Shown here piece by piece: positions 1-64,000 of a stretch of DNA of 64,000 nucleotides. The stretch covers positions 631 through 64,630 of the forward strand of contig NZ_JAKZEW010000015.1 in assembly GCF_022548875.1 (NCBI RefSeq). Reading direction: 5' to 3'. This stretch comes from Glycomyces sp. L485. GTDB lineage: Bacteria; Actinomycetota; Actinomycetes; Mycobacteriales; Micromonosporaceae. The position numbers were made by a program, and so were the translations under genes. Position 1 is the stretch's first letter. Every line of letters begins with the position of its first letter. The notes under the pieces were generated by a model. It was not told where the DNA came from. It did no database searches and saw only the letters and a program-made list of their open reading frames with translations.

Positions 1-541
1 AAGTCTCCACACCCGAGCGGCCCGAGACTCCGCCCTCCGGCCGCCCGACCCGACGCCCCCGCAGCCCACCGAACCAGATGCGACAGCCCCCGAAACCGAC
101 ACCGCCACAACCCCGCCACCGCCGCCGAACCGGACCCGAAAGTCACGCTCCCTGCCCTGCCCCCACGACCGGCCTCCGTGGCCGACAACCCGCCCCGGAC
201 TCCACCCAGCTCTTTCGTCGCTGATCGATTGAAGCGTAAGTGAGAGGCACCGGGGAACCGAAGACACCGCCCCGCCCAACCCTCCACCTCGTCATCGCCG
301 CCGCCCTTGGCGCAGAGCGACCATCCGCCACACTGCTCCCGCCCACGCACGCGCGGCCATTGCCGGACTCCTCAGGCGAACCCCCGCCAACCACCGCCGA
401 CTCATCCGCTGCTACATCCCAGGAACCTCCGTGGCCGACAACCGGCCCCGGCCTCGACTCGGCTATTTTCGTCGCTGCCCCGTTTGAAGCCCACCCCGAC
501 ACCATCGGGACGCCGACAGGCCACCCGGACACAGCGTTCCT
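1..541. other. C-rich flank without a recognisable gene
   Basis: This stretch is strongly C-rich on the plus strand. Frames are open here only because stop codons are rare at this GC content. None of the translations resembles a known family; they are low-complexity Pro/Arg/Gly/Ala text. It lies downstream of the RNase J gene and holds a long imperfect direct repeat (173-234 and 426-488). It could be decayed coding DNA or an intergenic spacer. I see no promoter or RNA gene. Confidence 0.4.
173..488. repeat. imperfect direct repeat, two copies 253 bp apart
   Basis: Copy one spans 173-234 and copy two 426-488. The first 26 bases (cctccgtggccgacaacc, one variable base, then gccccgg) match with one difference. 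After a diverged middle, both copies share ttcgtcgctg and end in tgaagc. The spacing is 253 bp and no gene is evident between the copies. It looks like a local segmental duplication that has drifted. Confidence 0.6.
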
Positions 542-570
542 GCGTGGGCGCGGCTTCGCCACGCCCACGC
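542..570 (-). terminator. terminator after RNase J gene
   Basis: Thirteen-base-pair stem with one G-U pair and a three-base loop (GCGTGGGCG and CGCCCACGC arms, inner GGC-ttc-GCC). It starts 24 bases past the RNase J stop in the direction of transcription. There is no strong U-tract, which is common in actinobacteria. Confidence 0.6.
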
Positions 571-593
571 GGTCCCGGAAGAACAGCGAGTTC

Positions 594-2285
594 TCAGACC
601 TCGAGGACGTGCGGGACGATCATCGGGCGTCGGCGGTAGGTGTCGTTGACCCATTTGCCGACGGTGCGCCGCATGATCTGCTGGAGCTGGTGCGGTTCGG
701 CCACGCCGTCTGCGGCGGCCCGCTCCATCGCCTCGTCGATAAGCGGCAGGACGCCATCGAACGCCTTCGGGTCGTCCGAGAAGCCGCGGGCCGAGACGGT
801 GGGACCGCCGACGACCTTGCCGTTCTCGGAGTCGATGACGACCGTGGCCGCGATGAAGCCGCCGTCGCCGAGCATTCTGCGCTCGCTGAGGACCGGCTCG
901 CCGACATCGCCGACGGTGAGCCCGTCGACGTAGACCAGGTTGTTCGGGATGTGGCCGACGAGGCGGGCGCGGCCGTCGACGAGGTCGACGACGTCACCGT
1001 TCTCGATGACGATGACCTGGTCGGCCGGGACCCCGGAGTCGATGGCGAGCCGCGCGTGCGCCTGGAGGTGCCTGGCCTCACCGTGGACCGGGATCATGTT
1101 GGAGGGCTTGACGCTGTTGAGCACATACAGCAGTTCTCCGGCGGGCGCGTGCCCCGAGACGTGGACCTTCGCTACGTCCTTGTGGATCACCGTGGCGCCG
1201 GTGCGGGCGAGGCGGTTGATGACGCCGTAGACGGCGGTCTCGTTGCCCGGCACCAGCGAGGAAGCGAGGATGACGGTGTCGTCGGGCTCGACGGTGATGT
1301 GGCGGTGGTCGCCCGACGCCATGCGGCCCAGAGCGCTCATCGGCTCGCCCTGGGAGCCGGTGGACATGTAGACGATCTCATCGTTGGGCAGCCGGACGGC
1401 CTCGTCCATGTTGACCAGCAGGCCCTCGGGGATCTTCATGAGGCCGAGGTCTCGGGCGATCGACATGTTGCGGACCATGGAGCGGCCGACGAACGCGACC
1501 CTGCGGCCGTGCGCCCAGGCCGCGTCCAGGACCTGCTGGACGCGGTGGACGTGGCTGGCGAAGGAGGCGACGATGATACGGCCCTTGACGTCCTCGAACA
1601 GCTTGTCGAGGACCGGGCCGATCTCTCGCTCGGAGGTGACGAATCCGGGGATTTCGGCGTTCGTCGAGTCCGACAGGAGCAGGTCGACGCCCTGGTCGCC
1701 GAGTCGGCCGAAGCCGGCGAGGTCGGTGATGCGCCCGTCGAGGGGCAGCTGGTCCATCTTGAAGTCGCCGGTGTGCAGGACCAGGCCCGCGCCGGTGCGG
1801 ATGGCGACCGCGAGCGCATCGGGGATCGAGTGGTTGACGGCGAGGAACTCCAGCCCGAACGGGCCCAGCTCGACGGTGTCGCTCTCGGCGACGACCGTGG
1901 AGACCGGCCTGATGCGCCGTTCACGCAGCTTCGCCTCGACGAGCGCGACGGAGAACTTGGAGCCGACCAGCGGGATGTCGTGCTTGTGCTCCAGCAGGAA
2001 CGGGATCCCGCCGATGTGGTCCTCGTGCCCGTGGGTGATGACGATGGCCTCGATGTCGTCGAGGCGGTCGAGAATGGGCGTGAAGTCCGGCAGGATCAGG
2101 TCGACACCCGGCTGCTCTACGTCGGGGAAGAGCACCCCGCAGTCGACGATGAGGAGCCGTCCCTCGTACTCGAACAGAGTCATGTTGCGGCCGATCGCGC
2201 CCAGTCCCCCGAGGGGGACGACGCGCAGGCCGCCTTCGGGTAGTTCGCCGGGTTCTCTGAGATTGTCGGGTCGGGTCAAGCTCAT
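594..2285 (-). CDS. rnj: ribonuclease J
   Basis: Metallo-beta-lactamase/beta-CASP ribonuclease of 563 residues, the usual length for RNase J, with 5'-3' exo- and endonucleolytic activity in mRNA decay and rRNA maturation. The zinc motif HGHEDH lies at residues 85-90. A beta-CASP region and a C-terminal dimerisation domain follow. The start ATG at 2285 shares one base with the dapA stop (TGATG), so the two are translationally coupled. The order thyX-dapA-rnj is conserved in many actinobacteria, including mycobacteria. An upstream in-frame extension would run antisense-free through dapA but lacks any RNase J homology, so I rejected it. Confidence 0.95.
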   Translation of the reverse strand: MSLTRPDNLREPGELPEGGLRVVPLGGLGAIGRNMTLFEYEGRLLIVDCGVLFPDVEQPGVDLILPDFTPILDRLDDIEAIVITHGHEDHIGGIPFLLEHKHDIPLVGSKFSVALVEAKLRERRIRPVSTVVAESDTVELGPFGLEFLAVNHSIPDALAVAIRTGAGLVLHTGDFKMDQLPLDGRITDLAGFGRLGDQGVDLLLSDSTNAEIPGFVTSEREIGPVLDKLFEDVKGRIIVASFASHVHRVQQVLDAAWAHGRRVAFVGRSMVRNMSIARDLGLMKIPEGLLVNMDEAVRLPNDEIVYMSTGSQGEPMSALGRMASGDHRHITVEPDDTVILASSLVPGNETAVYGVINRLARTGATVIHKDVAKVHVSGHAPAGELLYVLNSVKPSNMIPVHGEARHLQAHARLAIDSGVPADQVIVIENGDVVDLVDGRARLVGHIPNNLVYVDGLTVGDVGEPVLSERRMLGDGGFIAATVVIDSENGKVVGGPTVSARGFSDDPKAFDGVLPLIDEAMERAAADGVAEPHQLQQIMRRTVGKWVNDTYRRRPMIVPHVLEV

Positions 2286-3178
2286 CAGACCTCCTTGACG
2301 GTCGCGAGGTTCTCGGCGATGAAGTCCGCGATCAGCGCGTCGGCGGGCGTGAGCGGCAGCCTCGGCTCGCCTGCCGGGAGCCCGCGCTGGGCGAGCGCGC
2401 ACTTGACGGCCGTGACCCCCTGCGCCGGGCCCTGGAGCGCGCGCATGGCGGGCAGCAGGGCGTCGTTGATCGCGGAGGCCCGCTCGACGTCGCCGTCGTC
2501 GAAGGCATCGAACATGGCGTTGATCTGCTTGCCCACGAGGTGGGCGATGACGGAGACGACGCCGACCTGCCCCGTGGCGTAGGCGGCGAGGTTGAGCGCG
2601 TCGACACCGCAGTAGAACGTCAGCCCGGTGGCTACGCGGATGCGTTGAGTGGCCGAGAGGTCGGCCGTGGCGTCCTTGCAGGCGATGATGCGCGGGTGCT
2701 CGGCCAGGCGGAGGTAGGAGGACTCGGTGATGGGCACGCTCGACCGCGGCGGGATGTCGTAGAGCATGCACGGCAGCTCGGTCGCGTCGGCGATGGCGTT
2801 GAAGTGCGCCTCGATCCCGTCCTGCGGCGGCCGCGAGTAGTAGGGCGTGACCAGCAGCAGGCCCCGCGCCCCCGCCTTCTCGGCCTCTTGGGCGAGTCGG
2901 ACGGAGTGGCGCGTGTCGTAGGTGGAGGCCCCGGCGACGATGTGGGCACGGTCGCCGACGGCTTCGACCACGGTTTCGATGAGCTGAGACTTCTCGGCGT
3001 CGGTGGTCGTGGGCGACTCACCAGTGGTGCCGTTGAGGACGAGTCCGTCGCACCCCTGCTCATCGACGAGGTAGCGGGCCAGTTCGCCGGCTCCGGGCAC
3101 GTCGAGCTCCCCCGACGGCGTGAACGGCGTGATCATGGCCGCCAGAGTGCGCCCGAATGGGCGGTTCACGTTGCGCAT
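2285..3178 (-). CDS. dapA: 4-hydroxy-tetrahydrodipicolinate synthase
   Basis: Class I aldolase of 297 residues that condenses pyruvate with aspartate semialdehyde, the first committed step to meso-DAP and lysine. Visible landmarks are the pyruvate-binding TTGE motif (residues 51-54), Tyr140 in YDIP, and the Schiff-base lysine K168 in IIACKD. Length matches the family. It overlaps rnj by one base. ThyX lies 114 bp upstream on the same strand, and dapB is about 3.7 kb further upstream. Confidence 0.96.
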   Translation of the reverse strand: MRNVNRPFGRTLAAMITPFTPSGELDVPGAGELARYLVDEQGCDGLVLNGTTGESPTTTDAEKSQLIETVVEAVGDRAHIVAGASTYDTRHSVRLAQEAEKAGARGLLLVTPYYSRPPQDGIEAHFNAIADATELPCMLYDIPPRSSVPITESSYLRLAEHPRIIACKDATADLSATQRIRVATGLTFYCGVDALNLAAYATGQVGVVSVIAHLVGKQINAMFDAFDDGDVERASAINDALLPAMRALQGPAQGVTAVKCALAQRGLPAGEPRLPLTPADALIADFIAENLATVKEV

Positions 3179-3292
3179 GTGCTTTCACCAATACTGAATT
3201 GAGGCGGTCCGGGGGCGTCGCCCGGTCGCTCGTTCGTTTCACTGTCTCAAGTTTCGGCGCCGTCTCGGACGGCTTCGGGGTCTTCGGTGCCC

Positions 3293-4045
3293 TCAGCCCT
3301 CGGTGACGTAGGGGCTGTGCGCGACTTCAGTGCCGTCGTCGAGCGAGGCGATGGTGAAGTCGGCGAAGACGTTCGCGGCCTTCTCTTGGAGCTGCCGCAG
3401 GCATTCGACGGCCAACGCGCGGATCTCGACATCGGCGTGTTCGGAGGCGCGCATGGCGATGAAGTGGCGCCATGCGCGGTAGTTCCCGGTGACGACGATG
3501 CGGGTCTCGGTGGCGTTGGGCAGTACTGATCGCGCCGCCTGGCGCGCCTGCTTTCGACGCAGCGTGGGGTTCGCCACGTCGGCGAACTTCTTCTGGAGGC
3601 CTTCCAGGAGGTCGTTGTAGGCGCTCTGGGCGGCCTCGGAGGCGGCCAGGAAGCGTTCGTGGAGCTCGGGGTCCCCCGCGATGACCTCCGGCTCGACCAT
3701 GGCCGCGTCGCGCTCGGGTACGTAGCGCTGCGACAGCTGGGAGTAGGAGAAGTGGCGGTGGCGGATGAGCTCGTGCGTGAGCGAGCGCGAGATACCGGAG
3801 AGGTAGAAGGTGACGCTGCCGTGCTCGAGGACCGACAGGTGCCCGACCTGGAGGATGTGGTCGAGGTAGCCGGCGTTCGTGGCGGTCTTGGGGTTGGGCT
3901 TCTTCCAGGACTGGTAGCAGGCGCGACCGGCGAACTCGGCGAGCCCTTCGCCGCCGTCGGCGTCGGTGTTCCAAGGGATGTCGGCCGGGGCCTCGAAGTG
4001 CGTCCAGGCGATGAGTCGGACGTCCATCGGTACGATTTCGGGCAT
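3293..4045 (-). CDS. thyX: flavin-dependent thymidylate synthase
   Basis: ThyX makes dTMP from dUMP using FAD and methylenetetrahydrofolate. The diagnostic RHR-x7-S motif is present ([13 protein letters not shown], residues 95-107). I chose ATG 4045 because it follows a purine-rich GGGGAGCGGGG ribosome site and gives 250 residues, normal for actinobacterial ThyX. A longer in-frame extension to 4225 has no family support. The -10-like TATAAC (minus strand, 4083-4088) could serve it. It precedes dapA and rnj in the same direction. Confidence 0.93.
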
Positions 4046-4234
4046 GCCCCGCTCCCCCTCGTGATCGATTTGCTTACAGCTGGTTATAGCTCTATGAGCG
4101 TACTCGGGCGACGGTTGTGGCCTTGACCGCGCCCACGAATGCCGCCAGGTCATCTCTACACGGCGACCACTCAGTCTGACCAGCGGTTTTCCCGCATCGC
4201 GGCATAATGGTGCGCGGCAGAGCATCAGATCGAC

Positions 4235-4263
4235 TTGACAGACATCAACAGTGATGTCACTAT
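4235..4263 (+). promoter_or_regulatory. promoter with operator, leaderless start for the RHH gene
   Basis: A perfect -35 TTGACA (4235-4240) is followed after 17 bp by CACTAT (4258-4263). Transcription would begin at or next to ATG 4270, implying a leaderless mRNA. Between the two boxes lies a perfect inverted repeat, GACATCA-acag-TGATGTC (4241-4258). Because the downstream gene encodes a ribbon-helix-helix protein, autorepression is a reasonable inference. Confidence 0.65.
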
Positions 4264-4269
4264 GGTGTC

Positions 4270-4761
4270 ATGGACTTGACGCCGTATATCGAATCGCTCC
4301 GCCGAAGCCTCACCGCCGCCGCCGCACCGGCCGGCGAAGACGCCGCGCGGACCGCAGAACTGCTGTCAGAGGCGCTCGACGCCGGGGCGCGACTCGCGCT
4401 CATGGAGGCACTCTCCGAGGCCGCCGCCGAGATCACCGCCGGACTCGACCAGGCCGGGTCGTCCGCGTCAGTCGACCTGCGGGTGCGAGGCAAGGAGGTC
4501 GACCTCCGCGTCACCGACGTCGAAGCGTCCGAGACCACGCCGCCGCCGGCCCCGCCGGTCGACGACGACGTCGCCCGCATCACGCTGCGCCTGCCAGAGT
4601 CGCTCAAGGAGGACGTCGAGAAGGCCGCCTCCGCTGACGGCGCCTCGGTCAACGCCTGGCTCGTGCGGGCCATCAACACCGCCGTTCACTCTTCGCGCAC
4701 TTCAAGCCCGACCAGCGGCGCGCGATACAGCCAACGCATCACCGGCTACGCCCGGGCATAG
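4270..4761 (+). CDS. ribbon-helix-helix DNA-binding protein
   Basis: Protein of 163 residues. The N-terminal half is alanine-rich and probably helical. A proline-rich hinge sits near residues 88-96. A C-terminal Arc/HicB-type ribbon-helix-helix follows (RITLRLPESLKEDVEKAA then VNAWLVRAIN, about residues 100-138). Such RHH proteins often pair with DUF4097 proteins in actinobacteria, and here that gene follows 15 bp downstream. The start is ATG 4270, placed directly after a promoter, so it is probably leaderless. Annotation as an antitoxin is possible, but the partner does not look like a toxin. Confidence 0.8.
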   Translation: MDLTPYIESLRRSLTAAAAPAGEDAARTAELLSEALDAGARLALMEALSEAAAEITAGLDQAGSSASVDLRVRGKEVDLRVTDVEASETTPPPAPPVDDDVARITLRLPESLKEDVEKAASADGASVNAWLVRAINTAVHSSRTSSPTSGARYSQRITGYARA

Positions 4762-4776
4762 GAGAGCGTCGAACTC

Positions 4777-5601
4777 ATGAACGAGTACACGGAATTCACC
4801 CACGACGGACCGATCACCGCGTCGATCACCCTCGCCGAAGGATCCGCCACCGTCACCGCCCACGAGTCCGACCAGGTCCTGGTCGAGATCAAGCCCGCGC
4901 AGCGAAAGATCGAGGGCGACAACGACGCCGCCGACCTGGCCCGCGTCGAGTTCGAGAACGGCCACCTGCGCGTCGTCGCGCCGGAGAAACCACAGAACTG
5001 GCTGTTCAAGAAGCAGATCGGCGTCCATGTCTCGGTGAAGGTCCCGGTGGGCTCCGACGTCGCGGTCAAGTCGACCTCGGCCCCGATCAGCCTGCACGGC
5101 AAGCTCGGGCCCGTCTCGATCAACACCGTCGCCGGCTCGGCCACCGTCGAGCAGGCCACTAGCGTGCGCGCCAACACCGTGTCGGGCTCGATCAGCGTCA
5201 TCGACGCCATCGACGAGTTCCGCGCGAACACCGCATCGGGCCAGGTCCGGGCGGACCACGTAGGAGGGGACCTCACGGCCAAGACCGTCGCCGGCGCGGT
5301 CATCGCCGAGAGGGTGGACGGCTCGGCCCGCGTCAACACGCTTTCCGGCGGCATCGAGCTGGGCGCGCTCAAGTCGGGGGTCTGCCGCGCGAACACCGTT
5401 TCCGGGCGCATCAGTCTCGGGGTCGTCGCCGGCACCGACGTGTGGATGGACCTGGACGCCAAGGCCGGGACCGTCACCTCGGAGCTCGCCGCGGGCGACA
5501 CCTCGCCCGCGCCGTCGGCCGATGAGGGCACGAGCCTGGAAGTGCGTGCCCGGTCCGTCTCCGGGGACATCTACCTGCACCGGGCGAACGCCTACACGTA
5601 G
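4777..5601 (+). CDS. DUF4097 beta-strand repeat protein
   Basis: Protein of 274 residues without signal peptide or membrane segment. It has repeated short strands with the recurrent pattern ANTVSGSI / ANTASGQV / VNTLSGGI / ANTVSGRI / ARSVSGDI, typical of the DUF4097 adhesin-like beta-solenoid. Function of the family is unknown. GGAGAG at 4761-4766 serves ATG 4777. It is co-directional with the RHH regulator gene 15 bp upstream and presumably co-transcribed. Its 3' end overlaps the convergent DUF2752 gene by 10 bp. Confidence 0.85.
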   Translation: MNEYTEFTHDGPITASITLAEGSATVTAHESDQVLVEIKPAQRKIEGDNDAADLARVEFENGHLRVVAPEKPQNWLFKKQIGVHVSVKVPVGSDVAVKSTSAPISLHGKLGPVSINTVAGSATVEQATSVRANTVSGSISVIDAIDEFRANTASGQVRADHVGGDLTAKTVAGAVIAERVDGSARVNTLSGGIELGALKSGVCRANTVSGRISLGVVAGTDVWMDLDAKAGTVTSELAAGDTSPAPSADEGTSLEVRARSVSGDIYLHRANAYT

Positions 5602-6080
5602 AAGTAGGTGAACGGCTCCCAGGGCAGATTGCGGGCGAGGAAGAAGACGCCCCAGGCGATCAGGAACGACGTCAGTACATTTGGGGTGAGGTGGAACGTC
5701 GGCAGACGCCACCTCACCTTCGGCGCCATCCGCGGCAGCGCCCAGGCCAGGTACATCCAGACGATGAACGGGGCCGCGAACACGGCGATGGCGTGGTGCC
5801 GGGCTGCCTCGGGCAGATTCGCCGTCACCAGGTAGTAGAACGCGCGGGTGCCGCCGCAGCCGGGGCAGTCGAAGCCCGTGGTCATCTTGAACAGGCACGT
5901 CGTCGGGCCGGTGTCGTCCGTCGGATTCGCCGCCACCACCCCGCCGGCCGCCGCCGCGAAGCAGGCCAGCAGTGCCACCGGCGCCAGCCAGGGCCGCGCG
6001 AGCAGCGACGTCGTCCAGCGCGACATCACGCTCTGGCGAGTCTCGCTTCGTTCAAGGGTCGCTTCATCAACTGCGCACAC
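5592..6080 (-). CDS. DUF2752 membrane protein
   Basis: Membrane protein of 162 residues with about three hydrophobic segments. It carries the DUF2752 hallmark CPGCGGTRA after the first segment, whose paired cysteines may bind metal or form a disulfide. The GTG start at 6080 is preceded by a good GGGAGGA site five bases away. A shorter start at ATG 6026 is possible. The biochemical role of the family is not established. The gene is convergent with the DUF4097 gene. Confidence 0.8.
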   Translation of the reverse strand: MCAVDEATLERSETRQSVMSRWTTSLLARPWLAPVALLACFAAAAGGVVAANPTDDTGPTTCLFKMTTGFDCPGCGGTRAFYYLVTANLPEAARHHAIAVFAAPFIVWMYLAWALPRMAPKVRWRLPTFHLTPNVLTSFLIAWGVFFLARNLPWEPFTYFYV

Positions 6081-6167
6081 GGTTCCTCCCGTCTCACAGC
6101 GTATCCCGTGCCCGCCGATCTGGATGAAAGCGCCGGTTCACCCCGCCGGCACGCCTAGGCTCGGAAC

Positions 6168-6854
6168 ATGCTGGCACTTACGAAGCGGGCCACGCGCCGG
6201 GCACTGGCCGCGGGCGCCGCAGTCGGCGTCCTGATCGCCACTTCCGGCTGTCTCAGACTCGACCTGGAACTCGAAGTGCGGCCGGACGACTCGGTCGACG
6301 GGACCTTCACCGCCGCCTGGAGCGAGGAGTTCCTCGACGAGGTCCGCTCCGGCGATGACGCCATCGATCAGTCTGAATTGGATGCGTTTCTCGAAGCGCT
6401 GCTGGAGGGCGTGCCGGACGCCGATCGCAGCGCCTACCACGCCGAAGGCTACATCGGACAGAGCGCGAGCTTCACCGGGCGGCCCTTGGCCGAGTTCGCC
6501 GACCTCGGCGGCGACGAGTGGGGGTACCTGCGGATCACGCACGAGGACCGCCGCTACCTCCTCGACGGCTACTGGGACCTCAGGATCGACGAGTTCCTCG
6601 ACATCGAGAACCTGGAGGACGCCGAGATCGTCATCAGTGTCAACTTCCCCGCCGCCGTCACCGACCACAACGGCGAACTGGACGGGCGCACCGTCACCTG
6701 GACTATGTCGCCGGGCGAGGATTACGAGCTGCGCGCCGAAGCCGAGCAGTACAACGGCCGGGCGTGGCTGGCAGTCGGCGCCGGTTCGCTCGTGGTCGTG
6801 CTGGCGCTGCTGTGGCTGTGGCAGTGGAGCCGGCTCCGGAAGTACTCGCTCTGA
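6168..6854 (+). CDS. LppM-like lipoprotein
   Basis: Protein of 228 residues with a lipoprotein signal: Arg-rich N-terminus, hydrophobic stretch, and lipobox ATSGC with the lipidated cysteine at residue 28. The extracytoplasmic region resembles the LppM domain of mycobacterial lipoproteins (LDLELEVRPDDSVDG near the N-terminus). A single membrane helix near residues 202-222 is followed by basic residues, so the domain is tethered at both ends. There is no strong ribosome site; TAGGCT at about 6158-6163 could be a -10 of a leaderless message. Convergent with dapB. Confidence 0.75.
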   Translation: MLALTKRATRRALAAGAAVGVLIATSGCLRLDLELEVRPDDSVDGTFTAAWSEEFLDEVRSGDDAIDQSELDAFLEALLEGVPDADRSAYHAEGYIGQSASFTGRPLAEFADLGGDEWGYLRITHEDRRYLLDGYWDLRIDEFLDIENLEDAEIVISVNFPAAVTDHNGELDGRTVTWTMSPGEDYELRAEAEQYNGRAWLAVGAGSLVVVLALLWLWQWSRLRKYSL

Positions 6855-6890
6855 GCGACGTGAGCCGCGGGAACCCCGACCCCGACCTCC

Positions 6891-7631
6891 TCAGTCGAGG
6901 AGGTCGTCGATGCCGATGGTGAGGCCGGGGAGCGAGGGCACCGCCCGGACCGCCAGGAGCACACCGGGCATGAAGGAGGCGCGGTCGAGTGAGTCGTGGC
7001 TGATCGTGAAGCGCTCGCCGGGGCCGCCGAAGCGGACCTCCTGGCTCGCTACGTAGCCGGCCGAGCGGATCGCGTGGACATGGACGCCGTCGACCTCGCC
7101 GCCGCGGGCGCCGGTCGCGTCCTCGGCGGTCGCGTCCGGCATCTCGGGCAGGTCGGCCTCGGCCCTTGCCGCCGCGATCAGCCGCGCGGTGTGGACGGCC
7201 GTGCCCGAGGGGGCGTCGACCTTGCGCGGGTGGTGTGTCTCGATGATCTCCGCCGAGGCGAAGTGCTTCGCGGCCTTCGCGGCGAACTGCATCATTAGGA
7301 CCGCGCCGATCCCGAAGTTCGGGGCGATGATCGAGCCGACCTCCGGGTCGTCGCCGAGCATCTCGCCGACCCGGTCGAGCCGGGCCTGATCGAACCCGGA
7401 GGTCCCGACCACGGTGTGCAGGCCATGGTCGATGCACCAGGCCAGGTTGTCCATGACCACGCCGGGCAGGGTGAAGTCCACGACCACATCGACCCCGGCC
7501 TCGGTGAGCGTCTCCAGGGGTTCGTCGTGGTCGACCGCCGCGGCCAGCTTCATGTCGTCGGCTTCGGCCACGGCCTCGCAGACGGCCTGGCCCATCCGGC
7601 CACGCGCGCCCAGCACACCCACATTGATCAT
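6891..7631 (-). CDS. dapB: 4-hydroxy-tetrahydrodipicolinate reductase
   Basis: NAD(P)H-dependent reductase of 246 residues, the step after DapA in DAP/lysine synthesis. It has the N-terminal dinucleotide motif GARGRMGQ (residues 8-15) and the catalytic/substrate loop THHPRKVDAPSGT with H133, H134 and K137. Start ATG 7631 overlaps the stop of the M16 peptidase gene by four bases (ATGA), implying coupling. In many actinobacteria dapB is followed by thyX and dapA; here four unrelated genes lie between. Confidence 0.96.
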   Translation of the reverse strand: MINVGVLGARGRMGQAVCEAVAEADDMKLAAAVDHDEPLETLTEAGVDVVVDFTLPGVVMDNLAWCIDHGLHTVVGTSGFDQARLDRVGEMLGDDPEVGSIIAPNFGIGAVLMMQFAAKAAKHFASAEIIETHHPRKVDAPSGTAVHTARLIAAARAEADLPEMPDATAEDATGARGGEVDGVHVHAIRSAGYVASQEVRFGGPGERFTISHDSLDRASFMPGVLLAVRAVPSLPGLTIGIDDLLD

Positions 7632-8929
7632 TCGAACTCTCCTTGGTCGAACGGCCCCACGGCCGCGGTCGTCATCGGCTGCGACAGGATATCGGCCGCC
7701 ACGGCCCGTACCTGGGCCATGGTCACCGCCTCGTTGCGCGCCAAGTCCTGCTCCACGCTGATCAGCTCGCCGTACAGCGTCTCGTCGCGGCCGAGCCACT
7801 CCATGCGCGAACCGGAGTCCTCCATCGCGAGGATCACGCCGACCTCGTACATCTTCTTGCCCCGGCGCAGTTCCTCTTCGGTGATGCCGTCGTTGACGAC
7901 GCGCGCTATTTCGGCGACGACGAGGTCGCGGACTTCGCGGGCCTTGTCGGGGCTGCATCCCGCGTAGACGCTGAACGAGCCGGTCCCGCCGAAGTGGGCG
8001 GTCGAGGAGCTCACCGAGTAGGCCAGGCCGCGTTCCTCGCGGATCGACTGGAACAGCCGAGAGGACGAGCCGCCGCCGAGGACGCTGTTGAGCACGCCGA
8101 GCGCGTAGGCGCGCTCGTCCTTCCTGGACATGGTGCGGCAGCCGATGACGAGGTTGGCCTGCTCGATGTCCTCGTTGGTCACCGTGAGCAGGCTCGGGAG
8201 CCTGGGGACGCCGTCGCTCGGGAGGCGCTGGGCGGGCACCTCGGTACCGCCCTGGAGCGGGGCGAAGGCCTCGCGGGCGAGCTTGACGACCTCTTCGTGG
8301 TCCACTCCCCCGGCGGCGCACACGAGCAGGTTCGACGGCAGGTAGTGGCGGCGGTAGAAGCCGCGGATCTGCTCGGCGGTGATGGCCCGGACCGATTCGG
8401 CGGTCCCGGCGATGTCGCGCCCGATCGGGCTGTCGCCGAACAGCGCCCTGTTGAAGTGCTCGTGGACGACCTCGGCGGGGTCGTCGGCGGAGGAGGCGAT
8501 CTCCTCCAGGATCACGCCGCGCTCGACTTCGACGTCCCGGTCGGCGATGAGCGAGGCCGACACGGCATCGCCCAGCACGTCCAGCGCAAGGGGCAGGTCG
8601 TCGGCGAGGACGCGTTCGTAGAAGCAGGTGTGGTCGCGGGCGGTGTAGGCGTTCGATTCGCCGCCGACGGCCTCGACGGCCTCGGAGATCTCGGCGGCCG
8701 TTCGCTTGGCCGTGCCTTTGAACAGCAGGTGCTCCAGGAAGTGCGACGCCCCCGACATCTCGGGGGTCTCATCGCGGGAGCCGACGCCGATCCAGGCGCC
8801 GACCGAGGCCGAGCGCATCACGGGGATGGACTCGGTCACCACGCGCAACCCGCTGGGCAGCACCGTGCGTTGCACCGTGCCGCCCAGCGGGTTGTCGTCA
8901 ATGAGCGTTCGAGTCAGGGGACGACTCAT
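7628..8929 (-). CDS. M16 family zinc metallopeptidase (processing peptidase-like)
   Basis: Protein of 433 residues with the inverted zinc motif HFLEH (residues 63-67) and the downstream glutamate ligand near residue 142 (GVILEEI). The second inactive M16 half carries the R/Y-containing region (AYSVSSS). It corresponds to the mycobacterial PepR/Rv2782c-type protein encoded after pnp. The substrate is unknown. Its ATG immediately follows the pnp stop with no gap, and its stop overlaps dapB. Confidence 0.92.
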   Translation of the reverse strand: MSRPLTRTLIDDNPLGGTVQRTVLPSGLRVVTESIPVMRSASVGAWIGVGSRDETPEMSGASHFLEHLLFKGTAKRTAAEISEAVEAVGGESNAYTARDHTCFYERVLADDLPLALDVLGDAVSASLIADRDVEVERGVILEEIASSADDPAEVVHEHFNRALFGDSPIGRDIAGTAESVRAITAEQIRGFYRRHYLPSNLLVCAAGGVDHEEVVKLAREAFAPLQGGTEVPAQRLPSDGVPRLPSLLTVTNEDIEQANLVIGCRTMSRKDERAYALGVLNSVLGGGSSSRLFQSIREERGLAYSVSSSTAHFGGTGSFSVYAGCSPDKAREVRDLVVAEIARVVNDGITEEELRRGKKMYEVGVILAMEDSGSRMEWLGRDETLYGELISVEQDLARNEAVTMAQVRAVAADILSQPMTTAAVGPFDQGEFE

Positions 8930-11356
8930 TTACTCTTCAGAGCCTCCGGCGTCATCGGTGCGGCGGGTCCGGCGCCGACGGCGCTCGCCGCCGCCGCGCT
9001 CGTCGTCCGAACGGCGGGGACGCTCGTCGTCCGAGCGGCGCGAGCCGCCCTCACGCCGCGGGCCGCGGTCGCCCCGGTCGCCCCGGTCGCCACTGCGTCC
9101 GCGGTCGCCCTCGCGGCGCTCCGGACGGCCCTTCTTGTAGCCCTCCGGCTCCTCGCCCTCCGGGTAGACCTTGTCGAGGTAGATCTTGCCGCGGTTGTCG
9201 ATGTCGCCGATCTCGACCTCGATCTTGTCGCCGACGCCCAGCACGTCCTCGACGCGGTCGACGCGCTTGCCGTCGCCCACCTTCGAGATGTGCAGCAGGC
9301 CGTCGCGGCCCGGCGTCAGCGAGATGAAGGCACCGAAGTCGGTTGTCTTCACGACGGTGCCGAGGAAGCGGTCGCCCACGTTCGGCAGGGTCGGGTTGGC
9401 GATCCCGTTGATGGTCTCCACCGCGGCGGCCGCGGCGTCGCCGCTCTCGGCCGACACATAGATGGTGCCGTCGTCCTCGACGGTGATGTCGGCGCCGGTG
9501 TCGTCCTGGATCTGGTTGATCGTCTGGCCCTTCGGCCCGATGATCGCGCCGATCTTGTCGACCGGGATCTTCAGCGTGGTGATCCGCGGAGCGGTCGCGG
9601 CGAGCTCGCCGGGCTCCGAGATGGCCTCGCCCATGACGTCGAGAATCGCGTGGCGGGCGTCGTTGGCCTGCTGGAGCGCCTGCGCCAGGACCTCTGAGGG
9701 GAGGCCGTCGAGCTTGGTGTCCAGCTGGAGCGCCGTCACGAACTCGGGCGTGCCGGCGACCTTGAAGTCCATGTCGCCATAAGCGTCCTCGGCGCCGAGG
9801 ATGTCGGTCAGCGTGACGTACTTGGTCTCGCCGTCGACCTCCTCGCTGATCAGGCCCATCGCGATGCCCGCGACCGGTGCCTTGATCGGCACGCCGGCGT
9901 TCATCAGCGCCATGGTCGACGCGCAGACCGAGCCCATCGACGTCGAGCCGTTCGAGCCCAGCGCCTCCGAGACCTGCCGGATCGCGTACGGGAACTCCTC
10001 GCGGCCCGGCAGGACCGGAACCAGGGCGCGCTCGGCGAGCGCGCCGTGGCCGATCTCGCGGCGCTTCGGCGAGCCGACGCGGCCGGTCTCACCGGTCGAG
10101 TACGGCGGGAAGTTGTAGTTGTGCATGTAGCGCTTCTTGCTCACCGGCGACAGCGTGTCGATGGCCTGCTCCATGCGCAGCATGTTCAGCGTGGTGACAC
10201 CCATGATCTGGGTCTCGCCGCGCTCGAAGATCGCCGAGCCGTGGACGCGCGGCAGCACCGCGACCTCGGCCGCGAGCGGCCGGATGTCGACCGGGGTGCG
10301 GCCGTCGATGCGGACGCCCTCGGCGATGACGCGCTTGCGGACCAGCTTCTTGGTCAGGGACCGCAGCGAGGCCGAGAGCTCGCCTTCGCGACCCTCGAAG
10401 TCAGCGCCGAGCTTTTCGAGCATGACCGCCTTGACGCGGTCGAGCTCGGTGCCTCGCTCCTGCTTGTCGGCGATGACGAGCGCCTGGTCGAGTTCCGGGC
10501 CGACCGCCGACTCGACGGCCGCGAACGCGTCGTCGAGGTAGTCGGGGAAGCGCGGGTACTCCGCCACGGGCTTGGCGGCGACCGCCGCCAGTTCGGCCTG
10601 GGCGCGGACCAGCTCGGAGATGACCGGCTTGACCGCTTCGAGGCCGCCGGCGACGACCTCCTCGGTGGGCTTCTGCGCGCCGCCGGCGATGAGCGCGACG
10701 GTGTTCTCCGTGGCCTCAGCCTCGACCATCATGATCGCGACGTCGCCCGATTCGAGGACGCGGCCGGTCACGATCATGTCGAAGGTGGCCTTCTCGATCT
10801 GCTCGAGCGTCGGGAAGCACACCCACTGCCCGTCGATGAGGACGGCGCGGGTGGACCCGAGGGGCCCGGAGAACGGCAGTCCGGAGAGCTGGGTCGACAT
10901 GGAGGCGCCGTTCATGGCGACCACGTCGTACTCGTCGCGCTCGTCGACGGCGAGGATCGTGCCGATGACCTGGACCTCGTTGCGCAGACCGCTCACGAAC
11001 GAGGGGCGCAGGCCGCGGTCGATCAGGCGGCAGGTCAGGATGGCGTTCTCGCTGGGACGGCCCTCACGGCGGAAGAACGAGCCGGGAATGCGCCCGGCGG
11101 CGTACATCCGCTCCTCGATGTCGACGGTCAGCGGGAAGAAGTCGAGGTGCTCCCTCGGGCTCTTCGAAGCGGCGGTGGTCGAGAGGACCACGGTGTCGTC
11201 CATCTGCACGATGGCCGAGCCCGGCGCCAGCTTGGCGAGGCGACCGGTGCTGAAGACGATCTCGCGAGTGCCGAACTCACCGTTGTCGATGACGGCGGTG
11301 GCGTGATGCTCCCCCAGGTTGTGGGCCTCGGGTGTCCGTTCGGTTGCTTCGGACAT
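8930..11356 (-). CDS. pnp: polyribonucleotide nucleotidyltransferase / guanosine pentaphosphate synthetase I
   Basis: PNPase of 808 residues that degrades RNA phosphorolytically and adds 3' tails. Order of domains: RNase PH 1 (about 20-150), helical linker, RNase PH 2 (about 330-560), KH ([17 protein letters not shown] region, about 600-660), S1 (about 670-740). A long charged Arg/Gly/Asp tail follows, longer than in E. coli and typical of actinobacterial GpsI. ATG 11356 has AGGAGT nine bases upstream. It lies downstream of rpsO, separated by 343 bp with a strong hairpin. Confidence 0.97.
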
Positions 11357-11624
11357 TGAGTATCTGACTCCTCATTTGTAGTTCGGAGCGCGCCTTGCCA
11401 TGTTGGGGCCGGTCTTCGATCGAAGCACACGGATCGGCGTCCCGAGCCTATGGCGGGACGGTCCGGGTGCCACTACCGAGGACCGGCGGTCTCTGGCGAG
11501 TCGCGCCGTGCCTCGTCTGAAGGCACTGTGGCAGAGCTTGTGCTCTTCGCCCAGCCTACGTTATCCGGCCGAGGCGACGGCAGCCGCGAAGCGAAACGGG
11601 CACGGAAGGTGGCGCGGAATACGC

Positions 11625-11656
11625 GAGAGGGAGCAGCCGGTCGGCTGCTCCCTCTC
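11625..11656 (-). terminator. hairpin between rpsO and pnp
   Basis: Perfect 14-bp stem with loop GGTC (GAGAGGGAGCAGCC / GGCTGCTCCCTCTC), 44 bases past the rpsO stop. It lacks a T-run. It may terminate rpsO or be a processing site in an rpsO-pnp transcript, as known for the E. coli locus. The 268 bp from here to pnp can hold a separate pnp promoter. Confidence 0.7.
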
Positions 11657-11699
11657 GGCGGAGCTTGCGGGCCCTGAACAGGCCCGGCTGACGAGTCGT

Positions 11700-11969
11700 C
11701 TAACCGCGGATTCCGAGGCGCTCGATGAGCGAACGGTAGCGGGTGATGTCCTCGTTCTTGAGGTACTTGAGCAGACGGCGACGCTTGCCGACCAGGAGGA
11801 GCAGGCCACGACGCGAGTGGTGGTCGTGCTTGTGCTCCTGGACGTGAGTGGTCAGCTCTTTGATGCGGGCCGTCAGCAGCGCCACCTGGACCTCGGTCGA
11901 ACCCGAGTCGCCCTCGTGGGTGGCGTACTCCTTGATGATGTCAGCCTTCTTCGTGGCTTCGAGCGCCAT
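11700..11969 (-). CDS. rpsO: 30S ribosomal protein S15
   Basis: Exactly 89 residues, the canonical S15 length. Contains the conserved core [14 protein letters not shown], the [12 protein letters not shown] loop and the KRRRLLKYL helix that contact 16S rRNA. Start ATG 11969 follows a GAGGGAG ribosome site. It sits between ribF and pnp, the common actinobacterial arrangement. Confidence 0.98.
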
Positions 11970-12072
11970 TTGCAACTCCCTCTTGGGTGGATGAACCGGC
12001 GTGACCCACGGCGTCGTGTAGGTCGGTCGGGCCGCTCGGACCAGTCCAGTCCGCGCGAACCCGATCAGGCTA

Positions 12073-13008
12073 TCAGCGGCCTCGGTCGAGCCCCAAGGCC
12101 GCACGGGTCTGTGCGACGTCCGTCTCGATCTGTTTGACCAGGTCGTCGACGTCGCCGAACGCGATCTGGCCGCGCAGGCGCGAGACGAAGTCGAGCCGGA
12201 CCTCGGCGTCGTACAGGTTGCCGGAGAAGTCGAGCAAGAACGCCTCGACCGAGCGCTCCTCGTCGCCGAAGGTGGGGTTGGTGCCGATGCTGATCGCCGC
12301 CGGGAGGCGGCGTGAGTCCATGTGAAACCAGCCGGTGTATATGCCGTCGGAGGGAATCGCGAAGCCCGGCAGCGGCCGGAGGTTCGCGGTCGGGAAGCCG
12401 AGGTCGGCACCGCGCGCGTGGCCGTGGACGACGGTGCCTTCGACGCCGAAGTCGCGGCCGAGGATCGCGGAGGCCCCTTCGACGTCCCCTTGGGCGAGGC
12501 TGGCGCGGACGCGGGTCGAGGAGAAGGCTTCGATGTCGGCGCTCAGGCCCTGGGCAAGGACCTCGAAGCCGAGGTCGGCGCCGAGTTCGGCCAGATGTTT
12601 CACGTCACCGGCTGCCTTGTGGCCGAAGCGGAAGTTCTCGCCGACGACGACGCCGACCGCGTGCAGTCGATCGACAAGGACGCCCCGGACGAATTCCTCG
12701 GGGCTGCGCTGCGAGAGCTCCTTGGTGAACGGCAGGACGCAGACCCCGTCGACACCGAGCGCACCGAGCAGTTCGACGCGCCGCTCGACACTGGTGAGCT
12801 GGGGCGGGACTGCATTAGGGGCGACCACGGCAGTCGGGTGCGGATCGAAGGTGACGACGACGCAGCGGGCATCGCGCTCGGCCGCCGCCTTGACAGCGGT
12901 TCGGATGAGGGCGGCGTGACCGCGGTGAACGCCGTCGAATACGCCGATCGCGACCACCGAGGCGGGCCAGCCGTCAGGGGTTGCGTCTATTCCACGCCAG
13001 GTTTCCAC
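12073..13008 (-). CDS. ribF: bifunctional riboflavin kinase / FAD synthetase
   Basis: Protein of 311 residues. The N-terminal FAD synthetase module has the nucleotidyltransferase motif [10 protein letters not shown] (residues 22-31). A C-terminal riboflavin kinase module follows from about residue 185, with the GxPTAN motif (GFPTANL). Converts riboflavin to FMN and FAD in the cytoplasm. Start is GTG 13008. It lies 103 bp upstream of rpsO. In many actinobacteria truB precedes ribF; here truB is absent and an independent small gene with a strong palindromic terminator sits there. Confidence 0.95.
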
Positions 13009-13075
13009 GGGGACGATCTTCTCACTGCCGGGCCCGGTCCGCCCAACGGACGAGGCGCGCAGTGGTCGCCGCCGC

Positions 13076-13119
13076 TAGGGGCCTCTGGTGGTCCCGGCCG
13101 GGACCACCAGAGGCCCCTA
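13076..13119. terminator. perfect 44-bp palindrome, bidirectional terminator-like
   Basis: Two 22-base arms without any spacer (TAGGGGCCTCTGGTGGTCCC then CC/GG at the centre). The stop codon TAG of the 80-residue membrane protein gene (13117-13119) forms its edge. It separates that gene from ribF and insulates ribF expression. Confidence 0.75.
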
Positions 13120-13359
13120 CAGAATCATCGACGATTCCGCGTTCCCTCCTGAGGCGAAGATGAGCAGCATCAGCACGCCCACGGTGAGCAGTAGGAATAT
13201 GCCCAGCAGCAGCCAGCCGTTGCCGACCGTGTCCGCGGGGACCGGAATCTCGTCGCCGAGCACCTCCGGATCGGAGTGCTCGGCGAGATGCTCGTTGACC
13301 TGCCCTGGGACCGTATGGTGGGGCTCCTCCGGCAGTTCCTCGGTGGGATGGGGACACAT
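13117..13359 (-). CDS. small single-pass membrane protein
   Basis: Eighty residues. The hydrophilic acidic, His/Pro-rich N-terminal half is followed by one strong membrane helix (about residues 49-69) and a short tail. It contains a DPEVLGDE segment before the helix. I do not recognise the family with certainty; actinobacteria encode several such small N-out proteins of unknown role. The stop codon lies in the palindromic terminator, which supports it as a real transcription unit. The upstream region is shared with the divergent PLD-like gene. Confidence 0.55.
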   Translation of the reverse strand: MCPHPTEELPEEPHHTVPGQVNEHLAEHSDPEVLGDEIPVPADTVGNGWLLLGIFLLLTVGVLMLLIFASGGNAESSMIL

Positions 13360-13405
13360 GGCGCCTCCTGAATCGCTGGTGGGTGCGGCGAAACCTGCTT
13401 CCCTT

Positions 13406-13420
13406 GATTCTTGAAGAATC
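13406..13420. promoter_or_regulatory. 15-bp palindrome GATTCTT-g-AAGAATC in a divergent promoter region
   Basis: Perfect 7-bp arms around one central base. It lies 47 bp upstream of the small membrane protein gene and about 190 bp upstream of the PLD-like gene. A dimeric regulator site is plausible; no candidate regulator is adjacent. Confidence 0.45.
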
Positions 13421-13606
13421 GTCAGTTATCCGACTGTGTTTTCCGAGAATCTCTCTGACGCAGGCGTCGATCCCGCACTAATGGAATTACAGGCCCGTCA
13501 GCCCCGTCAGCAGCCAATACCGTCCCCTGCCTCGCCGTTGGCCCGACAATCGCCCCTAGGCGTGCCATCTTCGGACGAACTGAACCAGCACAAACGGGGT
13601 GAGCGA

Positions 13607-14770
13607 ATGACATTCATGAGATTCCGGACCGCGGCCGTCGCCGCCGCCACGACCGCGGCGATCGCCGCGGCCACCGTCACCGGCGGAGGCACCGCGCAGG
13701 CGGCGGGGTCGACCGGCTGCGTCCAGCTCAACGGGCACACCGTCTGCCGCACCGACCCGCGCGGCGGTTCCGACACCTCCATCGTCAAGGAGATCGTGCG
13801 CCAGATCGACCGAACCGGCCGCGGCGACACCGTCCGAGCGTCGGTCTACCAGTGGACGCTCGAGCGGCCCGTGAGACCCGTGGCCGAGAGCCTGATCAAG
13901 GCGAAGCGGCGCGGCGTCGACGTCAAGGTCGTCATCGGCCGGCGCGGCAGCGCGCCGGCAGCGAACAACGCGGTCATCGCCGAGTTCAAGGACGCCGGCA
14001 TCGCCGTCAAGCAGTGCAAGGGCGCCTGCCTGCCCAATCCGGCGGGCCGGACGAAGGGCCCCAACCACAACCGCTTCTTCCTCATCGAACGCGATGACAG
14101 GCCGACGGTGATCACCACCAGCTTCAACTTCACCCGCTTCCACACCACCCAGGCGCACAACCTCATCGCGGTGCACGGCGACCGGTCTCTGCACGGGTTC
14201 TACAACAGGTACTGGCAGCGGCTCTATAAAGGATCATGGAAGGGCTGGGGTGAGCGGCACAAGGACACCCCGGGCAACGGCACCCACGCGTGGGTCTTCC
14301 CGCGCTCGGCCGATCCGATCGCCTCGCAGCTGAAGCAGGTCACCGGCTGCGCCAAGGGCGACCGGGTGTGGGTCGCGCACGCGAACTTCCAACCCAACCG
14401 GCCGGCGGTGCGCGAGCAGCTCGGCCGGATCAAGCGGCTCGGATGCGACGTCAAGGTCGTGGTCCTGGACAAGGACACCAACAGCCCGAGCTGGATCGCG
14501 AAGGCGACCGGCGGCGGGAGCGTCCGCGTCCACTCCTCGCTGCGCGACAAGTTCATCGTCCTCGACGCCGAGTTCAACGGGAAGGCGCGTCAGCTCGTCT
14601 ACACCGGCACGCACAACCTCAACAAGAACAGCATGAAGAACGCCGACGACAACCTGCTCCGGGTGGGAGGCAAGACCGTCGCCGGCGTCTACACGGACTA
14701 CTTCAAGAGGTTGTGGAGAGGCAGTGCCCGATTACGGCTCGCAGGCTTCGCCGATGGAGCTAGCCCTTGA
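13607..14770 (+). CDS. secreted phospholipase D-like protein
   Basis: Protein of 387 residues with a Sec signal peptide (Arg, then long Ala/Thr/Val core, cleavage after AQA near residue 32), so it is probably extracellular. Two PLD-like halves are visible. The HKD motifs are degenerate: NHNRFFLIE in the first half and LRDKFIVLD in the second, with Arg in place of the second catalytic His. Asparagines at TSFNFT and THNLN are kept. It may be a divergent PLD/nuclease or an inactive binder. The start ATG 13607 has GGGGTGAG upstream. The last 11 bp overlap the convergent permease gene. Confidence 0.8.
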   Translation: MTFMRFRTAAVAAATTAAIAAATVTGGGTAQAAGSTGCVQLNGHTVCRTDPRGGSDTSIVKEIVRQIDRTGRGDTVRASVYQWTLERPVRPVAESLIKAKRRGVDVKVVIGRRGSAPAANNAVIAEFKDAGIAVKQCKGACLPNPAGRTKGPNHNRFFLIERDDRPTVITTSFNFTRFHTTQAHNLIAVHGDRSLHGFYNRYWQRLYKGSWKGWGERHKDTPGNGTHAWVFPRSADPIASQLKQVTGCAKGDRVWVAHANFQPNRPAVREQLGRIKRLGCDVKVVVLDKDTNSPSWIAKATGGGSVRVHSSLRDKFIVLDAEFNGKARQLVYTGTHNLNKNSMKNADDNLLRVGGKTVAGVYTDYFKRLWRGSARLRLAGFADGASP

Positions 14771-15707
14771 CGGAGCCGGCGAGCAGACCTCGGACGAAGT
14801 ACCTCTGGAGCAGCAGGAACACGAGCAGCGGGACGATGATCGCGACGAACGCCGCCGCGGGCAGACGCGTCCAGCCGAAGCCCCAGGTGCCGGCCATGTC
14901 GCCGAGCACCGCGGTCAGCGGCCGCGTGGCCTCGCCGCCGCCGAAGGTGCGCCCGACCAGGAAGTCGTTCCACACCCACAGGAACTGGAAGATGCCGATC
15001 GAGGCCAGCGCCGGCGTCACCAGCGGCAGGACGACCTTGCGGAAGATCTGCGAATGGCTGGCGCCGTCGATGCGCGCCGCCTCCATCACGTCAGTGGGCA
15101 GTTCCCTCATGAAGTTGTGCAGCAGGTAGATCGCCAGCGGCAGACCGAAGATCGAGTGGGCGATCCACACCTGGACGATCGTCTGCACGCCGGTCAGCTG
15201 CCAGGCGGGCATGAGCGTCAGCGGGCCGATGGCCAGTCCCTTGCTGAAGAACGACAAGAGCGGGATCAGCGCCATCTGGAGCGGCACCACCTGCAGCGTG
15301 AAGATCCCGATGTAGAGCAGGTTGCGCCCTTTGAATTGGATCCAGGAGAGCGCGTACGCGGCCAAGGCGGCGAAGGTGACCGGGATGATCACGCCTGGAA
15401 TGGTGATGACGACGGTGTTGATCAGGTTGCGGATGAGACCGCCGCCCTGAGAGGTGCTGTACAGCACGTAGTTGTAGGTTTCGAGCGTGAAGCTCGGGTC
15501 GCCGAAGAAGGTCCACCAGCCGGTGGCGCGGATGTCGTCCTCGGGGCGGAGCGACGAGATGAACAGCCCCGCGGTCGGGATCGTCCAGATCAGGGCGATG
15601 CCGACGGCGAAGGCGCTGGCGAGCCTGCTGGAGAGCAGGCGCCGGATGCGCTCGCCGCGACTCTCACCGATGGTGGAGACGGCCTCGGGCTCGGTCTTGA
15701 CGCTCAT
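14760..15707 (-). CDS. carbohydrate ABC transporter permease (MalG/CebG type)
   Basis: Inner-membrane permease of 315 residues with six predicted helices. It carries the EAA loop for ATPase coupling (EAARIDGASHSQIFRKVVLP, about residues 218-237), typical of CUT1 MalG proteins. Start ATG 15707 overlaps the stop of the preceding permease by four bases (ATGA). No ATPase gene is nearby, so it probably uses a shared MsiK-type ATPase encoded elsewhere, as in other actinobacterial CUT1 systems. With the divergent GH1 enzyme, cellobiose or another beta-glucoside is the likely substrate. Confidence 0.92.
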   Translation of the reverse strand: MSVKTEPEAVSTIGESRGERIRRLLSSRLASAFAVGIALIWTIPTAGLFISSLRPEDDIRATGWWTFFGDPSFTLETYNYVLYSTSQGGGLIRNLINTVVITIPGVIIPVTFAALAAYALSWIQFKGRNLLYIGIFTLQVVPLQMALIPLLSFFSKGLAIGPLTLMPAWQLTGVQTIVQVWIAHSIFGLPLAIYLLHNFMRELPTDVMEAARIDGASHSQIFRKVVLPLVTPALASIGIFQFLWVWNDFLVGRTFGGGEATRPLTAVLGDMAGTWGFGWTRLPAAAFVAIIVPLLVFLLLQRYFVRGLLAGSVKG

Positions 15708-16678
15708 CGAGCCTCCAGTTCCTGGCGGCGCATGTTGCGCACCTGGTAGATGACGACGGGGACGACCAGGAGGAACAACAGCACCGCCATGGTCGCGCCG
15801 CGTCCGTCGTTGCCGAGTCGGAACGCCTGGTCCCACATGTTGTGGGCGAGGACGTCGGTGCCGTGGTGGCCGCCGGTCATGGCCCGGACGATGTCGAAGA
15901 GCTTGAGCGTGGCGATGAAGACGGTCACGGCGACGACGACGATGGCGGAACGGATCGAGGGGACGGTGACCCTCCAGAAGATCTGGGCAGGGCTGGCGCC
16001 GTCGATTCGGGCGGCCTCGATGATCTCCAGGGGGACGCCCTTGAGGGCGGCCGACAGGACCACGGTGGCGAAGCCGACCTCGATCCAGATGAGGACGACC
16101 ATCAGCAGGAGGTTGTTCATCGGGAAGGTGTTGAGCCAGTTGATCGGGCTGGCGCCGAACCAGACCACGACCTGGTTCATCAGGCCGATCTGGTTGCCTG
16201 TGGCCTTGTACTGGTAGATGAACTTCCAGATGATGGAGGCGCCGACGAAGGAGATGCCCATCGGCAGGAAGACGAGGGCCTTGTAGGTCCGCTCGCCTCT
16301 TCTGCCGTCGATGAGGACGGCGTAGACCAGGCCGAGGGCGGTCGACAGCGCCGGGACGATGATGATCCACAGGGCGGTGTTGATCAGGGTCTGGACGGCG
16401 TCGGGGTCGGACAGGGCCCACCCGTAGTTGTCCAGCCAGACGAATCGTGAGCCGTCCGAGCTGTAGAACGACATCACGATGGTGCGGACGGCCGGGTACA
16501 CGAGGCCGAGGAGCAGGAAGAGGACGGCCGGGAAGAGGAAGACCGAGGCCACCAGGCGACTGCGGTTGCGTCTTGAGGCGAGTTCCGCGAGCCCGTAGAG
16601 GGCGAGCATGACCACTACGAAGGCGATGAGGCCGACGGCCAGCAGCCCGAAGCGGTCGGTGAGTTGGGAGACGTTCAC
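15704..16678 (-). CDS. carbohydrate ABC transporter permease (MalF/CebF type)
   Basis: Membrane protein of 324 residues. It has an extra N-terminal helix before the usual six and the coupling loop EAARIDGASPAQIFWRVTVP. The MalF-type partner of the downstream permease; together they form the transmembrane channel. It lies 90 bp downstream of the binding-protein gene, separated by a hairpin (16711-16741). Confidence 0.92.
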   Translation of the reverse strand: MNVSQLTDRFGLLAVGLIAFVVVMLALYGLAELASRRNRSRLVASVFLFPAVLFLLLGLVYPAVRTIVMSFYSSDGSRFVWLDNYGWALSDPDAVQTLINTALWIIIVPALSTALGLVYAVLIDGRRGERTYKALVFLPMGISFVGASIIWKFIYQYKATGNQIGLMNQVVVWFGASPINWLNTFPMNNLLLMVVLIWIEVGFATVVLSAALKGVPLEIIEAARIDGASPAQIFWRVTVPSIRSAIVVVAVTVFIATLKLFDIVRAMTGGHHGTDVLAHNMWDQAFRLGNDGRGATMAVLLFLLVVPVVIYQVRNMRRQELEAR

Positions 16679-16710
16679 GATCCAGCGCGCTCCAGATGTT
16701 CGGGCGATGT

Positions 16711-16741
16711 GCCGAGCGGGGCCGTCGGGACCCCGCTCGGC
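16711..16741 (-). terminator. intra-operon hairpin after the binding-protein gene
   Basis: Eleven-base-pair perfect stem (GCCGAGCGGGG / CCCCGCTCGGC) with a nine-base loop, between the binding-protein stop and the permease start. Such hairpins commonly act as partial terminators or 3' stabilisers so that binding protein is made in excess over permeases. No T-tract. Confidence 0.6.
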
Positions 16742-16768
16742 GTCGTCATTCGGTTGATCGTCGTACTG

Positions 16769-18100
16769 CTAGTTCGGCCAGGAGTTCTCGATGTCGTCGG
16801 CGACCTGCTCGCTGGTCTTCTCGCCATCGACCCACTGGACCATGCCGGTCCAGAAGGAGGAGGCGCCGACCTCGCCGGGCATGAGGTCCGATCCGTCGAA
16901 GCGGACGGTGACGGCCGGGTCGGTCAGGATCTCGGTGGCGAACTCGTTGATCGGCGTGGTGGCGTTGGCCGGGTCCACGCCCTGGTGGGCGGTGCTCCAC
17001 GGGCCGGTCTGGAGCCGGGTGTTGTGGTAGAGCTCAGAGGCCAGGAACTGGCGGGTGGCCTCGACCGCCTCCGAGTCGTTGAAGGCCGCCACGAACTCGC
17101 CGCCGACCAGCATGGTGTTGTCGCCCTCGTTGGACTCGGGGAAGCGGAACGCGAACACGTCGCCGTCCTCGGCGACGGTGGTGCCGCCGGGCCACATGGC
17201 GCCGTAGAAGGACGCCTGGCGATGCATGGCGCATTCACCGTCGAGGATCGCGTAGCCGCCCTCCTGGAAGGGAGTCGAGCTGATCGTGTCGGTGCCTCCG
17301 TAGATGTAGTCCTCGTTGAGCAGGACCTCGCCGGCCTTTTCGATGGCGGCGACGATCTGCGGGTCGTTGAACGGGATCTCGTGGTTGACCCACTGGTCGT
17401 ACAGGTCGGTGCCTTCGCGAAGGACGATGTCCTCGATCCAGTCCGTGCCGGGCCAGCCGGTGGCGCCGCCGGACTCGAAGCCGACGCACCAGGGCATGAC
17501 GCCGTCGGCGGCGATCTGGTCGGACAGGCTGATCAGTTCGTCCCAGGTGGCCGGGACCTCGTAGCCGGCGTCGGCGAAGAACGAGGGCGAGTACCAGATG
17601 AACGACTTGGCGTTGCCGGAGTTCGGCGGCGCGTAGAAGGTGTCGTCGATGGTGCCGTACTGGAGCCAGTCCTCACTCCAGCCCTCGGTGGCCAGCGAGT
17701 TGACCTCGTCTGACGCGGGAACGAGGTCGTCGGCGAAGTTCTCCATCAGGCCCGGCTGCGGGAACAGCGCGATGTCGGGGGCGTTGCCGCCGTCGACGCG
17801 GACCTTCATGTCGGATTCGAACTCGCCTGAGCCCTCGTAGTCGATGGTGATGCCGGTGCACTCTTCGAAGAAGCTCCAGGCCTCTACCATCTCGTCGGCC
17901 TCGGCGTCGCGGATGGAACCGAGAATGGAAACGGTTTCACCGTCGAAGGAGCCGTACTGCTCGTAGTTGGCGCAGTCCTCGGCCTCCGCGGGGACCTCGC
18001 CCCGGGATTCCTCTTCTTCGGGTGCGCCGCAGGCCGCGGCCGCGAGCGCGAGGGCGCTGGTGGCAGCCGCTAGGCACATCAGTCGTCGGGTCTTGCTCAT
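16769..18100 (-). CDS. sugar ABC transporter substrate-binding lipoprotein
   Basis: Protein of 443 residues with a lipoprotein signal (lipobox LAAAAC; C near residue 24) and the CUT1 solute-binding fold, including ESDMKVRVDGGNAPDIALFP. Captures the sugar outside the membrane for the two downstream permeases. Start ATG 18100 follows GAGAGGGA. The upstream in-frame extension is out of character and was rejected. Divergent from the GH1 beta-glucosidase, which suggests a cellobiose/oligo-beta-glucoside system like cebEFG-bglC. Confidence 0.93.
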   Translation of the reverse strand: MSKTRRLMCLAAATSALALAAAACGAPEEEESRGEVPAEAEDCANYEQYGSFDGETVSILGSIRDAEADEMVEAWSFFEECTGITIDYEGSGEFESDMKVRVDGGNAPDIALFPQPGLMENFADDLVPASDEVNSLATEGWSEDWLQYGTIDDTFYAPPNSGNAKSFIWYSPSFFADAGYEVPATWDELISLSDQIAADGVMPWCVGFESGGATGWPGTDWIEDIVLREGTDLYDQWVNHEIPFNDPQIVAAIEKAGEVLLNEDYIYGGTDTISSTPFQEGGYAILDGECAMHRQASFYGAMWPGGTTVAEDGDVFAFRFPESNEGDNTMLVGGEFVAAFNDSEAVEATRQFLASELYHNTRLQTGPWSTAHQGVDPANATTPINEFATEILTDPAVTVRFDGSDLMPGEVGASSFWTGMVQWVDGEKTSEQVADDIENSWPN

Positions 18101-18238
18101 CGGGATTCCCTCTCTATGCAGCTGATGGTCGCCCGGCGAGTCCGACTGCCTCCCATTTTCCGGTCGGATCCACACCGTGCTCACGCACTGCGTGTTCCTT
18201 GCGGAACCGCCTCACTCGCCGTTGGGGACGACGCCGAA

Positions 18239-18267
18239 ATCGTGCGCTGGATTACACTACATGTCAA
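18239..18267 (-). promoter_or_regulatory. candidate promoter of the sugar importer operon
   Basis: On the minus strand a perfect TTGACA (18262-18267) is followed after 17 bp by CACGAT (18239-18244). The implied start is about 130 bp upstream of the binding-protein ATG. Confidence 0.4.
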
Positions 18268-18304
18268 GGCTAAATTACCGAATCGTTACTCATGGCGACA
18301 CTAT

Positions 18305-18366
18305 CGATATCTTTGACGGCCTGATGCCGATATCCTTGACGGGCCAGATGCGTGGGAGCGGTGACA
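18305..18366 (+). promoter_or_regulatory. tandem 23-bp repeat and CebR-like half-site upstream of GH1 gene
   Basis: Two adjacent near-identical units start with CGATATC (18305-18327 and 18328-18351). Each contains TTGACGG, a -35-like element, and ends in GATGC. Directly after them lies TGGGAGCG (18353-18360), one half of the Streptomyces CebR operator TGGGAGCGCTCCCA; the second half is degenerate. Position between a sugar importer and a beta-glucosidase makes control by a LacI-family regulator plausible, but no such gene is in the window. Confidence 0.5.
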
Positions 18367-18443
18367 TGAAAGTATCATCGCTATCGTCGGAAACTTCGAG
18401 GACACGACATCTCAGCCTCCTCTTGACCTGAAAGGTGCCCCTC

Positions 18444-19793
18444 ATGCAGCAGTTCCATTTCCCGGAAGGCTTCCTCTGGGGCACCGCGACCGCCTCCTAC
18501 CAGATCGAGGGCGCCGCCGCCGAGGATGGCCGCGGACAGTCCATCTGGGACAGATTCTCTGATATTCCGGGCAAGACTTGGCGCGGCCAGTCCGGGCGTG
18601 TCGCATGCGATCACTACCACCGCGTCGACGAGGACATCGACCTGATGCGGTCGATGGGCGTCGACACCTACCGCTTCTCCATCGCCTGGCCGCGGATCCA
18701 GCCCGACGGCTCGGGCCCGGCCAATCCCGCGGGCCTCGACTTCTACGACCGCCTGGTCGACAAGCTCGTCGCAGCGGGCATCAAGCCCATGCCGACGCTC
18801 TATCACTGGGACCTGCCGCTGACCCTGGAGAATCTCGGCGGATGGCCCGTGCGCGACACCGCCGAGCGCTTCGGCGAATACGCCGCGATCGTCGCCTCCC
18901 GCCTGGTCGACCGGGTCGAGACGTGGTGGACGCTCAACGAGCCGTGGTGCTCGGCCTACCTCGGCTACGCCAACGGCCACCATGCGCCGGGCCGCACCGA
19001 GCCGGGCGCGGCCCTGGCCGCCGTCCACCACCTGCTGCTCGGGCACGGCCTGGCGACCCAGGCGCTGCGCGCCGCGGGCGCCGAGCAGGTCTCGATCGTG
19101 CTCAACCCCTCGCATTGCCGCGGCGACGAGGACGCCGTGCAGGTCGTCGACGGGGTCGCCAACCGGATCTTCTTCGACCCGTTGCTCAAGGGCGCCTACC
19201 CCGAGGACGTCGTCGCCAACACGCGGTCCCACACCGACTGGGGCTTCGTCCAGGACGGGGACCTGGAGACGATCAGCCAGCCGATCGATTTGCTGGGCGT
19301 CAACTACTACACGCCCACCTGGCTGCGTTCGAAGGCCGGCGCGCCCGAAATCGACGTGTTCCCCGGCTCGGCCGGCATCGAAGGATGGACCCCCGAGGAA
19401 CTCCCGGTGACCGACATGGGCTGGCCGATCGACGCAAGCGGCCTGTTCGACCTGCTCGTGCGCATCCACAAGGACTACGGCGTGCCGGTCATGGTCACCG
19501 AGAACGGCGCCGCCTACCCGACCGGCCCGAATGAGGCCGGCGAGGTCGTCGACACCGAGCGGATCGAGTACCTGCGCTCGCACATCGGGGCGGTCCACGA
19601 CGCCATCGGGGCGGGCGTGGACGTGCGCGGCTACACCGCCTGGTCGCTCATGGACAACTTCGAGTGGGCATTCGGCTACGACAAGCGCTTCGGCCTGGTC
19701 TACGTCGACTACGCCACCCAGCGGCGCATTCCGAAGGCCTCGGCGAAGTTCTACTCCGACGTCATCGCCGCGAACGGCCTCGAACTGGACTAG
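18444..19793 (+). CDS. GH1 beta-glucosidase
   Basis: Cytoplasmic family 1 glycoside hydrolase of 449 residues that hydrolyses cellobiose or other beta-glucosides to glucose. Acid/base E166 sits in TLNEP and nucleophile E353 in VTENG. The N-terminal FLWGTATASYQIEGA signature is intact. ATG 18444 is chosen because AAAGG lies eight bases upstream; a GTG nine bases earlier overlaps that site. Divergent from the sugar ABC importer, so the two probably form one uptake/hydrolysis unit. Its TAG overlaps the stop of the convergent ThiE-like gene (shared CTAG). Confidence 0.95.
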   Translation: MQQFHFPEGFLWGTATASYQIEGAAAEDGRGQSIWDRFSDIPGKTWRGQSGRVACDHYHRVDEDIDLMRSMGVDTYRFSIAWPRIQPDGSGPANPAGLDFYDRLVDKLVAAGIKPMPTLYHWDLPLTLENLGGWPVRDTAERFGEYAAIVASRLVDRVETWWTLNEPWCSAYLGYANGHHAPGRTEPGAALAAVHHLLLGHGLATQALRAAGAEQVSIVLNPSHCRGDEDAVQVVDGVANRIFFDPLLKGAYPEDVVANTRSHTDWGFVQDGDLETISQPIDLLGVNYYTPTWLRSKAGAPEIDVFPGSAGIEGWTPEELPVTDMGWPIDASGLFDLLVRIHKDYGVPVMVTENGAAYPTGPNEAGEVVDTERIEYLRSHIGAVHDAIGAGVDVRGYTAWSLMDNFEWAFGYDKRFGLVYVDYATQRRIPKASAKFYSDVIAANGLELD

Positions 19794-20374
19794 ACCGGTT
19801 CCAGCGCGGCCCGCAGTGCCGCCACGACTCGCTCGGGCGCCTCGGCGCCCATGACCGCGCCCATGACCGCGACACCCGCCGCACCCGCCTCCCGTGCGGC
19901 GCGGGCCCGCTCGGGGCCGGTGACGCCCCCGAGCGCGTACACCGGCACCGGGCTCGTCGCCACGCGCTCGGCGAGGCCTTCCAGCCCGATCGCCGGCCCG
20001 TAGCCGGGTTTGGAGGCGGTGGGCCAGATCGGCGAGTACGTGACGTAGTCCAGCTCCTCGTCGATCGGCTCTCCGACGTGGACGGACCGGCCCACGCATT
20101 CGGGGCGTGGGACCGGCATCGGGAAGAGCGCCGACAGATGCGCCGCGGGCACCGTCTCGCGCGGGTCGGCGACCACCAGTTCGCCGCCCGAGGCCGAAAG
20201 GACGACCTCCAAGCGCGCGGCCAGACTCCGCCGCTCGGACCAATCGAGGTGCTTCTCCCGAAAGAGCAGTGAGAATGGACCTCCCTGCAGGGCACGATCG
20301 ACGTGCGCGACAAGTGTTCTGGGGTACCCGTTGCCGTCTGTGACGACAACGAGCCGGTGTTGCAGGCTGGCCAT
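19790..20374 (-). CDS. ThiE/TenI-like thiamine phosphate synthase family protein
   Basis: Protein of 194 residues with a TIM-barrel of the thiamine phosphate synthase superfamily. It has the FREKHLDW segment early, YVTYSPIWPTASKPGYGP in the middle and the phosphate-binding ALGGVTGPERARAAREAGAAG loop near the end. The product could be a true ThiE or a TenI-type thiazole tautomerase; the sequence alone does not decide. There are no other thiamine genes nearby. It is convergent with the GH1 gene with a 4-bp stop overlap. Confidence 0.75.
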   Translation of the reverse strand: MASLQHRLVVVTDGNGYPRTLVAHVDRALQGGPFSLLFREKHLDWSERRSLAARLEVVLSASGGELVVADPRETVPAAHLSALFPMPVPRPECVGRSVHVGEPIDEELDYVTYSPIWPTASKPGYGPAIGLEGLAERVATSPVPVYALGGVTGPERARAAREAGAAGVAVMGAVMGAEAPERVVAALRAALEPV

Positions 20375-20500
20375 GAGAGGCGAGCCTATCGGATTTGCGC
20401 GTTAGATCACGCGCACGCTGGGTCGACCGATTTAACACTTCCGTATCGGATCCTTGTCCGAACTTGCGTAATTCATGACACAGGTGCGAGACTGCTGGAG

Positions 20501-21283
20501 ATGAATATCGGCGATCAAATCAATGTGCTGCGTACCGAGGGGGAGCGGATCGCCATCGCGGGAGGAGAACTCGCGCTCAACGCCGCTGTGCCGACTTGCC
20601 CCGGTTGGACCGTCAAGGACCTGTTGACCCACATAGGTACGGTCCACCGCTGGGCTACGGCCATAGTCGCAGGTGCCCTGCCCTACGACCCCCGTCAACG
20701 CGAGTTCCAGCATGTCGTCGGCCCGATGCCGCACGACGAACTGCTGGTCGACTGGGTCCGAGTTGGACTCAGCCACCTCGCCTCGACACTCGAGAACGCA
20801 CCCGACGACCTCCAGTGCTGGCAGGTGTTCTCCTCCGAGTCCTCAAAGCGCTTCTGGGTGCGGCGCCAGGCACACGAGACCACCATCCACCGAGTCGACG
20901 CCGAGCAGGCCAGAGGCGACGAGATCTCACCGATCAAGCGGGACTTCGCCGCCGACGGCATCGACGAGTTGCTCCTGGGCTTCCACGGGCGGCCCTCCAG
21001 CCGCGTCCGGGCCCTGCGCCCCTCGGTCCTGCACATCCACGCGATCGACCTGACCCCCGGCCGCGGCGACTGGTACATCCACCCGACCGACACCGGCCCG
21101 CTGGTGACGTTCAACGAGGTCGAGTCGCCTCACTGCACGATCGAGGGCCCCGTGGAACTGCTGTACCTGGCGCTGTGGAACCGGCTGCCCTTCGACGATC
21201 TCACGGTGAGCGGCGACCCGGCACTGCTGCAACTGTGGCGCAACTACTCGGCCGTGCGGTGGGTCGACCCGGTGGACGCTTAG
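20501..21283 (+). CDS. mycothiol-dependent maleylpyruvate isomerase family protein
   Basis: Protein of 260 residues with an N-terminal DinB-like four-helix metal-binding domain. Candidate ligands are H44, H49 and the HETTIH motif (residues 125-130), followed by D133. A C-terminal MDMPI-C domain is present (HIHAIDLTPGRGDWYIHP). Members use mycothiol, the actinobacterial thiol; the actual substrate here is unknown. Start ATG 20501 is the most likely, although GGAG is immediately adjacent to it; upstream in-frame starts lack family support. Confidence 0.82.
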   Translation: MNIGDQINVLRTEGERIAIAGGELALNAAVPTCPGWTVKDLLTHIGTVHRWATAIVAGALPYDPRQREFQHVVGPMPHDELLVDWVRVGLSHLASTLENAPDDLQCWQVFSSESSKRFWVRRQAHETTIHRVDAEQARGDEISPIKRDFAADGIDELLLGFHGRPSSRVRALRPSVLHIHAIDLTPGRGDWYIHPTDTGPLVTFNEVESPHCTIEGPVELLYLALWNRLPFDDLTVSGDPALLQLWRNYSAVRWVDPVDA

Positions 21284-21372
21284 CCACTAGAGCACTACAG
21301 AAAGCGACACCGAATGAGGACCCGCGGGTCGGTGCCCGTGGACGGCGCGGCGCTGCCCGTATCCTTTCGGGG

Positions 21373-23139
21373 GTGAACCGAGAGCATCTCGCGCCGACTG
21401 ACGCCGTCCCGCGCGCGGCCCTGTGGATCCTCCTCCCCGCCGCGATCGCCACCCTCGCAGGCCTCGCCCTGCTGTGGCCGTTCGGCGTCGAAGAGGCCGA
21501 CGACCAGGGATTCGGCACCGAGGTCGAAGGCTACGTCATCTCCGTCCACGAGACCGAATGCGACCCCGAGCAGGACGAGCTGTCAGAACAGCTCCAGGCC
21601 GACCGCTGCGGCGACGTCCTGGTCCGGCTCGCCTCCGGACCCGACGCGGGCAGCGAGATCCTGGTCGACATCCCGGCCGGGCCCGGCGCCATCGAGGTCG
21701 CCGCAGGACAGGACGTGGTCCTCATCTACACGCCCGACTCGGTCTCGGAGCAGCAGTACCACATCATCGACCACGAGCGGTCCAGTGCGCTGTGGGCGCT
21801 GGTGATCGCCTTCGCGCTCGCCGTCGTCGCCTTCGGACGCTGGAAGGGCCTGCGATCCCTGGTGAGCCTCGGCATCACCTTCGGCGTGGTGCTGCTGTTC
21901 ATCGTCCCGGCGATCCTCGACGGGCGCTCGCCGATGCTCGTCGCGATCGTCGGATCGGCGGCGATCATGCTCGTCTCGCTCTACCTGTCGCACGGCTGGA
22001 ACCGGACGACGACCGTGGCCGTGCTCGGGACGCTCGCCTCGCTGGTGCTCACCGGCGCGCTCGCCCAGGGCGCCGTACACCTGGCCTACCTCAACGGCGT
22101 GCTCGACGAGGAGACCACGACGCTGGCGATGCAGTACCCGATCGACATGTCCGGTCTGCTGCTGGCCGGTATCCTCATCGGCGCGCTCGGCGTCATCGAC
22201 GACGTCACCGTCTCCCAGGCCGCCACCGTCGACGAGGTCGCCAAGGCGAACCCGAGGTGGGGGCGCGCCAGGCTGTTCAGCTCGGGGATGCGCGTCGGAC
22301 GCGACCACCTCACCAGCGTGATCAACACCCTCGTGCTCGCCTACGCGGGCGCCTCGCTGCCGCTGCTGGTGCTCATCTCCGCCGCCAATCGTCCACTGGG
22401 CCAGATCCTGACCAGCCAGACGATCGCCACCGAGATCACCAGGTCGGTCGTCGGCACGCTCGGCCTCATCGCCGCCGTGCCGATAACGACCTGGCTGGCC
22501 GCGGCGCTGGCCAGGAGGGAACCGCCGAAGGAGAAGCAGCCGAAGGAGCGAAAGCGGCCGAAGCCGGACCCGGAGCCGAGCGACAACTGGGGCGAGGATG
22601 ATTCGCCTTATCCTCCGTCGCACCTGCGCTTATCAGAACTGCTCGGCCGCGGCCATGAGCTTCCTCGCGGCCTGGTGCAGCGCATGGAGCACCGTCATGA
22701 CCGCCGGACGGCCGGTCGAGGCGGTGCGGTGCACGGCGTAGACGTCGCGACCCGACAGCGGCTCGGCGACACGGCGCACCGCCACGTCGCGGCGCTCGGC
22801 CGCGGCCATCCACGGCGCGACGGTCACTCCGAGGCCCTTCGCCACCAGCGTCAGGATCGTGTCCAGGCCCTCGAACTCCGAGACCGGCGCCGTGATGCCC
22901 TCGGCGCGCCACAGCCGGTCCAGGGCCATCCGCGACGGCTCGCCTTCGGGCGAGGCGATCCAGGACTCGTCGGCGAGCGCATGCGCAGAGAGCTTCCGTT
23001 CGGACGCCAGCGGGTGCCGGGACGGCAGGACCGCGACGAGCGGGTCGGAGACGAGGTGATGGTAGGTGAGCGGGCCGATCGTCGGCGGGCGGCGGATCCC
23101 CGACCAGTCGTCGATGAGGGCCAGGTCGATCTCACCTGA
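21373..23139 (+). CDS. YibE/F family membrane protein, reading frame open past its normal end
   Basis: GTG 21373 begins a YibE/F-type protein: an N-terminal helix, an extracytoplasmic domain (about residues 40-130), then multiple membrane helices to about residue 380 and a Lys/Pro-rich cytoplasmic tail. The conserved DDVTVSQAATVDE segment is present. The family end is expected near base 22600, where a TGA lies in another frame. The true frame stays open to 23139, so the last 170 or so codons are Arg/Gly-rich antisense text of the LysR gene. Either a frame change near 22590 or a real C-terminal extension explains this. Function unknown; Mn or solute export has been suggested for relatives. Confidence 0.7.
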   Translation: MNREHLAPTDAVPRAALWILLPAAIATLAGLALLWPFGVEEADDQGFGTEVEGYVISVHETECDPEQDELSEQLQADRCGDVLVRLASGPDAGSEILVDIPAGPGAIEVAAGQDVVLIYTPDSVSEQQYHIIDHERSSALWALVIAFALAVVAFGRWKGLRSLVSLGITFGVVLLFIVPAILDGRSPMLVAIVGSAAIMLVSLYLSHGWNRTTTVAVLGTLASLVLTGALAQGAVHLAYLNGVLDEETTTLAMQYPIDMSGLLLAGILIGALGVIDDVTVSQAATVDEVAKANPRWGRARLFSSGMRVGRDHLTSVINTLVLAYAGASLPLLVLISAANRPLGQILTSQTIATEITRSVVGTLGLIAAVPITTWLAAALARREPPKEKQPKERKRPKPDPEPSDNWGEDDSPYPPSHLRLSELLGRGHELPRGLVQRMEHRHDRRTAGRGGAVHGVDVATRQRLGDTAHRHVAALGRGHPRRDGHSEALRHQRQDRVQALELRDRRRDALGAPQPVQGHPRRLAFGRGDPGLVGERMRRELPFGRQRVPGRQDRDERVGDEVMVGERADRRRAADPRPVVDEGQVDLT

Positions 23140-23553
23140 GCGGACGCGGCTGAGGCTCTCGGTCACCGTGTGCTGCTGGCGGAGCACCATGGTCAGCTCG
23201 GGGTAGCGGCGCAGGCGCCGCACGATCGGGCCGGCGAGGGCGACCGCGACGGTCGGGAAGGCGGTGATGATGACCCGGCCCCTCGGTTCGGCGGCGTCGG
23301 CGGCCAGATCGGTCTCGGCGGCGTCGATCGCGTCGAGGATCGAGCCGGTGTGCTCCACGAGACGGCGTCCCGCGTCGGTCAGCTGCGCCGATCTGGCGGT
23401 GCGTTCCAGCAGGGCGACACCGGTCTCCTTCTCCAGAGCGGCCAACTGCTGCGAGACGGCCGAGGCGGTCTGGCCGGTCGCCAAGGCAGTGGCGACTATC
23501 GATCCGTGGGCGGCGAATTCGTAGAGGAGGCGCAGGCGGCGGACATCCAGCAT
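22633..23553 (-). CDS. LysR family transcriptional regulator
   Basis: Protein of 306 residues. N-terminal winged helix (residues 1-60, with TASAVSQQLAALEKETG recognition region), then a periplasmic-binding-like effector domain. Divergent from an aminotransferase gene that it may regulate. The ATG lies directly behind TAAGAT (23560-23565 on the minus strand), consistent with a leaderless message. AGTAA-atc-TTACT (23555-23567) overlaps this element and could be an autoregulatory site. The 3' part is overlapped by the over-long YibE/F frame. Confidence 0.92.
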   Translation of the reverse strand: MLDVRRLRLLYEFAAHGSIVATALATGQTASAVSQQLAALEKETGVALLERTARSAQLTDAGRRLVEHTGSILDAIDAAETDLAADAAEPRGRVIITAFPTVAVALAGPIVRRLRRYPELTMVLRQQHTVTESLSRVRSGEIDLALIDDWSGIRRPPTIGPLTYHHLVSDPLVAVLPSRHPLASERKLSAHALADESWIASPEGEPSRMALDRLWRAEGITAPVSEFEGLDTILTLVAKGLGVTVAPWMAAAERRDVAVRRVAEPLSGRDVYAVHRTASTGRPAVMTVLHALHQAARKLMAAAEQF

Positions 23554-23652
23554 AAGTAAATCTTACTCTCGGCAAAAGCTAGAGATACTTGCATTGATGC
23601 TCTGTTCATACCACTCTTAGCGTTACAGGTAACATCCATGAAGGAGACACCA

Positions 23653-24906
23653 GTGACAGTCTCAGCCACCCTCGCCGCCAGCGAGACGATCGCCGCCCGT
23701 CGAGCCGCCGGACAGGAGGTGCTCGCGCTCGCCTTCGGAGAGGCGGGAATCCCGGTTCACCCCTTGCTGGGACAGCGACTGGCGAAGGCCGCGGCGCAGA
23801 CCTCGTACGGCCCGGTCGCGGGGATCCGCCCGGCCCGCGAGGCCGCCGCGGGGTACTGGTCGCGGCGGGGTCTGACCACAGAGTCGGGTCAGGTGGTGCT
23901 CGGGCCGGGTTCGAAGCCCCTGCTGTTCGCGGTCCTGCGCGCGGTCGGCGGCGACGCGGTCATCCCCCGGCCCGCGTGGGTCTCCTATGCGGCGCAGGCG
24001 GAGCTCATCGGCCGTACGCCGATCCGCGTGCCGGGGCCGGAGGGCGAGGGCGGCGTACCGGACGCCGACGCGCTTGACGCGGCGGTGCGGGCGGCGCGGG
24101 CCGAGGGCCGCGATCCGCGGATCGTGGTCGCCACACTGCCGGACAACCCGACCGGGCGGCTCGCCTCCGAGCGCGCGGTCAAGGAGATGTGCGAGGCGGC
24201 CCGAGCGCTGGACCTGGTGGTCCTGGCCGACGAGATCTACCGGGACCTGGTCTTCGACGACGGGGACTTCCCCTCGCCGGCGACCTGGGCGCCGGAGCGG
24301 ACGGTGACGACGACCGCGCTGTCGAAGAACTACGCGCTCGGCGGGTGGCGTATCGGCGCGGCTCGGTTCCCCGATTCGCAGATGGGCGAACAGCTCAGGG
24401 AAGCGGTCCGGGGCATCGCCTCCGAGGTGTGGTCGTCCACGCCGATGCCGATGCAGCACGCCGCGGCCTACGCCTGGTCGGATCCGGTGGAGTTGGTCGA
24501 CCGGCTCGTGGCCGCGAGACGCCTGCACGGCTCGGTGGCGCGGTCGGTCGCCGAGGCGTTCGCGGACGTCGGCTGCGAGGTGCTCCGGCCGCAGGGCGGG
24601 TTCTACGTGTGGCCCGACTTCGCGCCCCTGCGGGAACTGCTGGAGGCGCGCTGGTCGGTGAAGACCGGCGCGGACCTCGCGCGGGTACTGCTCGACGAGT
24701 TCGGCGTCGGGGTGCTGCCGGGTTCGGCGTTCGGCGACGAAATGGAGTCGCTGACGGTGCGGGTGGCGGTTCCGGGGCTGTACGGATCGTCGGACTCCGA
24801 GCGTCTGGCTGCGCTGGTCTCGGACGATCCTGTGGGGTTGCCGTGGATCGCCGACGCGCTCGAGGGGCTGCGCGGTACGTTGGCCGCGCTCACGTCCACA
24901 TGTTGA
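23653..24906 (+). CDS. PLP-dependent aminotransferase, class I/II
   Basis: Fold-type I aminotransferase of 417 residues. PLP contacts visible: N165 in DNPTG, D193 and Y196 in LADEIYRD, and Schiff-base lysine K225 in ALSKNYALGGWRIG. Start GTG 23653 has an AAGGAGA site five to six bases away; an ATG 15 bases earlier lacks one. It belongs to the aspartate/aromatic-type group, but the substrate is not evident. It is divergent from a LysR regulator. Its 3' end overlaps the convergent DUF1707-like gene by 17 bp. Confidence 0.92.
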   Translation: MTVSATLAASETIAARRAAGQEVLALAFGEAGIPVHPLLGQRLAKAAAQTSYGPVAGIRPAREAAAGYWSRRGLTTESGQVVLGPGSKPLLFAVLRAVGGDAVIPRPAWVSYAAQAELIGRTPIRVPGPEGEGGVPDADALDAAVRAARAEGRDPRIVVATLPDNPTGRLASERAVKEMCEAARALDLVVLADEIYRDLVFDDGDFPSPATWAPERTVTTTALSKNYALGGWRIGAARFPDSQMGEQLREAVRGIASEVWSSTPMPMQHAAAYAWSDPVELVDRLVAARRLHGSVARSVAEAFADVGCEVLRPQGGFYVWPDFAPLRELLEARWSVKTGADLARVLLDEFGVGVLPGSAFGDEMESLTVRVAVPGLYGSSDSERLAALVSDDPVGLPWIADALEGLRGTLAALTSTC

Positions 24907-25237
24907 GCGCGGTGATCGTCGCGTAGACGACGGCCACGACGACGACGATGCCGATGATCAGGAACACGACACCGACGAACCGCTGGACCTCCAGTTCGCG
25001 CCCTTCCCTGACCGGACCCCTCCAGCGGCCGTAGCGCCAGTGGTCGCGGCCGGGAGTGAGATCGTCGAGGTCCCACAGGAGCGCCTGGAGGTCTTCGAGG
25101 CTCTCGGCCCGGCGCGCCAGCTGGCGGCGCAGCCGGTACTCCTGCGCGTCGATCCTGCCGCGGCGGCGGGCGACGGCGAGTCGGTTCAGTGTGATCCGCT
25201 TGTCGGTCTTCGAAGCGCGAGATGCATAGGCGTCCAT
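24890..25237 (-). CDS. DUF1707-like short membrane-anchored protein
   Basis: Protein of 115 residues. Residues 15-60 form a basic helical segment (RLAVARRRGRIDAQEYRLR) reminiscent of the DUF1707/SHOCT modules found in actinobacterial regulators and membrane proteins. One membrane helix lies near residues 86-110. ATG 25237 has GGGAGGG four bases upstream. Function unknown. It precedes nothing obvious on its strand; the PCD gene ends 74 bp upstream. Confidence 0.7.
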   Translation of the reverse strand: MDAYASRASKTDKRITLNRLAVARRRGRIDAQEYRLRRQLARRAESLEDLQALLWDLDDLTPGRDHWRYGRWRGPVREGRELEVQRFVGVVFLIIGIVVVVAVVYATITALNMWT

Positions 25238-25310
25238 GGCACCCTCCCCACCTGCTCTGTCTCAATCATGACAGAGAAAGGGATTCCCCGCACACCTCGC
25301 TTCACGCGGC

Positions 25311-25601
25311 TCAGTCGAGGAGATCCGTGACCGCCCGCGCCAGTTCGGTGTCCTTTTCGGAGACTTTGTGGCCGGCGGAGTGCGTTGTGGTGGAGACGGT
25401 GAGCTTGTTGTAGCGGATCGTCAGGTCCGCGTGGTGGTTCCGCTGCTCTTGGAGCCAGCCGACAGCGGACGCCGCCGAGACTGCGGCGAGGTGCCCGTCG
25501 AACGTCCAGGACCGCTCCAGGCGGTCACGTTCATGGTGCCAGCCAGGCAGTTCGGACAGCGCGAGCTCGATCTCTGCTTCGGTCATCGGTTGGTCGCTCA
25601 T
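25311..25601 (-). CDS. pterin-4a-carbinolamine dehydratase
   Basis: Protein of 96 residues, the normal size. The active-site pattern is intact: H56-H57 in NHHADL, then YNKLTV, H74 in TTHSAGH and D84. Dehydrates 4a-hydroxytetrahydropterin, or in bacteria may support a pterin/molybdopterin side route. The gene lies 12 bp downstream of the carbonic anhydrase gene on the same strand, so the two are probably co-transcribed. Confidence 0.92.
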   Translation of the reverse strand: MSDQPMTEAEIELALSELPGWHHERDRLERSWTFDGHLAAVSAASAVGWLQEQRNHHADLTIRYNKLTVSTTTHSAGHKVSEKDTELARAVTDLLD

Positions 25602-25613
25602 ACCTCGATTGTG

Positions 25614-26216
25614 TCAGCTCTCGTCGACGAGCGAGACGACTCCGGTGTCCAGGTCGTAGACGGCGCCGACGACGAGGACGCCGTCGAGGGAGGCGCGCCT
25701 GCCGAGGTCGGCGACGGTGCGGCGGACTTGGAGCCGCATCGCGTGAGAGGCGGTGTTCGGTTCCTCACCGGACTCGGCGAGGGCTTGCGAGGCGGGCTGC
25801 CACAACTGCTCGACGAGGTAGCCGCTGCGCGGGTCGTGCGACTCTTCCTCTACGGCGTGCAGGGCGGCGTTGATCGCGCCGCACCGCTCGTGGCCGAGCA
25901 CCACGACCAGGGACACGCCCAGTTCGGCGGCGGCGAATTCGAGGGAGCCGACCGCGGCCCGGTCGGGGACGTGCCCGGCGGTTCGCACGACGAGCAGCTG
26001 GCCGAAGTCGCAGTCGAACACGGATTCGGCGGTCACCCGCGAATCGATGCAGGTGAACACCGCCGCGGAGGGCTGCTGGTCGGGGGCGGCGGTTCGGGCT
26101 GCGACGATGTCCCGCCTGTATCGGGGTTCGCCGGCGACGAATCGGCCGTTGCCGTCGAGCAGGTCGACCAGCGTCGAGGCGGCGCGGTGGTTCTCCATGA
26201 GCGAGGTTGCGGTCAT
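25614..26216 (-). CDS. beta-carbonic anhydrase
   Basis: Protein of 200 residues that interconverts CO2 and bicarbonate. Zinc ligands C56 (CIDSR, with D58/R60 dyad), H109 and C112 (GHERCG) are all present. I prefer ATG 26216; a GTG nine bases upstream is in frame, and the longer form to 26282 adds a non-conserved Arg-rich stretch. It is followed by the PCD gene. The region toward the divergent HxlR regulator gene is AT-rich and promoter-like. Confidence 0.9.
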   Translation of the reverse strand: MTATSLMENHRAASTLVDLLDGNGRFVAGEPRYRRDIVAARTAAPDQQPSAAVFTCIDSRVTAESVFDCDFGQLLVVRTAGHVPDRAAVGSLEFAAAELGVSLVVVLGHERCGAINAALHAVEEESHDPRSGYLVEQLWQPASQALAESGEEPNTASHAMRLQVRRTVADLGRRASLDGVLVVGAVYDLDTGVVSLVDES

Positions 26217-26354
26217 CTCTGGCACCCCTGAATAGTGCCGGAGGCGAACACACCGACGCAAGGGGAACCTGCTCAGGGACACAGACGTTTTACAAACTCG
26301 TCGTTATAGATTCGTGACATGTTAGTTCTGAATCAGGATGAAGGAGTCTCGAAG

Positions 26355-26367
26355 TCATATCCTATGA
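26355..26367. promoter_or_regulatory. candidate operator upstream of the HxlR gene
   Basis: TCATA-tcc-TATGA, a 13-bp perfect inverted repeat 41 bp before the HxlR GTG. Dimeric winged-helix regulators often bind such sites in their own promoters. Confidence 0.4.
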
Positions 26368-26408
26368 TGCCCTTACGCCAACTTCACCAGTCTGACCTGG
26401 AGGAATCA

Positions 26409-27086
26409 GTGCGCACCTACGGCGACGGCTGCCCTGCCGCACACGCCCTCGACCTCGTCGGCGAGCGCTGGTCGCTCCTGATCGTCCGCGAACTCTTGCT
26501 CGGGCCGAAGCGCTTCACCGACCTCCGCGGCGGCCTCGACGGCGCCAGCGCCAACGTCATCTCCCAGCGGCTGCGCGAGCTCGAATCGCACGGCGTCGTC
26601 ACCAGGCGCCGCCTGCCGCCTCCGGCGGCCTCCAAGGTGTACGAGCTGACCGAATGGGGCCGCGAGCTCGAAGGCGTTATCGTGCGGCTGCTGCGCTGGG
26701 GCGCTCGCTCGGCCGGGATGCCGCTGGATACGCCGATCGGCGCCGACGCGCTCATCCTTTCGCTACGGGGCCTGTTCATGCCCGTCGCCGCCCAGGGCTT
26801 CGACGCGGCCTTCGAGCTGTGGATCGAGGACCGCCCGTTCATCGCCGAGGTCTTGGACTCGTCGCTCATCCTGGCCCCCGGCCGCCCCGAGCACCCGCAC
26901 GCGGTCATCCGCACCGACCCCGAGACGCTCAAGCGCCTCACCCTCGGCGGGCGCAGCCTCGACGTGTCGCTGCACGCCGGCCGCATCACCGTCCAGGGCG
27001 ACCAGGCCATGGCCGAGCGGTTTCTCGGCATGTTCCGGCTGCCCGAGCCCGCGGCGGCCTCCCGGATAGACGGGGACCTGACCTAG
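26409..27086 (+). CDS. HxlR family transcriptional regulator with SCP2-like C-terminus
   Basis: Protein of 225 residues. The N-terminal HxlR winged helix has CPAAHALDLVGERWSLLIV and the RFTDLRG motif. The C-terminal part (about 120-225) looks like the sterol-carrier/SCP2-type domain seen on long HxlR proteins, which may sense a hydrophobic ligand. Start GTG 26409 is chosen for its GGAGG site five bases upstream. It is divergent from carbonic anhydrase and convergent with the DUF1445 gene. Confidence 0.85.
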   Translation: MRTYGDGCPAAHALDLVGERWSLLIVRELLLGPKRFTDLRGGLDGASANVISQRLRELESHGVVTRRRLPPPAASKVYELTEWGRELEGVIVRLLRWGARSAGMPLDTPIGADALILSLRGLFMPVAAQGFDAAFELWIEDRPFIAEVLDSSLILAPGRPEHPHAVIRTDPETLKRLTLGGRSLDVSLHAGRITVQGDQAMAERFLGMFRLPEPAAASRIDGDLT

Positions 27087-27125
27087 GCGGTGTCCGGTGA
27101 TACCGAGGCTGGGATCACCAGACCC

Positions 27126-27968
27126 CTAGATCACGTTCCGCTTGACCTTCGGCCTGACCTTGGCGAAGCCCCCGCCGACGCCGGCCGGCCGGGCCCGGCG
27201 GTCGGTGATGAGCATGTGCCCCGGCGCGTGCGTGATCGCGAACGGCAGCTTCGCGGCGACGACCGCCTCCTGCAGCGTCACGCCGCACGCCCAGAACACC
27301 GGGACGTCACCGGGCGCCGGATCGACCGGGTCGCCGAAGTCGGGCCGGCCCAGGTCCCGGATGCCGAGTGCGGCCGGGCCGCCCACGTGAACCGGCAGAC
27401 CGTGTGCGTACGGCATCCGCGCCGTGACCATCGCCGCCCTCGCCACCAGGTGCGGGGGCATCGGCCGCATGGACACCACGATGCGCGAGCGGAACCGCCC
27501 GGCCGACAGGCACGGCAGGCCCGTACGGTACATCGGCACGTTGCTGCCCTGTTCGAGGTGGCGCAACGGGATCCCTTCGCTCTCCAGCAGCGGCTCGAAC
27601 GTGAAGCTGCATCCGATCAGGAGCGTCACCAGGTCGTCGCCCCACACCGAGGTCGCGTCGGTCCTCCAGTCGACCAACGACCCGTTCCGCCACACCAGGT
27701 AGGCGGGCAGGTCGCGGCGGAGGTCGACGCCCTCGGCGAGCGAAGTGGTGAACCGGCCTGGCCCGACGATCTCGAGCAGCGGGCACGCCCTGGGGTTACG
27801 GACGGCGAAGCGGCGCAGGGCGACGGCGTGGCGGCGGGGCACGCTGACCAGATTGGCCTGTACATACCCCTTCGACCAGCCGCTCGTGGGGGCGACCAGC
27901 CCGCCGCGGAACCTCGCTCGGGCGTCGGCGGGCAGAACCATCGCTTCGGGGCGCTGTCTTGTGAACAT
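27126..27968 (-). CDS. DUF1445 / D-glutamate cyclase-like putative hydro-lyase
   Basis: Protein of 280 residues of the DUF1445 (UPF0317) family, often named putative hydro-lyase and related to mammalian D-glutamate cyclase. Diagnostic segments are GYVQANLV, LIGCSFTFE and VSMRPMPP, together with HAPGHMLITD near the C-terminus. GGAGGAG four bases before ATG 27968 fixes the start. There is no clear operon partner. The divergent SARP gene shares the upstream region. Confidence 0.88.
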   Translation of the reverse strand: MFTRQRPEAMVLPADARARFRGGLVAPTSGWSKGYVQANLVSVPRRHAVALRRFAVRNPRACPLLEIVGPGRFTTSLAEGVDLRRDLPAYLVWRNGSLVDWRTDATSVWGDDLVTLLIGCSFTFEPLLESEGIPLRHLEQGSNVPMYRTGLPCLSAGRFRSRIVVSMRPMPPHLVARAAMVTARMPYAHGLPVHVGGPAALGIRDLGRPDFGDPVDPAPGDVPVFWACGVTLQEAVVAAKLPFAITHAPGHMLITDRRARPAGVGGGFAKVRPKVKRNVI

Positions 27969-28020
27969 GTCTCCTCCTCGATGTCTCGGTAGACCGAGCA
28001 TCGGGGACGGCCCGCCAGAA

Positions 28021-28098
28021 GACTCATGAGTTCTTCACGAGTCCGAACCGATTGCCCATGCAACCGTTCAACAATGGATCACCGAATGCACCTACAAT
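28021..28098 (+). promoter_or_regulatory. regulatory region upstream of the SARP gene
   Basis: Contains the perfect 10-bp palindrome ACTCATGAGT (28022-28031) inside a larger GACTC...GAGTC repeat (28021-28043). A TACAAT -10-like element follows (28093-28098), about 88 bp before the SARP ATG. No good -35 is visible. Confidence 0.35.
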
Positions 28099-28185
28099 GG
28101 GTATCCGCACTTTTTCACCCCGCGTGCTGACGCATCGAACAGCCAGGGCCCGGCGCGGTCGGCACGCCGCCCAGGGAGGTCGCCC

Positions 28186-31100
28186 ATGGAGTTCGGCATC
28201 CTCGGCCCCCTGCAGTTGACGAAGGCGGGCGCCCCCGTCCCGCTGCCCGGACGGATCCTGCCCCGGCTCATCGCCGTGCTGCTCCTCGAAGCCGGACACG
28301 TCGTGCCCCCGGCGAAACTCGTCGAAGCACTCTGGGACGACCGCCCGCCGGCGACCGCCCGCCGTCAGATACAGAACACCGTCGCCACCGCCCGCGGCAG
28401 GCTGTTCGACTACGAGGCGGCCGAACTGGAGACCGTCGGCGACGGCTATCGGCTGCGGCTGCGCCCCGAGAAGCTCGACTCGCTCCGATTCCGGACGAGT
28501 GTGCGCATCGCCCGCGAACAGGTCGCCGCCTCCGAACCCGAAGCGGCCCTGACCGGACTGCGCGAAGCGCTCGCGCTGTGGCGCGGACCGGCGCTCGCCG
28601 GGCTGTCGGGCAGGATCATCGAGGCCGGCGCGCGGCTGTGGAACGAGGATCGAGCCGCCGCCGAAGAGGAACGCGCCGAACTCGAGCTGGCGCTGCGCAC
28701 CTCCGCTCCTGTCGTCTCCGACCTACGGCGCGTCCTCGAGGACCACCCCTACCGGCAGCACGCCGCCGAACTGCTCATGACCGCCCTGCACCGCGACGCA
28801 CGCGTCGCCGAAGCGCTCGAGGTGTACGAACGGATGCGCCGCCGGCTCGCCGACGAACTCGGCATCGACCCCGGCCAGCGCCTGCGGGACCTCCACACCG
28901 CGATCCTGCGCGACGACCCCGTGCTCGGCGTCCCCAAGGAGACCCCCGAGTTCACGCCGAAGCGCGAACCACTGCCCGCCCCGGCCCAGCTGCCTTCCGA
29001 CAGCGTCCACTTCACCGGTAGAAGCGACCTCATCGCCGTTCTCGACCGGCTCCTCGGACCCGGACCGAGCACCGCCGTCCTGTCCGGTATCGGCGGCACC
29101 GGCAAGACCACCCTCGCGCTTCACTGGGCTCACCGGGTGCGCGAGCAGTTCCCCGACGGCCAGCTCTACGTCAATCTGCGCGGCTTCGACCGGGCCCCGC
29201 CGCTCACCCCGCTGGACGCGCTCGCCGGGTTCCTTCGGGCGCTTCGCGTCCCCACCGAGGCCATCCCCTCCGACCCCGACGAGGCCGCGGCCCTCTACCG
29301 GTCCCGCCTCGCCGACACCAGGACCCTCGTCATCCTCGACAACGCTCGCGGCTCCGAGCAGGTCAAACCGCTGCTGCCCGCCACCGTGGGCTGCACCGCC
29401 GTCGTCACCAGCCGGTTCCGGCTGCCCGAACTGTCGACCGTCCACGACGTCCTCCCGGTCACGGTCGCCTCACTCGACCTCGACGACTCGGTGGCGCTGC
29501 TCACGAGCCTCATCCGCGCCGACCGCGTCGCCGCCGAACCCGAGGCCGCGCTCCGGCTCGCGAAGATGTGCTCAGGGCTGCCCTTGGCGCTCAGGATTAT
29601 CGGCACCAACCTCGGCGGGCAACCCGACGCGACACTCACCGAGACCGCCGCAGCGCTGTCCGACCGCGACCGGCTCGCCCGGCTCACGGTCGAAGGCGAC
29701 CCGACCACCACCGTCGCCGCGGCGTTCGACCTCTCCTATCAGTCGCTCCAGCCCGACGAGGAACTGCTGTACCTCAACTTGTCGCTGCTGCCTGCCGCGG
29801 ACTTCGGCAAGGACCTGGCCGTCGCCCTCACCAGATGGGAGCCGAACGCGGCCGAACGGATCCTCTCCCGACTCGTCGCCGCGCACCGCATCGAGGAGTA
29901 CCGGCCCGGCCGCTACCGATTCCACGACCTAGTGCGCGAATACGCGCGCCGCAAGGCCGAGGAAGCGTACGACCCGACCGCGATCCAGCGGCTGCGCGAA
30001 CAGGTCGTCAACTGGTACGCCACCTCCGGCCCGTTCCTGCCGACCGGAGAGTACCGCAACATCGTCGCCACCTTCCTCGAATGGAACGGGCACCCGAGCG
30101 TCTCGCGGCTCCTCAACCGGCTCATCGCGTTCGCCGACGCCGGCTACCGCGTCGAGCCGACCGACTCGGTCTACGAGCTGCCCGAACTCGCGTCCGTCGC
30201 CGAACAGGCCATCGAAACCGGAAGACGATCCGACGACCCGGTGGACGCGGTCCGCGCCTACGCGCTGGCGGACGCCGTCGCCTACGCCTCGGGCGAACTC
30301 GCCAAGTCGATGGCCTACGCGCAGAAGACCCTCGAGGCGCTGCGACGCACCCCCGAAGGCGACCGCACCGGCAAGGCCCGCAACGACCTCGGAACCACCT
30401 TGACGCAGCTGGGACGATACCGCGAGGCGGTGTCGCTGCTGCGCGAAGCCGTCGTCGCCGCCGAGCGCTCGGGCTACAGCGACGTCCGAGTCGAGGTCCT
30501 CACCTCGCTGGGGTCGGTCCTCGGGCGAATGGGGATCTTCGCCGAGTCCGAGGCCCTCCTGCTGCGCGCCTGCGACATCAACGCCTCCATCGACGACGGG
30601 CGCGAATCGGTCTATCCGCTGCTGCAACTGGCCGAGCTCTACATCGACATGGGCCGCGTGACCGCCGCGGAGGAGCTCTGCCACCGCATAGCCGAGATGC
30701 TGCACGATCACCCCTCGAAGTTCTTCCGCGCCAGGCTCTACTCCAGGCAGGCCGCGGTCCACTCCGCCGACGAGGACTTCGTGCGCGCCGAGGCCGCGCT
30801 ACTGCGCGGCATCGAACTGGTCGAAGAGATCAACAGCAGGCGCCACCAGCTGGCTTACACCTACCAGCTCGCCGAGCTGCTCGTCGACACCGGCCAGATC
30901 GACCGTGCCCGCGAGGCGCTCGATCGCGTCGCAGAGTTCGACCGGTACCAGACTTCCCTGACCCTCGCGATCAAAGCGCGCGTGCTCTGCAAGCTCCACA
31001 CGCGCGCCGGCGACCCGCGACGGGCGATCAGCCTGGGGCGTCAGGCCTGCGACGTGTTCGCGGCCATGCCCGACCCGATGCGCCAGGCGAGGAGCCTGCT

Positions 31101-31221
31101 GGCCCTCGCCGACGCCTACGCGCGCGCGGGCGACCTCGAGTCGGCCGCGGACTGCCGTACCGAGGCGAATAGTCTGCGCGCGAGCCTGAAGTCGGCGCTG
31201 AACATGCGCTCCGCCTCCTAA
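28186..31221 (+). CDS. SARP/AfsR-type transcriptional regulator (BTAD, NB-ARC, TPR)
   Basis: Large regulator of 1,011 residues. Domains in order: OmpR-type winged helix (1-90), bacterial transcriptional activation domain (about 95-245), STAND/NB-ARC ATPase with P-loop GIGGTGKTT near residue 302 and Walker B TLVILDNA, and tetratricopeptide-like repeats (about 640-1000). This is the AfsR architecture, generally linked to secondary metabolism or development in actinomycetes. No biosynthetic cluster is visible next to it, so the target is unknown. A 9-bp-stem terminator follows 85 bp downstream. Confidence 0.93.
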   Translation: MEFGILGPLQLTKAGAPVPLPGRILPRLIAVLLLEAGHVVPPAKLVEALWDDRPPATARRQIQNTVATARGRLFDYEAAELETVGDGYRLRLRPEKLDSLRFRTSVRIAREQVAASEPEAALTGLREALALWRGPALAGLSGRIIEAGARLWNEDRAAAEEERAELELALRTSAPVVSDLRRVLEDHPYRQHAAELLMTALHRDARVAEALEVYERMRRRLADELGIDPGQRLRDLHTAILRDDPVLGVPKETPEFTPKREPLPAPAQLPSDSVHFTGRSDLIAVLDRLLGPGPSTAVLSGIGGTGKTTLALHWAHRVREQFPDGQLYVNLRGFDRAPPLTPLDALAGFLRALRVPTEAIPSDPDEAAALYRSRLADTRTLVILDNARGSEQVKPLLPATVGCTAVVTSRFRLPELSTVHDVLPVTVASLDLDDSVALLTSLIRADRVAAEPEAALRLAKMCSGLPLALRIIGTNLGGQPDATLTETAAALSDRDRLARLTVEGDPTTTVAAAFDLSYQSLQPDEELLYLNLSLLPAADFGKDLAVALTRWEPNAAERILSRLVAAHRIEEYRPGRYRFHDLVREYARRKAEEAYDPTAIQRLREQVVNWYATSGPFLPTGEYRNIVATFLEWNGHPSVSRLLNRLIAFADAGYRVEPTDSVYELPELASVAEQAIETGRRSDDPVDAVRAYALADAVAYASGELAKSMAYAQKTLEALRRTPEGDRTGKARNDLGTTLTQLGRYREAVSLLREAVVAAERSGYSDVRVEVLTSLGSVLGRMGIFAESEALLLRACDINASIDDGRESVYPLLQLAELYIDMGRVTAAEELCHRIAEMLHDHPSKFFRARLYSRQAAVHSADEDFVRAEAALLRGIELVEEINSRRHQLAYTYQLAELLVDTGQIDRAREALDRVAEFDRYQTSLTLAIKARVLCKLHTRAGDPRRAISLGRQACDVFAAMPDPMRQARSLLALADAYARAGDLESAADCRTEANSLRASLKSALNMRSAS

Positions 31222-31305
31222 GGCAAGGAGCCGTGGGACACGCCGATCAATGTCAACGAGTGACCCACGGTGTCGTCCCCTGGTGACGGTATCCGGAATC
31301 GGAAC

Positions 31306-31327
31306 GGGCCCCGCTTCGGCGGGGCCC
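31306..31327. terminator. terminator between SARP gene and tRNA-Met
   Basis: Perfect 9-bp stem with a TTCG tetraloop (GGGCCCCGC-ttcg-GCGGGGCCC). It can serve the SARP gene on the plus strand and tRNA-Met on the minus strand, which ends 10 bp away. Confidence 0.75.
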
Positions 31328-31336
31328 TTCGCGTTG

Positions 31337-31410
31337 TGGGGCAGGCAGGACTTGAACCCGCGACCTGACGATTATGAGTCGTTTGCTCTGACCAGCTGAG
31401 CTACTGCCCC
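31337..31410 (-). tRNA. tRNA-Met (CAT)
   Basis: 74-nt cloverleaf: 7-bp acceptor stem GGGGCAG/CTGCCCC, D-arm GCTC..GAGC, anticodon loop CTCATAA with anticodon CAT, and T-arm GCGGG-TTCAAGT-CCTGC. It resembles the elongator tRNA-Met, not the initiator. A lysidine-modified tRNA-Ile cannot be fully excluded from sequence. CCA is not encoded. Confidence 0.9.
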
Positions 31411-31557
31411 AAGCGACCAGTATCCTCTCATACCTTCAGGCTCGGCGGTGTTCCGAGGGGCCGGATTGCAGGTCGGTCCCGACAGTGTCACAAGGTGGCA
31501 ATCACCTGGTGCGGCCTCTGCTTATGTTGCATGATGTTCACAGAAGCCGAGTCATTT

Positions 31558-31635
31558 GGAAACGTCGGTATGGGAGTACCCGACCCATATTCCCTGTTTG
31601 GCCGATAACATCTGAGTTACTTTCACAACGTTTCC
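31558..31635. promoter_or_regulatory. spaced inverted repeat GGAAACGT...ACGTTTCC before livH
   Basis: Two 8-base half-sites (31558-31565 and 31628-31635), 62 bp apart, in the AT-richer leader of the branched-chain transporter operon. They could be separate operator half-sites for one regulator, possibly bridged by looping. No promoter boxes are convincing. Confidence 0.35.
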
Positions 31636-31751
31636 ATAACGACATGTGGAGCCGTGGCCGGGCTCTCCTTAAGATTCGGCTCACTCGCATCGTGGGGTGT
31701 TTCTCGAACATTGCACGACACTCCCGGTGCCCGAACCTTCGAGGGGGCGCA

Positions 31752-33128
31752 TTGAGACGTGCAGTAATGGTGCTGTCGGCCGTGCTGGTCGGCCTGGTTC
31801 TGGGGCTGGGGGTGAGCAGCACCGCCCAAGCACAAGGAGAAACCGGCGTCAAAGGTACATTGAAGGACCAAGACGACAATCTGATCTCCGAGGTCGAGAT
31901 CACCGTCTCCGACGCCGACGGCAATGAGATCGCGACGACCGCCAGCGCCGAGGACGGCACCTGGTCCGTCCCACTGGAATCGCCCGGCACGTACCTCGTC
32001 GCTCTCGATGAGTCGACGCTTCCGAACGGCCTGCTGGTGCGCAACGGGCGACCGCAGCTCGAAGTGGAAGTGCGGGCCTCCGAACGGACCGTCCTGTTCC
32101 CACTCGACACGCAGCTCGACCCCAACGCCCAGCCTCAGGAGACCGAAGCTCCCGGCGGGAGCGATTCCACCGGCGATGGCGAGGAGGAGACCACCGGCGC
32201 CGTCGAGGCCGAGGACGAGATCGACCCTGAGATCGAGAGCGCCGCCGGCCCCACCCGCGCCGTCAGCCTCCTGTTCTCCGGCATCCACTTCGGGCTCATG
32301 ATCGCGCTCGCCGCGGTCGGGCTGTCGATGGTCTTCGGCACCACCGGGCTGACCAACTTCTCCCACGGCGACCTGGTCACCTTCGGCGGCGTCATGGCCC
32401 TCATGTTCAACATCATCGTCGGACTGCCGGTCTGGGCCGCCGTCATCGGCGCCGTCGCCGCCGGAGCCCTGTTCGGCTGGCTCCAGGACTGGGGCCTGTG
32501 GTCGCGCCTGCGCAAACGCGGCACGGGGCTGATCACGATGATGATCATCTCCATCGGTGTCGCGCTCCTCATCCGCTTCGCCACGCTGTTCTTCGTCGGC
32601 GGCGAACGACGCCGCTACGACGAATACGTCGGTCAGACGCCCTGGGATCTGGGGTGGCTGGTCATCACGCCCAAGGAGGTCTACACCGGTCTGATCGCGG
32701 CACTCGTCTGCTCCGCGGTGGGGCTGGCACTCGTGTTCACCCGACTGGGCAAGGCGACCCGCGCGGTCGCCGACAACCCTTCGCTGGCGTCGTCGACCGG
32801 CATCGACGTCAACCGGGTGATCCGGCTGGTCTGGACGATCGGCGGGGCGCTCGCCGCGCTCGCCGGCGTGTTCCTGTCCGTCAACGACGGCGTCAAGTTC
32901 GACATGGGCCAGCACCTGCTGCTCCTGGTATTCGCCGCAGTCGTCCTCGGCGGCCTCGGCACAGCGTTCGGAGCCTTCATCGGCGCCATGCTCATCGGCA
33001 TCTTCGTTCAGATGTCCACGCTGGTCATCGCGCCCGAGCTGAAATACGTCGGAGCGCTGGCCGTACTCATCATCGTCATGCTCACGCGACCACAGGGCAT
33101 CCTGGGCCGCCGAGAGCGGATCGGCTGA
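31752..33128 (+). CDS. livH: branched-chain amino-acid ABC permease LivH with N-terminal secreted-type domain
   Basis: Protein of 458 residues, far longer than a normal LivH (about 290-300). It has a signal-like helix (1-26), then a beta-sandwich of the carboxypeptidase-regulatory/prealbumin-like type (GVKGTLKDQDDNLISEVEITV, up to about 110). An acidic Glu/Thr/Gly linker (about 115-165) and a full LivH permease follow. The start is TTG 31752 with GAGGGGG just upstream; ATG 31767 is the alternative. The extra domain should face outside, where it could bind ligand, wall or the binding protein. First gene of livHMGF. Confidence 0.9.
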   Translation: MRRAVMVLSAVLVGLVLGLGVSSTAQAQGETGVKGTLKDQDDNLISEVEITVSDADGNEIATTASAEDGTWSVPLESPGTYLVALDESTLPNGLLVRNGRPQLEVEVRASERTVLFPLDTQLDPNAQPQETEAPGGSDSTGDGEEETTGAVEAEDEIDPEIESAAGPTRAVSLLFSGIHFGLMIALAAVGLSMVFGTTGLTNFSHGDLVTFGGVMALMFNIIVGLPVWAAVIGAVAAGALFGWLQDWGLWSRLRKRGTGLITMMIISIGVALLIRFATLFFVGGERRRYDEYVGQTPWDLGWLVITPKEVYTGLIAALVCSAVGLALVFTRLGKATRAVADNPSLASSTGIDVNRVIRLVWTIGGALAALAGVFLSVNDGVKFDMGQHLLLLVFAAVVLGGLGTAFGAFIGAMLIGIFVQMSTLVIAPELKYVGALAVLIIVMLTRPQGILGRRERIG

Positions 33129-33143
33129 GGTTAGGAGACTGCA

Positions 33144-34187
33144 ATGGATTGGCACTTCGTCTTCAGCCAGGCCCTCACACAGGCCATCGGCCCGACCATG
33201 CTCATCTACGCCATCGCGGCGATCGGGCTCAACGTGCAGTTCGGTTACACCGGGCTGCTCAACTTCGGCCAGGCCGCCTTCGCTGCCATGGGCGCCTACG
33301 GGCTCGCCCTGGCGGTCGTCGCATTCGGGCTGCCGTTCGGATGGGGCATCCTCATCGGATTCGGGGCCGCCATCGTGATGGCGCTGCTGCTCGGCATCCC
33401 GACACTGCGGCTGCGCGCCGACTATCTGGCGATCGTCACCATCGCCGCGGCCGAGATCGTACGGCGACTGGCCCGCGCGACCGTCTGGTCCGAGTACACC
33501 GGCGGCTCCGACGGCATGCGCGGTTTCAGCGAGCCGTTCTTCGAGCTGAGCCCCTACAACCCGGACGCGAACTGGTCGGTCCTGTTCGTATCGATGGACG
33601 GCGGGCGGCTCATCGTCGACCTGGGAATCGTCGACTTCCAGTACTCCAGCCGCGACCTGTGGGTCATGACCGTCGGCTGGATCCTCGTGGCGATCTTCCT
33701 GGTCGTGGTCGGCCTGCTCGTCCACAGCCCGTGGGGCCGCGTCCTCAAGGGCATCAGGGAGGACGAGGAGGCCGTGCGCAGCCTCGGCAAGAACGTCTTC
33801 GCCTACAAGATGCAGGCACTGGTCATCGGCGGCATCATCGGCGCCGCGGCCGGGTTCATCTTCGCGCTCAGCCGCGCGAACGTCCAGCCCGACACCTTCA
33901 GCACCGACTTCACGTTCTACTTCTACGTGGTGTTGATCCTCGGTGGCGCGGCCCGGCTGTTCGGCCCCGTCCTCGGCGCGGCCCTGTTCTGGTTCCTGTT
34001 CAACCTGCTGTCGCTGACGCTCAACCAGGGCATCCGCTCCGATTTGATCCCACGGGAGGTGCTGGCGCCGACCCAGGTCGGCCCGCTGGTGTTCTTCCTG
34101 ATGGGCCTGGGCATGGTCCTGTTGCTCATCTTCCGCCCGCAGGGCATCCTCGGTAATAGAAGGGAGCTGATGCTCGATGTCAGATAG
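33144..34187 (+). CDS. livM: branched-chain amino-acid ABC permease LivM
   Basis: Membrane protein of 347 residues. Conserved LivM landmarks are the NVQFGYTGLLNFGQAAFAA segment near the N-terminus and the coupling loop SPWGRVLKGIREDEEAVRSLG. Pairs with LivH to form the channel. ATG 33144 is preceded by AGGAG and lies 15 bp after livH. Its 3' end overlaps livG by 11 bp. Confidence 0.95.
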   Translation: MDWHFVFSQALTQAIGPTMLIYAIAAIGLNVQFGYTGLLNFGQAAFAAMGAYGLALAVVAFGLPFGWGILIGFGAAIVMALLLGIPTLRLRADYLAIVTIAAAEIVRRLARATVWSEYTGGSDGMRGFSEPFFELSPYNPDANWSVLFVSMDGGRLIVDLGIVDFQYSSRDLWVMTVGWILVAIFLVVVGLLVHSPWGRVLKGIREDEEAVRSLGKNVFAYKMQALVIGGIIGAAAGFIFALSRANVQPDTFSTDFTFYFYVVLILGGAARLFGPVLGAALFWFLFNLLSLTLNQGIRSDLIPREVLAPTQVGPLVFFLMGLGMVLLLIFRPQGILGNRRELMLDVR

Positions 34188-35058
34188 CGAATTCGAGCGC
34201 GAGCCCGAAGTGTTCCGCGAGATGCACCAGGCGGCGCTGGCCGCGCTCGCGGACGTCCAGCCCGAACCGGGCGTGGCGAAGCCGGACCCGATCCTGACCG
34301 CGTCGGGCATCAGGCGCTCCTTCGGCGGCCTCGTGGCCGTCGACGTCGACCACCTCGAGGTTCAGCGGGGCACCATCACCGCGCTCATCGGGCCTAACGG
34401 CGCCGGGAAGACGACCCTGTTCAACCTGCTCACCGGCTTCGACCGGCCGAGCAGCGGCAAGTGGGACTTCGACGGCAGGAGCGCCAAACGACTGCGGTCG
34501 TACCAGGTGGCGCGGGCCGGGATGGTCCGGACCTTCCAGCTGACGAAGGCGCTCACCCGCATGACCGTCATGGACAACATGCTCATCGCCGCGTCCGCTC
34601 AGCTCGGCGAGCGCATGTGGGCGGGCCTCATCCCCGGCCTGTGGAAGGCCCAGGAGGCCGCCAACCGCGAGCGGGCCATGGAGCTGCTGGAGCGGTTCAA
34701 GCTCATCGACAAGCGAGAGGACTACGCCGGGGAGCTCTCGGGCGGCCAGCGCAAGCTCCTGGAGATGGCGCGTGCGCTCATGCTGGAGCCGAAGATGGTC
34801 ATGCTCGACGAGCCGATGGCCGGGGTGAACCCGGCGTTGAAGCAGACGCTGCTCGAGCACATCAAGGGATTGCGCGAGGACGGGATGACGGTGCTGTTCG
34901 TGGAGCACGACATGGACATGGTCCACGAGATCGCCGACTGGGTGGCGGTCATGGCCGCGGGCCAGCTCATCACCGAGGGCACGCCGGACCAGATCTCGTC
35001 CGATCCGCGCGTGATCGACGCCTATCTCGGCGCCCACCACGACGCAGCGGCTCACTAG
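34177..35058 (+). CDS. livG: branched-chain amino-acid ABC ATPase LivG
   Basis: Cytoplasmic ATPase of 293 residues, with about 35 residues before the usual start of the fold. Walker A GPNGAGKTT, signature LSGGQ, Walker B VMLDEP, and the LivG-type GxNP loop (MAGVNPAL) are present. Drives transport with LivF. Overlaps livM by 11 bp. Confidence 0.96.
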   Translation: MSDSEFEREPEVFREMHQAALAALADVQPEPGVAKPDPILTASGIRRSFGGLVAVDVDHLEVQRGTITALIGPNGAGKTTLFNLLTGFDRPSSGKWDFDGRSAKRLRSYQVARAGMVRTFQLTKALTRMTVMDNMLIAASAQLGERMWAGLIPGLWKAQEAANRERAMELLERFKLIDKREDYAGELSGGQRKLLEMARALMLEPKMVMLDEPMAGVNPALKQTLLEHIKGLREDGMTVLFVEHDMDMVHEIADWVAVMAAGQLITEGTPDQISSDPRVIDAYLGAHHDAAAH

Positions 35059-35069
35059 GGGGACACAGG

Positions 35070-35915
35070 ATGTCTGACGAGGAAGTCAATGAATTGGCCG
35101 GGGGCATCGCTCCGACGGGCGTGCCGCTGGCGGAGGTGCCTGAGTCGTCCGCGGAGGTGCATTCGCGCGAGGGCCATCTGGCCGCGTCCGGCGATGCGCT
35201 GCTGCGCGCCGATGAGGTGGTCGCCGGGTACATCCCGGGCGTGTCGATCTTGAACGGGACCGATCTGTACGCCGACGAGGGCGAGCTGGTTGGGATCATC
35301 GGGCCGAACGGGGCGGGCAAGTCGACGCTGCTGAAGGCGATCTTCGGGCTGGTGAGCATCACTTCGGGGACGGTGATGCTGCGCGGCGAGAAGATCACGA
35401 ACCTCAAGGCGCACCAGTTGGTGCCTCGAGGCGTGGGTTTCGTGCCGCAGTCGAACAACGTGTTCCCGACGCTGTCGGTCCTGGAGAACCTGGAGATGGG
35501 CGTGTTCCTGCGTCCGAAGAAGTTCAGGCAGCGGTTCGACTTCGTCGCCGACCTGTTCCCGGTGCTCGCCGACCGGCGGTCGCAGCGGGCCGGGTCGCTG
35601 TCAGGCGGTGAGCGGCAGATGGTGGCGATGGGCCGGGCGTTGATGATGGAGCCGTCGGTGCTGCTGCTCGACGAGCCGTCGGCGGGTCTGTCGCCGGCGA
35701 TGCAGGATGAGGTCTTCTTCAACACGAAGCAGATCAATTCGACCGGTGTCACGGTGGTCATGGTCGAGCAGAACGCTCGGCGGTGCCTCCAGATCTGCGA
35801 CCGGGGTTACGTCCTGGACCAGGGAAAGAGCGCCTACACGGGCCCGGGTGCGGGCTTGATCGACGACCCGAAGGTCGTCGAGCTCTACCTCGGCACCCTG
35901 GGCAAGGCGCGCTAG
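35070..35915 (+). CDS. livF: branched-chain amino-acid ABC ATPase LivF
   Basis: ATPase of 281 residues. Walker A GPNGAGKST, signature LSGGE, Walker B LLLDEP, followed by SAGLSPAM as in LivF. An N-terminal hydrophilic extension of about 45 residues precedes the fold. ATG 35070 lies 11 bp after livG. The operon ends with a strong terminator 12 bp downstream. Confidence 0.95.
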   Translation: MSDEEVNELAGGIAPTGVPLAEVPESSAEVHSREGHLAASGDALLRADEVVAGYIPGVSILNGTDLYADEGELVGIIGPNGAGKSTLLKAIFGLVSITSGTVMLRGEKITNLKAHQLVPRGVGFVPQSNNVFPTLSVLENLEMGVFLRPKKFRQRFDFVADLFPVLADRRSQRAGSLSGGERQMVAMGRALMMEPSVLLLDEPSAGLSPAMQDEVFFNTKQINSTGVTVVMVEQNARRCLQICDRGYVLDQGKSAYTGPGAGLIDDPKVVELYLGTLGKAR

Positions 35916-35926
35916 GCGGAGAGTGG

Positions 35927-35967
35927 ACCGCCCTCGGGCCCGGCGTGCCGCCGGGCCCGAGGGCGGT
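35927..35967 (+). terminator. intrinsic terminator of livHMGF
   Basis: Perfect 18-bp stem (ACCGCCCTCGGGCCCGGC and its complement) with a 5-base loop, followed by TCTTTTCGTT on the plus strand. One of the clearest terminators in the window. Confidence 0.9.
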
Positions 35968-36000
35968 TCTTTTCGTTCCGGTCGGGGACGGAGAACGAAA

Positions 36001-36027
36001 GGGGCGGTTCCCGGTGGGAACCGCCCC
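36001..36027 (-). terminator. intrinsic terminator of livK
   Basis: Perfect 12-bp stem GGGGCGGTTCCC / GGGAACCGCCCC with a 3-base loop. On the minus strand it is followed by TTTCGTTCT, and it lies 25 bp past the livK stop. Together with the previous hairpin it closes two convergent units. Confidence 0.85.
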
Positions 36028-36051
36028 GATGATCATCGGCGAACGTGAGCT

Positions 36052-37287
36052 CTACTCGAGCGTCTGCTCGACGTAGTCGACGTTCTCGTAGGTGTTGTCG
36101 GGACCGTACTGGTAGATCCCGATGGTCGCGGCTGTGACGTCGCCTTCGGGCGAGAACTCGATCGGGCCGGACTGGCCTTGGTAGTCGATGTCCTCACCGG
36201 CGTCGAGCAGCTCCACGCATTCGGCGAAGTCGCTGCACTGGGTGCCTCCGCTGGAGACGTCGATCATGTTGTCCTTGACGGTGTCGGAGTCGTACGATCC
36301 GCCGGCGACGGCGGCGAGGGCCACGAGCATCGTGGCGTCGTAGGACTCGGCGGCGTACGAGAAGTCCTCGAGATCGGGATCGATCTCCAGGAGGCGGTCC
36401 TGGATGCCCGACGGGTCGGCGCCGGGCAGCGTGCCCTTGGTGCCTTCCAGCATGCCCTCGGGGAACTCGTCGCCGTAGTTGGACAGGTTGCCGTCGACGA
36501 AGTACCAGCCCAGGTCCTGAGCGCTGAGGTTCGACTCGGCGAGCTCGGGCGCGAGGTTGGTGATCTCGTTGAAGGTGATCAGCACGACCGCGTCGGCGTC
36601 GGCCGCGGCGAGGGCGGAGACTTCAGCGGAGAACTCGGTGGCGTTCGGGTCGTAGATCTCCTTCATGACCACCTCGCCGCCGAAATCGACGACGTTCTGC
36701 TCGACCGCGTCGGCCAGGCCGGTGCCATAGGAGTCCTGCAGTGCCAGGATGGCGACCTTCTCGTGTCCGTCGGCGATGACCTGGTCGGCGAGCACGCGGC
36801 CCTGGAGGACGTCCGAAGGCGCGGTCCGGAAGTAGTAGTCGCCGCGCTCATAGGTCGTGAAGTCCGGAGAGGTGTTCGCCGGCGAGACCTGGACGATGCC
36901 CTCTTCGTAGAGCTTGTCGATGAACTGGAACGACACGCCGGACGAGGCGGAGCCGATGACGACGTCCACATCCTGAGCGATCAAGGCGTCCGCGGACTGG
37001 CTGGCGATGTCGGTCGACGTGTCGCCGGAGTCCTCGTGGAGGACGTCGACACATTCGTCCAGCACTCCCCCGGCCTCGTTGATCTCCTCGATCGCAAGGT
37101 TGACCCCGGCGAATTCAGGCGGGCCGAGGAAGGCGAGCGAGCCGGTCTGCGGCAGGATCGTGCCGATTTTCATTCCGCAGTCGGCGTCCGAACTTCCTGA
37201 GTCCTCGTCGCCGCCGCAGGCTGCGAGCGCGAATGCTGTGGCACCCGCTGTCGCTGCTGCTAGCAGTACTCGGGGAAAGCGAGACAT
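36052..37287 (-). CDS. livK: branched-chain amino-acid ABC substrate-binding lipoprotein
   Basis: Lipoprotein of 411 residues: signal with lipobox LAAC (C near residue 24), then a Leu/Ile/Val-binding type I fold (IGTILPQTGSLAFLGPPEFAG; VDVVIGSASSGVS). It presumably feeds LivHMGF. Unusually it is encoded on the opposite strand and converges with the permease/ATPase operon, so it has its own promoter and expression level. The ligand could be amino acids, amides or urea-type molecules. Confidence 0.92.
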   Translation of the reverse strand: MSRFPRVLLAAATAGATAFALAACGGDEDSGSSDADCGMKIGTILPQTGSLAFLGPPEFAGVNLAIEEINEAGGVLDECVDVLHEDSGDTSTDIASQSADALIAQDVDVVIGSASSGVSFQFIDKLYEEGIVQVSPANTSPDFTTYERGDYYFRTAPSDVLQGRVLADQVIADGHEKVAILALQDSYGTGLADAVEQNVVDFGGEVVMKEIYDPNATEFSAEVSALAAADADAVVLITFNEITNLAPELAESNLSAQDLGWYFVDGNLSNYGDEFPEGMLEGTKGTLPGADPSGIQDRLLEIDPDLEDFSYAAESYDATMLVALAAVAGGSYDSDTVKDNMIDVSSGGTQCSDFAECVELLDAGEDIDYQGQSGPIEFSPEGDVTAATIGIYQYGPDNTYENVDYVEQTLE

Positions 37288-37717
37288 GTCTTCTCCTAGT
37301 TGTGTTCGAGATGAGCATCCGTTGACCGGTTCCGAGGTTGACGTGATGCGAGTTACACCCTATTGCCCCAGGGGCTCCCGCGCTAGGTGCCGTAACCACA
37401 CCCGATCCGATATGTGATAGGCCCGTGATCTTTTGTCCGATAGCTTTCCGAATCTTTTCGGCTGTGAGAACCGCGCATTTTGTATCCATTGCGGAATTCA
37501 CCTCAAAGGGCACGAAACCACATAGACGGCGGTTCTCAAGATAACAGAGATACGGGCGTGATTCGGGATATCCTTCCCCCTTCTGTGGGAGTCGGTCCGC
37601 TTCACAGGGGGAGGGCGGCGCAGCCCCGGCCTTGACCTTCCGACTCGCCCGATCCTAGGGTTACTCCTCGCAGGGAGATCCGGAAGCCCATAAGGCACAG
37701 ACGGAAGAGGCGACCAC
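37288..37717. promoter_or_regulatory. 430-bp divergent intergenic region, livK / PfkB
   Basis: AT-richer than its surroundings. It holds a 9-bp inverted repeat GAGAACCGC (37466-37474) / GCGGTTCTC (37529-37537) with a 54-base spacer. No small gene or RNA is recognised. It should contain the promoters of livK and of the PfkB kinase gene. Confidence 0.4.
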
Positions 37718-39322
37718 ATGCTCGACATCCTCGTGGCCGGCGGCGTCGGCGTCGACACGATCGTCCGCGTCCCCGAGATCAAGGTCTTCGAGGGCGACAA
37801 CCTGGGGGTCGAACCGATCCGGGACTTCGTCGCCCACACCGGCAACGGGGTGGCCCTCGGCTGCCTGCACCTGAGGCTGGCGACCCGCTTCATCGACTAC
37901 ATCGGCGAGGACACCCAGGGCGAGATGATCCTGCGCCGCTACGAGGAGGAAGGCCTGGACTTCCGCCACCTGATCTCCGAGCGAGGCACCTCCCGGTCGG
38001 TGAACCTGGTCGACGACGAGGGCCGGCGCTTCTCCTTCTACGACTTCCGGCACGCCCCGGACCTGCGCCTGCCACCGGATTTCTACAGGCCGCACCTGGC
38101 CGAGGCGGCCCACGTCCACATCTCGATCGCGAACGTCACCCGCGCCATGCTCGCCGACCTCGACGACGGCGTGCCAGTCTCGACCGACCTGCACGCCTGG
38201 GACGGCGAATCGGACCACCACAAGGACTACGCGCTGCGCGCCGACACCGTCTTCCTGTCGGTCGCCAAGCTCGGTGGCCGGCACGAGCAGGCGATGCGGT
38301 GGATCATCGACAACGGCCGCGCGTCGCTGGTGGTCGCGACCGCCGGCGAGCGGGGAGGTTACGTCCTGGAGCGTGCCGGGTCGGTCTGGCCCTACCCGGC
38401 CCTGGATCCGGTCGCGGAGCTGAGCGGGGCGCTCCCCGAATGGGCCGGCTGGAGGCCGGTCGACTCCAACGGCGCCGGCGACGCCTTCGTCTCGGGCTTC
38501 CTGTGGGCGAGGCGCCGCGGCGAGGACCTCGGGAGCGCGGTCGACGCCGGACGCATCGCCGGGGCCTTCGCCTGCCGCAAAGAGGGCACCCACTCCGAGT
38601 TCATCGACGAGCCGCTCCTCGCCGAGAGCCTCGCGGTCCTGCGGCGGTTAGTCGGCGCGGCTCTCGGTCATGGCCTTGGCTCGGGCGATGACGTCGTCGA
38701 ACGGGGACGGCTCTGTCGGCCTCGGCGGCCCGAGCTCCCGGCGGTCGGGCTGGACCACCAGCATCAGGGCCGTGCCCACGAGCGCGGCCACCACCGGGGC
38801 CCCCAGGCCGATCTCGGGAACCGGCCAGAGGCCGGCGGTGGCGCCCGCGATGATCATGTAGGCACCCCAGGTGAGGATCGACCACGCGGCCGCGAAGATG
38901 ATCAAGTCGCGGCGGCGACGCAGGTCCGGGCGCACCAGCCAGGTCAGCAGGTCGGCCAGCGCGCCGGATGCGAGGAACAACCAGACGAATCCCGTGTTGT
39001 CGAAGCCGGTGTTGGCCCCTGCCATGAGGGCGGGGTAGAGGAACGCGACGGTGAAGAAGCCCGGCGGGAGTCCGAACCGGCCGGTGGCGAGCAGGACCGT
39101 GCCGAGCACGAGGACAGTGGTGAACATGATGCCCGCCACCGGGAACGAGGCGAACTCGTGGGGGCCGCGGAGGGCGAGGGCCACTTCGGTCGGCCGGTGG
39201 GCGAAGGCGATGACGTAGCTGAGGAAGAGCACGAGCGCCGAGAACGCGTAGCCGAGGGCGAGTGCGGGGGCGGCGAAGCGCAGGTACGGGGGGATCGGTT
39301 CGGGTTCGGCGTCGAGGGCTGA
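37718..39322 (+). CDS. PfkB family carbohydrate kinase, reading frame open past its normal end
   Basis: The first 310 codons form a PfkB kinase. The N-terminal LVAGGVGVDTIVRVPE and GNGVALGCLHLRL segments are present. The C-terminal signature DSNGAGDAF carries the catalytic Asp and anion hole. ATG 37718 has a GAAGAGG-like site upstream. The family should end near 38649, where TAG lies one frame away, overlapping the neighbour's stop as TTAG. Instead the frame remains open to 39322 through antisense of the membrane-protein gene, giving Arg/Glu/Gly-rich text. A 1-bp frame change is the simplest explanation. Substrate: a sugar or nucleoside. Confidence 0.7.
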   Translation: MLDILVAGGVGVDTIVRVPEIKVFEGDNLGVEPIRDFVAHTGNGVALGCLHLRLATRFIDYIGEDTQGEMILRRYEEEGLDFRHLISERGTSRSVNLVDDEGRRFSFYDFRHAPDLRLPPDFYRPHLAEAAHVHISIANVTRAMLADLDDGVPVSTDLHAWDGESDHHKDYALRADTVFLSVAKLGGRHEQAMRWIIDNGRASLVVATAGERGGYVLERAGSVWPYPALDPVAELSGALPEWAGWRPVDSNGAGDAFVSGFLWARRRGEDLGSAVDAGRIAGAFACRKEGTHSEFIDEPLLAESLAVLRRLVGAALGHGLGSGDDVVERGRLCRPRRPELPAVGLDHQHQGRAHERGHHRGPQADLGNRPEAGGGARDDHVGTPGEDRPRGREDDQVAAATQVRAHQPGQQVGQRAGCEEQPDESRVVEAGVGPCHEGGVEERDGEEARRESEPAGGEQDRAEHEDSGEHDARHRERGELVGAAEGEGHFGRPVGEGDDVAEEEHERRERVAEGECGGGEAQVRGDRFGFGVEG

Positions 39323-39826
39323 ACGGCGCCAGGCGGACAGCCAGGGGGCGAGGACGATGAGGAGGCCGCCGAGGGCCAGGCCCAGATGCGAAGGGCTGAA
39401 GAGGATGTCGAGGCTCTCTTCGACGCCGAGGATCGAGTGCCAGAGCATGTCGCCGAGACCGGAGACGATGAACAGGGGGGCGCCGACGATGGCGGGCCCG
39501 TAGCCGTGGGGGACGGCGGCGAGGCCGGTGCGGCCGTCGGACCGGTGGGCGCGGACGAGGAGGTAGCCGATCCAGATCGCGGTTGCGAAGAAGCCGGTGT
39601 AGAAGGCCAGGTGCCACCAGGTGAAGAAGTCTTCGACCCAGTCGCGGGCGTGGGCGTTGACGTCGAGGAGGAGTCCGCCGAAGAACCAGGCGGAGAACGC
39701 GGCGGTGGTGAGGTCCTGCCACCAGGTCGCGAAGAGTCGAGGGTGCCTGGAGTCCTTCAGCAGGTGCATTTTGTATTCCAGCAATCGGTCTAGGGGTGTC
39801 ATGGCCATGAGCTCATCATGGCGCAT
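38648..39826 (-). CDS. multi-pass membrane protein of unknown function
   Basis: Protein of 392 residues with about nine to ten hydrophobic helices and a hydrophilic tail. Conserved-looking His/Asp-rich helices (SGLGDMLWHSILGVEESLD; FSPSHLGLALGG) could bind a metal or haem. I do not recognise a characterised family. Several Met codons near the start leave it uncertain (39826 or 39808). It is convergent with the PfkB gene, sharing TTAG at the stops if the latter ended normally. Confidence 0.75.
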   Translation of the reverse strand: MRHDELMAMTPLDRLLEYKMHLLKDSRHPRLFATWWQDLTTAAFSAWFFGGLLLDVNAHARDWVEDFFTWWHLAFYTGFFATAIWIGYLLVRAHRSDGRTGLAAVPHGYGPAIVGAPLFIVSGLGDMLWHSILGVEESLDILFSPSHLGLALGGLLIVLAPWLSAWRRSALDAEPEPIPPYLRFAAPALALGYAFSALVLFLSYVIAFAHRPTEVALALRGPHEFASFPVAGIMFTTVLVLGTVLLATGRFGLPPGFFTVAFLYPALMAGANTGFDNTGFVWLFLASGALADLLTWLVRPDLRRRRDLIIFAAAWSILTWGAYMIIAGATAGLWPVPEIGLGAPVVAALVGTALMLVVQPDRRELGPPRPTEPSPFDDVIARAKAMTESRAD

Positions 39827-39891
39827 GAGCCTGTACGACGCAATTGCGGATCGTTACGCGAATGCGAGGAGGTGCAGGTGCGGCCGGGGTT

Positions 39892-40404
39892 TCATCGCGC
39901 GACCGGTTTCTGCAGAGTCAGCACGCGGGTCACGGTGCCGTCGTCGTTGGATTTGTCGCGGACGTGCGTGAAGCCGAGCTTGTCGAGGACCGCGAGGGAG
40001 GCGGTGTTCGGCGCTGCCACGGTTGCGTGCACCTGGTCGAGTCCGAGGCCGTCGAAGCCGTAGTGGGCGATCGCGGCCGCCAGCTCGGTTCCGAGGCCGG
40101 TGCCCCAGCTCGCCGGAGTCAGCGCGTAGACGAGCTCGTGGCCTCCGGAGACCTCGGTGGGTTTGATCTCGGCGTGCCCGATAAGGCGGCCGTCCTTGCG
40201 CACGGCCCAGACGTCGAATGCGTTCCTGTCGTAGACCTTGGTGAAGATCCGGCCGAACAGTGCTCGGCCCTCCGCTTCGGGGACGGGGCCGTCGCCGATC
40301 CATTGCGACACCCGGGTGTCGCCGAACAGGGCGACGAAGTCCTCCTCGTCATCGGGGACGTAGGGTTCGAGGAGCAGACGCTCGGTTCGCAGCGTAGGGG
40401 TCAT
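39892..40404 (-). CDS. GNAT family N-acetyltransferase (RimJ/RimL type)
   Basis: Protein of 170 residues. Begins with LRTERLLLEPYVPDDEEDF, typical of RimJ/RimL-like GNATs. The acetyl-CoA loop region is WGTGLGTELAAA and the C-terminal NTASLAVLDKLGF motif is present. It may acetylate a ribosomal protein N-terminus or a small molecule; the sequence does not tell. The glutaminyl cyclase gene lies 50 bp upstream on the same strand. Confidence 0.88.
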   Translation of the reverse strand: MTPTLRTERLLLEPYVPDDEEDFVALFGDTRVSQWIGDGPVPEAEGRALFGRIFTKVYDRNAFDVWAVRKDGRLIGHAEIKPTEVSGGHELVYALTPASWGTGLGTELAAAIAHYGFDGLGLDQVHATVAAPNTASLAVLDKLGFTHVRDKSNDDGTVTRVLTLQKPVAR

Positions 40405-40454
40405 GGGCCGAGACGCTAATCGGTCGGCGGCCGCGTCCGCAATCGGATATCGGC

Positions 40455-41264
40455 CTATTCGAACCGGACCAGGAACATCGTCGGCCAGAGCTTCCCGGTG
40501 ATGTAGAAGGTGTCCTCCTCTTCGGCGGCCGCGATGCCGTTGAGGACGTCGGCGGTCGCCGCTGCGTCTTGTGTGAGCATTCCGGAGGCGTCGACGACGG
40601 CGCCCACTTCACCGGTGGAGGGGTCGATGCGGACGATCTCGTCGGTCTGCCAGACGTTCGCCCACACCTGGCCGTCGACACATTCGAGCTCGTTGATCCG
40701 CTGGAGCGGTTCGCCTTCGAGGGTGACCTCGACGGTGCCCTGTTCCGCGAACGTGTCCGGGTCGCGGAAGGTGAGCTCGGCAGATCCGTCGCTCATGACG
40801 AGACGTCCGCCGTCATGGCAGATCCCCCAGCCTTCGCCCTCGTATTCGACCGTGTCGACGACGCCGAGGGTTTCGAGGTCCCTTTGGTAGGCGACGCCTT
40901 CCTGCCAGGTGATCTGCCAGACGGCGTCGTCGGTGAGGGTGAGGCCCTCGGCGAATTCGTCGCCGGGCAGCGCTTCGGAATCGAGGACGTCGCCGGTGCC
41001 GGGGTCGACGAGGCGGATGTCCGAAGAGCCGTAGAGGCCGGTGCTCTCGTAGAAGACGCCGTCGCGCAGTTCGAGTCCCTGCGTGAACGCGGCGGGGTCG
41101 TGGTCGAAGGTGTCGATGACTTCGACGCCGAGTCGTTGGACGCCAGGGGCTTCGGCGGGCTCGGACTCTTCGGCGTCGGCGGGCGCGCCGCATCCGGCGA
41201 GGGCGGCCAGCGCGGCGGCGCCGAGGAGTGCCGCGGCTCGTTTCTGATCGAACACTGATCTCAT
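40455..41264 (-). CDS. glutaminyl-peptide cyclotransferase lipoprotein
   Basis: Protein of 269 residues. Lipoprotein signal with lipobox LAGC (C near residue 25) followed by the plant-type glutamine cyclotransferase beta-propeller: DPAAFTQGLE, FYESTGLYGSS, NELECVDGQVWANVW and LNGIA are the family landmarks. Catalyses pyroglutamate formation at N-terminal Gln of exported peptides, outside the membrane. It is followed by the GNAT gene. Confidence 0.9.
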   Translation of the reverse strand: MRSVFDQKRAAALLGAAALAALAGCGAPADAEESEPAEAPGVQRLGVEVIDTFDHDPAAFTQGLELRDGVFYESTGLYGSSDIRLVDPGTGDVLDSEALPGDEFAEGLTLTDDAVWQITWQEGVAYQRDLETLGVVDTVEYEGEGWGICHDGGRLVMSDGSAELTFRDPDTFAEQGTVEVTLEGEPLQRINELECVDGQVWANVWQTDEIVRIDPSTGEVGAVVDASGMLTQDAAATADVLNGIAAAEEEDTFYITGKLWPTMFLVRFE

Positions 41265-41385
41265 CTCCAGGAGCTTTCAGGTGTTGCTCAGTACCGTACT
41301 GGCTATGACAAATGAGGACAAGGCCAACCATCGGGGGTATTGACCGGAGCCCGGTGGCGCGGCGACTGGATGACAGGGGGTTCGT

Positions 41386-42243
41386 TCAGCTTCGCTTGCG
41401 CCACCGGGTGACGGTCGCGGAGACGGTGGCGCGGATCGGCTCGGGCAACTTCTCGACCGCCGCGGCGAGTGCGGCGGGATCGTGGTGCCGGGCGCTGGGT
41501 CCCATCGCGACGAGGCGCAGGGCGTCGTCACGGCCGAGTTCGATCACATATCGAAGCTCGTCGGTCTGCTCGGCCGTGAACGCCGTGCCGAGCTGGTCGA
41601 CGGTCCGCTGCGGTTTCGCGGGGTCGACGCTCAACAGTTCCAAGGCGCCGACGAGTTCGCGCAGGTGGTCCTGCCGGGGGGTCAGCACCACCAGCAATCC
41701 TCTCGGGTGGAGGATTCGCGCGATCTCGTCGGGGTTGCGGGGGGCGAAGACGTTGAGGACCGCGGCGGCGGCGCCGTCGCGTACCGGCAGTCGGGTCCAC
41801 GCGTCGGCGAGCACTGCGGCGAGTCGCCCTTGGGTTCCGGCGGCTCGCCGCAGAACTCTTCGCGCCGTTCGGCGCAGCGCGTACTTGGAGGTGTCGAGGC
41901 CGATGCCTTCGCGCCGCTCGTCGGCGTCGAGGGCGGCGGCGAGGTAGTGGCCGGTGCCGCAGCCCGGTTCGACGAGGACGCCGGGTGCGTCGGTGAGGCA
42001 GGCGCGCGCGGTCGCGTCGATGAGCGGGTCGAAGGCGCCCAAGGACAGGAAGTCCTCTCGGGCCGCGATCTGGTCGGCCGTGTCGCCGGTGGTGGTGTTG
42101 GCTCCGGGGGCGATCAAGGGTGCGTAGCCCTGTTTGGCGAGGTCGAAGGAGTGTCCGTCGGGGCAGTGGAGCCGACGTTCGGTCTGATCGAGGGCCTGGC
42201 CGCAGTTGGGGCAGGCGAGCGCGTGGAGCGCGGGGAGCGTCAT
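41386..42243 (-). CDS. RlmA-like 23S rRNA (guanine-N1) methyltransferase
   Basis: Protein of 285 residues. An N-terminal zinc-binding module CPNCG...LHCPDGHSFD is followed by KQGYAPLI, both hallmarks of RlmA(I)/RlmA(II). Then an SAM-binding Rossmann fold (VEPGCGTGHYLAA). Such enzymes methylate G745 or G748 in 23S rRNA, the latter linked to tylosin resistance. Start ATG 42243 overlaps the TetR gene stop by four bases (ATGA), so the two are co-expressed and the TetR protein may control it. Confidence 0.9.
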   Translation of the reverse strand: MTLPALHALACPNCGQALDQTERRLHCPDGHSFDLAKQGYAPLIAPGANTTTGDTADQIAAREDFLSLGAFDPLIDATARACLTDAPGVLVEPGCGTGHYLAAALDADERREGIGLDTSKYALRRTARRVLRRAAGTQGRLAAVLADAWTRLPVRDGAAAAVLNVFAPRNPDEIARILHPRGLLVVLTPRQDHLRELVGALELLSVDPAKPQRTVDQLGTAFTAEQTDELRYVIELGRDDALRLVAMGPSARHHDPAALAAAVEKLPEPIRATVSATVTRWRKRS

Positions 42244-42851
42244 CGGGCGTCCTCGGGGTCGAGCAGGTGTACGAAGGCGCGGTAGGACGCGACCAGGTCG
42301 ACCGAGTCGGGCTCGTGGAGCCACTGGAACTGGAGGCCGTCCATGATCGCGATGAGCAGGGGCGCGACTTCGGCGGGGGTGAGCCCGGACGGGAGCCGAT
42401 CGCCCCATTCGCGGCGGAGCACCGATTCCATCCCCCTCCTGGTGCGGCGGTAGCGGTCGTGGAAGTACTCCCCGGCGGGGTGGTCTTCGGTGACGGACTC
42501 GCCGAGGAGCGCCGAGAAGGTCCGGATGAGTTCGGGGCGTGCGGCATTGGCCTGGACGAGCGTGTCGAGGCCGGCCATGGTCCAGGAGCTCTCGACCGCT
42601 TCGGGAGAGCCGCCGTTGTCCCACTCATCCCTTTGGCGCAGCACCTCGATGAGCAGCTCGTCCTTGGTCGGGAAGTAGTGGAGCAGGCCCTGCTGGGTGA
42701 GGCCGACCTTCTCTGCCACGGCGGCGAGGCTGGAGCCGCGGAAGCCGCGCTCGGCGATCACTTCGATCGCGGCGCGCACGATCTCCTCGCGGCGGGCCCG
42801 GCCTCGGGCTCCGTGCCTGACTCCATTGTGCGATACGGGTGCTGGTGGCAT
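42240..42851 (-). CDS. TetR family transcriptional regulator
   Basis: Protein of 203 residues with the TetR helix-turn-helix (REEIVRAAIEVIAERGF then LAAVAEKVGLTQQGLLHYF) and a ligand-binding C-terminal region. I prefer ATG 42851; a longer start at 42905 adds a non-conserved segment. Coupled to the methyltransferase and divergent from the GH3 gene 126 bp away. A weak GAAT-aaca-ATTC repeat (42897-42908) lies in between. Confidence 0.88.
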   Translation of the reverse strand: MPPAPVSHNGVRHGARGRARREEIVRAAIEVIAERGFRGSSLAAVAEKVGLTQQGLLHYFPTKDELLIEVLRQRDEWDNGGSPEAVESSWTMAGLDTLVQANAARPELIRTFSALLGESVTEDHPAGEYFHDRYRRTRRGMESVLRREWGDRLPSGLTPAEVAPLLIAIMDGLQFQWLHEPDSVDLVASYRAFVHLLDPEDAR

Positions 42852-42977
42852 CGGCTGCTCTCTGACGGTGGGCGGGCTCCAACGGTACAGACTGGGGAAT
42901 AACAATTCGGTTGCATGTCCTACCGGTCATTCGGCGACGATGCCACACTGCTCGTATCCACACGGAAAGGCAAGGCC

Positions 42978-45458
42978 ATGAGTGACGCCGAATGGACGGT
43001 CCCGGCCGACCGCCCCGAGTACGACGACGCCGTCGAGGCCGCGCTCGCAGGTCTCGACCTCGACACCAAGGCCGCTCTGCTCGCCGGCATCGACATGTGG
43101 CGACTGCTGGAGATCCCCGAGATCGGGCTGCGGTCGATGACGGTCTCCGACGGCCCCATCGGCGTGCGCGGCCGGTTCTGGACGGTCGCCGATCCGTCCC
43201 TGGCCCTCCCGAGCCCGACTGCGCAGGCCGCCTCCTGGGACCCCGAGTTCGTGCGTGAAATCGGCCGCCTGCTCGCCGCCGAGGCCCGCCGCAAACATGT
43301 CGACGTGCTCCTCGCCCCGACGATCAACCTGCACCGTTCCCCGCTGGGCGGCAGGCACTTCGAGGCGTTCTCCGAGGACCCGTACCTGACCGGGAGCATC
43401 GCTCGGGCCTACGTGGCCGGCGTGCAGGAAGGCGGCGTCGGCACCACGATGAAGCACTACGTCGCCAACGACGCCGAGACCGACCGGTTCACTGTCGACA
43501 ACATCATCGACGAGCGCGCCCTCCGCGAGCTTTACCTGCGGCCCTTCGAGATGACCGCCGAAACCGTGCGCCCGTGGGGCGTCATGACCGCCTACAACTC
43601 CGTGAACGGCCACACCATGACCGCCCACAGGCGGCTCATGCGCGTCCTGCGCGACGAATTCGGCTTCGACGGGTTCAACGTCTCGGACTGGTCCGCCGCC
43701 CGCCACACCGTCGAGGACATCGAAGCCGGCCTCGACCTGGCCATGCCGGGCCCGCACACCGTCTACGGGCCGCCGCTAGCCGAGGCCGTGCGCGAGGGCC
43801 GCGCCTCCGAAGCCGACGTCGACGCCGCCGTGCGCCGCGTCCTCAGACTCGCCGCCCGCGTCGGCGCGCTCCGCGGCGTCGAACCGGCCGTCACCGAACC
43901 GGCGGCCGGACCCGACGACGCCCGCGAGTTCCTCCGCGAGACCGCCCGCCGCTCCTTCGTACTGGTCAAGAACGACATCCCCGCAGGTGACGAAGCGCCG
44001 ATGCTGCCCCTGGCCGGCGACGTCCTCCACAGCCTCGCGCTCATCGGCCCGGCCGCCGCCGACGCCCGCGTCCTCGGCGGCGGATCGGCCACCGTCTTCC
44101 CCGAACACGTCATCTCCCCGCTCGCCGGACTGCGCGAGCGCCTCGCAGACCGCGTCGACTACCACCAGGGCGTCGACCTGCACGAACAGATCCTCCCCGC
44201 CGCGAACGGCTTCGAACTGCGAGTGCGGCCGGTCGCGAACGACGGGACCGAGCGCCCCGCCGAACCGCTCGCGAACGGCGATGTCAAGTGGATGGGCTAC
44301 ACCCCCGGCATGTCCACCGACGACTTCCACCACGCCGTGCTCGACGGCACCTACACCGCCACGACCACCGGCGAACACACCTTCGGCACCCGCGGCTCGG
44401 GGCACATCAAACTCGACATCGGCGGCGAGACCGTGTTCGAAGACGACTACTCCGTCGACCCCGACGACCCGTTCGAGTCCTTCTTCGGCGCCGGGGTCGA
44501 ACGCGGCACCGTCCATCTCGAACAGGGCCAGACCATCGACGTGCGCATGGAATTCACGCCGTTCGCCTTCCCACCCGGCTTCCCGCCGTCGGTCCTGTTC
44601 GGCCTCATGCACACCGAGCCGCGACCGGACGAGGACCGCCTCATCGCCGACGCCGTCGAGGCCGCCGGGCGCGCCGAGGCGGCCGTGGTCGTCGTCTCCA
44701 CCACCGCCCTCACCGAATCCGAGGGCTGGGACCGGCCGAACCTGCGGCTTCCCGGCCGCCAAGACGAACTGGTCGCCGCCGTCGCCGCGGCCAACCCGAA
44801 CACGATCGTGGTCGTCAACTCCGGTTCGCCCGTCGAGATGCCCTGGCGCGACGAGGTCGCCGCAATCCTCCTGACCTGGTTCCCCGGGCAGGAAGGGGGC
44901 CGCGCTCTGGCCGACGTCCTGCTCGGTGCCGAACCGGGCGGGCGACTGCCTACGACGTGGCCCAAGACGCTCGCCGACGCGCCGGTCACGCGCGTCGCGC
45001 CGGACGAGGAGGGCCGGCTGCACTACGCCGAGGGCGTCTTCATCGGTTACCGGGCGTGGGAGCGGCACGACGCCGAACCCGCCTACTGGTTCGGGCACGG
45101 TCTGTCCTATACCGAGTGGGACTACGAAGAGCTGTGCGTCGATGGCGAGGAGGTGACGGTGCGGGTGCGCAACTCGGGCGACCGCGCCGGACGCGAGGTC
45201 GTCCAGGTCTACCTCGCGCCGGGGGCCGACACGGCAGTGCCGGGCGGCATCGAGAAGCACCGGCTCGCCGCTTTCGAGGCGATCAGCGCCGAGGCGGGCG
45301 AGGCGGTGGAGGTGACCGTCACGCTCGACGGGCGCTCGTTCCAGGTGTGGGACGAGGCGGAAGCGGACTGGAGGACCGTCCTGGGGACGTGGACGGTGGA
45401 GGCGGGGCGTTCGGTCGCCGACCTGCGTCTGAGCGCGCAGCTCAAGAAGGCCCGGTAA
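42978..45458 (+). CDS. GH3 beta-glucosidase with PA14 domain
   Basis: Protein of 826 residues without signal peptide, so probably cytoplasmic. Family 3 N-domain with the KHYVAND segment and nucleophile D237 in GFNVSDW. A (alpha/beta)6 domain is split by a PA14 insertion (about residues 395-545, DGTYTATTTGEHTFGTRGSGHIKLDIGG). The acid/base Glu is likely in TALTESEGWDRP, and a fibronectin-III-like C-terminus closes the protein. This layout is typical of beta-glucosidases that accept small beta-glucosides. ATG 42978 follows AAAGGCAAGG. Possibly controlled by the divergent TetR gene. Confidence 0.93.
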   Translation: MSDAEWTVPADRPEYDDAVEAALAGLDLDTKAALLAGIDMWRLLEIPEIGLRSMTVSDGPIGVRGRFWTVADPSLALPSPTAQAASWDPEFVREIGRLLAAEARRKHVDVLLAPTINLHRSPLGGRHFEAFSEDPYLTGSIARAYVAGVQEGGVGTTMKHYVANDAETDRFTVDNIIDERALRELYLRPFEMTAETVRPWGVMTAYNSVNGHTMTAHRRLMRVLRDEFGFDGFNVSDWSAARHTVEDIEAGLDLAMPGPHTVYGPPLAEAVREGRASEADVDAAVRRVLRLAARVGALRGVEPAVTEPAAGPDDAREFLRETARRSFVLVKNDIPAGDEAPMLPLAGDVLHSLALIGPAAADARVLGGGSATVFPEHVISPLAGLRERLADRVDYHQGVDLHEQILPAANGFELRVRPVANDGTERPAEPLANGDVKWMGYTPGMSTDDFHHAVLDGTYTATTTGEHTFGTRGSGHIKLDIGGETVFEDDYSVDPDDPFESFFGAGVERGTVHLEQGQTIDVRMEFTPFAFPPGFPPSVLFGLMHTEPRPDEDRLIADAVEAAGRAEAAVVVVSTTALTESEGWDRPNLRLPGRQDELVAAVAAANPNTIVVVNSGSPVEMPWRDEVAAILLTWFPGQEGGRALADVLLGAEPGGRLPTTWPKTLADAPVTRVAPDEEGRLHYAEGVFIGYRAWERHDAEPAYWFGHGLSYTEWDYEELCVDGEEVTVRVRNSGDRAGREVVQVYLAPGADTAVPGGIEKHRLAAFEAISAEAGEAVEVTVTLDGRSFQVWDEAEADWRTVLGTWTVEAGRSVADLRLSAQLKKAR

Positions 45459-45468
45459 GCGGACTGAC

Positions 45469-45504
45469 GGCGGTGGGAGGGGCGAATGCGCCCCTCCCAC
45501 CGCC
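45469..45504. terminator. bidirectional terminator between GH3 and YtxH-like genes
   Basis: Perfect 16-bp stem (GGCGGTGGGAGGGGCG / CGCCCCTCCCACCGCC) with a 4-base loop, 10 bp after the GH3 stop and 17 bp after the convergent gene's stop. Confidence 0.85.
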
Positions 45505-45521
45505 GCGTGCCCGCGTGTGCG

Positions 45522-45851
45522 TCAGAAGCCGGGTGCGTCTTCTCGCATCTCGCGGTCGCTGCGGGCCGGCGTGGTGACTCCGGCGGAGTCCCACGGCTCC
45601 GCCCTCGGCGAGTCTTCGCCGGGGCCGAAGCCCTCGACGATCTCGCCGAACTTGGTGCCCTTTATCTTGTCCTGCGCGGCCGAAGCGGCCTTGTTCGCCT
45701 GGACCCGAACCGAAGTCGCCACCTGCTGGACCCGGTCGTTACCGGTTACCTCCCGGCTCCAGCTAAGGATCTGCTCGTATCGCTCCCTTCCTGCCTTCGC
45801 ACCCAGGACGTAGCCGATCCCGAGTCCGGCTACGAAATACCATTTGCGCAT
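45522..45851 (-). CDS. YtxH-like small protein
   Basis: Protein of 109 residues. N-terminal hydrophobic helix MRKWYFVAGLGIGYVLGAKAG, typical of actinobacterial YtxH-like membrane anchors, then a charged helical segment with AAQDKIKG, and an acidic tail. Function unknown; relatives are stress- or envelope-associated. ATG 45851 is preceded by GGGAGGC. Confidence 0.8.
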   Translation of the reverse strand: MRKWYFVAGLGIGYVLGAKAGRERYEQILSWSREVTGNDRVQQVATSVRVQANKAASAAQDKIKGTKFGEIVEGFGPGEDSPRAEPWDSAGVTTPARSDREMREDAPGF

Positions 45852-46153
45852 GGTTGCCTCCCTCGGCTCGGCGAGTTTTCGAGCCGTTACTTAGCGCGTT
45901 CGCATACAGCGGCCATTCTGCCTCATCAGGGGGTGCCCCGAAGGTCCATGACGGAAACGCCCTGGGGTGAATCAGTGGTTCACAGCCTCTCTGAGCGTTC
46001 CTCGCCGAATCCGGGCGAACAGCCGGTCGGCTTTCGAAGGACCGTCCGGGTGCCGAGTTGGACCAACGCCACACCGCCCCCCGTGGCGCGGGGGCGTGAT
46101 GGTCCTGTACTCTCGTATCCGGTTCGCACGGTGCAAGCCGAAGCGGTCCCCCT

Positions 46154-46229
46154 TCCCCGATAGCTCAATTGGCAGAGCATTCGACTGTTAATCGAAGGGT
46201 TGATGGTTCGAGTCCATCTCGGGGAGCCA
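46154..46229 (+). tRNA. tRNA-Asn (GTT), 3' part doubles as attL
   Basis: Acceptor TCCCCGA/TCGGGGA, D-arm GCTC..GAGC, anticodon loop CTGTTAA (GTT), T-arm GATGG-TTCGAGT-CCATC, discriminator G and an encoded CCA (46227-46229). The 3' 37 bases recur at 54815-54851, showing that an element integrated here and rebuilt the tRNA end. The chromosomal terminator of this tRNA now lies beyond attR. Confidence 0.96.
46193..46229 (+). repeat. attL core (37 bp)
   Basis: From CGAAGGG through the CCA end of tRNA-Asn. Identical to 54815-54851. The bases flanking the core differ on both sides. Confidence 0.92.
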
Positions 46230-46296
46230 AAACCGCACATGTGCGCAGGTCAGACGCTATTAAGTTTGATCTGCGCCATTGGCGTGTCTGCCGCCG

Positions 46297-46320
46297 GTAC
46301 GCTTCCAGTACACACTACTT
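46297..46320. repeat. candidate integrase arm site near attL
   Basis: GTACGC-ttcca-GTACACAC-TACTT. It closely resembles GTACGC-actag-GTACACAC-ACTT at 54691-54713 near attR, and overlaps the integrase stop codon. Presence at both ends in the same orientation suggests binding sites for the integrase or excisionase. Confidence 0.5.
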
Positions 46321-47472
46321 CTCGTCGGATCGCAAGCCTTCAGGCTTGATCACCTTCAAACGGGCCGCGTCCATCCGGTCGGAAACCTCGTCGAGCCGGT
46401 CCGGCAACAGGTGCCCGTAGGTGTTGAGCGTCTCCGTCGCGTCAGCGTGTCCGAGCATTGTTTGGACCACCTTCACGTCTGCGCCCTCGGCGATCGCGAG
46501 GCTAGCGGCGGTGTGCCGCAACGCATGCGGCGTGATGCCCTTGTTGTCCAGCTTGGCCGCCGTCAGCGCCGGGTTGAACTCTCGACGCCTCCAGTTGCCC
46601 GCCCGCAGCGGCGTACCCGCGGGGGTGGTGAACACGTAGCTGTCGGCTTCCCGACCCTTCACCAACGGCGCCATCTCCTCGGCCACCGACGCTGGCAGCG
46701 GCACCGTGCGCGCCTTCCCCGTCTTCGGCGTGTCCTCGTACAGTCCGCCCTTGCCCTCGATCAGAGTGGACTCAATGCGGATGCGTCGGCGCGTGATGTC
46801 GACGTTGCCGACCTTCACCGCCGCAGCCTCCCCCCACCGCAGGCCCACATAGGCCAACACGAGGATGAATACCCGCGTCACATCCCGCTCGGCTGCGTTC
46901 GTGAGCGCCTCCACCTGCGCGACAGTGAGATAGACCTTGCGGCCCTCGGGTGGCTTCGGCAGCGGCACCGACTTGGCCGGGTTCACCGCGATCCTGTCGG
47001 GCACGCACCAGTCCAGGATGCGTGAGAGCACGCCGTGTACTTGCCGCTTCTGCGATGCCCCGCATTCGAGCCCGCCGAGCCATGCGGCGATGTCGTCGCG
47101 GCGGATGCGCTCGACCGCCATGTCGCCCCACCGCGGCTTGATGTGGTTGTCGATCGCGATCCGGTACAGCCGCAACGTGGACCGCTTCTGCTTCACCTGC
47201 GCGGCCATCCAGGTCTCGGCGACGTCGCCCAGGCGGACACGGCCGGCGTCGGGATCGCGGTAGGCGCCGAGGTTGCGTTCGTTCTCCAGTTTGGTTCGTA
47301 GCGCGTCAGCATCTGGCTTGCGCTCCACAGACCTTGACCGCTGCTTGCCGTCCGGGTCGCGCCATCGGACCCGCCATCGCGCAGGTGGCCTGCGGCCGTC
47401 CGCCTTGGCCTTCTCGACGGCCTCACGATAGGCCGAATGCTCCATGCGGTCCTCTACCCACACCCGGGCCAT
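46315..47472 (-). CDS. int: tyrosine site-specific integrase
   Basis: Protein of 385 residues. N-terminal AP2-like arm-binding region (about 30-70), SAM-like core-binding domain (about 80-165), catalytic domain with R212 (GLRWGE), H316-x-x-R319 (HALRH), H342 (GHAD) and nucleophile Y352 (NTYGH). Integrates and, with the excisionase, excises the element at tRNA-Asn. Its ATG shares one base with the stop of the XRE regulator gene, so the regulator and integrase are co-transcribed. Confidence 0.96.
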   Translation of the reverse strand: MARVWVEDRMEHSAYREAVEKAKADGRRPPARWRVRWRDPDGKQRSRSVERKPDADALRTKLENERNLGAYRDPDAGRVRLGDVAETWMAAQVKQKRSTLRLYRIAIDNHIKPRWGDMAVERIRRDDIAAWLGGLECGASQKRQVHGVLSRILDWCVPDRIAVNPAKSVPLPKPPEGRKVYLTVAQVEALTNAAERDVTRVFILVLAYVGLRWGEAAAVKVGNVDITRRRIRIESTLIEGKGGLYEDTPKTGKARTVPLPASVAEEMAPLVKGREADSYVFTTPAGTPLRAGNWRRREFNPALTAAKLDNKGITPHALRHTAASLAIAEGADVKVVQTMLGHADATETLNTYGHLLPDRLDEVSDRMDAARLKVIKPEGLRSDEK

Positions 47473-48020
47473 TACTCACCTTCCTTGCCTAGATGCACCT
47501 CAACCTCAATTGGCCCGGCCTTCGTCCCGTGGGCTGTGACCACGTAGGGCCGTTCAAGGCCGCGGGAGGCGAGGAACCGCGCAAGCTCAGCACGGATCTC
47601 CTTCTCGTAGGGCCGGTTCTCGGCGATGAAGTCCTGATAGCTCCCCACTCCCCCGGTGATGGCCTGCTCACCATGCATCCACCGCCACACCAGGTCCCAA
47701 GGCGCGCCGACCTTTTCATTCAGCCAGATGGCTTCGTCGTCGTCGTCGTCGGGTTTAACTGGCATCAGCAGGGTTACCGGCGAGACGCCCACCGCGAGTG
47801 CCAACGCCACCAAGTCGTCTACATCGACGCGCCGACCGCCGGCCTCGATCTTCGTGATTGCCGTTGCTGCCATTGGGCGGCCTAGCTCGGTCATGTTCTC
47901 CGCCACTGCGCGCGTGGACATTCGACGTTCCCCACGGATGCGCCGAAGGTTCGCACTCACCGCGCGTCCGACCACAGAGGGCGTGTTGGCTCGTTTAGCC
48001 GGTTGCTTTGCTTCCATCAT
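47472..48020 (-). CDS. XRE family regulator of the element
   Basis: Protein of 182 residues (from ATG 48020). The helix-turn-helix lies near residues 20-80 (STRAVAENM, then ATAITKIEAGGRRVDVDDLVALA). An acidic stretch DDDDDE is followed by a C-terminal domain of unknown type. Likely the repressor that controls integrase and the divergent excisionase/replication genes. A TTG at 48038 would add six residues; AATACT just before ATG 48020 looks like a -10, suggesting a leaderless transcript. Confidence 0.85.
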   Translation of the reverse strand: MMEAKQPAKRANTPSVVGRAVSANLRRIRGERRMSTRAVAENMTELGRPMAATAITKIEAGGRRVDVDDLVALALAVGVSPVTLLMPVKPDDDDDEAIWLNEKVGAPWDLVWRWMHGEQAITGGVGSYQDFIAENRPYEKEIRAELARFLASRGLERPYVVTAHGTKAGPIEVEVHLGKEGE

Positions 48021-48034
48021 CGGAGTATTGCACA

Positions 48035-48103
48035 CCAAGTTGCGAAGGGTTGAGACCTCGTGTCATACTCCCATCATCATCTTGAATGCTGCCAAGTTGG
48101 CAG
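48035..48103. promoter_or_regulatory. operator cluster between XRE and excisionase genes
   Basis: CTGCCAA-g-TTGGCAG (48089-48103) is a perfect 15-bp palindrome. The same CCAAGTTG core occurs alone at 48035-48042. Two related sites in a divergent switch region fit a phage-like repressor circuit. Confidence 0.55.
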
Positions 48104-48128
48104 TGATTCAATCCAAGGGAGGGTGACG

Positions 48129-48320
48129 ATGGCCGAAGTTCGAAGCTTGGCAAGTGTCGACGACGCGGCGGAATTCCTCGGAGTCCCCAAGGGGACGCTC
48201 GCTCAATGGCGCTACCTCGGCAAGGGACCGCGCTGGTCAAAGATCGGCCGCTACGCCCGGTATCGCTGGGAAGACCTCCAGAAGTACGTCGATGAGAACG
48301 CCAAGGGGGGCGACCGGTGA
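48129..48320 (+). CDS. xis: excisionase / small helix-turn-helix protein
   Basis: Protein of 63 residues with the HTH_17 (MerR/excisionase-like) fold: SVDDAAEFLGVPKGTLAQWR then GPRWSKIGRYARYRWEDLQKYV. ATG 48129 follows GGAGGGTGA. It stands first in the rightward unit and is coupled to the next gene by a GTGA overlap. Probably needed for excision, or for recruiting the replication protein. Confidence 0.88.
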   Translation: MAEVRSLASVDDAAEFLGVPKGTLAQWRYLGKGPRWSKIGRYARYRWEDLQKYVDENAKGGDR

Positions 48321-48685
48321 GTCAGACACGAGAAAGCCGCCCCGAGCAGCAACCCGAGGCGGCAGAAAACAAGGTCAGCCAGACCACCACCAGGATAACC
48401 GACGAAGTACCCACCAGCGTCTATGACGTCGTCGCCTCACTCGACCGGCTCGCCGCCGCCCTCGCTGACGAACGCCGCGCCTATGAGGACGGGTTCAAGG
48501 CCGGCTACGCCGACGGCTACCAAGTCGGCCACGTCCACGGCGAACGCGTCGCAGACGAGACATGGTCGTGGGCGCTGGGTGCCATCGGGGTCGGGAAGCG
48601 CGAAGCCAACCCCGACCACCGCGGCGCGAACCGGTGGCGCCTACTCGCTGGCCTCGGCCCCAAGGAACTGGAGACCGGCCAATGA
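48317..48685 (+). CDS. hypothetical protein, element-encoded
   Basis: Protein of 122 residues starting with GTG, overlapping the excisionase stop by four bases and the RepA-like start by four (ATGA). It is hydrophilic, with a Tyr/Gly-rich stretch YEDGFKAGYADGYQVGHVHG near residues 55-74, and no membrane segment. Tight coupling on both sides suggests a role with the replication ATPase. No family recognised. Confidence 0.75.
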   Translation: MSQTRESRPEQQPEAAENKVSQTTTRITDEVPTSVYDVVASLDRLAAALADERRAYEDGFKAGYADGYQVGHVHGERVADETWSWALGAIGVGKREANPDHRGANRWRLLAGLGPKELETGQ

Positions 48686-50043
48686 GCGACCAGAAGTGCG
48701 AGAAGTGCGGCAAGGCGATTGTCCCCAGTCTTCGGGTTCCGGACTACATGGTCTGCGAGGGATGCCAAGCCCATTCTTCACGATGTGAGTGCATACCAAC
48801 CGGGACTGAATCACTTCGGCGAATCAAACTCACCCCGGCCTCGGACATCGAACCCGAGCCGGTCATATGGGCGTGGGAAGACGGACCCGACCGCGGACGC
48901 ATACCCGCAGGGGCACTCACCCTCGCCGCCGGCCGCGAGGGCACCGGCAAGTCCAGCTTCGGAATCTGGCTCGCCGCCCAACTCTCCCGGGGTGAACTCC
49001 CGGGCACCTTCCATGGCCACCCAAAGGCCGTCTTCTACTGCGCCGTAGAGGACTCATGGTCGCGCACCCTCGTCCCGAGACTCATCGCCGCCGGTGCCGA
49101 CATGTCCCGTGTCTATCGCGTCGAGGTCGAAGACGTCCGGTTTGGCGAAGTCATGGTGTCGCTCCCTGCCGACGTCGAACTCATCGAGAAGGCCATCGCC
49201 GAATACGACGCCGCCGCGCTCATCGTCGACCCGATCATGTCGACGCTCGGCAGCGGTACCGACGCTCACCGGACCCAGGACGTCCGGCGCGCACTGGAGC
49301 CGCTGGTGCGCATGGCCGAACGAACCAAGGCGCTCACGCTCGGCATCATGCACTTCTCGAAAGCGTCCGGCACCGACGCCTCACAGCTCATCAGCGGGTC
49401 CGGTGCGTTCAAAGACCTCGCCCGCGCCATCCTCGCGTTCGCTCGCGACCGGGAGACCGACGAGCAGGTCATGACACAGACGAAGAACTCGCTAGGCCGC
49501 CTGGATCTGCCTTCACTGGGCTACCGCATCGACAGCGTCGACATTGACACCCGCAAGGGCAAGGCGAACGTGGGCCGCCTGGAGTTCACCGGCGAGTCCG
49601 AGCGGTCCGTCGAGGACACGCTCGTCAGTCGTGACCCAGGGGAGACCAGCGAGCGTGGTGAAGCCTCCGCGTGGATTCGGGACTACCTCACCCACTGTGG
49701 CGGGTCTGCGCTCGCTAAGGACGTCATCGAGGCAGCCAAGCATGCCGACTTCAAAGAGGACCCCATCCGCAAGGCCCGGGCGAAGGTCGCGACGACGAAG
49801 CGCAGCGGGTTCGGCAAGGGTTCAACGGTGACGTGGTCGCTCATAGATTCCCCCATAGATGCCATAGATGCCAGCTCTCGTGGCGTGGCATCTATGGCAT
49901 CTATGGCGGCACCTATGGAGTCGGAGTCGGCCACGTCGCACATGTGGTGGCCCGGCCGCAGCACCGGCGAGCACGGCCGCGACTGCACCGACTGCCGCCA
50001 AGCACCAGGCGGCCCCGACCACGCCCAGGAGGCCGGACAGTGA
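48682..50043 (+). CDS. RepA-like AAA/RecA-fold ATPase, replication protein candidate
   Basis: Protein of 453 residues. N-terminal zinc ribbon C6-x2-C9 ... C25-x2-C28, then a RecA-type ATPase with Walker A GREGTGKSS (residues 84-92) and Walker B ALIVDP (near residue 170). HFSKASGTDASQLISGSGAFKD is typical of RepA/phage DnaB-like helicases of this class. A winged-helix-like segment lies around 340-400. The 3' end encodes an odd IDAIDA...VASMASMAAPM stretch, because it contains a symmetric array of DNA repeats (49842-49917). The C-terminal 40 residues (His/Asp/Cys-rich) have no family match. Confidence 0.85.
   Translation: MSDQKCEKCGKAIVPSLRVPDYMVCEGCQAHSSRCECIPTGTESLRRIKLTPASDIEPEPVIWAWEDGPDRGRIPAGALTLAAGREGTGKSSFGIWLAAQLSRGELPGTFHGHPKAVFYCAVEDSWSRTLVPRLIAAGADMSRVYRVEVEDVRFGEVMVSLPADVELIEKAIAEYDAAALIVDPIMSTLGSGTDAHRTQDVRRALEPLVRMAERTKALTLGIMHFSKASGTDASQLISGSGAFKDLARAILAFARDRETDEQVMTQTKNSLGRLDLPSLGYRIDSVDIDTRKGKANVGRLEFTGESERSVEDTLVSRDPGETSERGEASAWIRDYLTHCGGSALAKDVIEAAKHADFKEDPIRKARAKVATTKRSGFGKGSTVTWSLIDSPIDAIDASSRGVASMASMAAPMESESATSHMWWPGRSTGEHGRDCTDCRQAPGGPDHAQEAGQ
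49842..49917. repeat. symmetric CATAGAT iteron array (3 + 3 copies), candidate origin
   Basis: CATAGAT occurs at 49842, 49854 and 49863. Its complement occurs at 49890, 49899 and, with one change, 49911. Spacings are 12 and 9 bp on the left and 9 and 12 bp on the right, all around one axis at 49879.5. The inner part is a perfect 21-bp inverted repeat (49853-49873 / 49886-49906) with a 12-base spacer. Multiple spaced half-sites around one axis are expected for an initiator binding site. In mRNA it would form a strong hairpin. Confidence 0.85.
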
Positions 50044-50072
50044 GAACGGGTCATCATGTCGGGCCGCTCGCC

Positions 50073-50095
50073 TATAATTCAACACATGGTGAATT
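50073..50095 (+). promoter_or_regulatory. leaderless promoter and operator
   Basis: A perfect TATAAT (50073-50078) lies seven bases before ATG 50086. The palindrome AATTCA-acacatgg-TGAATT (50076-50095) covers the -10 and start codon, so a bound repressor would block this promoter. The -35 is weak. Confidence 0.6.
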
Positions 50096-50799
50096 CTCAG
50101 AGCGCGCCCCACCGGACATGCGTCCGCTGCGGCGACAACGTGCCAACCGCAAAAATCGTCCAAACCGCACGGTTCGCAGACAAGACCGCACCCATCCCAG
50201 ACTGGGCCATAGCCTGCTCACGCGAGTGCGCCCAGCGACACAGCCTCGCAGAAGCAGGCCGCACCACCCGATGCGCCATGTGCCCCAAGATCGTCCGCAA
50301 AGCCGACAGCATCAGCGAACCCGCCAGGCCCGGCCGCCGCCGCATCTACTGCTCCGACACATGCAAACGCGCCCGTGAACGCCAACTCGCCCGAGGCTGG
50401 CGCACCATCGGCAAAGGCGTCGCCGGACTCCCCAAGGCACCCAACGACAGCGCCGACTCCGCAACATGGGCCGCGCACACCGAACGGCTACGGCGCATCA
50501 GCGCCGACATCGACGCCACCGCCGCATCAACCCGCGAGACCGGCACCCGACCCGACGGGGCCGTCAGCGAATCGCTCGGGAGCCTCCGCCGCGCACTGAT
50601 CGAGCGCGTCACCGAATCCAACATCCGCGCCCGCCGCAGGCACGGCGAGGAACGCGCCCGGGAACTGAGCACCAAGGCCGCAGAAGCCGCAAACGCGGGC
50701 CGGCTTGACCGCGCCCACCGACTCAGCCGAGCCGTGGTGGAGGCCCTCGCCAGCCTCCCCGACCTACCCGACACCGACGACCTGGAGCTGACCAAATGA
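50086..50799 (+). CDS. zinc-finger protein of unknown function
   Basis: Protein of 237 residues (ATG 50086 chosen for the leaderless promoter; ATG 50056 is an alternative). Two treble-clef-like Cys clusters: CVRCG...CSRECAQRH (about 12-52) and CAMCPK...CSDTCKRAR (about 61-93). A long basic helical C-terminus with RARRRHGEERARELSTKAAE follows. Likely binds DNA or RNA. Coupled to the next gene by ATGA. No named family recognised. Confidence 0.75.
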   Translation: MVNSQSAPHRTCVRCGDNVPTAKIVQTARFADKTAPIPDWAIACSRECAQRHSLAEAGRTTRCAMCPKIVRKADSISEPARPGRRRIYCSDTCKRARERQLARGWRTIGKGVAGLPKAPNDSADSATWAAHTERLRRISADIDATAASTRETGTRPDGAVSESLGSLRRALIERVTESNIRARRRHGEERARELSTKAAEAANAGRLDRAHRLSRAVVEALASLPDLPDTDDLELTK

Positions 50800-51050
50800 C
50801 CATGACAGCAGCGAAGCGCCGACACGCACTCGCAGGCTTCAAGTCCGCCAACGAACGCGCACCGATCATCGCGCAGATCGACCGCGCCTCCGATGCCCGC
50901 AGGACACGAGCCCGAGCCAGAGCCCTACGCATGTGGCGCGAAGCTCGCGGCATCTCGAAGGCCGAACACGACCAGATGCTCAAGGCGCAGAGGGCCAAGG
51001 GGACAGGCCGGGGGGCACCCACTGTACGGGAAAATAGGACATACCTCTGA
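50796..51050 (+). CDS. small basic protein of unknown function
   Basis: Protein of 84 residues, Arg/Ala-rich and helical (SDARRTRARARALRMWREA), with no membrane segment. It overlaps the preceding gene by four bases (ATGA). It could be a DNA-binding accessory factor. The last gene of the rightward unit; 460 bp of non-coding DNA follows. Confidence 0.6.
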   Translation: MTMTAAKRRHALAGFKSANERAPIIAQIDRASDARRTRARARALRMWREARGISKAEHDQMLKAQRAKGTGRGAPTVRENRTYL

Positions 51051-51514
51051 GCCCGGCCCCATGGCTCTTCCTGTGCAGGCGGTTCCCACGAATCGGTCTC
51101 TGAGGGGCTGGGTGTGAGTGTCGGTTCTGTGTGGGCCGTCCTGGTGCAGGTATGCGTAACCCGCTGGTAGTCGCTTAGGGTGGCTCTCAGCGGGTTGTGT
51201 TTTGCCTGGTCAGAGTGGTTTTCCGTCGTGCGGGAGGGGTTAGGGGCGTCCTTGGCGTTGGACGCCCCTGGTTCGGGTCGGGTTCTCGACTCCAACGCGC
51301 GACAGTATCGCGGAAACGGACATCTCCACTACGAACCGGGCCCCAAGGGCGTCGGTAGTAGCGACGCTCTTGGGGCCCTTATTCGGCGACCACCGAAAAA
51401 GCCTGGTGACAATCTTGCGGAGACACGCAAAGTAGGGCCAGCGGCGGTGCTCCCAGGGAACCTACCGTCCAGATGAGACTAACGCTTCGCGCGCAACGTC
51501 AGCCGGAGGGGAAC
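51051..51514. other. non-coding stretch with three stem-loops
   Basis: No gene is supported here. Three hairpins occur in order: AACCCGCTG/CAGCGGGTT (51158-51196, 21-base loop), GGGGCGTCC/GGACGCCCC (51243-51268, 8-base loop) and a 17-bp stem with one G-U pair (51338-51378). The last one is terminator-like. The rest could be a structured RNA, a single-strand origin or a transfer site. Confidence 0.6.
51338..51378. terminator. 17-bp hairpin, likely terminator within the element
   Basis: GGGCCCCAAGGGCGTCG pairs with CGACGCTCTTGGGGCCC (one G-U) around a 7-base loop, then ttatt on the plus strand. It separates the rightward unit from the leftward small genes. Confidence 0.7.
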
Positions 51515-51805
51515 CTAGAGCTTGCCGTCGGCGGCGGCTCCGGCGAGAATCCTTGCCGCTTCGAGGCGCCATTGCCGTTTCCGGTCGGCGGGGGTGGACT
51601 TCCACAGGTCGCGGCACACCATGCCGACGACGCGGCCGTGGTCGTGGACGACTTCGGCGAGCGGGGTGAGTTTCTCGGCGACGTTGACCAGGTTCACTCG
51701 GGCCACGTCGGGCCCGGCGTCTTCTATGGCGTAGGTGAAGGGTTGGACCTCGAACACGCCGAGCACTGTGCCCGGCAGTCGGTCTAGCAGTCCGTCAGTG
51801 TTCAT
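51515..51805 (-). CDS. small protein of unknown function
   Basis: Protein of 96 residues: MNTDGLLDRLPGTVLGVFEV, middle part DVARVNLVNVAEKLTPLAEVV, and a basic C-terminus. ATG 51805 has AGGAGC five bases upstream and overlaps the stop of a 45-codon gene (ATGA). No membrane segment, no family recognised. Confidence 0.7.
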   Translation of the reverse strand: MNTDGLLDRLPGTVLGVFEVQPFTYAIEDAGPDVARVNLVNVAEKLTPLAEVVHDHGRVVGMVCRDLWKSTPADRKRQWRLEAARILAGAAADGKL

Positions 51806-51939
51806 CGCTGCTCCTGGTTCTCCTTGGCGGTGGGGCAAGGCCAGGCCATGAAGCACTCTTGGCACGTCTTTCCGTCGCGGGTGGCGATGTGGAAGCCTGC
51901 GGCTATCTCGGCGTCGGTCTTCCGTTGCTGCTTCGGCAT
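51802..51939 (-). CDS. 45-residue Cys-rich small protein
   Basis: ATG 51939 with GGGGAC upstream; reads MPKQQRKTDAEIAAGF, then a TCQECFMAWPC knuckle (C-x2-C-x5-C) and a hydrophilic end. Its TGA overlaps the next start (ATGA), and its own coding carries the next gene's ribosome site. A zinc-binding mini-protein is likely. The coupled arrangement supports it as real. Confidence 0.65.
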   Translation of the reverse strand: MPKQQRKTDAEIAAGFHIATRDGKTCQECFMAWPCPTAKENQEQR

Positions 51940-51970
51940 GTGTCCCCGTCGGTCGGCCCTGTGGTTGTCG

Positions 51971-52054
51971 GGCCGTCGGCGTTACCGCGTCAGCGCCAGC
52001 GTCCGCCTACCCGGACGGCTCGCGCCGGGATCAGCAGCGGTAACGCCGACGGCC
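51971..52054. repeat. 18-bp inverted repeat with internal hairpin, cruciform-like
   Basis: GGCCGTCGGCGTTACCGC (51971-51988) and its exact complement (52037-52054) flank 48 bases. These contain a second perfect hairpin, CGTCCG-cctacc-CGGACG (52000-52017). It lies in the 193-bp gap between two leftward genes of the element. Nested dyads of this kind are common at replication or transfer origins; it could also be a structured mRNA leader. Confidence 0.75.
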
Positions 52055-52132
52055 TTGCAGGAGACCGTAAGGGCATTGAGGAGAGTGAAGGGGCACAGAA
52101 TGTACCCCCAACGACGAGAGCGGCTCTCGCGC

Positions 52133-53356
52133 TCAGTCGACCAGGCCGACGGCTGCGGCAAGCTCGCTCGCGCTCTGTCGCAGCGGCTTCGGGCCTTCCA
52201 GCAGTTGCAGCGTCATCCGGCGGGCGAACCCGTTGTAGCGGACAGTCTCCGGCGCGGTCCGCTGCGCATCGTGCAGCGTGGCGAGCGCTTCGGCGAACTG
52301 GCCTTGGGCGTGTTGGGCGCGGGCGACTTCGACCAGGTGCCGCGAGCGTCGCGGGTTTGAGGGAATCGCCGCCGGATCGGTGCGCCGCGCGTACTGGAGT
52401 GCGGTCCCCGGTTGCGCCAGCTCGACGGCCGCCGTCACCGCGTGCGCGCCGATGATCGCTCGGCTAAACGACGTCTGCGGGTGGTAGTGGAGCTCAGGGA
52501 GCCGTGAGGCGACGTCGTCGGCACGGTCCCACATCCGCCACGCCTGGCCGGCCTCGCCCGCCCTGGCTGCCGTGTAGGCCGCTTCGAAGCTCAGCGCCCC
52601 GTACATCGACAGTTCAGCCGTCTGCGCGTCCGGTAGCCGCGGTTCCAGCATCCGCAGGGCGCCGTCGATGACGTCGGCTGAGTCGTCCCACTGGCCAGCG
52701 TCGCGGTGGACCTGACACATGAACCAGACCGCCGAGGCGATCACGGCGCGGTCGCCGGACTCTTGGGCGGCCATCATGCCGCGCTCGGCGATGCGCCACA
52801 ACAGGTTGCCGTCGGGCTGGTAGGCGGCGAACATCTGGGCCAGGTTCATCACCTCGGCGAGGATCGCGTATGCCTCGCGCCGCTCGGCCAGGTCGGCAGT
52901 GGTCGTCGCCGCTTGAGCTTCGGTGATGAGGCCGGGGAGGAGTTCACCGAGGGCGGTGCGGTGGTTGGCCGAGGCGTGCCGGACCCGCCAGGCGTCCGCC
53001 AGGCGCAATCGCAGGTGCGCGAGGTTGACCTCATGTGGCTCGGCGAGAGCAAAGTTGTTGACGGCCTTGCGGACAGCGGTTAGCGCCGGGTGCCCTGGGC
53101 CGCGGAATGACTCGATGGGCAAAGGCTGGTCGCCGACGAGGTCGGCCACGTCGCGGATGTTCAACACTTCGGCGATCTTGAGGAGGGTCTGCAGGCGCGG
53201 CATCTGCAACCGGCCCGTCTCGACGGCCTTGACCCAACTGCCGGACTTGCCGAGGAGCCCGCCGAGGACTTCGCGGGTCTTGCCGGCGCGGTTGCGGTAG
53301 TACTTTAGGCGTGCGCCGAAGGGCATTGCTGAGTCTGAGGGATCAACGCCGTTCAT
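52133..53356 (-). CDS. XRE regulator with TPR-like C-terminal region
   Basis: Protein of 407 residues. The N-terminal HTH (FGARLKYYRNRAGKTREVLGGLLGKS) is followed by VETGRLQMP. A long alpha-helical TPR-like domain follows. This layout is widespread in actinomycetes as an RRNPP-like regulator possibly sensing a peptide or small ligand. The role in the element is unknown. It is leftward, upstream of the small genes. ATG 53356 is probable; ATG 53326 in frame is possible. Confidence 0.88.
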   Translation of the reverse strand: MNGVDPSDSAMPFGARLKYYRNRAGKTREVLGGLLGKSGSWVKAVETGRLQMPRLQTLLKIAEVLNIRDVADLVGDQPLPIESFRGPGHPALTAVRKAVNNFALAEPHEVNLAHLRLRLADAWRVRHASANHRTALGELLPGLITEAQAATTTADLAERREAYAILAEVMNLAQMFAAYQPDGNLLWRIAERGMMAAQESGDRAVIASAVWFMCQVHRDAGQWDDSADVIDGALRMLEPRLPDAQTAELSMYGALSFEAAYTAARAGEAGQAWRMWDRADDVASRLPELHYHPQTSFSRAIIGAHAVTAAVELAQPGTALQYARRTDPAAIPSNPRRSRHLVEVARAQHAQGQFAEALATLHDAQRTAPETVRYNGFARRMTLQLLEGPKPLRQSASELAAAVGLVD

Positions 53357-53442
53357 TCTCCCAGGCTACGGCCTACAGTCTCATGGCGCCAGCACAGAGG
53401 CCCGCCCCGAGCGCGACGACTTGGAGCGGGCCGACGGCAAGC

Positions 53443-54105
53443 CTAGACCTCCTTGCGGGCCTTATGGATCGCGAGCAGTGCGAGCGCCCCGACTGTCACC
53501 AGGCCGTCAACGGCGATCGGCCCGAGGTGGGCCGACAGCGGGTCTTCTCCCCAGTGTGCGAGTAGGCCGGACATGTGCCGGTAGGACACGACAGCGGCGA
53601 CGACGGCGACCGCGCCGACCCCGGCGAACCGCACCAGCGCGTACCCGACCGAGGCAGGCCAGCGGACGCGGGCCATGACTTCGATGGCGACGACGAGCGC
53701 GACGGGCCAGAACGCGGCCCCGGCAACCTGCGGCAGGCTCCTCGTGCCGTCGCTGACGACGTTCACGGTGTGGAGGATGTTGGCGCCCACGGAGGCGCCG
53801 ATCCCGAGGACGAGCGCGAGCCAGGCGGTTGCCGCCGCGCCCCGCGGTTGTGCCGGGACTTGCCGCTCGCCTGCCGCTTCGGCAGGGGTGTCAGCTTCGG
53901 TGACACCCTCGGCAAGGGTCACGACGCCGCCGTTACCCTCGGCCTTGACTTCCTTGATCCGGTCGCGGCCCCACCGCTCGGAGCGGCCGAACTCGGCGCC
54001 GAGCTTCGCGCCCGACAACGGCACCCCAGCGGCCACAGACCGCCGGTAAGCCTCCCGGGCGTCCTCGCGCTCGGCCGAGTACTGCTTGCGCTCAGAGTGC
54101 GTCAC
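53443..54105 (-). CDS. DUF2637 / SpdB-like membrane protein
   Basis: Protein of 220 residues. The N-terminal third contains a helix-turn-helix-like GAKLGAEFGRSERWGRDRI segment. Residues 95-215 carry four hydrophobic helices of the DUF2637 type found in SpdB plasmid-spread proteins. GTG 54105 overlaps the upstream stop by four bases (GTGA) and has GGGGAGG nearby. In Streptomyces plasmids SpdB proteins assist intramycelial spreading together with TraB, but no TraB gene is present here. Confidence 0.85.
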   Translation of the reverse strand: MTHSERKQYSAEREDAREAYRRSVAAGVPLSGAKLGAEFGRSERWGRDRIKEVKAEGNGGVVTLAEGVTEADTPAEAAGERQVPAQPRGAAATAWLALVLGIGASVGANILHTVNVVSDGTRSLPQVAGAAFWPVALVVAIEVMARVRWPASVGYALVRFAGVGAVAVVAAVVSYRHMSGLLAHWGEDPLSAHLGPIAVDGLVTVGALALLAIHKARKEV

Positions 54106-54617
54106 AGCGCCTCCCCAAGCTTGGCGTCCTGCCCGGCACGGATCGCGGACGTGAGCGCGTCGTGAAACGCCTCCCACGTCGCAGTGACTCTCGGGTCATG
54201 GTGCAGCTTGTCCTTGAGCCGTCGGCCCCTGCGGGCCTCGGCCTTGGCCTGGTCCAGGCTCAGTTCGCCCCAGAGGATGTACCAGAGGCCGTTGTTGCAG
54301 TTCTTGAGCCGCTCGACCTCGGCTGCCAGCTCGGCGTTCTCGACGATCGCGTCGTCGAGGGTTTCGGCCAGGCGCTCGTTCTCGGCGCGCACGTCATCAA
54401 CGACGGCCTGGGAGCCGCAGCCGCAGCCGTCGACCTCGGCGCCGGTCACCTCGGCCACGGTGTAGCCGTACAGTTCGAGGTAGGCGCGGATGCTGTCGTC
54501 GCAGGCGGGAGAGCTGTAGATGTCGATGGCGGACCCGTCGCCTCGGGTGCCGCGGAGGAGGTGTGTCGCGGCGTCGCCGCACCGAACCTCGGGGAGCGGG
54601 TGGGTAGAGTTGGTCAT
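54102..54617 (-). CDS. coiled-coil protein of unknown function, element-encoded
   Basis: Protein of 171 residues. N-terminal part with Cys (CGDAATH; GCGCGSQ), then a leucine-heptad coiled coil (about residues 75-106, ENERLAETLDDAIVENAEL), then a basic helical tail. GGAAGG precedes ATG 54617. Coupled to the DUF2637 gene. First gene of the leftward unit next to attR. No family recognised. Confidence 0.75.
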   Translation of the reverse strand: MTNSTHPLPEVRCGDAATHLLRGTRGDGSAIDIYSSPACDDSIRAYLELYGYTVAEVTGAEVDGCGCGSQAVVDDVRAENERLAETLDDAIVENAELAAEVERLKNCNNGLWYILWGELSLDQAKAEARRGRRLKDKLHHDPRVTATWEAFHDALTSAIRAGQDAKLGEAL

Positions 54618-54690
54618 GTCGGAACCTTCCGTTCAGGTCCCGGCTTCGCCCGGTCAGCGGTATCAGCGCTGGTCGGGCTTTCGCTTTTCA

Positions 54691-54713
54691 GTACGCACTA
54701 GGTACACACACTT
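54691..54713. repeat. candidate integrase arm site near attR
   Basis: GTACGC-actag-GTACACAC-ACTT, related to the site at 46297-46320. It sits 102 bp from the attR core. Confidence 0.5.
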
Positions 54714-54814
54714 AGCGAAACGCCGAGAAACATTGCGATTCGTTGAGTGCGTCTTACCTGCGTAATGACGGTTTTCGAGCTGTAACCGCTGGTGGCTATC
54801 CCGCCCGGATGTAA

Positions 54815-54851
54815 CGAAGGGTTGATGGTTCGAGTCCATCTCGGGGAGCCA
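54815..54851 (+). repeat. attR core (37 bp, truncated tRNA-Asn 3' end)
   Basis: Exact copy of the last 37 bases of tRNA-Asn including CCA. The sequence to its left is unrelated to a tRNA, so no second functional tRNA exists here. Confidence 0.92.
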
Positions 54852-54873
54852 CCACCTTGAGACAGTGGGGCAC

Positions 54874-54909
54874 GGCCCGGTCAGCGGCAACGCTGAGCCG
54901 GGCTTTTTT
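54874..54909 (+). terminator. displaced tRNA-Asn terminator
   Basis: GCCCGGTCAGCG-gcaa-CGCTGAGCCGGGC with one bulged base, followed by six T (54904-54909). It lies 22 bp after the attR core and would end the tRNA-Asn transcript on an empty chromosome. Confidence 0.88.
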
Positions 54910-55446
54910 CATGCCTCGGAGTCGCTTTCCGGCAGCAGAGCTTCCAGAAGAGGGCTGCCCCTCCAAGCCGAGGAGGCAGCGCACTTCATGCCCGAGAAGT
55001 TCAAGAAACCCCGCATGCACGGAGAGCGCAGAGTAGGCGACCGTGAACCAGAGGTTGCCGTGGCCCGTCCCCCGCCCGCGCAGGGAACATCGTGCCGAGC
55101 CCGGATGAGTTCACGCCTCGCACCTGCGCGCCGTCGGATTTCGCCGTCAGACACGGCAGTCACCGAATCGCGCCCCCAGGAGTCGACTCGAATACACCGA
55201 TCACCCTGTGGCGCTATGTGTTCACTGTTATCCAAATTGACACAATGCAATATACGTCGGGGTATTGACCGGGTCTGCACGGTTCAGTAGCCTTCAGCCG
55301 AATACGTTTGCACTGTGGAGTGGTCACCGCCGTCACCCGGCATCGGCGTCGACCCTTACCCCGGTCGCGCCCCTGATCACGCTCCACTTTGCATTTCTCG
55401 CCGCCGGGCCCCTCGCGGCCCGGCCTTCTGAAGGAGCAATGCGAGC
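54910..55446. promoter_or_regulatory. 537-bp intergenic region with promoter candidate for pectate lyase
   Basis: No gene supported. TTGACA (55237-55242) is followed after 17-18 bp by GGGTAT/GGTATT (55260-55266), in an AT-rich patch about 180 bp before the pectate lyase ATG. The rest shows nothing I can name. Confidence 0.4.
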
Positions 55447-57003
55447 ATGCACGAACCCCGAGAAGCACCTCAAGTCACACAGAAGACGAGACGCCGAACG
55501 ATCGCGATCGCAGCAGGCGTGGTCGGCGCGCTCGGCGCAGGCGCGCTGACGGTCGTCGTGGCGACCAACGCCAGCGCCGACCCGGGATGCCAGGTCGACT
55601 ACCGCATCGTCAACGACTGGGGCTCCGGCTTCCACGCCGACGTCAGCATCACCGCCGACGAGGCGATCGACGGCTGGACCATCGAATGGGACTTCGCCAG
55701 CGCTGTCTCCGGCATCAGCGCCTGGAACGTCACCGACCAGTCACTTGACGGCCGTCACTTCACCGCCTCGGACTCCGGATGGAACGCCGTCATCGACGAG
55801 GGCGAGACCACCCGGGTGTTCGGCCTCATCGGCTCCGGCCCCGGCGCCGACATCACCGACGTCACGATCAACGGCGAGTCCTGCGGCAAGAACGGCGAGG
55901 TGCCGTCCGAGGAGCCGACCGAGGAGCGGACCGGCGAGCCGTCCGAGGAGCCGACCGAGGAGCCGACGACGGACGTGCCCACTGAGGAGCCGACCGAGGA
56001 TCCGTCCGACGATCCGGGCGCCGAGGACCCCCCGGCGGCCGCCGACGGCCCCGTGGGCTACGCCGCGATGAACGGCGGCACCACCGGCGGGTTCGGGGCC
56101 GCCACCGTCAGCGAGCACACGGTCGGCGACGGCGACGCTATGTACGGCCTGCTCAAAGAGCATCGCGACGCAGGCTCGGACGAGGGCCTGGTCATCTACG
56201 TCGACGGGACCATCAGCCCGAGCAACTGCTCGTGCGTCAACATGGACGTCAGGGACGTCGAGAACGTCTCGATCATCGGAGTCGGCGACGCCGGTGAGTT
56301 CGACGGGATCGGATTCAACGTGTCCGGGGCGCACAACGTCGTCATCCGGAACCTCGAGATCCACCACGTCAGCGAGGGCGGCGGCGACGGGATCGGCGTC
56401 CAGAGCGGCAGCTCGAACATCTGGATCGACCACAACGAGATCCACAACGAGTACCCCGATGTGGACAAGGACTACTACGACGGCCTGATCGACATCAAGG
56501 GCGGCTCGGAGTACATCACCATCTCCTGGAACCACCTCCACGACGCTTGGAAGACGATGCTGACCGCCTCCAACGACAGCGAGGGCGCCAACGGCGACAA
56601 GATCACTTACGCGAACAACCTGTTCGAGAATCTGGGCTCGCGCGTGCCGCTGATCCGACGCTCGGAGGTGCACATGCTCAACAACTACTTCCTCGACATC
56701 GGGGACACCGCGATCAACGCCCGCATGGGCGCGCAGGTCCTGGTCGAGGGGAACTACTTCGAGAACGTGGGCACCGGCCGGGCCGACGGCAACACCGGCC
56801 ACGTCAAGGGCGCGGTCGGCTGGTTCTACGGCAGTCCCGAGACCGGCTACTGGCACCTGGTCGACAACGCCTTCGAGAACACCGCGCACGAGCACCTGGA
56901 GTCGACCACCGACTTCACCGTCCCGTACGACTACGACGCGCTCAGCCCGGAGCAGGCCCGCGACCAGGCCCTGCGGCACACCGGCACCGGAGCACTCGGC
57001 TGA
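55447..57003 (+). CDS. secreted pectate lyase (PL1) with CBM2 cellulose-binding domain
   Basis: Protein of 518 residues. Signal peptide with twin basic residues (KTRRR) and a long Ala/Gly/Val core, cleaved near ASA (about residue 44). A family 2 carbohydrate-binding module follows (CQVDYRIVNDWGSGFHADVSI, 47-150), then an acidic Glu-Pro-Thr repeat linker (about 153-200). The C-terminal PL1 beta-helix carries IWIDHNEIHNEY, DGLIDIKGGSEYITISWN and RVPLIRRSE, including the catalytic Arg. It cleaves pectate in plant walls while anchored to cellulose. AAGGAG lies 10 bases before ATG 55447. Confidence 0.94.
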   Translation: MHEPREAPQVTQKTRRRTIAIAAGVVGALGAGALTVVVATNASADPGCQVDYRIVNDWGSGFHADVSITADEAIDGWTIEWDFASAVSGISAWNVTDQSLDGRHFTASDSGWNAVIDEGETTRVFGLIGSGPGADITDVTINGESCGKNGEVPSEEPTEERTGEPSEEPTEEPTTDVPTEEPTEDPSDDPGAEDPPAAADGPVGYAAMNGGTTGGFGAATVSEHTVGDGDAMYGLLKEHRDAGSDEGLVIYVDGTISPSNCSCVNMDVRDVENVSIIGVGDAGEFDGIGFNVSGAHNVVIRNLEIHHVSEGGGDGIGVQSGSSNIWIDHNEIHNEYPDVDKDYYDGLIDIKGGSEYITISWNHLHDAWKTMLTASNDSEGANGDKITYANNLFENLGSRVPLIRRSEVHMLNNYFLDIGDTAINARMGAQVLVEGNYFENVGTGRADGNTGHVKGAVGWFYGSPETGYWHLVDNAFENTAHEHLESTTDFTVPYDYDALSPEQARDQALRHTGTGALG

Positions 57004-57027
57004 TACGCCGATAGAACGGCACGGGCA

Positions 57028-57059
57028 CGGCCCCGCAACCGGGTGCGGTTGCGGGGCCG
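57028..57059 (+). terminator. terminator after pectate lyase gene
   Basis: Thirteen-base-pair stem CGGCCCCGCAACC / GGTTGCGGGGCCG with a 6-base loop, 25 bp past the stop. Confidence 0.85.
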
Positions 57060-57128
57060 ACCTGTATCAGTCCCTGCGGGTTCGCGGGTCCCGCACATAC
57101 CGACTCGGCCGGAGTATCGTCCGGGGCT

Positions 57129-58583
57129 ATGGCGACCAGGAAGCTCAAGTCCCTGCCGGTCGGCACCGGTGCCACCGGCACCCGCGTCGAGACCGATTCG
57201 ATCGGCTCGATCGAGGTACCCGCCGAGCACTACTGGGGTGCGCAGACGCAGCGGTCGCTGATCCACTTCGCGATCGGCGACGACCGCATGCCGCACGAAC
57301 TCCACCACGCCTACGGCCAAGTGAAGAAGGCCGCGGCGCTCCTCAACGCCGACGCCGGCCGGCTCGACCCGGCCGCCGCCGAAGCGATCGTCGCGGCCGC
57401 GGACGAGGTGATCGCCGGCGAGCTCGATGCGGAGTTCCCGCTCCGCATCTGGCAGTCCGGGTCGGGGACGCAGTCGAACATGAACGTCAACGAGGTGATC
57501 GCCAACCGCGCCTGCCAACTGCTCGGCGGCGAGATCGGGTCCAAGCACCCAGTCCACCCGAACGACCACGTGAACATGGCGCAGTCGACGAACGACGGGT
57601 TCCCGACCGCGATGCACATAGCGACGCTCCTGGCGGTCCGCGACCGGACGCTGCCGGGGATCAGCGCCCTGGCCGACGCGATCTCGGAGAAGGCGCGGCA
57701 GTGGGTCGACATCGTCAAGATCGGACGCACGCACCTGCAGGACGCGACGCCGCTCACGGTCGGCCAGGAGTGGTCGGGCTGGGCCGCGCAGCTGCGCGAC
57801 GCCGCCGCCCGGTTGGAGCGCTCGCTGGAGTCGATCCGCGAACTCGCCGCGGGCGGCACCGCCGTCGGCACCGGTATCAACGCCCCCGAGGGTTTCGGGG
57901 AGGCGATCGCGGCGAAGCTGGCGGATCTGACCGGCCTGCCGCTGAGGACCGCGTCAAACAAGTTCGCCGCGCAGGGCTCGCTGGACGGGATGGTCGCCGT
58001 CAGCGCGGGCCTGCGGGGCGTCGCGGTGGCGCTGATGAAGGTCGCCAACGACATGCGGTGGCTCTCGTCGGGGCCGCGCGCCGGGCTCCAGGAACTCAGG
58101 CTGCCGGCCAACGAGCCGGGCTCCTCGATCATGCCCGGCAAGGTCAACCCGACGCAGCAGGAGGCCGCGGTGATGGTCTGCCTCCAGGTGATCGGCGAGG
58201 ACTCGATCGTCGCATCGGCCGGAGCGCAGGGCAACTTCGAGCTCAACACGATGCGCCCGGTCGTCACCGGCAACGTCCTGCATTCGGCCCGGATCCTCGC
58301 CGACGCCTGCGAGAGCCTCAGGGTCCACAGTGTCGAGGGCACCGAGCTCGACGCCGACCAGGTCGCCACGCTGGTCGGGCGCTCGCTGATGCTCGTGACG
58401 GCGCTGAGCCCGCACCTCGGCTACGAACGGGCCTCGGCCATCGCCCACAAGGCCGACCAGGAGCGGACGACGCTGCGCGAGGCGGCGCTCGCGCTCGGCG
58501 TGGACGCTGACGACTTCGACCGCATCGTCGACCCCGCCACTATGGTCGGCGACCCCCGTAGGGACCTGGACATGGAGGAGTGA
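57129..58583 (+). CDS. fumC: class II fumarate hydratase
   Basis: Cytoplasmic fumarase of 484 residues that hydrates fumarate to malate in the TCA cycle. Superfamily signature GSSIMPGKVN (331-340) includes the catalytic serine loop; THLQDA (201-206) carries the catalytic His; SGSGTQSNMN (110-119) is the substrate loop. About 15 residues longer than E. coli FumC at the N-terminus. Argininosuccinate lyase and aspartase are excluded by these motifs. A C4-dicarboxylate-type carrier lies 335 bp downstream. Confidence 0.95.
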   Translation: MATRKLKSLPVGTGATGTRVETDSIGSIEVPAEHYWGAQTQRSLIHFAIGDDRMPHELHHAYGQVKKAAALLNADAGRLDPAAAEAIVAAADEVIAGELDAEFPLRIWQSGSGTQSNMNVNEVIANRACQLLGGEIGSKHPVHPNDHVNMAQSTNDGFPTAMHIATLLAVRDRTLPGISALADAISEKARQWVDIVKIGRTHLQDATPLTVGQEWSGWAAQLRDAAARLERSLESIRELAAGGTAVGTGINAPEGFGEAIAAKLADLTGLPLRTASNKFAAQGSLDGMVAVSAGLRGVAVALMKVANDMRWLSSGPRAGLQELRLPANEPGSSIMPGKVNPTQQEAAVMVCLQVIGEDSIVASAGAQGNFELNTMRPVVTGNVLHSARILADACESLRVHSVEGTELDADQVATLVGRSLMLVTALSPHLGYERASAIAHKADQERTTLREAALALGVDADDFDRIVDPATMVGDPRRDLDMEE

Positions 58584-58589
58584 TCCCGT

Positions 58590-58827
58590 GCGGCGGTGTC
58601 GAAATCGCCGACGAAGTCGACCGGTGCATCGCCTGGCACGCCTCTGCTATCGCGTACATCATCGGGCGCCGCCGCATCGACGGCCTCAGGGAACGGGCGC
58701 GGCGCAGGCTCGGCGCCCGATTCGACATGCGGCACTTGACGACCGCGTCCGCTCCAGCGGTTCGATCCCGCTGAAGACCATGACCGGCGTCGTCGAGGAC
58801 TGGATCGCCGAGACCATTACGACCTAA
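58590..58827 (+). pseudogene. frameshifted C-terminal remnant of a DUF885 protein
   Basis: One frame reads EVDRCIAWHASAIAYIIGRR...LRERARRRLGARFDMRHL, then the neighbouring frame continues as DDRVRSSGSIPLKTMTGVV and ends EDWI before a stop at 58827. Joined, this matches the C-terminal end of DUF885 (peptidase-like) proteins: AYxIGR, LRxxAxxxLGxRFDxRxFHD, GxLPLxxLxxxVxxWI. The frame change lies near 58740. The N-terminal 500 or so residues are absent, so this is a decayed gene end. Confidence 0.7.
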
Positions 58828-58836
58828 ATAGCGACA

Positions 58837-58848
58837 AGTCATGTGACT
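58837..58848. promoter_or_regulatory. palindrome AGTCA-tg-TGACT upstream of the DASS carrier
   Basis: Perfect 12-bp inverted repeat 70 bp before the carrier ATG. It could be the site of the CitB-type response regulator encoded two genes downstream; this is inference from position. Confidence 0.35.
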
Positions 58849-58917
58849 GCTGACACTCTTCGAACACGGCCTGATTAAGGCCGGCTGAACACGATGTTTC
58901 GAAGGGGAAAGATCATC

Positions 58918-60492
58918 ATGGCCCTCACCTCTCCACGCACCGCGGAGACCATCCGCGAATCGGCGGGTCCCCGGCCGGGAGCCGGCGAGAAACACCTGCC
59001 CACCGCCCGCATCTGGACCGGCCGCATCCTCGGCCCGGTCCTCGCCCTCCTCGCCTACTTCCTCATCCCCGACAACCCGGCGCTCACCGACGCGGGCCGA
59101 GCCACCGCCGCCGCCGTGATCCTCGTGGCCGTCTGGTGGATGACCGAGGCCCTGCCGCTCGCGGCCACCGCACTCGTCCCGATCGTCGCCCTGCCGTTCC
59201 TCGGGATCATGCCGGTCGCAGAAGCCACAGCTCCGTACGCCTCACCCACCGTGTTCCTGTTCATGGGCGGCTTCATCATCGCGCTGGCGATGCAGAAGTG
59301 GAACCTCCACCTGCGCATCGCCCTGCTGACCATGCGCCTTGTCGGCACCAAACCCCGCCGCCTCGTCCTCGGGGTCATGATCGCCACCGCGTTCCTGTCC
59401 ATGTGGGTCTCGAACACGGCCACCACCATGATGATGCTGCCCATCGGACTGAGCGTCCTCGCCATGGCCGCCAAGCCGCTGAACGGAGAAGAGACCGAAG
59501 ACGAACCCGACCCGGCCGTCAAGCGATTCGGCGTCACCCTCATGCTCGCCATCGCCTTCGCCGCGACCATCGGCGGCCTGTCCACGCTCATCGGCAGCCC
59601 GCCCAACCTCATCCTCGCCGGTTTCGTCGAGCAGGAATACGGCCTCAGCATCGACTTCGCCGACTGGATGATGATCGGGGTCCCCCTCTCGGCGGTGTTC
59701 CTCGTCATCGCCTGGCTGCTGCTGACCCGCGTCATCTTCCCGGTCAAGATCACAGAGATCGCCGGAGGCAAGAGCGTCATCACCGATCACCTCAAGAGCC
59801 TGGGCCGCATGTCCCGAGGCGAGTGGACCGTCCTGTGCGTCTTCTCCTCCACCGCACTGCTGTGGGTGTTCAAGGACTTCATCACCGAATCGGCCGCGAT
59901 CACCTCGGTCCTGCCGTTCGCCGCTTACCTCGACGACCCCTCGATCGCCGTCGCCGCCGCCGTCGCGCTGTTCCTCATCCCCGTCTCGGCCCGCAAAGGC
60001 GAGTTCGCGATCGACTGGAAGACCGTCCAAGGCGGCATCCCGTGGGGCGTCCTGCTGCTGTTCGGCGGCGGCCTGTCCATCGCCGGCGCGGTCAGGGACA
60101 CCGGCCTGAGCGAGTACATCGGCACCCAGGTCGGCGGGCTCGGCACTCTGCCGACGATCCTGCTCGTCGCCGCGATCTGCCTGATCGTCCTCATGCTGAC
60201 CGAGCTCACCAGCAACACGGCCACAGCCGCCACGTTCCTGCCGGTCCTCGGCGGCGTAGCCGTCGGCATCGGAGTCGACCCACTGCTGCTGCTCATACCG
60301 GCCGCGTTCGCCGCCACCTGCTCGTTCATGATGCCCGTGGGCACCCCGCCCAACGCGATCGTGTTCGGCTCCGGGCAGGTCACCATCGGCCAGATGGTCC
60401 GCGCCGGGGTCTGGCTCAACCTCATCGGCATCGTCCTCATCACCGCCGCCGTGTACCTGCTAGGCGGCCCGGTGCTCGGCATCGACTTCTAG
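58918..60492 (+). CDS. DASS (SLC13) family dicarboxylate/citrate carrier
   Basis: Membrane protein of 524 residues with about eleven to twelve helices. The two SNT motifs of DASS transporters are present (SNTATTMMM and SNTATAATF), each followed by a GxPPN hairpin (GSPPNL; GTPPNA). Imports di- or tricarboxylates with sodium or protons. ATG 58918 is favoured over 58894 because GAAGGGGAAAG lies seven bases upstream. Followed by a citrate/dicarboxylate-type two-component system and preceded by fumarase, a consistent C4-acid context. Confidence 0.92.
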   Translation: MALTSPRTAETIRESAGPRPGAGEKHLPTARIWTGRILGPVLALLAYFLIPDNPALTDAGRATAAAVILVAVWWMTEALPLAATALVPIVALPFLGIMPVAEATAPYASPTVFLFMGGFIIALAMQKWNLHLRIALLTMRLVGTKPRRLVLGVMIATAFLSMWVSNTATTMMMLPIGLSVLAMAAKPLNGEETEDEPDPAVKRFGVTLMLAIAFAATIGGLSTLIGSPPNLILAGFVEQEYGLSIDFADWMMIGVPLSAVFLVIAWLLLTRVIFPVKITEIAGGKSVITDHLKSLGRMSRGEWTVLCVFSSTALLWVFKDFITESAAITSVLPFAAYLDDPSIAVAAAVALFLIPVSARKGEFAIDWKTVQGGIPWGVLLLFGGGLSIAGAVRDTGLSEYIGTQVGGLGTLPTILLVAAICLIVLMLTELTSNTATAATFLPVLGGVAVGIGVDPLLLLIPAAFAATCSFMMPVGTPPNAIVFGSGQVTIGQMVRAGVWLNLIGIVLITAAVYLLGGPVLGIDF

Positions 60493-60533
60493 GCCGGTCG
60501 GGACCACCGGACACCCCCTAGCACAATGGTGTC

Positions 60534-62126
60534 GTGAAGCTCAAAGGGACGCGGCCGTCTGTCGCGCGGCAGGTGCTCGCGCTGCAGGCGGCCGTGGTCG
60601 TCGTCCTCCTCCTGGCCGGTGCCACCCTCGTCTACCTGGAGGCCAGGCGCGGCGCCGAGACCAAGGCGACCGCCGAGGTCACCGGCCTGGCCGTCTCCCT
60701 GGCCGCCCTGCCCGAAGTGCGCGAAGCCATCGGCGCCGACGATCCGGGCCCGAAACTTCGCGGCGTCGCCGACGCCGTCGGCGACGCCGCCGGAGTCGAC
60801 TTCATCGTCTTCATGGACACCGACCGCACCCGCTACACCCACCCCAACCCCGAGCAGGTCGGCAAGTCCTACATCGGCACCGTCGCCCCGGCCCTGGAAG
60901 GCCGGGTCCACACCGAGGAGTACACCGGCACACTCGGGCCCTCGGTCCGCGCGATCGCCCCGATCCGGGACGCGAACGGCGAGGTGGCCGCCCTCGTCTC
61001 CGTCGGCATCCTGCAGCAGAACATCGGCGGCGAGCTCCGCCGCCGACTCCCCCAGCTCCTCGGCTTGGCCACGCTCATGCTCCTCGTCTCCGCCGCCGGC
61101 ACCTGGGCGATCAACCGGCGCCTCCACCGCCAGACTCTCGGCCTCGGCCCCGCCGAGATCACCCGCATGTACCAACTCCACGACGCGATCCTCCACTCGG
61201 TGCGCTCGGGACTTGTCGTCGTCGACGACGGCCGGGTCGTCCTAGCCAACGACGAGGCGCTGCGGCTCCTCGACCTGCCCGAGGACTACGAGGGCCGAGC
61301 CGTCGAAGAGCTCGGTCTGACCGGATCGGTGGCCGACCTGCTCGCCACCGGCAGGCCCGCCGAGGACGAACTGCACGTCCACCGCGAGCTGGTGCTGGTG
61401 GTGAACCAGCGCCCGGCCCTCAAAGGCGGCCGCACCCTCGGCACCCTCGCCACCTTCCGCGACCGCACCGAACTCCAGGCGCTCACCGGCGAGCTCGATT
61501 CGGTGCGCGGCTTCGCCGAGGCGCTCCGGGCCCAGGCCCACGAGTCGTCGAACCGGCTGCACTCCATGGTCACCATGATCGAGCTGGGGCACGCCGAGAG
61601 GGCGGTCGAGTTCGCCACGACCGAGCTCGCGACGGCGCAGCAGCTCGTCGACGGGATCGTCTCGCGCGTGAGCGAGCCGGCGCTGGCGGCGCTGCTGCTC
61701 GGGAAGGCCTACCAGGCGGGCGAGAAAGGCATCGAGTTCACGGTGGAGGGCGGCACCGCCGACGGCGGCGGCATCGAACCGCGGGACCTCATCACCTTGG
61801 CGGGCAATCTCATCGACAATGCCTTGGACGCCGCGGCGGCTGGCGGCGCGCCGCGGCGGGTGACGGTGTCGATCGACCAGGACGCCTCGGGCCTGACGCT
61901 GCGGGTCGGCGACTCGGGACCGGGTCCGGCCACCGACCGGCCCGAGGAGATGTTCGAGCGCGGCTGGTCGACGAAGGCCGACGACCGCCCGCACGGCCGC
62001 GGCCTGGGCCTGGCACTGGTGCGGCAGGTCATCGACCGCTACGGCGGTACCGTCGCCGTCGACACCGAACCGGGCACGGTCTTCACCGTCCGGCTGCCCC
62101 GGCCCGAAGGGACACCCGAGCCATGA
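60534..62126 (+). CDS. CitA/DcuS-type sensor histidine kinase
   Basis: Protein of 530 residues. TM1 (about 17-36), periplasmic sCACHE/PAS domain (38-168, including FIVFMDTDRTRYTHPNPEQVGKS-like ligand fold), TM2 (about 174-194), cytoplasmic PAS (about 210-310). The phosphoacceptor is H336 in RAQAHESSNRLH, the CitA-type H-box. The HATPase domain has NLIDNALDA, GDSGPGP and GRGLGLALV. Start GTG 60534, 41 bp after the carrier gene. Most likely senses the carboxylate carried by the transporter. Confidence 0.94.
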   Translation: MKLKGTRPSVARQVLALQAAVVVVLLLAGATLVYLEARRGAETKATAEVTGLAVSLAALPEVREAIGADDPGPKLRGVADAVGDAAGVDFIVFMDTDRTRYTHPNPEQVGKSYIGTVAPALEGRVHTEEYTGTLGPSVRAIAPIRDANGEVAALVSVGILQQNIGGELRRRLPQLLGLATLMLLVSAAGTWAINRRLHRQTLGLGPAEITRMYQLHDAILHSVRSGLVVVDDGRVVLANDEALRLLDLPEDYEGRAVEELGLTGSVADLLATGRPAEDELHVHRELVLVVNQRPALKGGRTLGTLATFRDRTELQALTGELDSVRGFAEALRAQAHESSNRLHSMVTMIELGHAERAVEFATTELATAQQLVDGIVSRVSEPALAALLLGKAYQAGEKGIEFTVEGGTADGGGIEPRDLITLAGNLIDNALDAAAAGGAPRRVTVSIDQDASGLTLRVGDSGPGPATDRPEEMFERGWSTKADDRPHGRGLGLALVRQVIDRYGGTVAVDTEPGTVFTVRLPRPEGTPEP

Positions 62127-62794
62127 TCGAGACCCTCGTCGTCGAGGACGACCCGCAGCTGGCCGCCGCCCACGTCCAGTACACGGACCGGGTGCCGGGC
62201 TTCCGCGCCGCCGGCATGGTCCATTCAGGCCGCGAAGCGCTGGATTTCCTGCACCGGCGCGGCGCGGACCTGGTGCTGCTCGACTTCTACCTGCCCGACA
62301 TGTCCGGTCTCGACGTTTGCCGGGGACTGCGGGCGGCGGGCGTCGAGGTGGACATCATCGCCGTCACGTCGGCGGCCGACACGCAGACGGTGCGCGCCGC
62401 CGTCGCGCACGGTGTGGTCCTCTACCTCATCAAGCCGTTCACCTTCGCGGCGTTCAGGGAGAAGCTGGAGCGCTACGCGGAGTTCAGCAACCGCCTGGCC
62501 GAAGGCGGGAAGGACACGGCGCAGCACGACGTGGACCTGGCGTTCTCGGCGCTGCGGACCAGCACCGGCGGCCCGCTGCCGAAGGGGCTCAGCGGCGAGA
62601 CGCTCACGGCCGTCGTGGACGCGCTCAAGGCGTCGAGCGAGCCGCGATCGGCCAGCGAGATCGCCCAGGAGGTCGGGATCGCGCGGGTCACCGCGCGCCG
62701 CTACCTGGAGCTGCTGGCCGACCGCGGCGTGGTCGCGCGGCAGCCGCGCTACGGGGGAGCCGGACGCCCCGAGCACTGCTACCGGCTGGATTAG
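62123..62794 (+). CDS. CitB/DcuR-type response regulator
   Basis: Protein of 223 residues. Receiver domain with acidic pocket E8-D9-D10, phosphoacceptor D54 (LLDFYLPD), T82 and K104. The C-terminal helix-turn-helix (ASEIAQEVGIARVTARRYLELL) is as in CitB/DcuR. Overlaps the kinase gene by four bases (ATGA). Probably activates the upstream carrier gene. Its TAG overlaps the stop of the convergent sulfotransferase gene (TTAG). Confidence 0.94.
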   Translation: MIETLVVEDDPQLAAAHVQYTDRVPGFRAAGMVHSGREALDFLHRRGADLVLLDFYLPDMSGLDVCRGLRAAGVEVDIIAVTSAADTQTVRAAVAHGVVLYLIKPFTFAAFREKLERYAEFSNRLAEGGKDTAQHDVDLAFSALRTSTGGPLPKGLSGETLTAVVDALKASSEPRSASEIAQEVGIARVTARRYLELLADRGVVARQPRYGGAGRPEHCYRLD

Positions 62795-63690
62795 AACGGC
62801 CCTCCGTGGAGCCACAGGGCGATCTCGGGGGTGGTGAGCTCGGCGATGCGGGCGCGGTAGCGCTCCAGGTCGTCGTGGTCGAGCAGGTCCCTCCACTGGC
62901 CGCTCGATCCCTTGTGGAAGAAATCGGCCCTGTCCTTCCAGATGGTGCTTTCCGGGGCGAGAGTCTCGGCCCTGCCGCGCACCTCGTCGAAGGTGGCGGC
63001 ACGGACGAGCTGCGGCCAGACGTCCTCGTCGATCGCGATGCCGAGGACGTCCGCGAGCCGGCGCATCTGTCCGTCGAGGTCGGACTTGAGCTCGTCGTAG
63101 TGCATGAGAACGACGTTGGCCTCGCCGCGGCGCTCCCAGAGGCGCTCGATGTGGGTGATCATGCCCTTGAGCCCGATGATGACGTCGTCGGAGTCGACCC
63201 AGTTCCAGAAGCGCTCGTGGAGGGTCGGGGCCGGCGGCGGCTCCGAGCCGAGGTCGGCCCGCTCGGTTCCGATCGCCTCTTCGCGGATCCTCATGACGAC
63301 CTCCATGTCCATGTTGGCCATGTGGTTGTCCATGGAGATGCCGACGTCACGTGGGTCGCGGCCGATGCCGACGTAGGTGACCCTCTCGTCCCAGGGCAGG
63401 CCGTCGAGCGGGGTGTGGGACTTCATGAAGCGGCGGTGCTCCTGCGCCTCCAGGGCGGCGACGAGGTCGTCGTGGCGGCGGAAGAAGGCGTCTACCCACA
63501 GCGAGAGTTCGTCGAGCGGCTTCGGCAGCTCGGGCCGCCCGAACACCAGCAGGCCGCAGATGATCTGCGTCCAGGTGGTGCCGCATTTGGCGGGAGTGGT
63601 GACGATGATGTCGCCGTCGCGGAGCTCGACGCCGTCCCATCGGGCGTTGTCCATGAGCAGGCTCTGATAGTGCGTGGCGGGTGCGGCCAC
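62791..63690 (-). CDS. PAPS-dependent sulfotransferase
   Basis: Protein of 299 residues. The 5'-phosphosulfate loop TPAKCGTTWTQ lies near residues 32-42, and the 3'-phosphate-binding segment GRDPRDVGIS follows. The C-terminal FFHKGSSGQWRD matches the conserved GxxGxW region of sulfotransferases. Transfers sulfate from PAPS to an unknown hydroxyl or amine. GTG 63690 has AGGAGG six bases upstream. No sulfation partners are nearby. Confidence 0.92.
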   Translation of the reverse strand: MAAPATHYQSLLMDNARWDGVELRDGDIIVTTPAKCGTTWTQIICGLLVFGRPELPKPLDELSLWVDAFFRRHDDLVAALEAQEHRRFMKSHTPLDGLPWDERVTYVGIGRDPRDVGISMDNHMANMDMEVVMRIREEAIGTERADLGSEPPPAPTLHERFWNWVDSDDVIIGLKGMITHIERLWERRGEANVVLMHYDELKSDLDGQMRRLADVLGIAIDEDVWPQLVRAATFDEVRGRAETLAPESTIWKDRADFFHKGSSGQWRDLLDHDDLERYRARIAELTTPEIALWLHGGPF

Positions 63691-63739
63691 TGTGTTCCTC
63701 CTTGCGCGAGAGGACGGGTGAAGTTCCTGAATTGCGTGG

Positions 63740-64000
63740 ATTGACCGTTGTCGACCAGACTACAAGCAGCTCAGTGCCGACCAGCTGTCCCGCACCACCG
63801 ACTTCGGCTCGATCGACCCGCTGCCGAACATCGCCGAAGCGTGCTCAACGCGAGCCACAAGGGACTGTACAAGGACATGAACTCAGAACTCATCGACGAG
63901 ACCTACGACCTGCTGGGCCGGAGCCGATTCGAGCACGGGCGAGATCGCGACGCGGCTGCTCGCCGACTGCACCGTCGACAAGGCGCGGCCGGTGGCGAGA
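63740..64000 (+). pseudogene. degenerate coding sequence at the window edge
   Basis: Protein-like text switches frame at least twice: DYKQLSADQLSRTTDFGSID...NIAEA in one frame, VLNASHKGLYKDMNSELIDETYDLLG in the next, and SSTGEIATRLLADCTVDKARPVAR in a third. No frame is open throughout and no start is seen. It looks like a broken gene that may continue past the window. I do not recognise the family. Confidence 0.45.

Follow-up and report, generated by a model that had tools for sequence, protein, structure and literature searches.

Candidate iteron origin at the end of an AAA_25 helicase-like gene, with unit sequences that follow the protein's own winged helix

What does a symmetric array of short repeats do inside a replication gene, and which protein would read it? 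The array considered here lies in the window, the whole 64-kb stretch of DNA analysed, and falls, where the preliminary description had placed it, within the 3' coding part of the RepA-like ATPase gene of an integrated element; it encodes residues 389–414 (LIDSPIDAIDASSRGVASMASMAAPM) of a 455-residue protein. The best reading of the compared sequences is a self-cognate iteron origin on an AAA_25, RecA-fold, helicase-like protein, with a conserved geometry, a diversified sequence and a partly readable code. We put at roughly 78% the probability that the array consists of iterons bound by the C-terminal winged helix (wHTH) of the RepA-like helicase and most likely forms the core of the origin from which the element replicates.

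The coordinates are collected in Table 1. The three direct units described previously are exact copies of CATAGAT (starting at 49842, 49854 and 49863), whereas of the three complementary units two are exact ATCTATG (49890 and 49899) and the outermost is imperfect, reading ACCTATG (49911–49917) with one mismatch to the 7-mer. The mirrored spacings of 12–9 and 9–12 and the symmetry axis at 49879.5 were both confirmed from the unit positions, as was the perfect 21-bp inner inverted repeat (49853–49873 and 49886–49906) with its 12-base spacer; over 32-nt arms the complementarity is 91%. All 40 shuffles of its own region scored below the array, and its DNA occurs a single time in the host genome. 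Perfect inverted repeats of at least 16 bp with spacers of at most 20 occur at five places in the window, the array included, and a low-complexity coding stretch (55828–55994) outscores the array in the array scan. Because inverted repeats alone are not rare in the window, the case for the array rests on comparison: what sets it apart from chance is that it recurs in homologues at the corresponding position. As separate observations, the stretch at 55828–55994 is an EPTEEP-like linker repeat in the gene 55447–57003 and looks like ordinary low-complexity protein, and a perfect 22-bp inverted repeat at 13076–13119, outside the element, is possibly a terminator.

Table 1. Coordinates of the array, the RepA-like gene and the surrounding element in the window
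Feature	Position	Strand	Basis or remark
Inverted 3 + 3 repeat array, candidate RepA-binding origin	49842–49917	.	repeat scan, fold, shuffles
Unit 1	49842–49852	+	2 mismatches to CATAGATGCCA
Unit 2	49854–49864	+	identical to CATAGATGCCA
Unit 3	49863–49873	+	shares CA with unit 2 (overlap)
Central spacer, 12 bp	49874–49885	.	
Unit 4	49886–49896	-	
Unit 5	49895–49905	-	overlaps unit 4
Unit 6	49907–49917	-	2 mismatches (11-bp frame)
RepA-like protein	48676–50043	+	N-terminus apparently zinc-ribbon-like; then AAA_25 ATPase, winged helix towards the C-terminus and a disordered tail
Winged-helix codons, residues 321–392	49636–49851	+	AF2 order H-E-H-H-E-E; domain also modelled alone
Recognition-helix codons, residues 361–371	49756–49788	+	AF2 model, covariation scan
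Integrative element in tRNA-Asn, 8.66 kb	46193–54851	.	37-bp perfect direct repeat at both ends
tRNA-Asn gene	46154–46229		
att repeat, 3' end of tRNA-Asn	46193–46229	+	37-bp direct repeat
att repeat, distal end	54815–54851	+	37-bp direct repeat
Tyrosine integrase	46315–47472	-	PF00589, E 4.6e-25
XRE-type regulator	47472–48038	-	PF13560, 27.4 bits, cut-off 27
Excisionase-like HTH_17 protein	48060–48320	+	PF12728, E 1.2e-8

The RepA-like protein matches AAA_25 (PF13481) at E 8.6e-24 and 84.7 bits against a gathering score of 27; the other Pfam signal is a KaiC match below threshold. Pfam gives no primase domain, no DUF927 or D5_N/Primase_Cterm helicase domain and no Rep_3 or RepA_C initiator domain, and the N-terminus appears zinc-ribbon-like from its sequence. 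Among solved relatives of the ATPase, RSF1010 RepA (1g8y) ranks third (E 9.1e-8), behind two RadA chains. The profile PHROG 10729 (DNA polymerase/primase) is matched only in its C-terminal half, at positions 371–711 of 722. The AF2 model, built on a 39-row alignment, has a mean pLDDT of 84, with means of 91–97 over residues 331–390 of the winged helix and 77 over 321–330, about 70 over 391–400 and below 50 from residue 404 in the tail; in this model the start of the array coincides with the end of the winged helix. Foldseek with the wHTH alone returned weak matches (best E 0.014) with many winged-helix proteins among the matches listed, a result that supports the modelled winged-helix fold and assigns no family. 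Of seven relatives scanned, PrimPol precedes AAA_25 in pCG2, Toprim is fused in front in two Streptomyces plasmids, in one phage Toprim scores beneath the cut-off, and three carry AAA_25 alone. Furthermore, many of the phage homologues among the matches listed are annotated as DNA primase/polymerase or primase/helicase. In the Pseudomonas plasmid L103 (2965–5523), a RepA-related AAA-family ATPase adjoins a TnsA-like endonuclease and a DDE transposase, a neighbourhood that suggests a different use for the same ATPase family.

To compare loci, we searched both strands of the 800 bases surrounding the 3' end of each homologous match for 9-mers that recur, with dinucleotide shuffles as the reference. 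In 52 of 75 homologue loci the region beat all 40 shuffles, as against 3/73 upstream regions and 4/68 ATPase bodies; in a second batch, comprising 30 of the 31 hold-out loci (L127, a duplicate of L116, was left out), 23 loci beat all 50 shuffles, with 2/28 and 0/30 in the control regions. At an array score of 7.5, false positives numbered 4/28 and 1/30 controls. The preliminary description had regarded homologous rep genes without an array as speaking against its reading; loci not above shuffles form a minority (23/75 and 7/30), which includes four Kratiovirus phages with no detectable array near the gene, some truncated loci and some with arrays visible by eye. In the Kratiovirus phage Gengar, a whole-genome scan gave no CAGT-type array in the best ten repeat clusters. 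Of 132 loci in total, L010, L019, L055, L064, L075, L077 and L103 (truncated or without wHTH) were excluded from later comparisons; 89 of the remaining 125 had a score of at least 7.5 and sufficient domain length, and 85 were left after removal of near-duplicates.

Our comparison of these sequences indicates that the layout is conserved in homologues and the CATAGAT sequence is not. A search for CATAGAT in homologous rep genes, proposed earlier as a check, would for this reason fail. Of 285 same-strand steps in the 85 loci, 124 measure 9 bp, 28 measure 12 bp, 25 measure 11 bp and only 6 measure 10 bp, and neighbouring opposite units lie 25–26 apart in 26 of 142. The window has steps of 12-9-25-9-12; with other units, L009, L020 and L022 have 11-9-25-9-9, L023 has 11-9-26-9-12 and L046 has 12-9-26-9-11. 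Units differ by element, for example CAGTCGCGCCA, CAGTTGCGCCA, CAGTCGGCTCA, CATAGGCGCCA, CATTCGGATCA, CGAAGGTGCCG and C(G/A)AAGGGAGC. Many match an inward-read frame CA-N7-CA, with C 69%, A 76%, C 76% and A 72% at the ends (85 loci), a regularity that is partly by construction because the frame was fitted, by hand first and iteratively later. The 9-bp step reflects a shared CA, which can close one unit and open the next. Fifty-five of the 85 arrays lie within the open frame, 10 across the stop and 20 wholly behind it, and behind the stop 9 bp is again the most frequent step (19/80). Some arrays are nearly one-sided: L021 has six sites in one direction, and L126 and L135 have weak opposite sites only. 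No pronounced AT-rich unwinding element accompanies the arrays, AT averaging 38.5% in the middle of the array and about 32% in its surroundings (85 loci). Further repeat families trail the main array in L006 and L033, and behind the stop in L016, L017 and L021 (TGTCAACG; GCTATCGATAGC-like).

Searches of viral contigs with the window protein and with L020 as queries found no relative; L039 led to four loci and L024 to one. In the search for CATAGAT itself, a 20-base pattern matched two viral contigs. One, L145, was rejected because it reads as an amino-acid repeat (IDA/RAA). The other, L146, has an inverted CATAGATG array, which is not counted as support because its own AAA_25 gene (E 3.1e-38) precedes a different array, AACGGGACA. 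This AACGGGACA array (3419–3597) has nine sites and several 10-bp steps, and suggests that the architecture may extend past the set studied.

Plasmids and a candidate circular form serve as natural experiments. In genome G1450 the element has a chromosomal copy at a tRNA-Thr gene, and two further contigs contain nothing but the 7,800-bp unit in tandem, with periodicities of 99.99% and 98.3%; the sequence of the first matches the integrated copy exactly. Such contigs are as expected of an excised circle, an assembly artefact or a tandem insertion being other options. A second inverted array with CGAAGGGAGCG-type units, as at the repA end, was noted at 6564–6664 of this circle (L139), about 2.4 kb round from the repA-end array towards the integrase 3' side. 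In the S. chartreusis plasmid CP108844 (L026) no array was found behind repA; of the seven exact CA[AT]TCNCGTCA units on this plasmid, six lie at 14279–14433, about 4.8 kb away. By comparison, all four exact units of its sister plasmid cluster behind repA. Four such units in 170 bp were reached in 0/200 shuffles of either plasmid, with a pattern derived from these same plasmids plus L106 and L107; with the general detector, each of the two plasmids has a stronger repeat than this cluster. In the S. chartreusis plasmid the top-scoring repeat is a CCGTGAGAG cluster (L143, 5299–5472).

If the winged helix reads the array, unit sequence should follow this domain. Across the 85 loci, unit distance correlates with wHTH distance when the ATPase is held fixed (partial r 0.394, 0/4999 permutations as large) and does not correlate with ATPase distance when the wHTH is held fixed (−0.005, 2696/4999), in tests whose shuffles and permutations leave part of the shared ancestry in place. 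When 323 RepA columns were compared with the 11 unit positions, the top pairs were V385 with base 4, D362 with base 9, G380 with base 3 and R376 with base 3; D362 lies at the start of the recognition helix, and V385, G380 and R376 belong to the wing. Columns above z 8 number 6/30 in helix and wing, 3/233 in the ATPase, 1/43 in the linker and first helix and 0/17 between, with L338 (first helix) and G79 and A219 (ATPase) among them. The strongest residue–base covariation lies mainly in the recognition helix and wing.

A wing rule was fixed before new loci were fetched: P-R predicts CAGT, GF[GA] predicts CAT and W.W predicts AAG. In training (66 loci, classes by regular expression) it held for 7/9 G/CAT, 18/28 P/CAGT and 16/22 W/AAG loci, with 7 unclassified and the CAT class widened to CAATC after L106 and L107 had been seen; the P-wing misses include Microbacterium phages, whose wHTH is another one. 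The hold-out comprised 31 loci, of which 10 fell below score 7.5, two were near-duplicates, L135 was unclassified and 18 were scored. Thirteen of these 18 agreed with the rule (permutation p 0.00025), the wing and unit classes being set manually, since L045 and L110 had been misassigned by the expression. The failures are L115, L120, L137 and the CAAT loci L106 and L107, both treated as misses; L136 and L137, with WW in place of W.W, were taken as W and gave one match and one miss. Among below-threshold hold-out loci, L104 would miss and L122, L123, L126 and L134 would match. A helix rule written together with the wing rule gave 6/14 in the hold-out with the automatic frame (p 0.051), its R-to-C part 5/5. 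We do not claim its D-to-G part, because the outcome depends on the framing of GAAGGGAGC-type units: most fit by hand, as against the automatic 6/14. The window is itself an exception to the helix rule, D362 occurring with C at base 9.

Natural swaps separate the two halves of the protein. The window and L105 share 84% identity in the ATPase core and 17% in helix plus wing, and the L105 array has GAAGGGAGC units, unrelated to those of the window; by comparison, L042 and L110 share 39% in the ATPase core and 73% in the wHTH, with an identical unit, CATTCGGATCA. A bolder generalization, to which we give an even chance, is that in a widespread family of actinobacterial elements and phages a few wing residues set bases 3–5 and one residue at the beginning of the recognition helix sets base 9, with wHTH and adjacent origin swapped by recombination as a cassette. 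If true, new compatibility groups could arise in one step and origins would be predictable from protein sequence.

Taken together, comparison of the loci shows a conserved position and layout and a unit sequence that tracks the wHTH. That RepA would recognise the array through its own wHTH is strongly supported by comparison, and no other step of the proposed mechanism has as much support. Int and Xis would excise the element as a circle, on which RepA subunits would bind the 9–11 bp units through recognition helix and wing, with three inward-facing units flanking the 12-bp spacer on either side, presumably with one wHTH per unit. Binding would load the RecA-fold helicase, 3 + 3 = 6 sites perhaps yielding a hexamer, and a putative helicase activity would start unwinding; priming would come next, probably by the host, the window RepA having no Pfam primase domain. 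The array probably sits at the gene end because wHTH and array then move as one exchangeable specificity cassette. Of the initiator-binding origin overlapping rep that had been suggested, the initiator-binding half is well supported by comparison (array counts, covariation and wing rule), while the origin half stands as the best reading: we infer it from the protein's replication context and from known systems, SaPI and pRN1, that work likewise.

Protein–array covariation speaks for recognition, not for function, and the same contacts could serve a RepA-binding operator or copy-number control (autoregulation, handcuffing, titration) in place of a replication start. The absence of an AT-rich unwinding region in the 85-locus mean would suit this, as would a gene that starts at 50056, 139 bp past the array, with a TATAAT hexamer at 50073–50078. 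Behind rep, the element encodes a further XRE-type regulator and a DUF2637 protein (Pfam). We nevertheless hold an operator unlikely: the array lies about 1.2 kb behind the start of repA itself, no downstream gene is conserved (the largest + strand ORF family covers 7/78 loci), a search of 49500–50300 with the sigma-70 consensus only found no promoter-like site, and the protein is helicase-like, no repressor. The perfect 21-bp inverted repeat could also make a DNA hairpin, as cruciform or single-strand structure, the initiator's actual requirement, as proposed for plasmid pRN1, whose origin is a movable stem-loop behind a PrimPol-helicase-wHTH gene in the sections available of PMC4234260. Asymmetric and nearly one-sided arrays, together with base-specific covariation with recognition helix and wing, make this quite improbable.

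The other two alternatives concern the transcript and the peptide. A long mRNA hairpin at the repA 3' end, governing message or translation, had been the second leading reading of the preliminary description, and the predicted RNA fold is stable (−53.2 kcal/mol, z = −5.9, with 0/200 shuffles equally good). Such a hairpin has no need of short repeated units within its arms, no terminator-like site was found at the array, and the units covary with wHTH residues; in addition, 20/85 arrays lie wholly behind the stop codon, L021, L126 and L135 are nearly one-sided, and the displaced CP108844 array is ill-suited to a hairpin at the 3' end of the message. We therefore disfavour this reading as very improbable. 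That the array is a low-complexity coding repeat or a chance palindrome would fit the reading frame preserved by 9-bp steps and the higher score of the EPTEEP-like stretch. Its probability appears close to negligible, since the peptides vary between homologues (IDA/ASM, GAT, QSR), most of the tail that carries them has low AF2 confidence, arrays also occur behind stop codons, control regions are nearly all negative, and both the shuffle tests and the wHTH partial correlation contradict it.

An iteron origin read by RepA's own winged helix would supply origins for many integrative elements, plasmids and phages whose annotation is poor, together with a natural data set of many joint changes in the DNA-reading domain of a helicase-like protein and in its origin. 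It also makes testable the loading of a RecA-fold helicase without a separate initiator and the escape of replicons from incompatibility. In the open-access PMC literature we recognised no account of such arrays behind AAA_25 genes; other literature may differ.

Our comparison with known systems reveals a mixture of shared and distinct features. Rep_3-type iteron plasmids use a dimeric winged-helix Rep, iterons of about 20 bp and an AT-rich region; by contrast, the RepA described here has no Rep_3 or RepA_C match, and its units are accompanied by no pronounced AT-rich element. Phage P4 has two arrays (ori and crr), and the G1450 circle has two as well. Its alpha protein, a primase-helicase that binds repeats at its own origin in the partial account available, is alike in this respect and belongs to a helicase family other than AAA_25. 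The Prim-Pol/RepPP modules of actinomycete ICEs belong to elements that are similarly small and tRNA-borne and that pair an integrase with a rep gene associated with Prim-Pol (PMC3218068, in the part available), and the present element likewise combines integrase and replication gene in a tRNA gene, the AICE criterion. Unlike an AICE, it has no Pfam match to an FtsK/SpoIIIE-type Tra among the ten element proteins scanned, and the available part of PMC3218068 describes no such array.

Of the relatives with solved structures, RSF1010 RepA is one of the closest to the ATPase. RSF1010 iterons are bound by RepC, a separate protein (PMC4234260, in part), whereas here the DNA-binding domain is on the helicase-like protein itself. 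In pRN1 of Sulfolobus, the origin lies behind the gene, is movable and shows conservation of structure without conservation of sequence, and pRN1-type replicons resemble the present system in the C-terminal winged helix of the initiator and the origin behind its gene (same source). Unlike RepA, the pRN1 protein joins an SF3 helicase to PrimPol, and the stem-loop is described without iterons in that part of the source. A close parallel in layout is SaPI Rep, whose C-terminal domain recognises iterons immediately behind the gene that encodes it; as presented in the excerpts available of PMC7581432, SaPI Rep and SCCmec Cch2 with its putative origin combine a self-loading helicase and own-gene iterons in an integrative element, and the present system would do likewise. 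Short repeats at the initiator-gene end, the SaPI-type criterion, are present in the window and in 52/75 plus 23/30 homologue loci. The SaPI/SCCmec helicases carry DUF927 or D5_N/Primase_Cterm, unlike the RecA-fold AAA_25 of RepA, and the array here, unlike theirs, is usually within or across the coding-sequence end. RepA falls outside the SaPI Rep families, because their helicase domains are absent from it, and by analogy the array would work like a SaPI-type origin.
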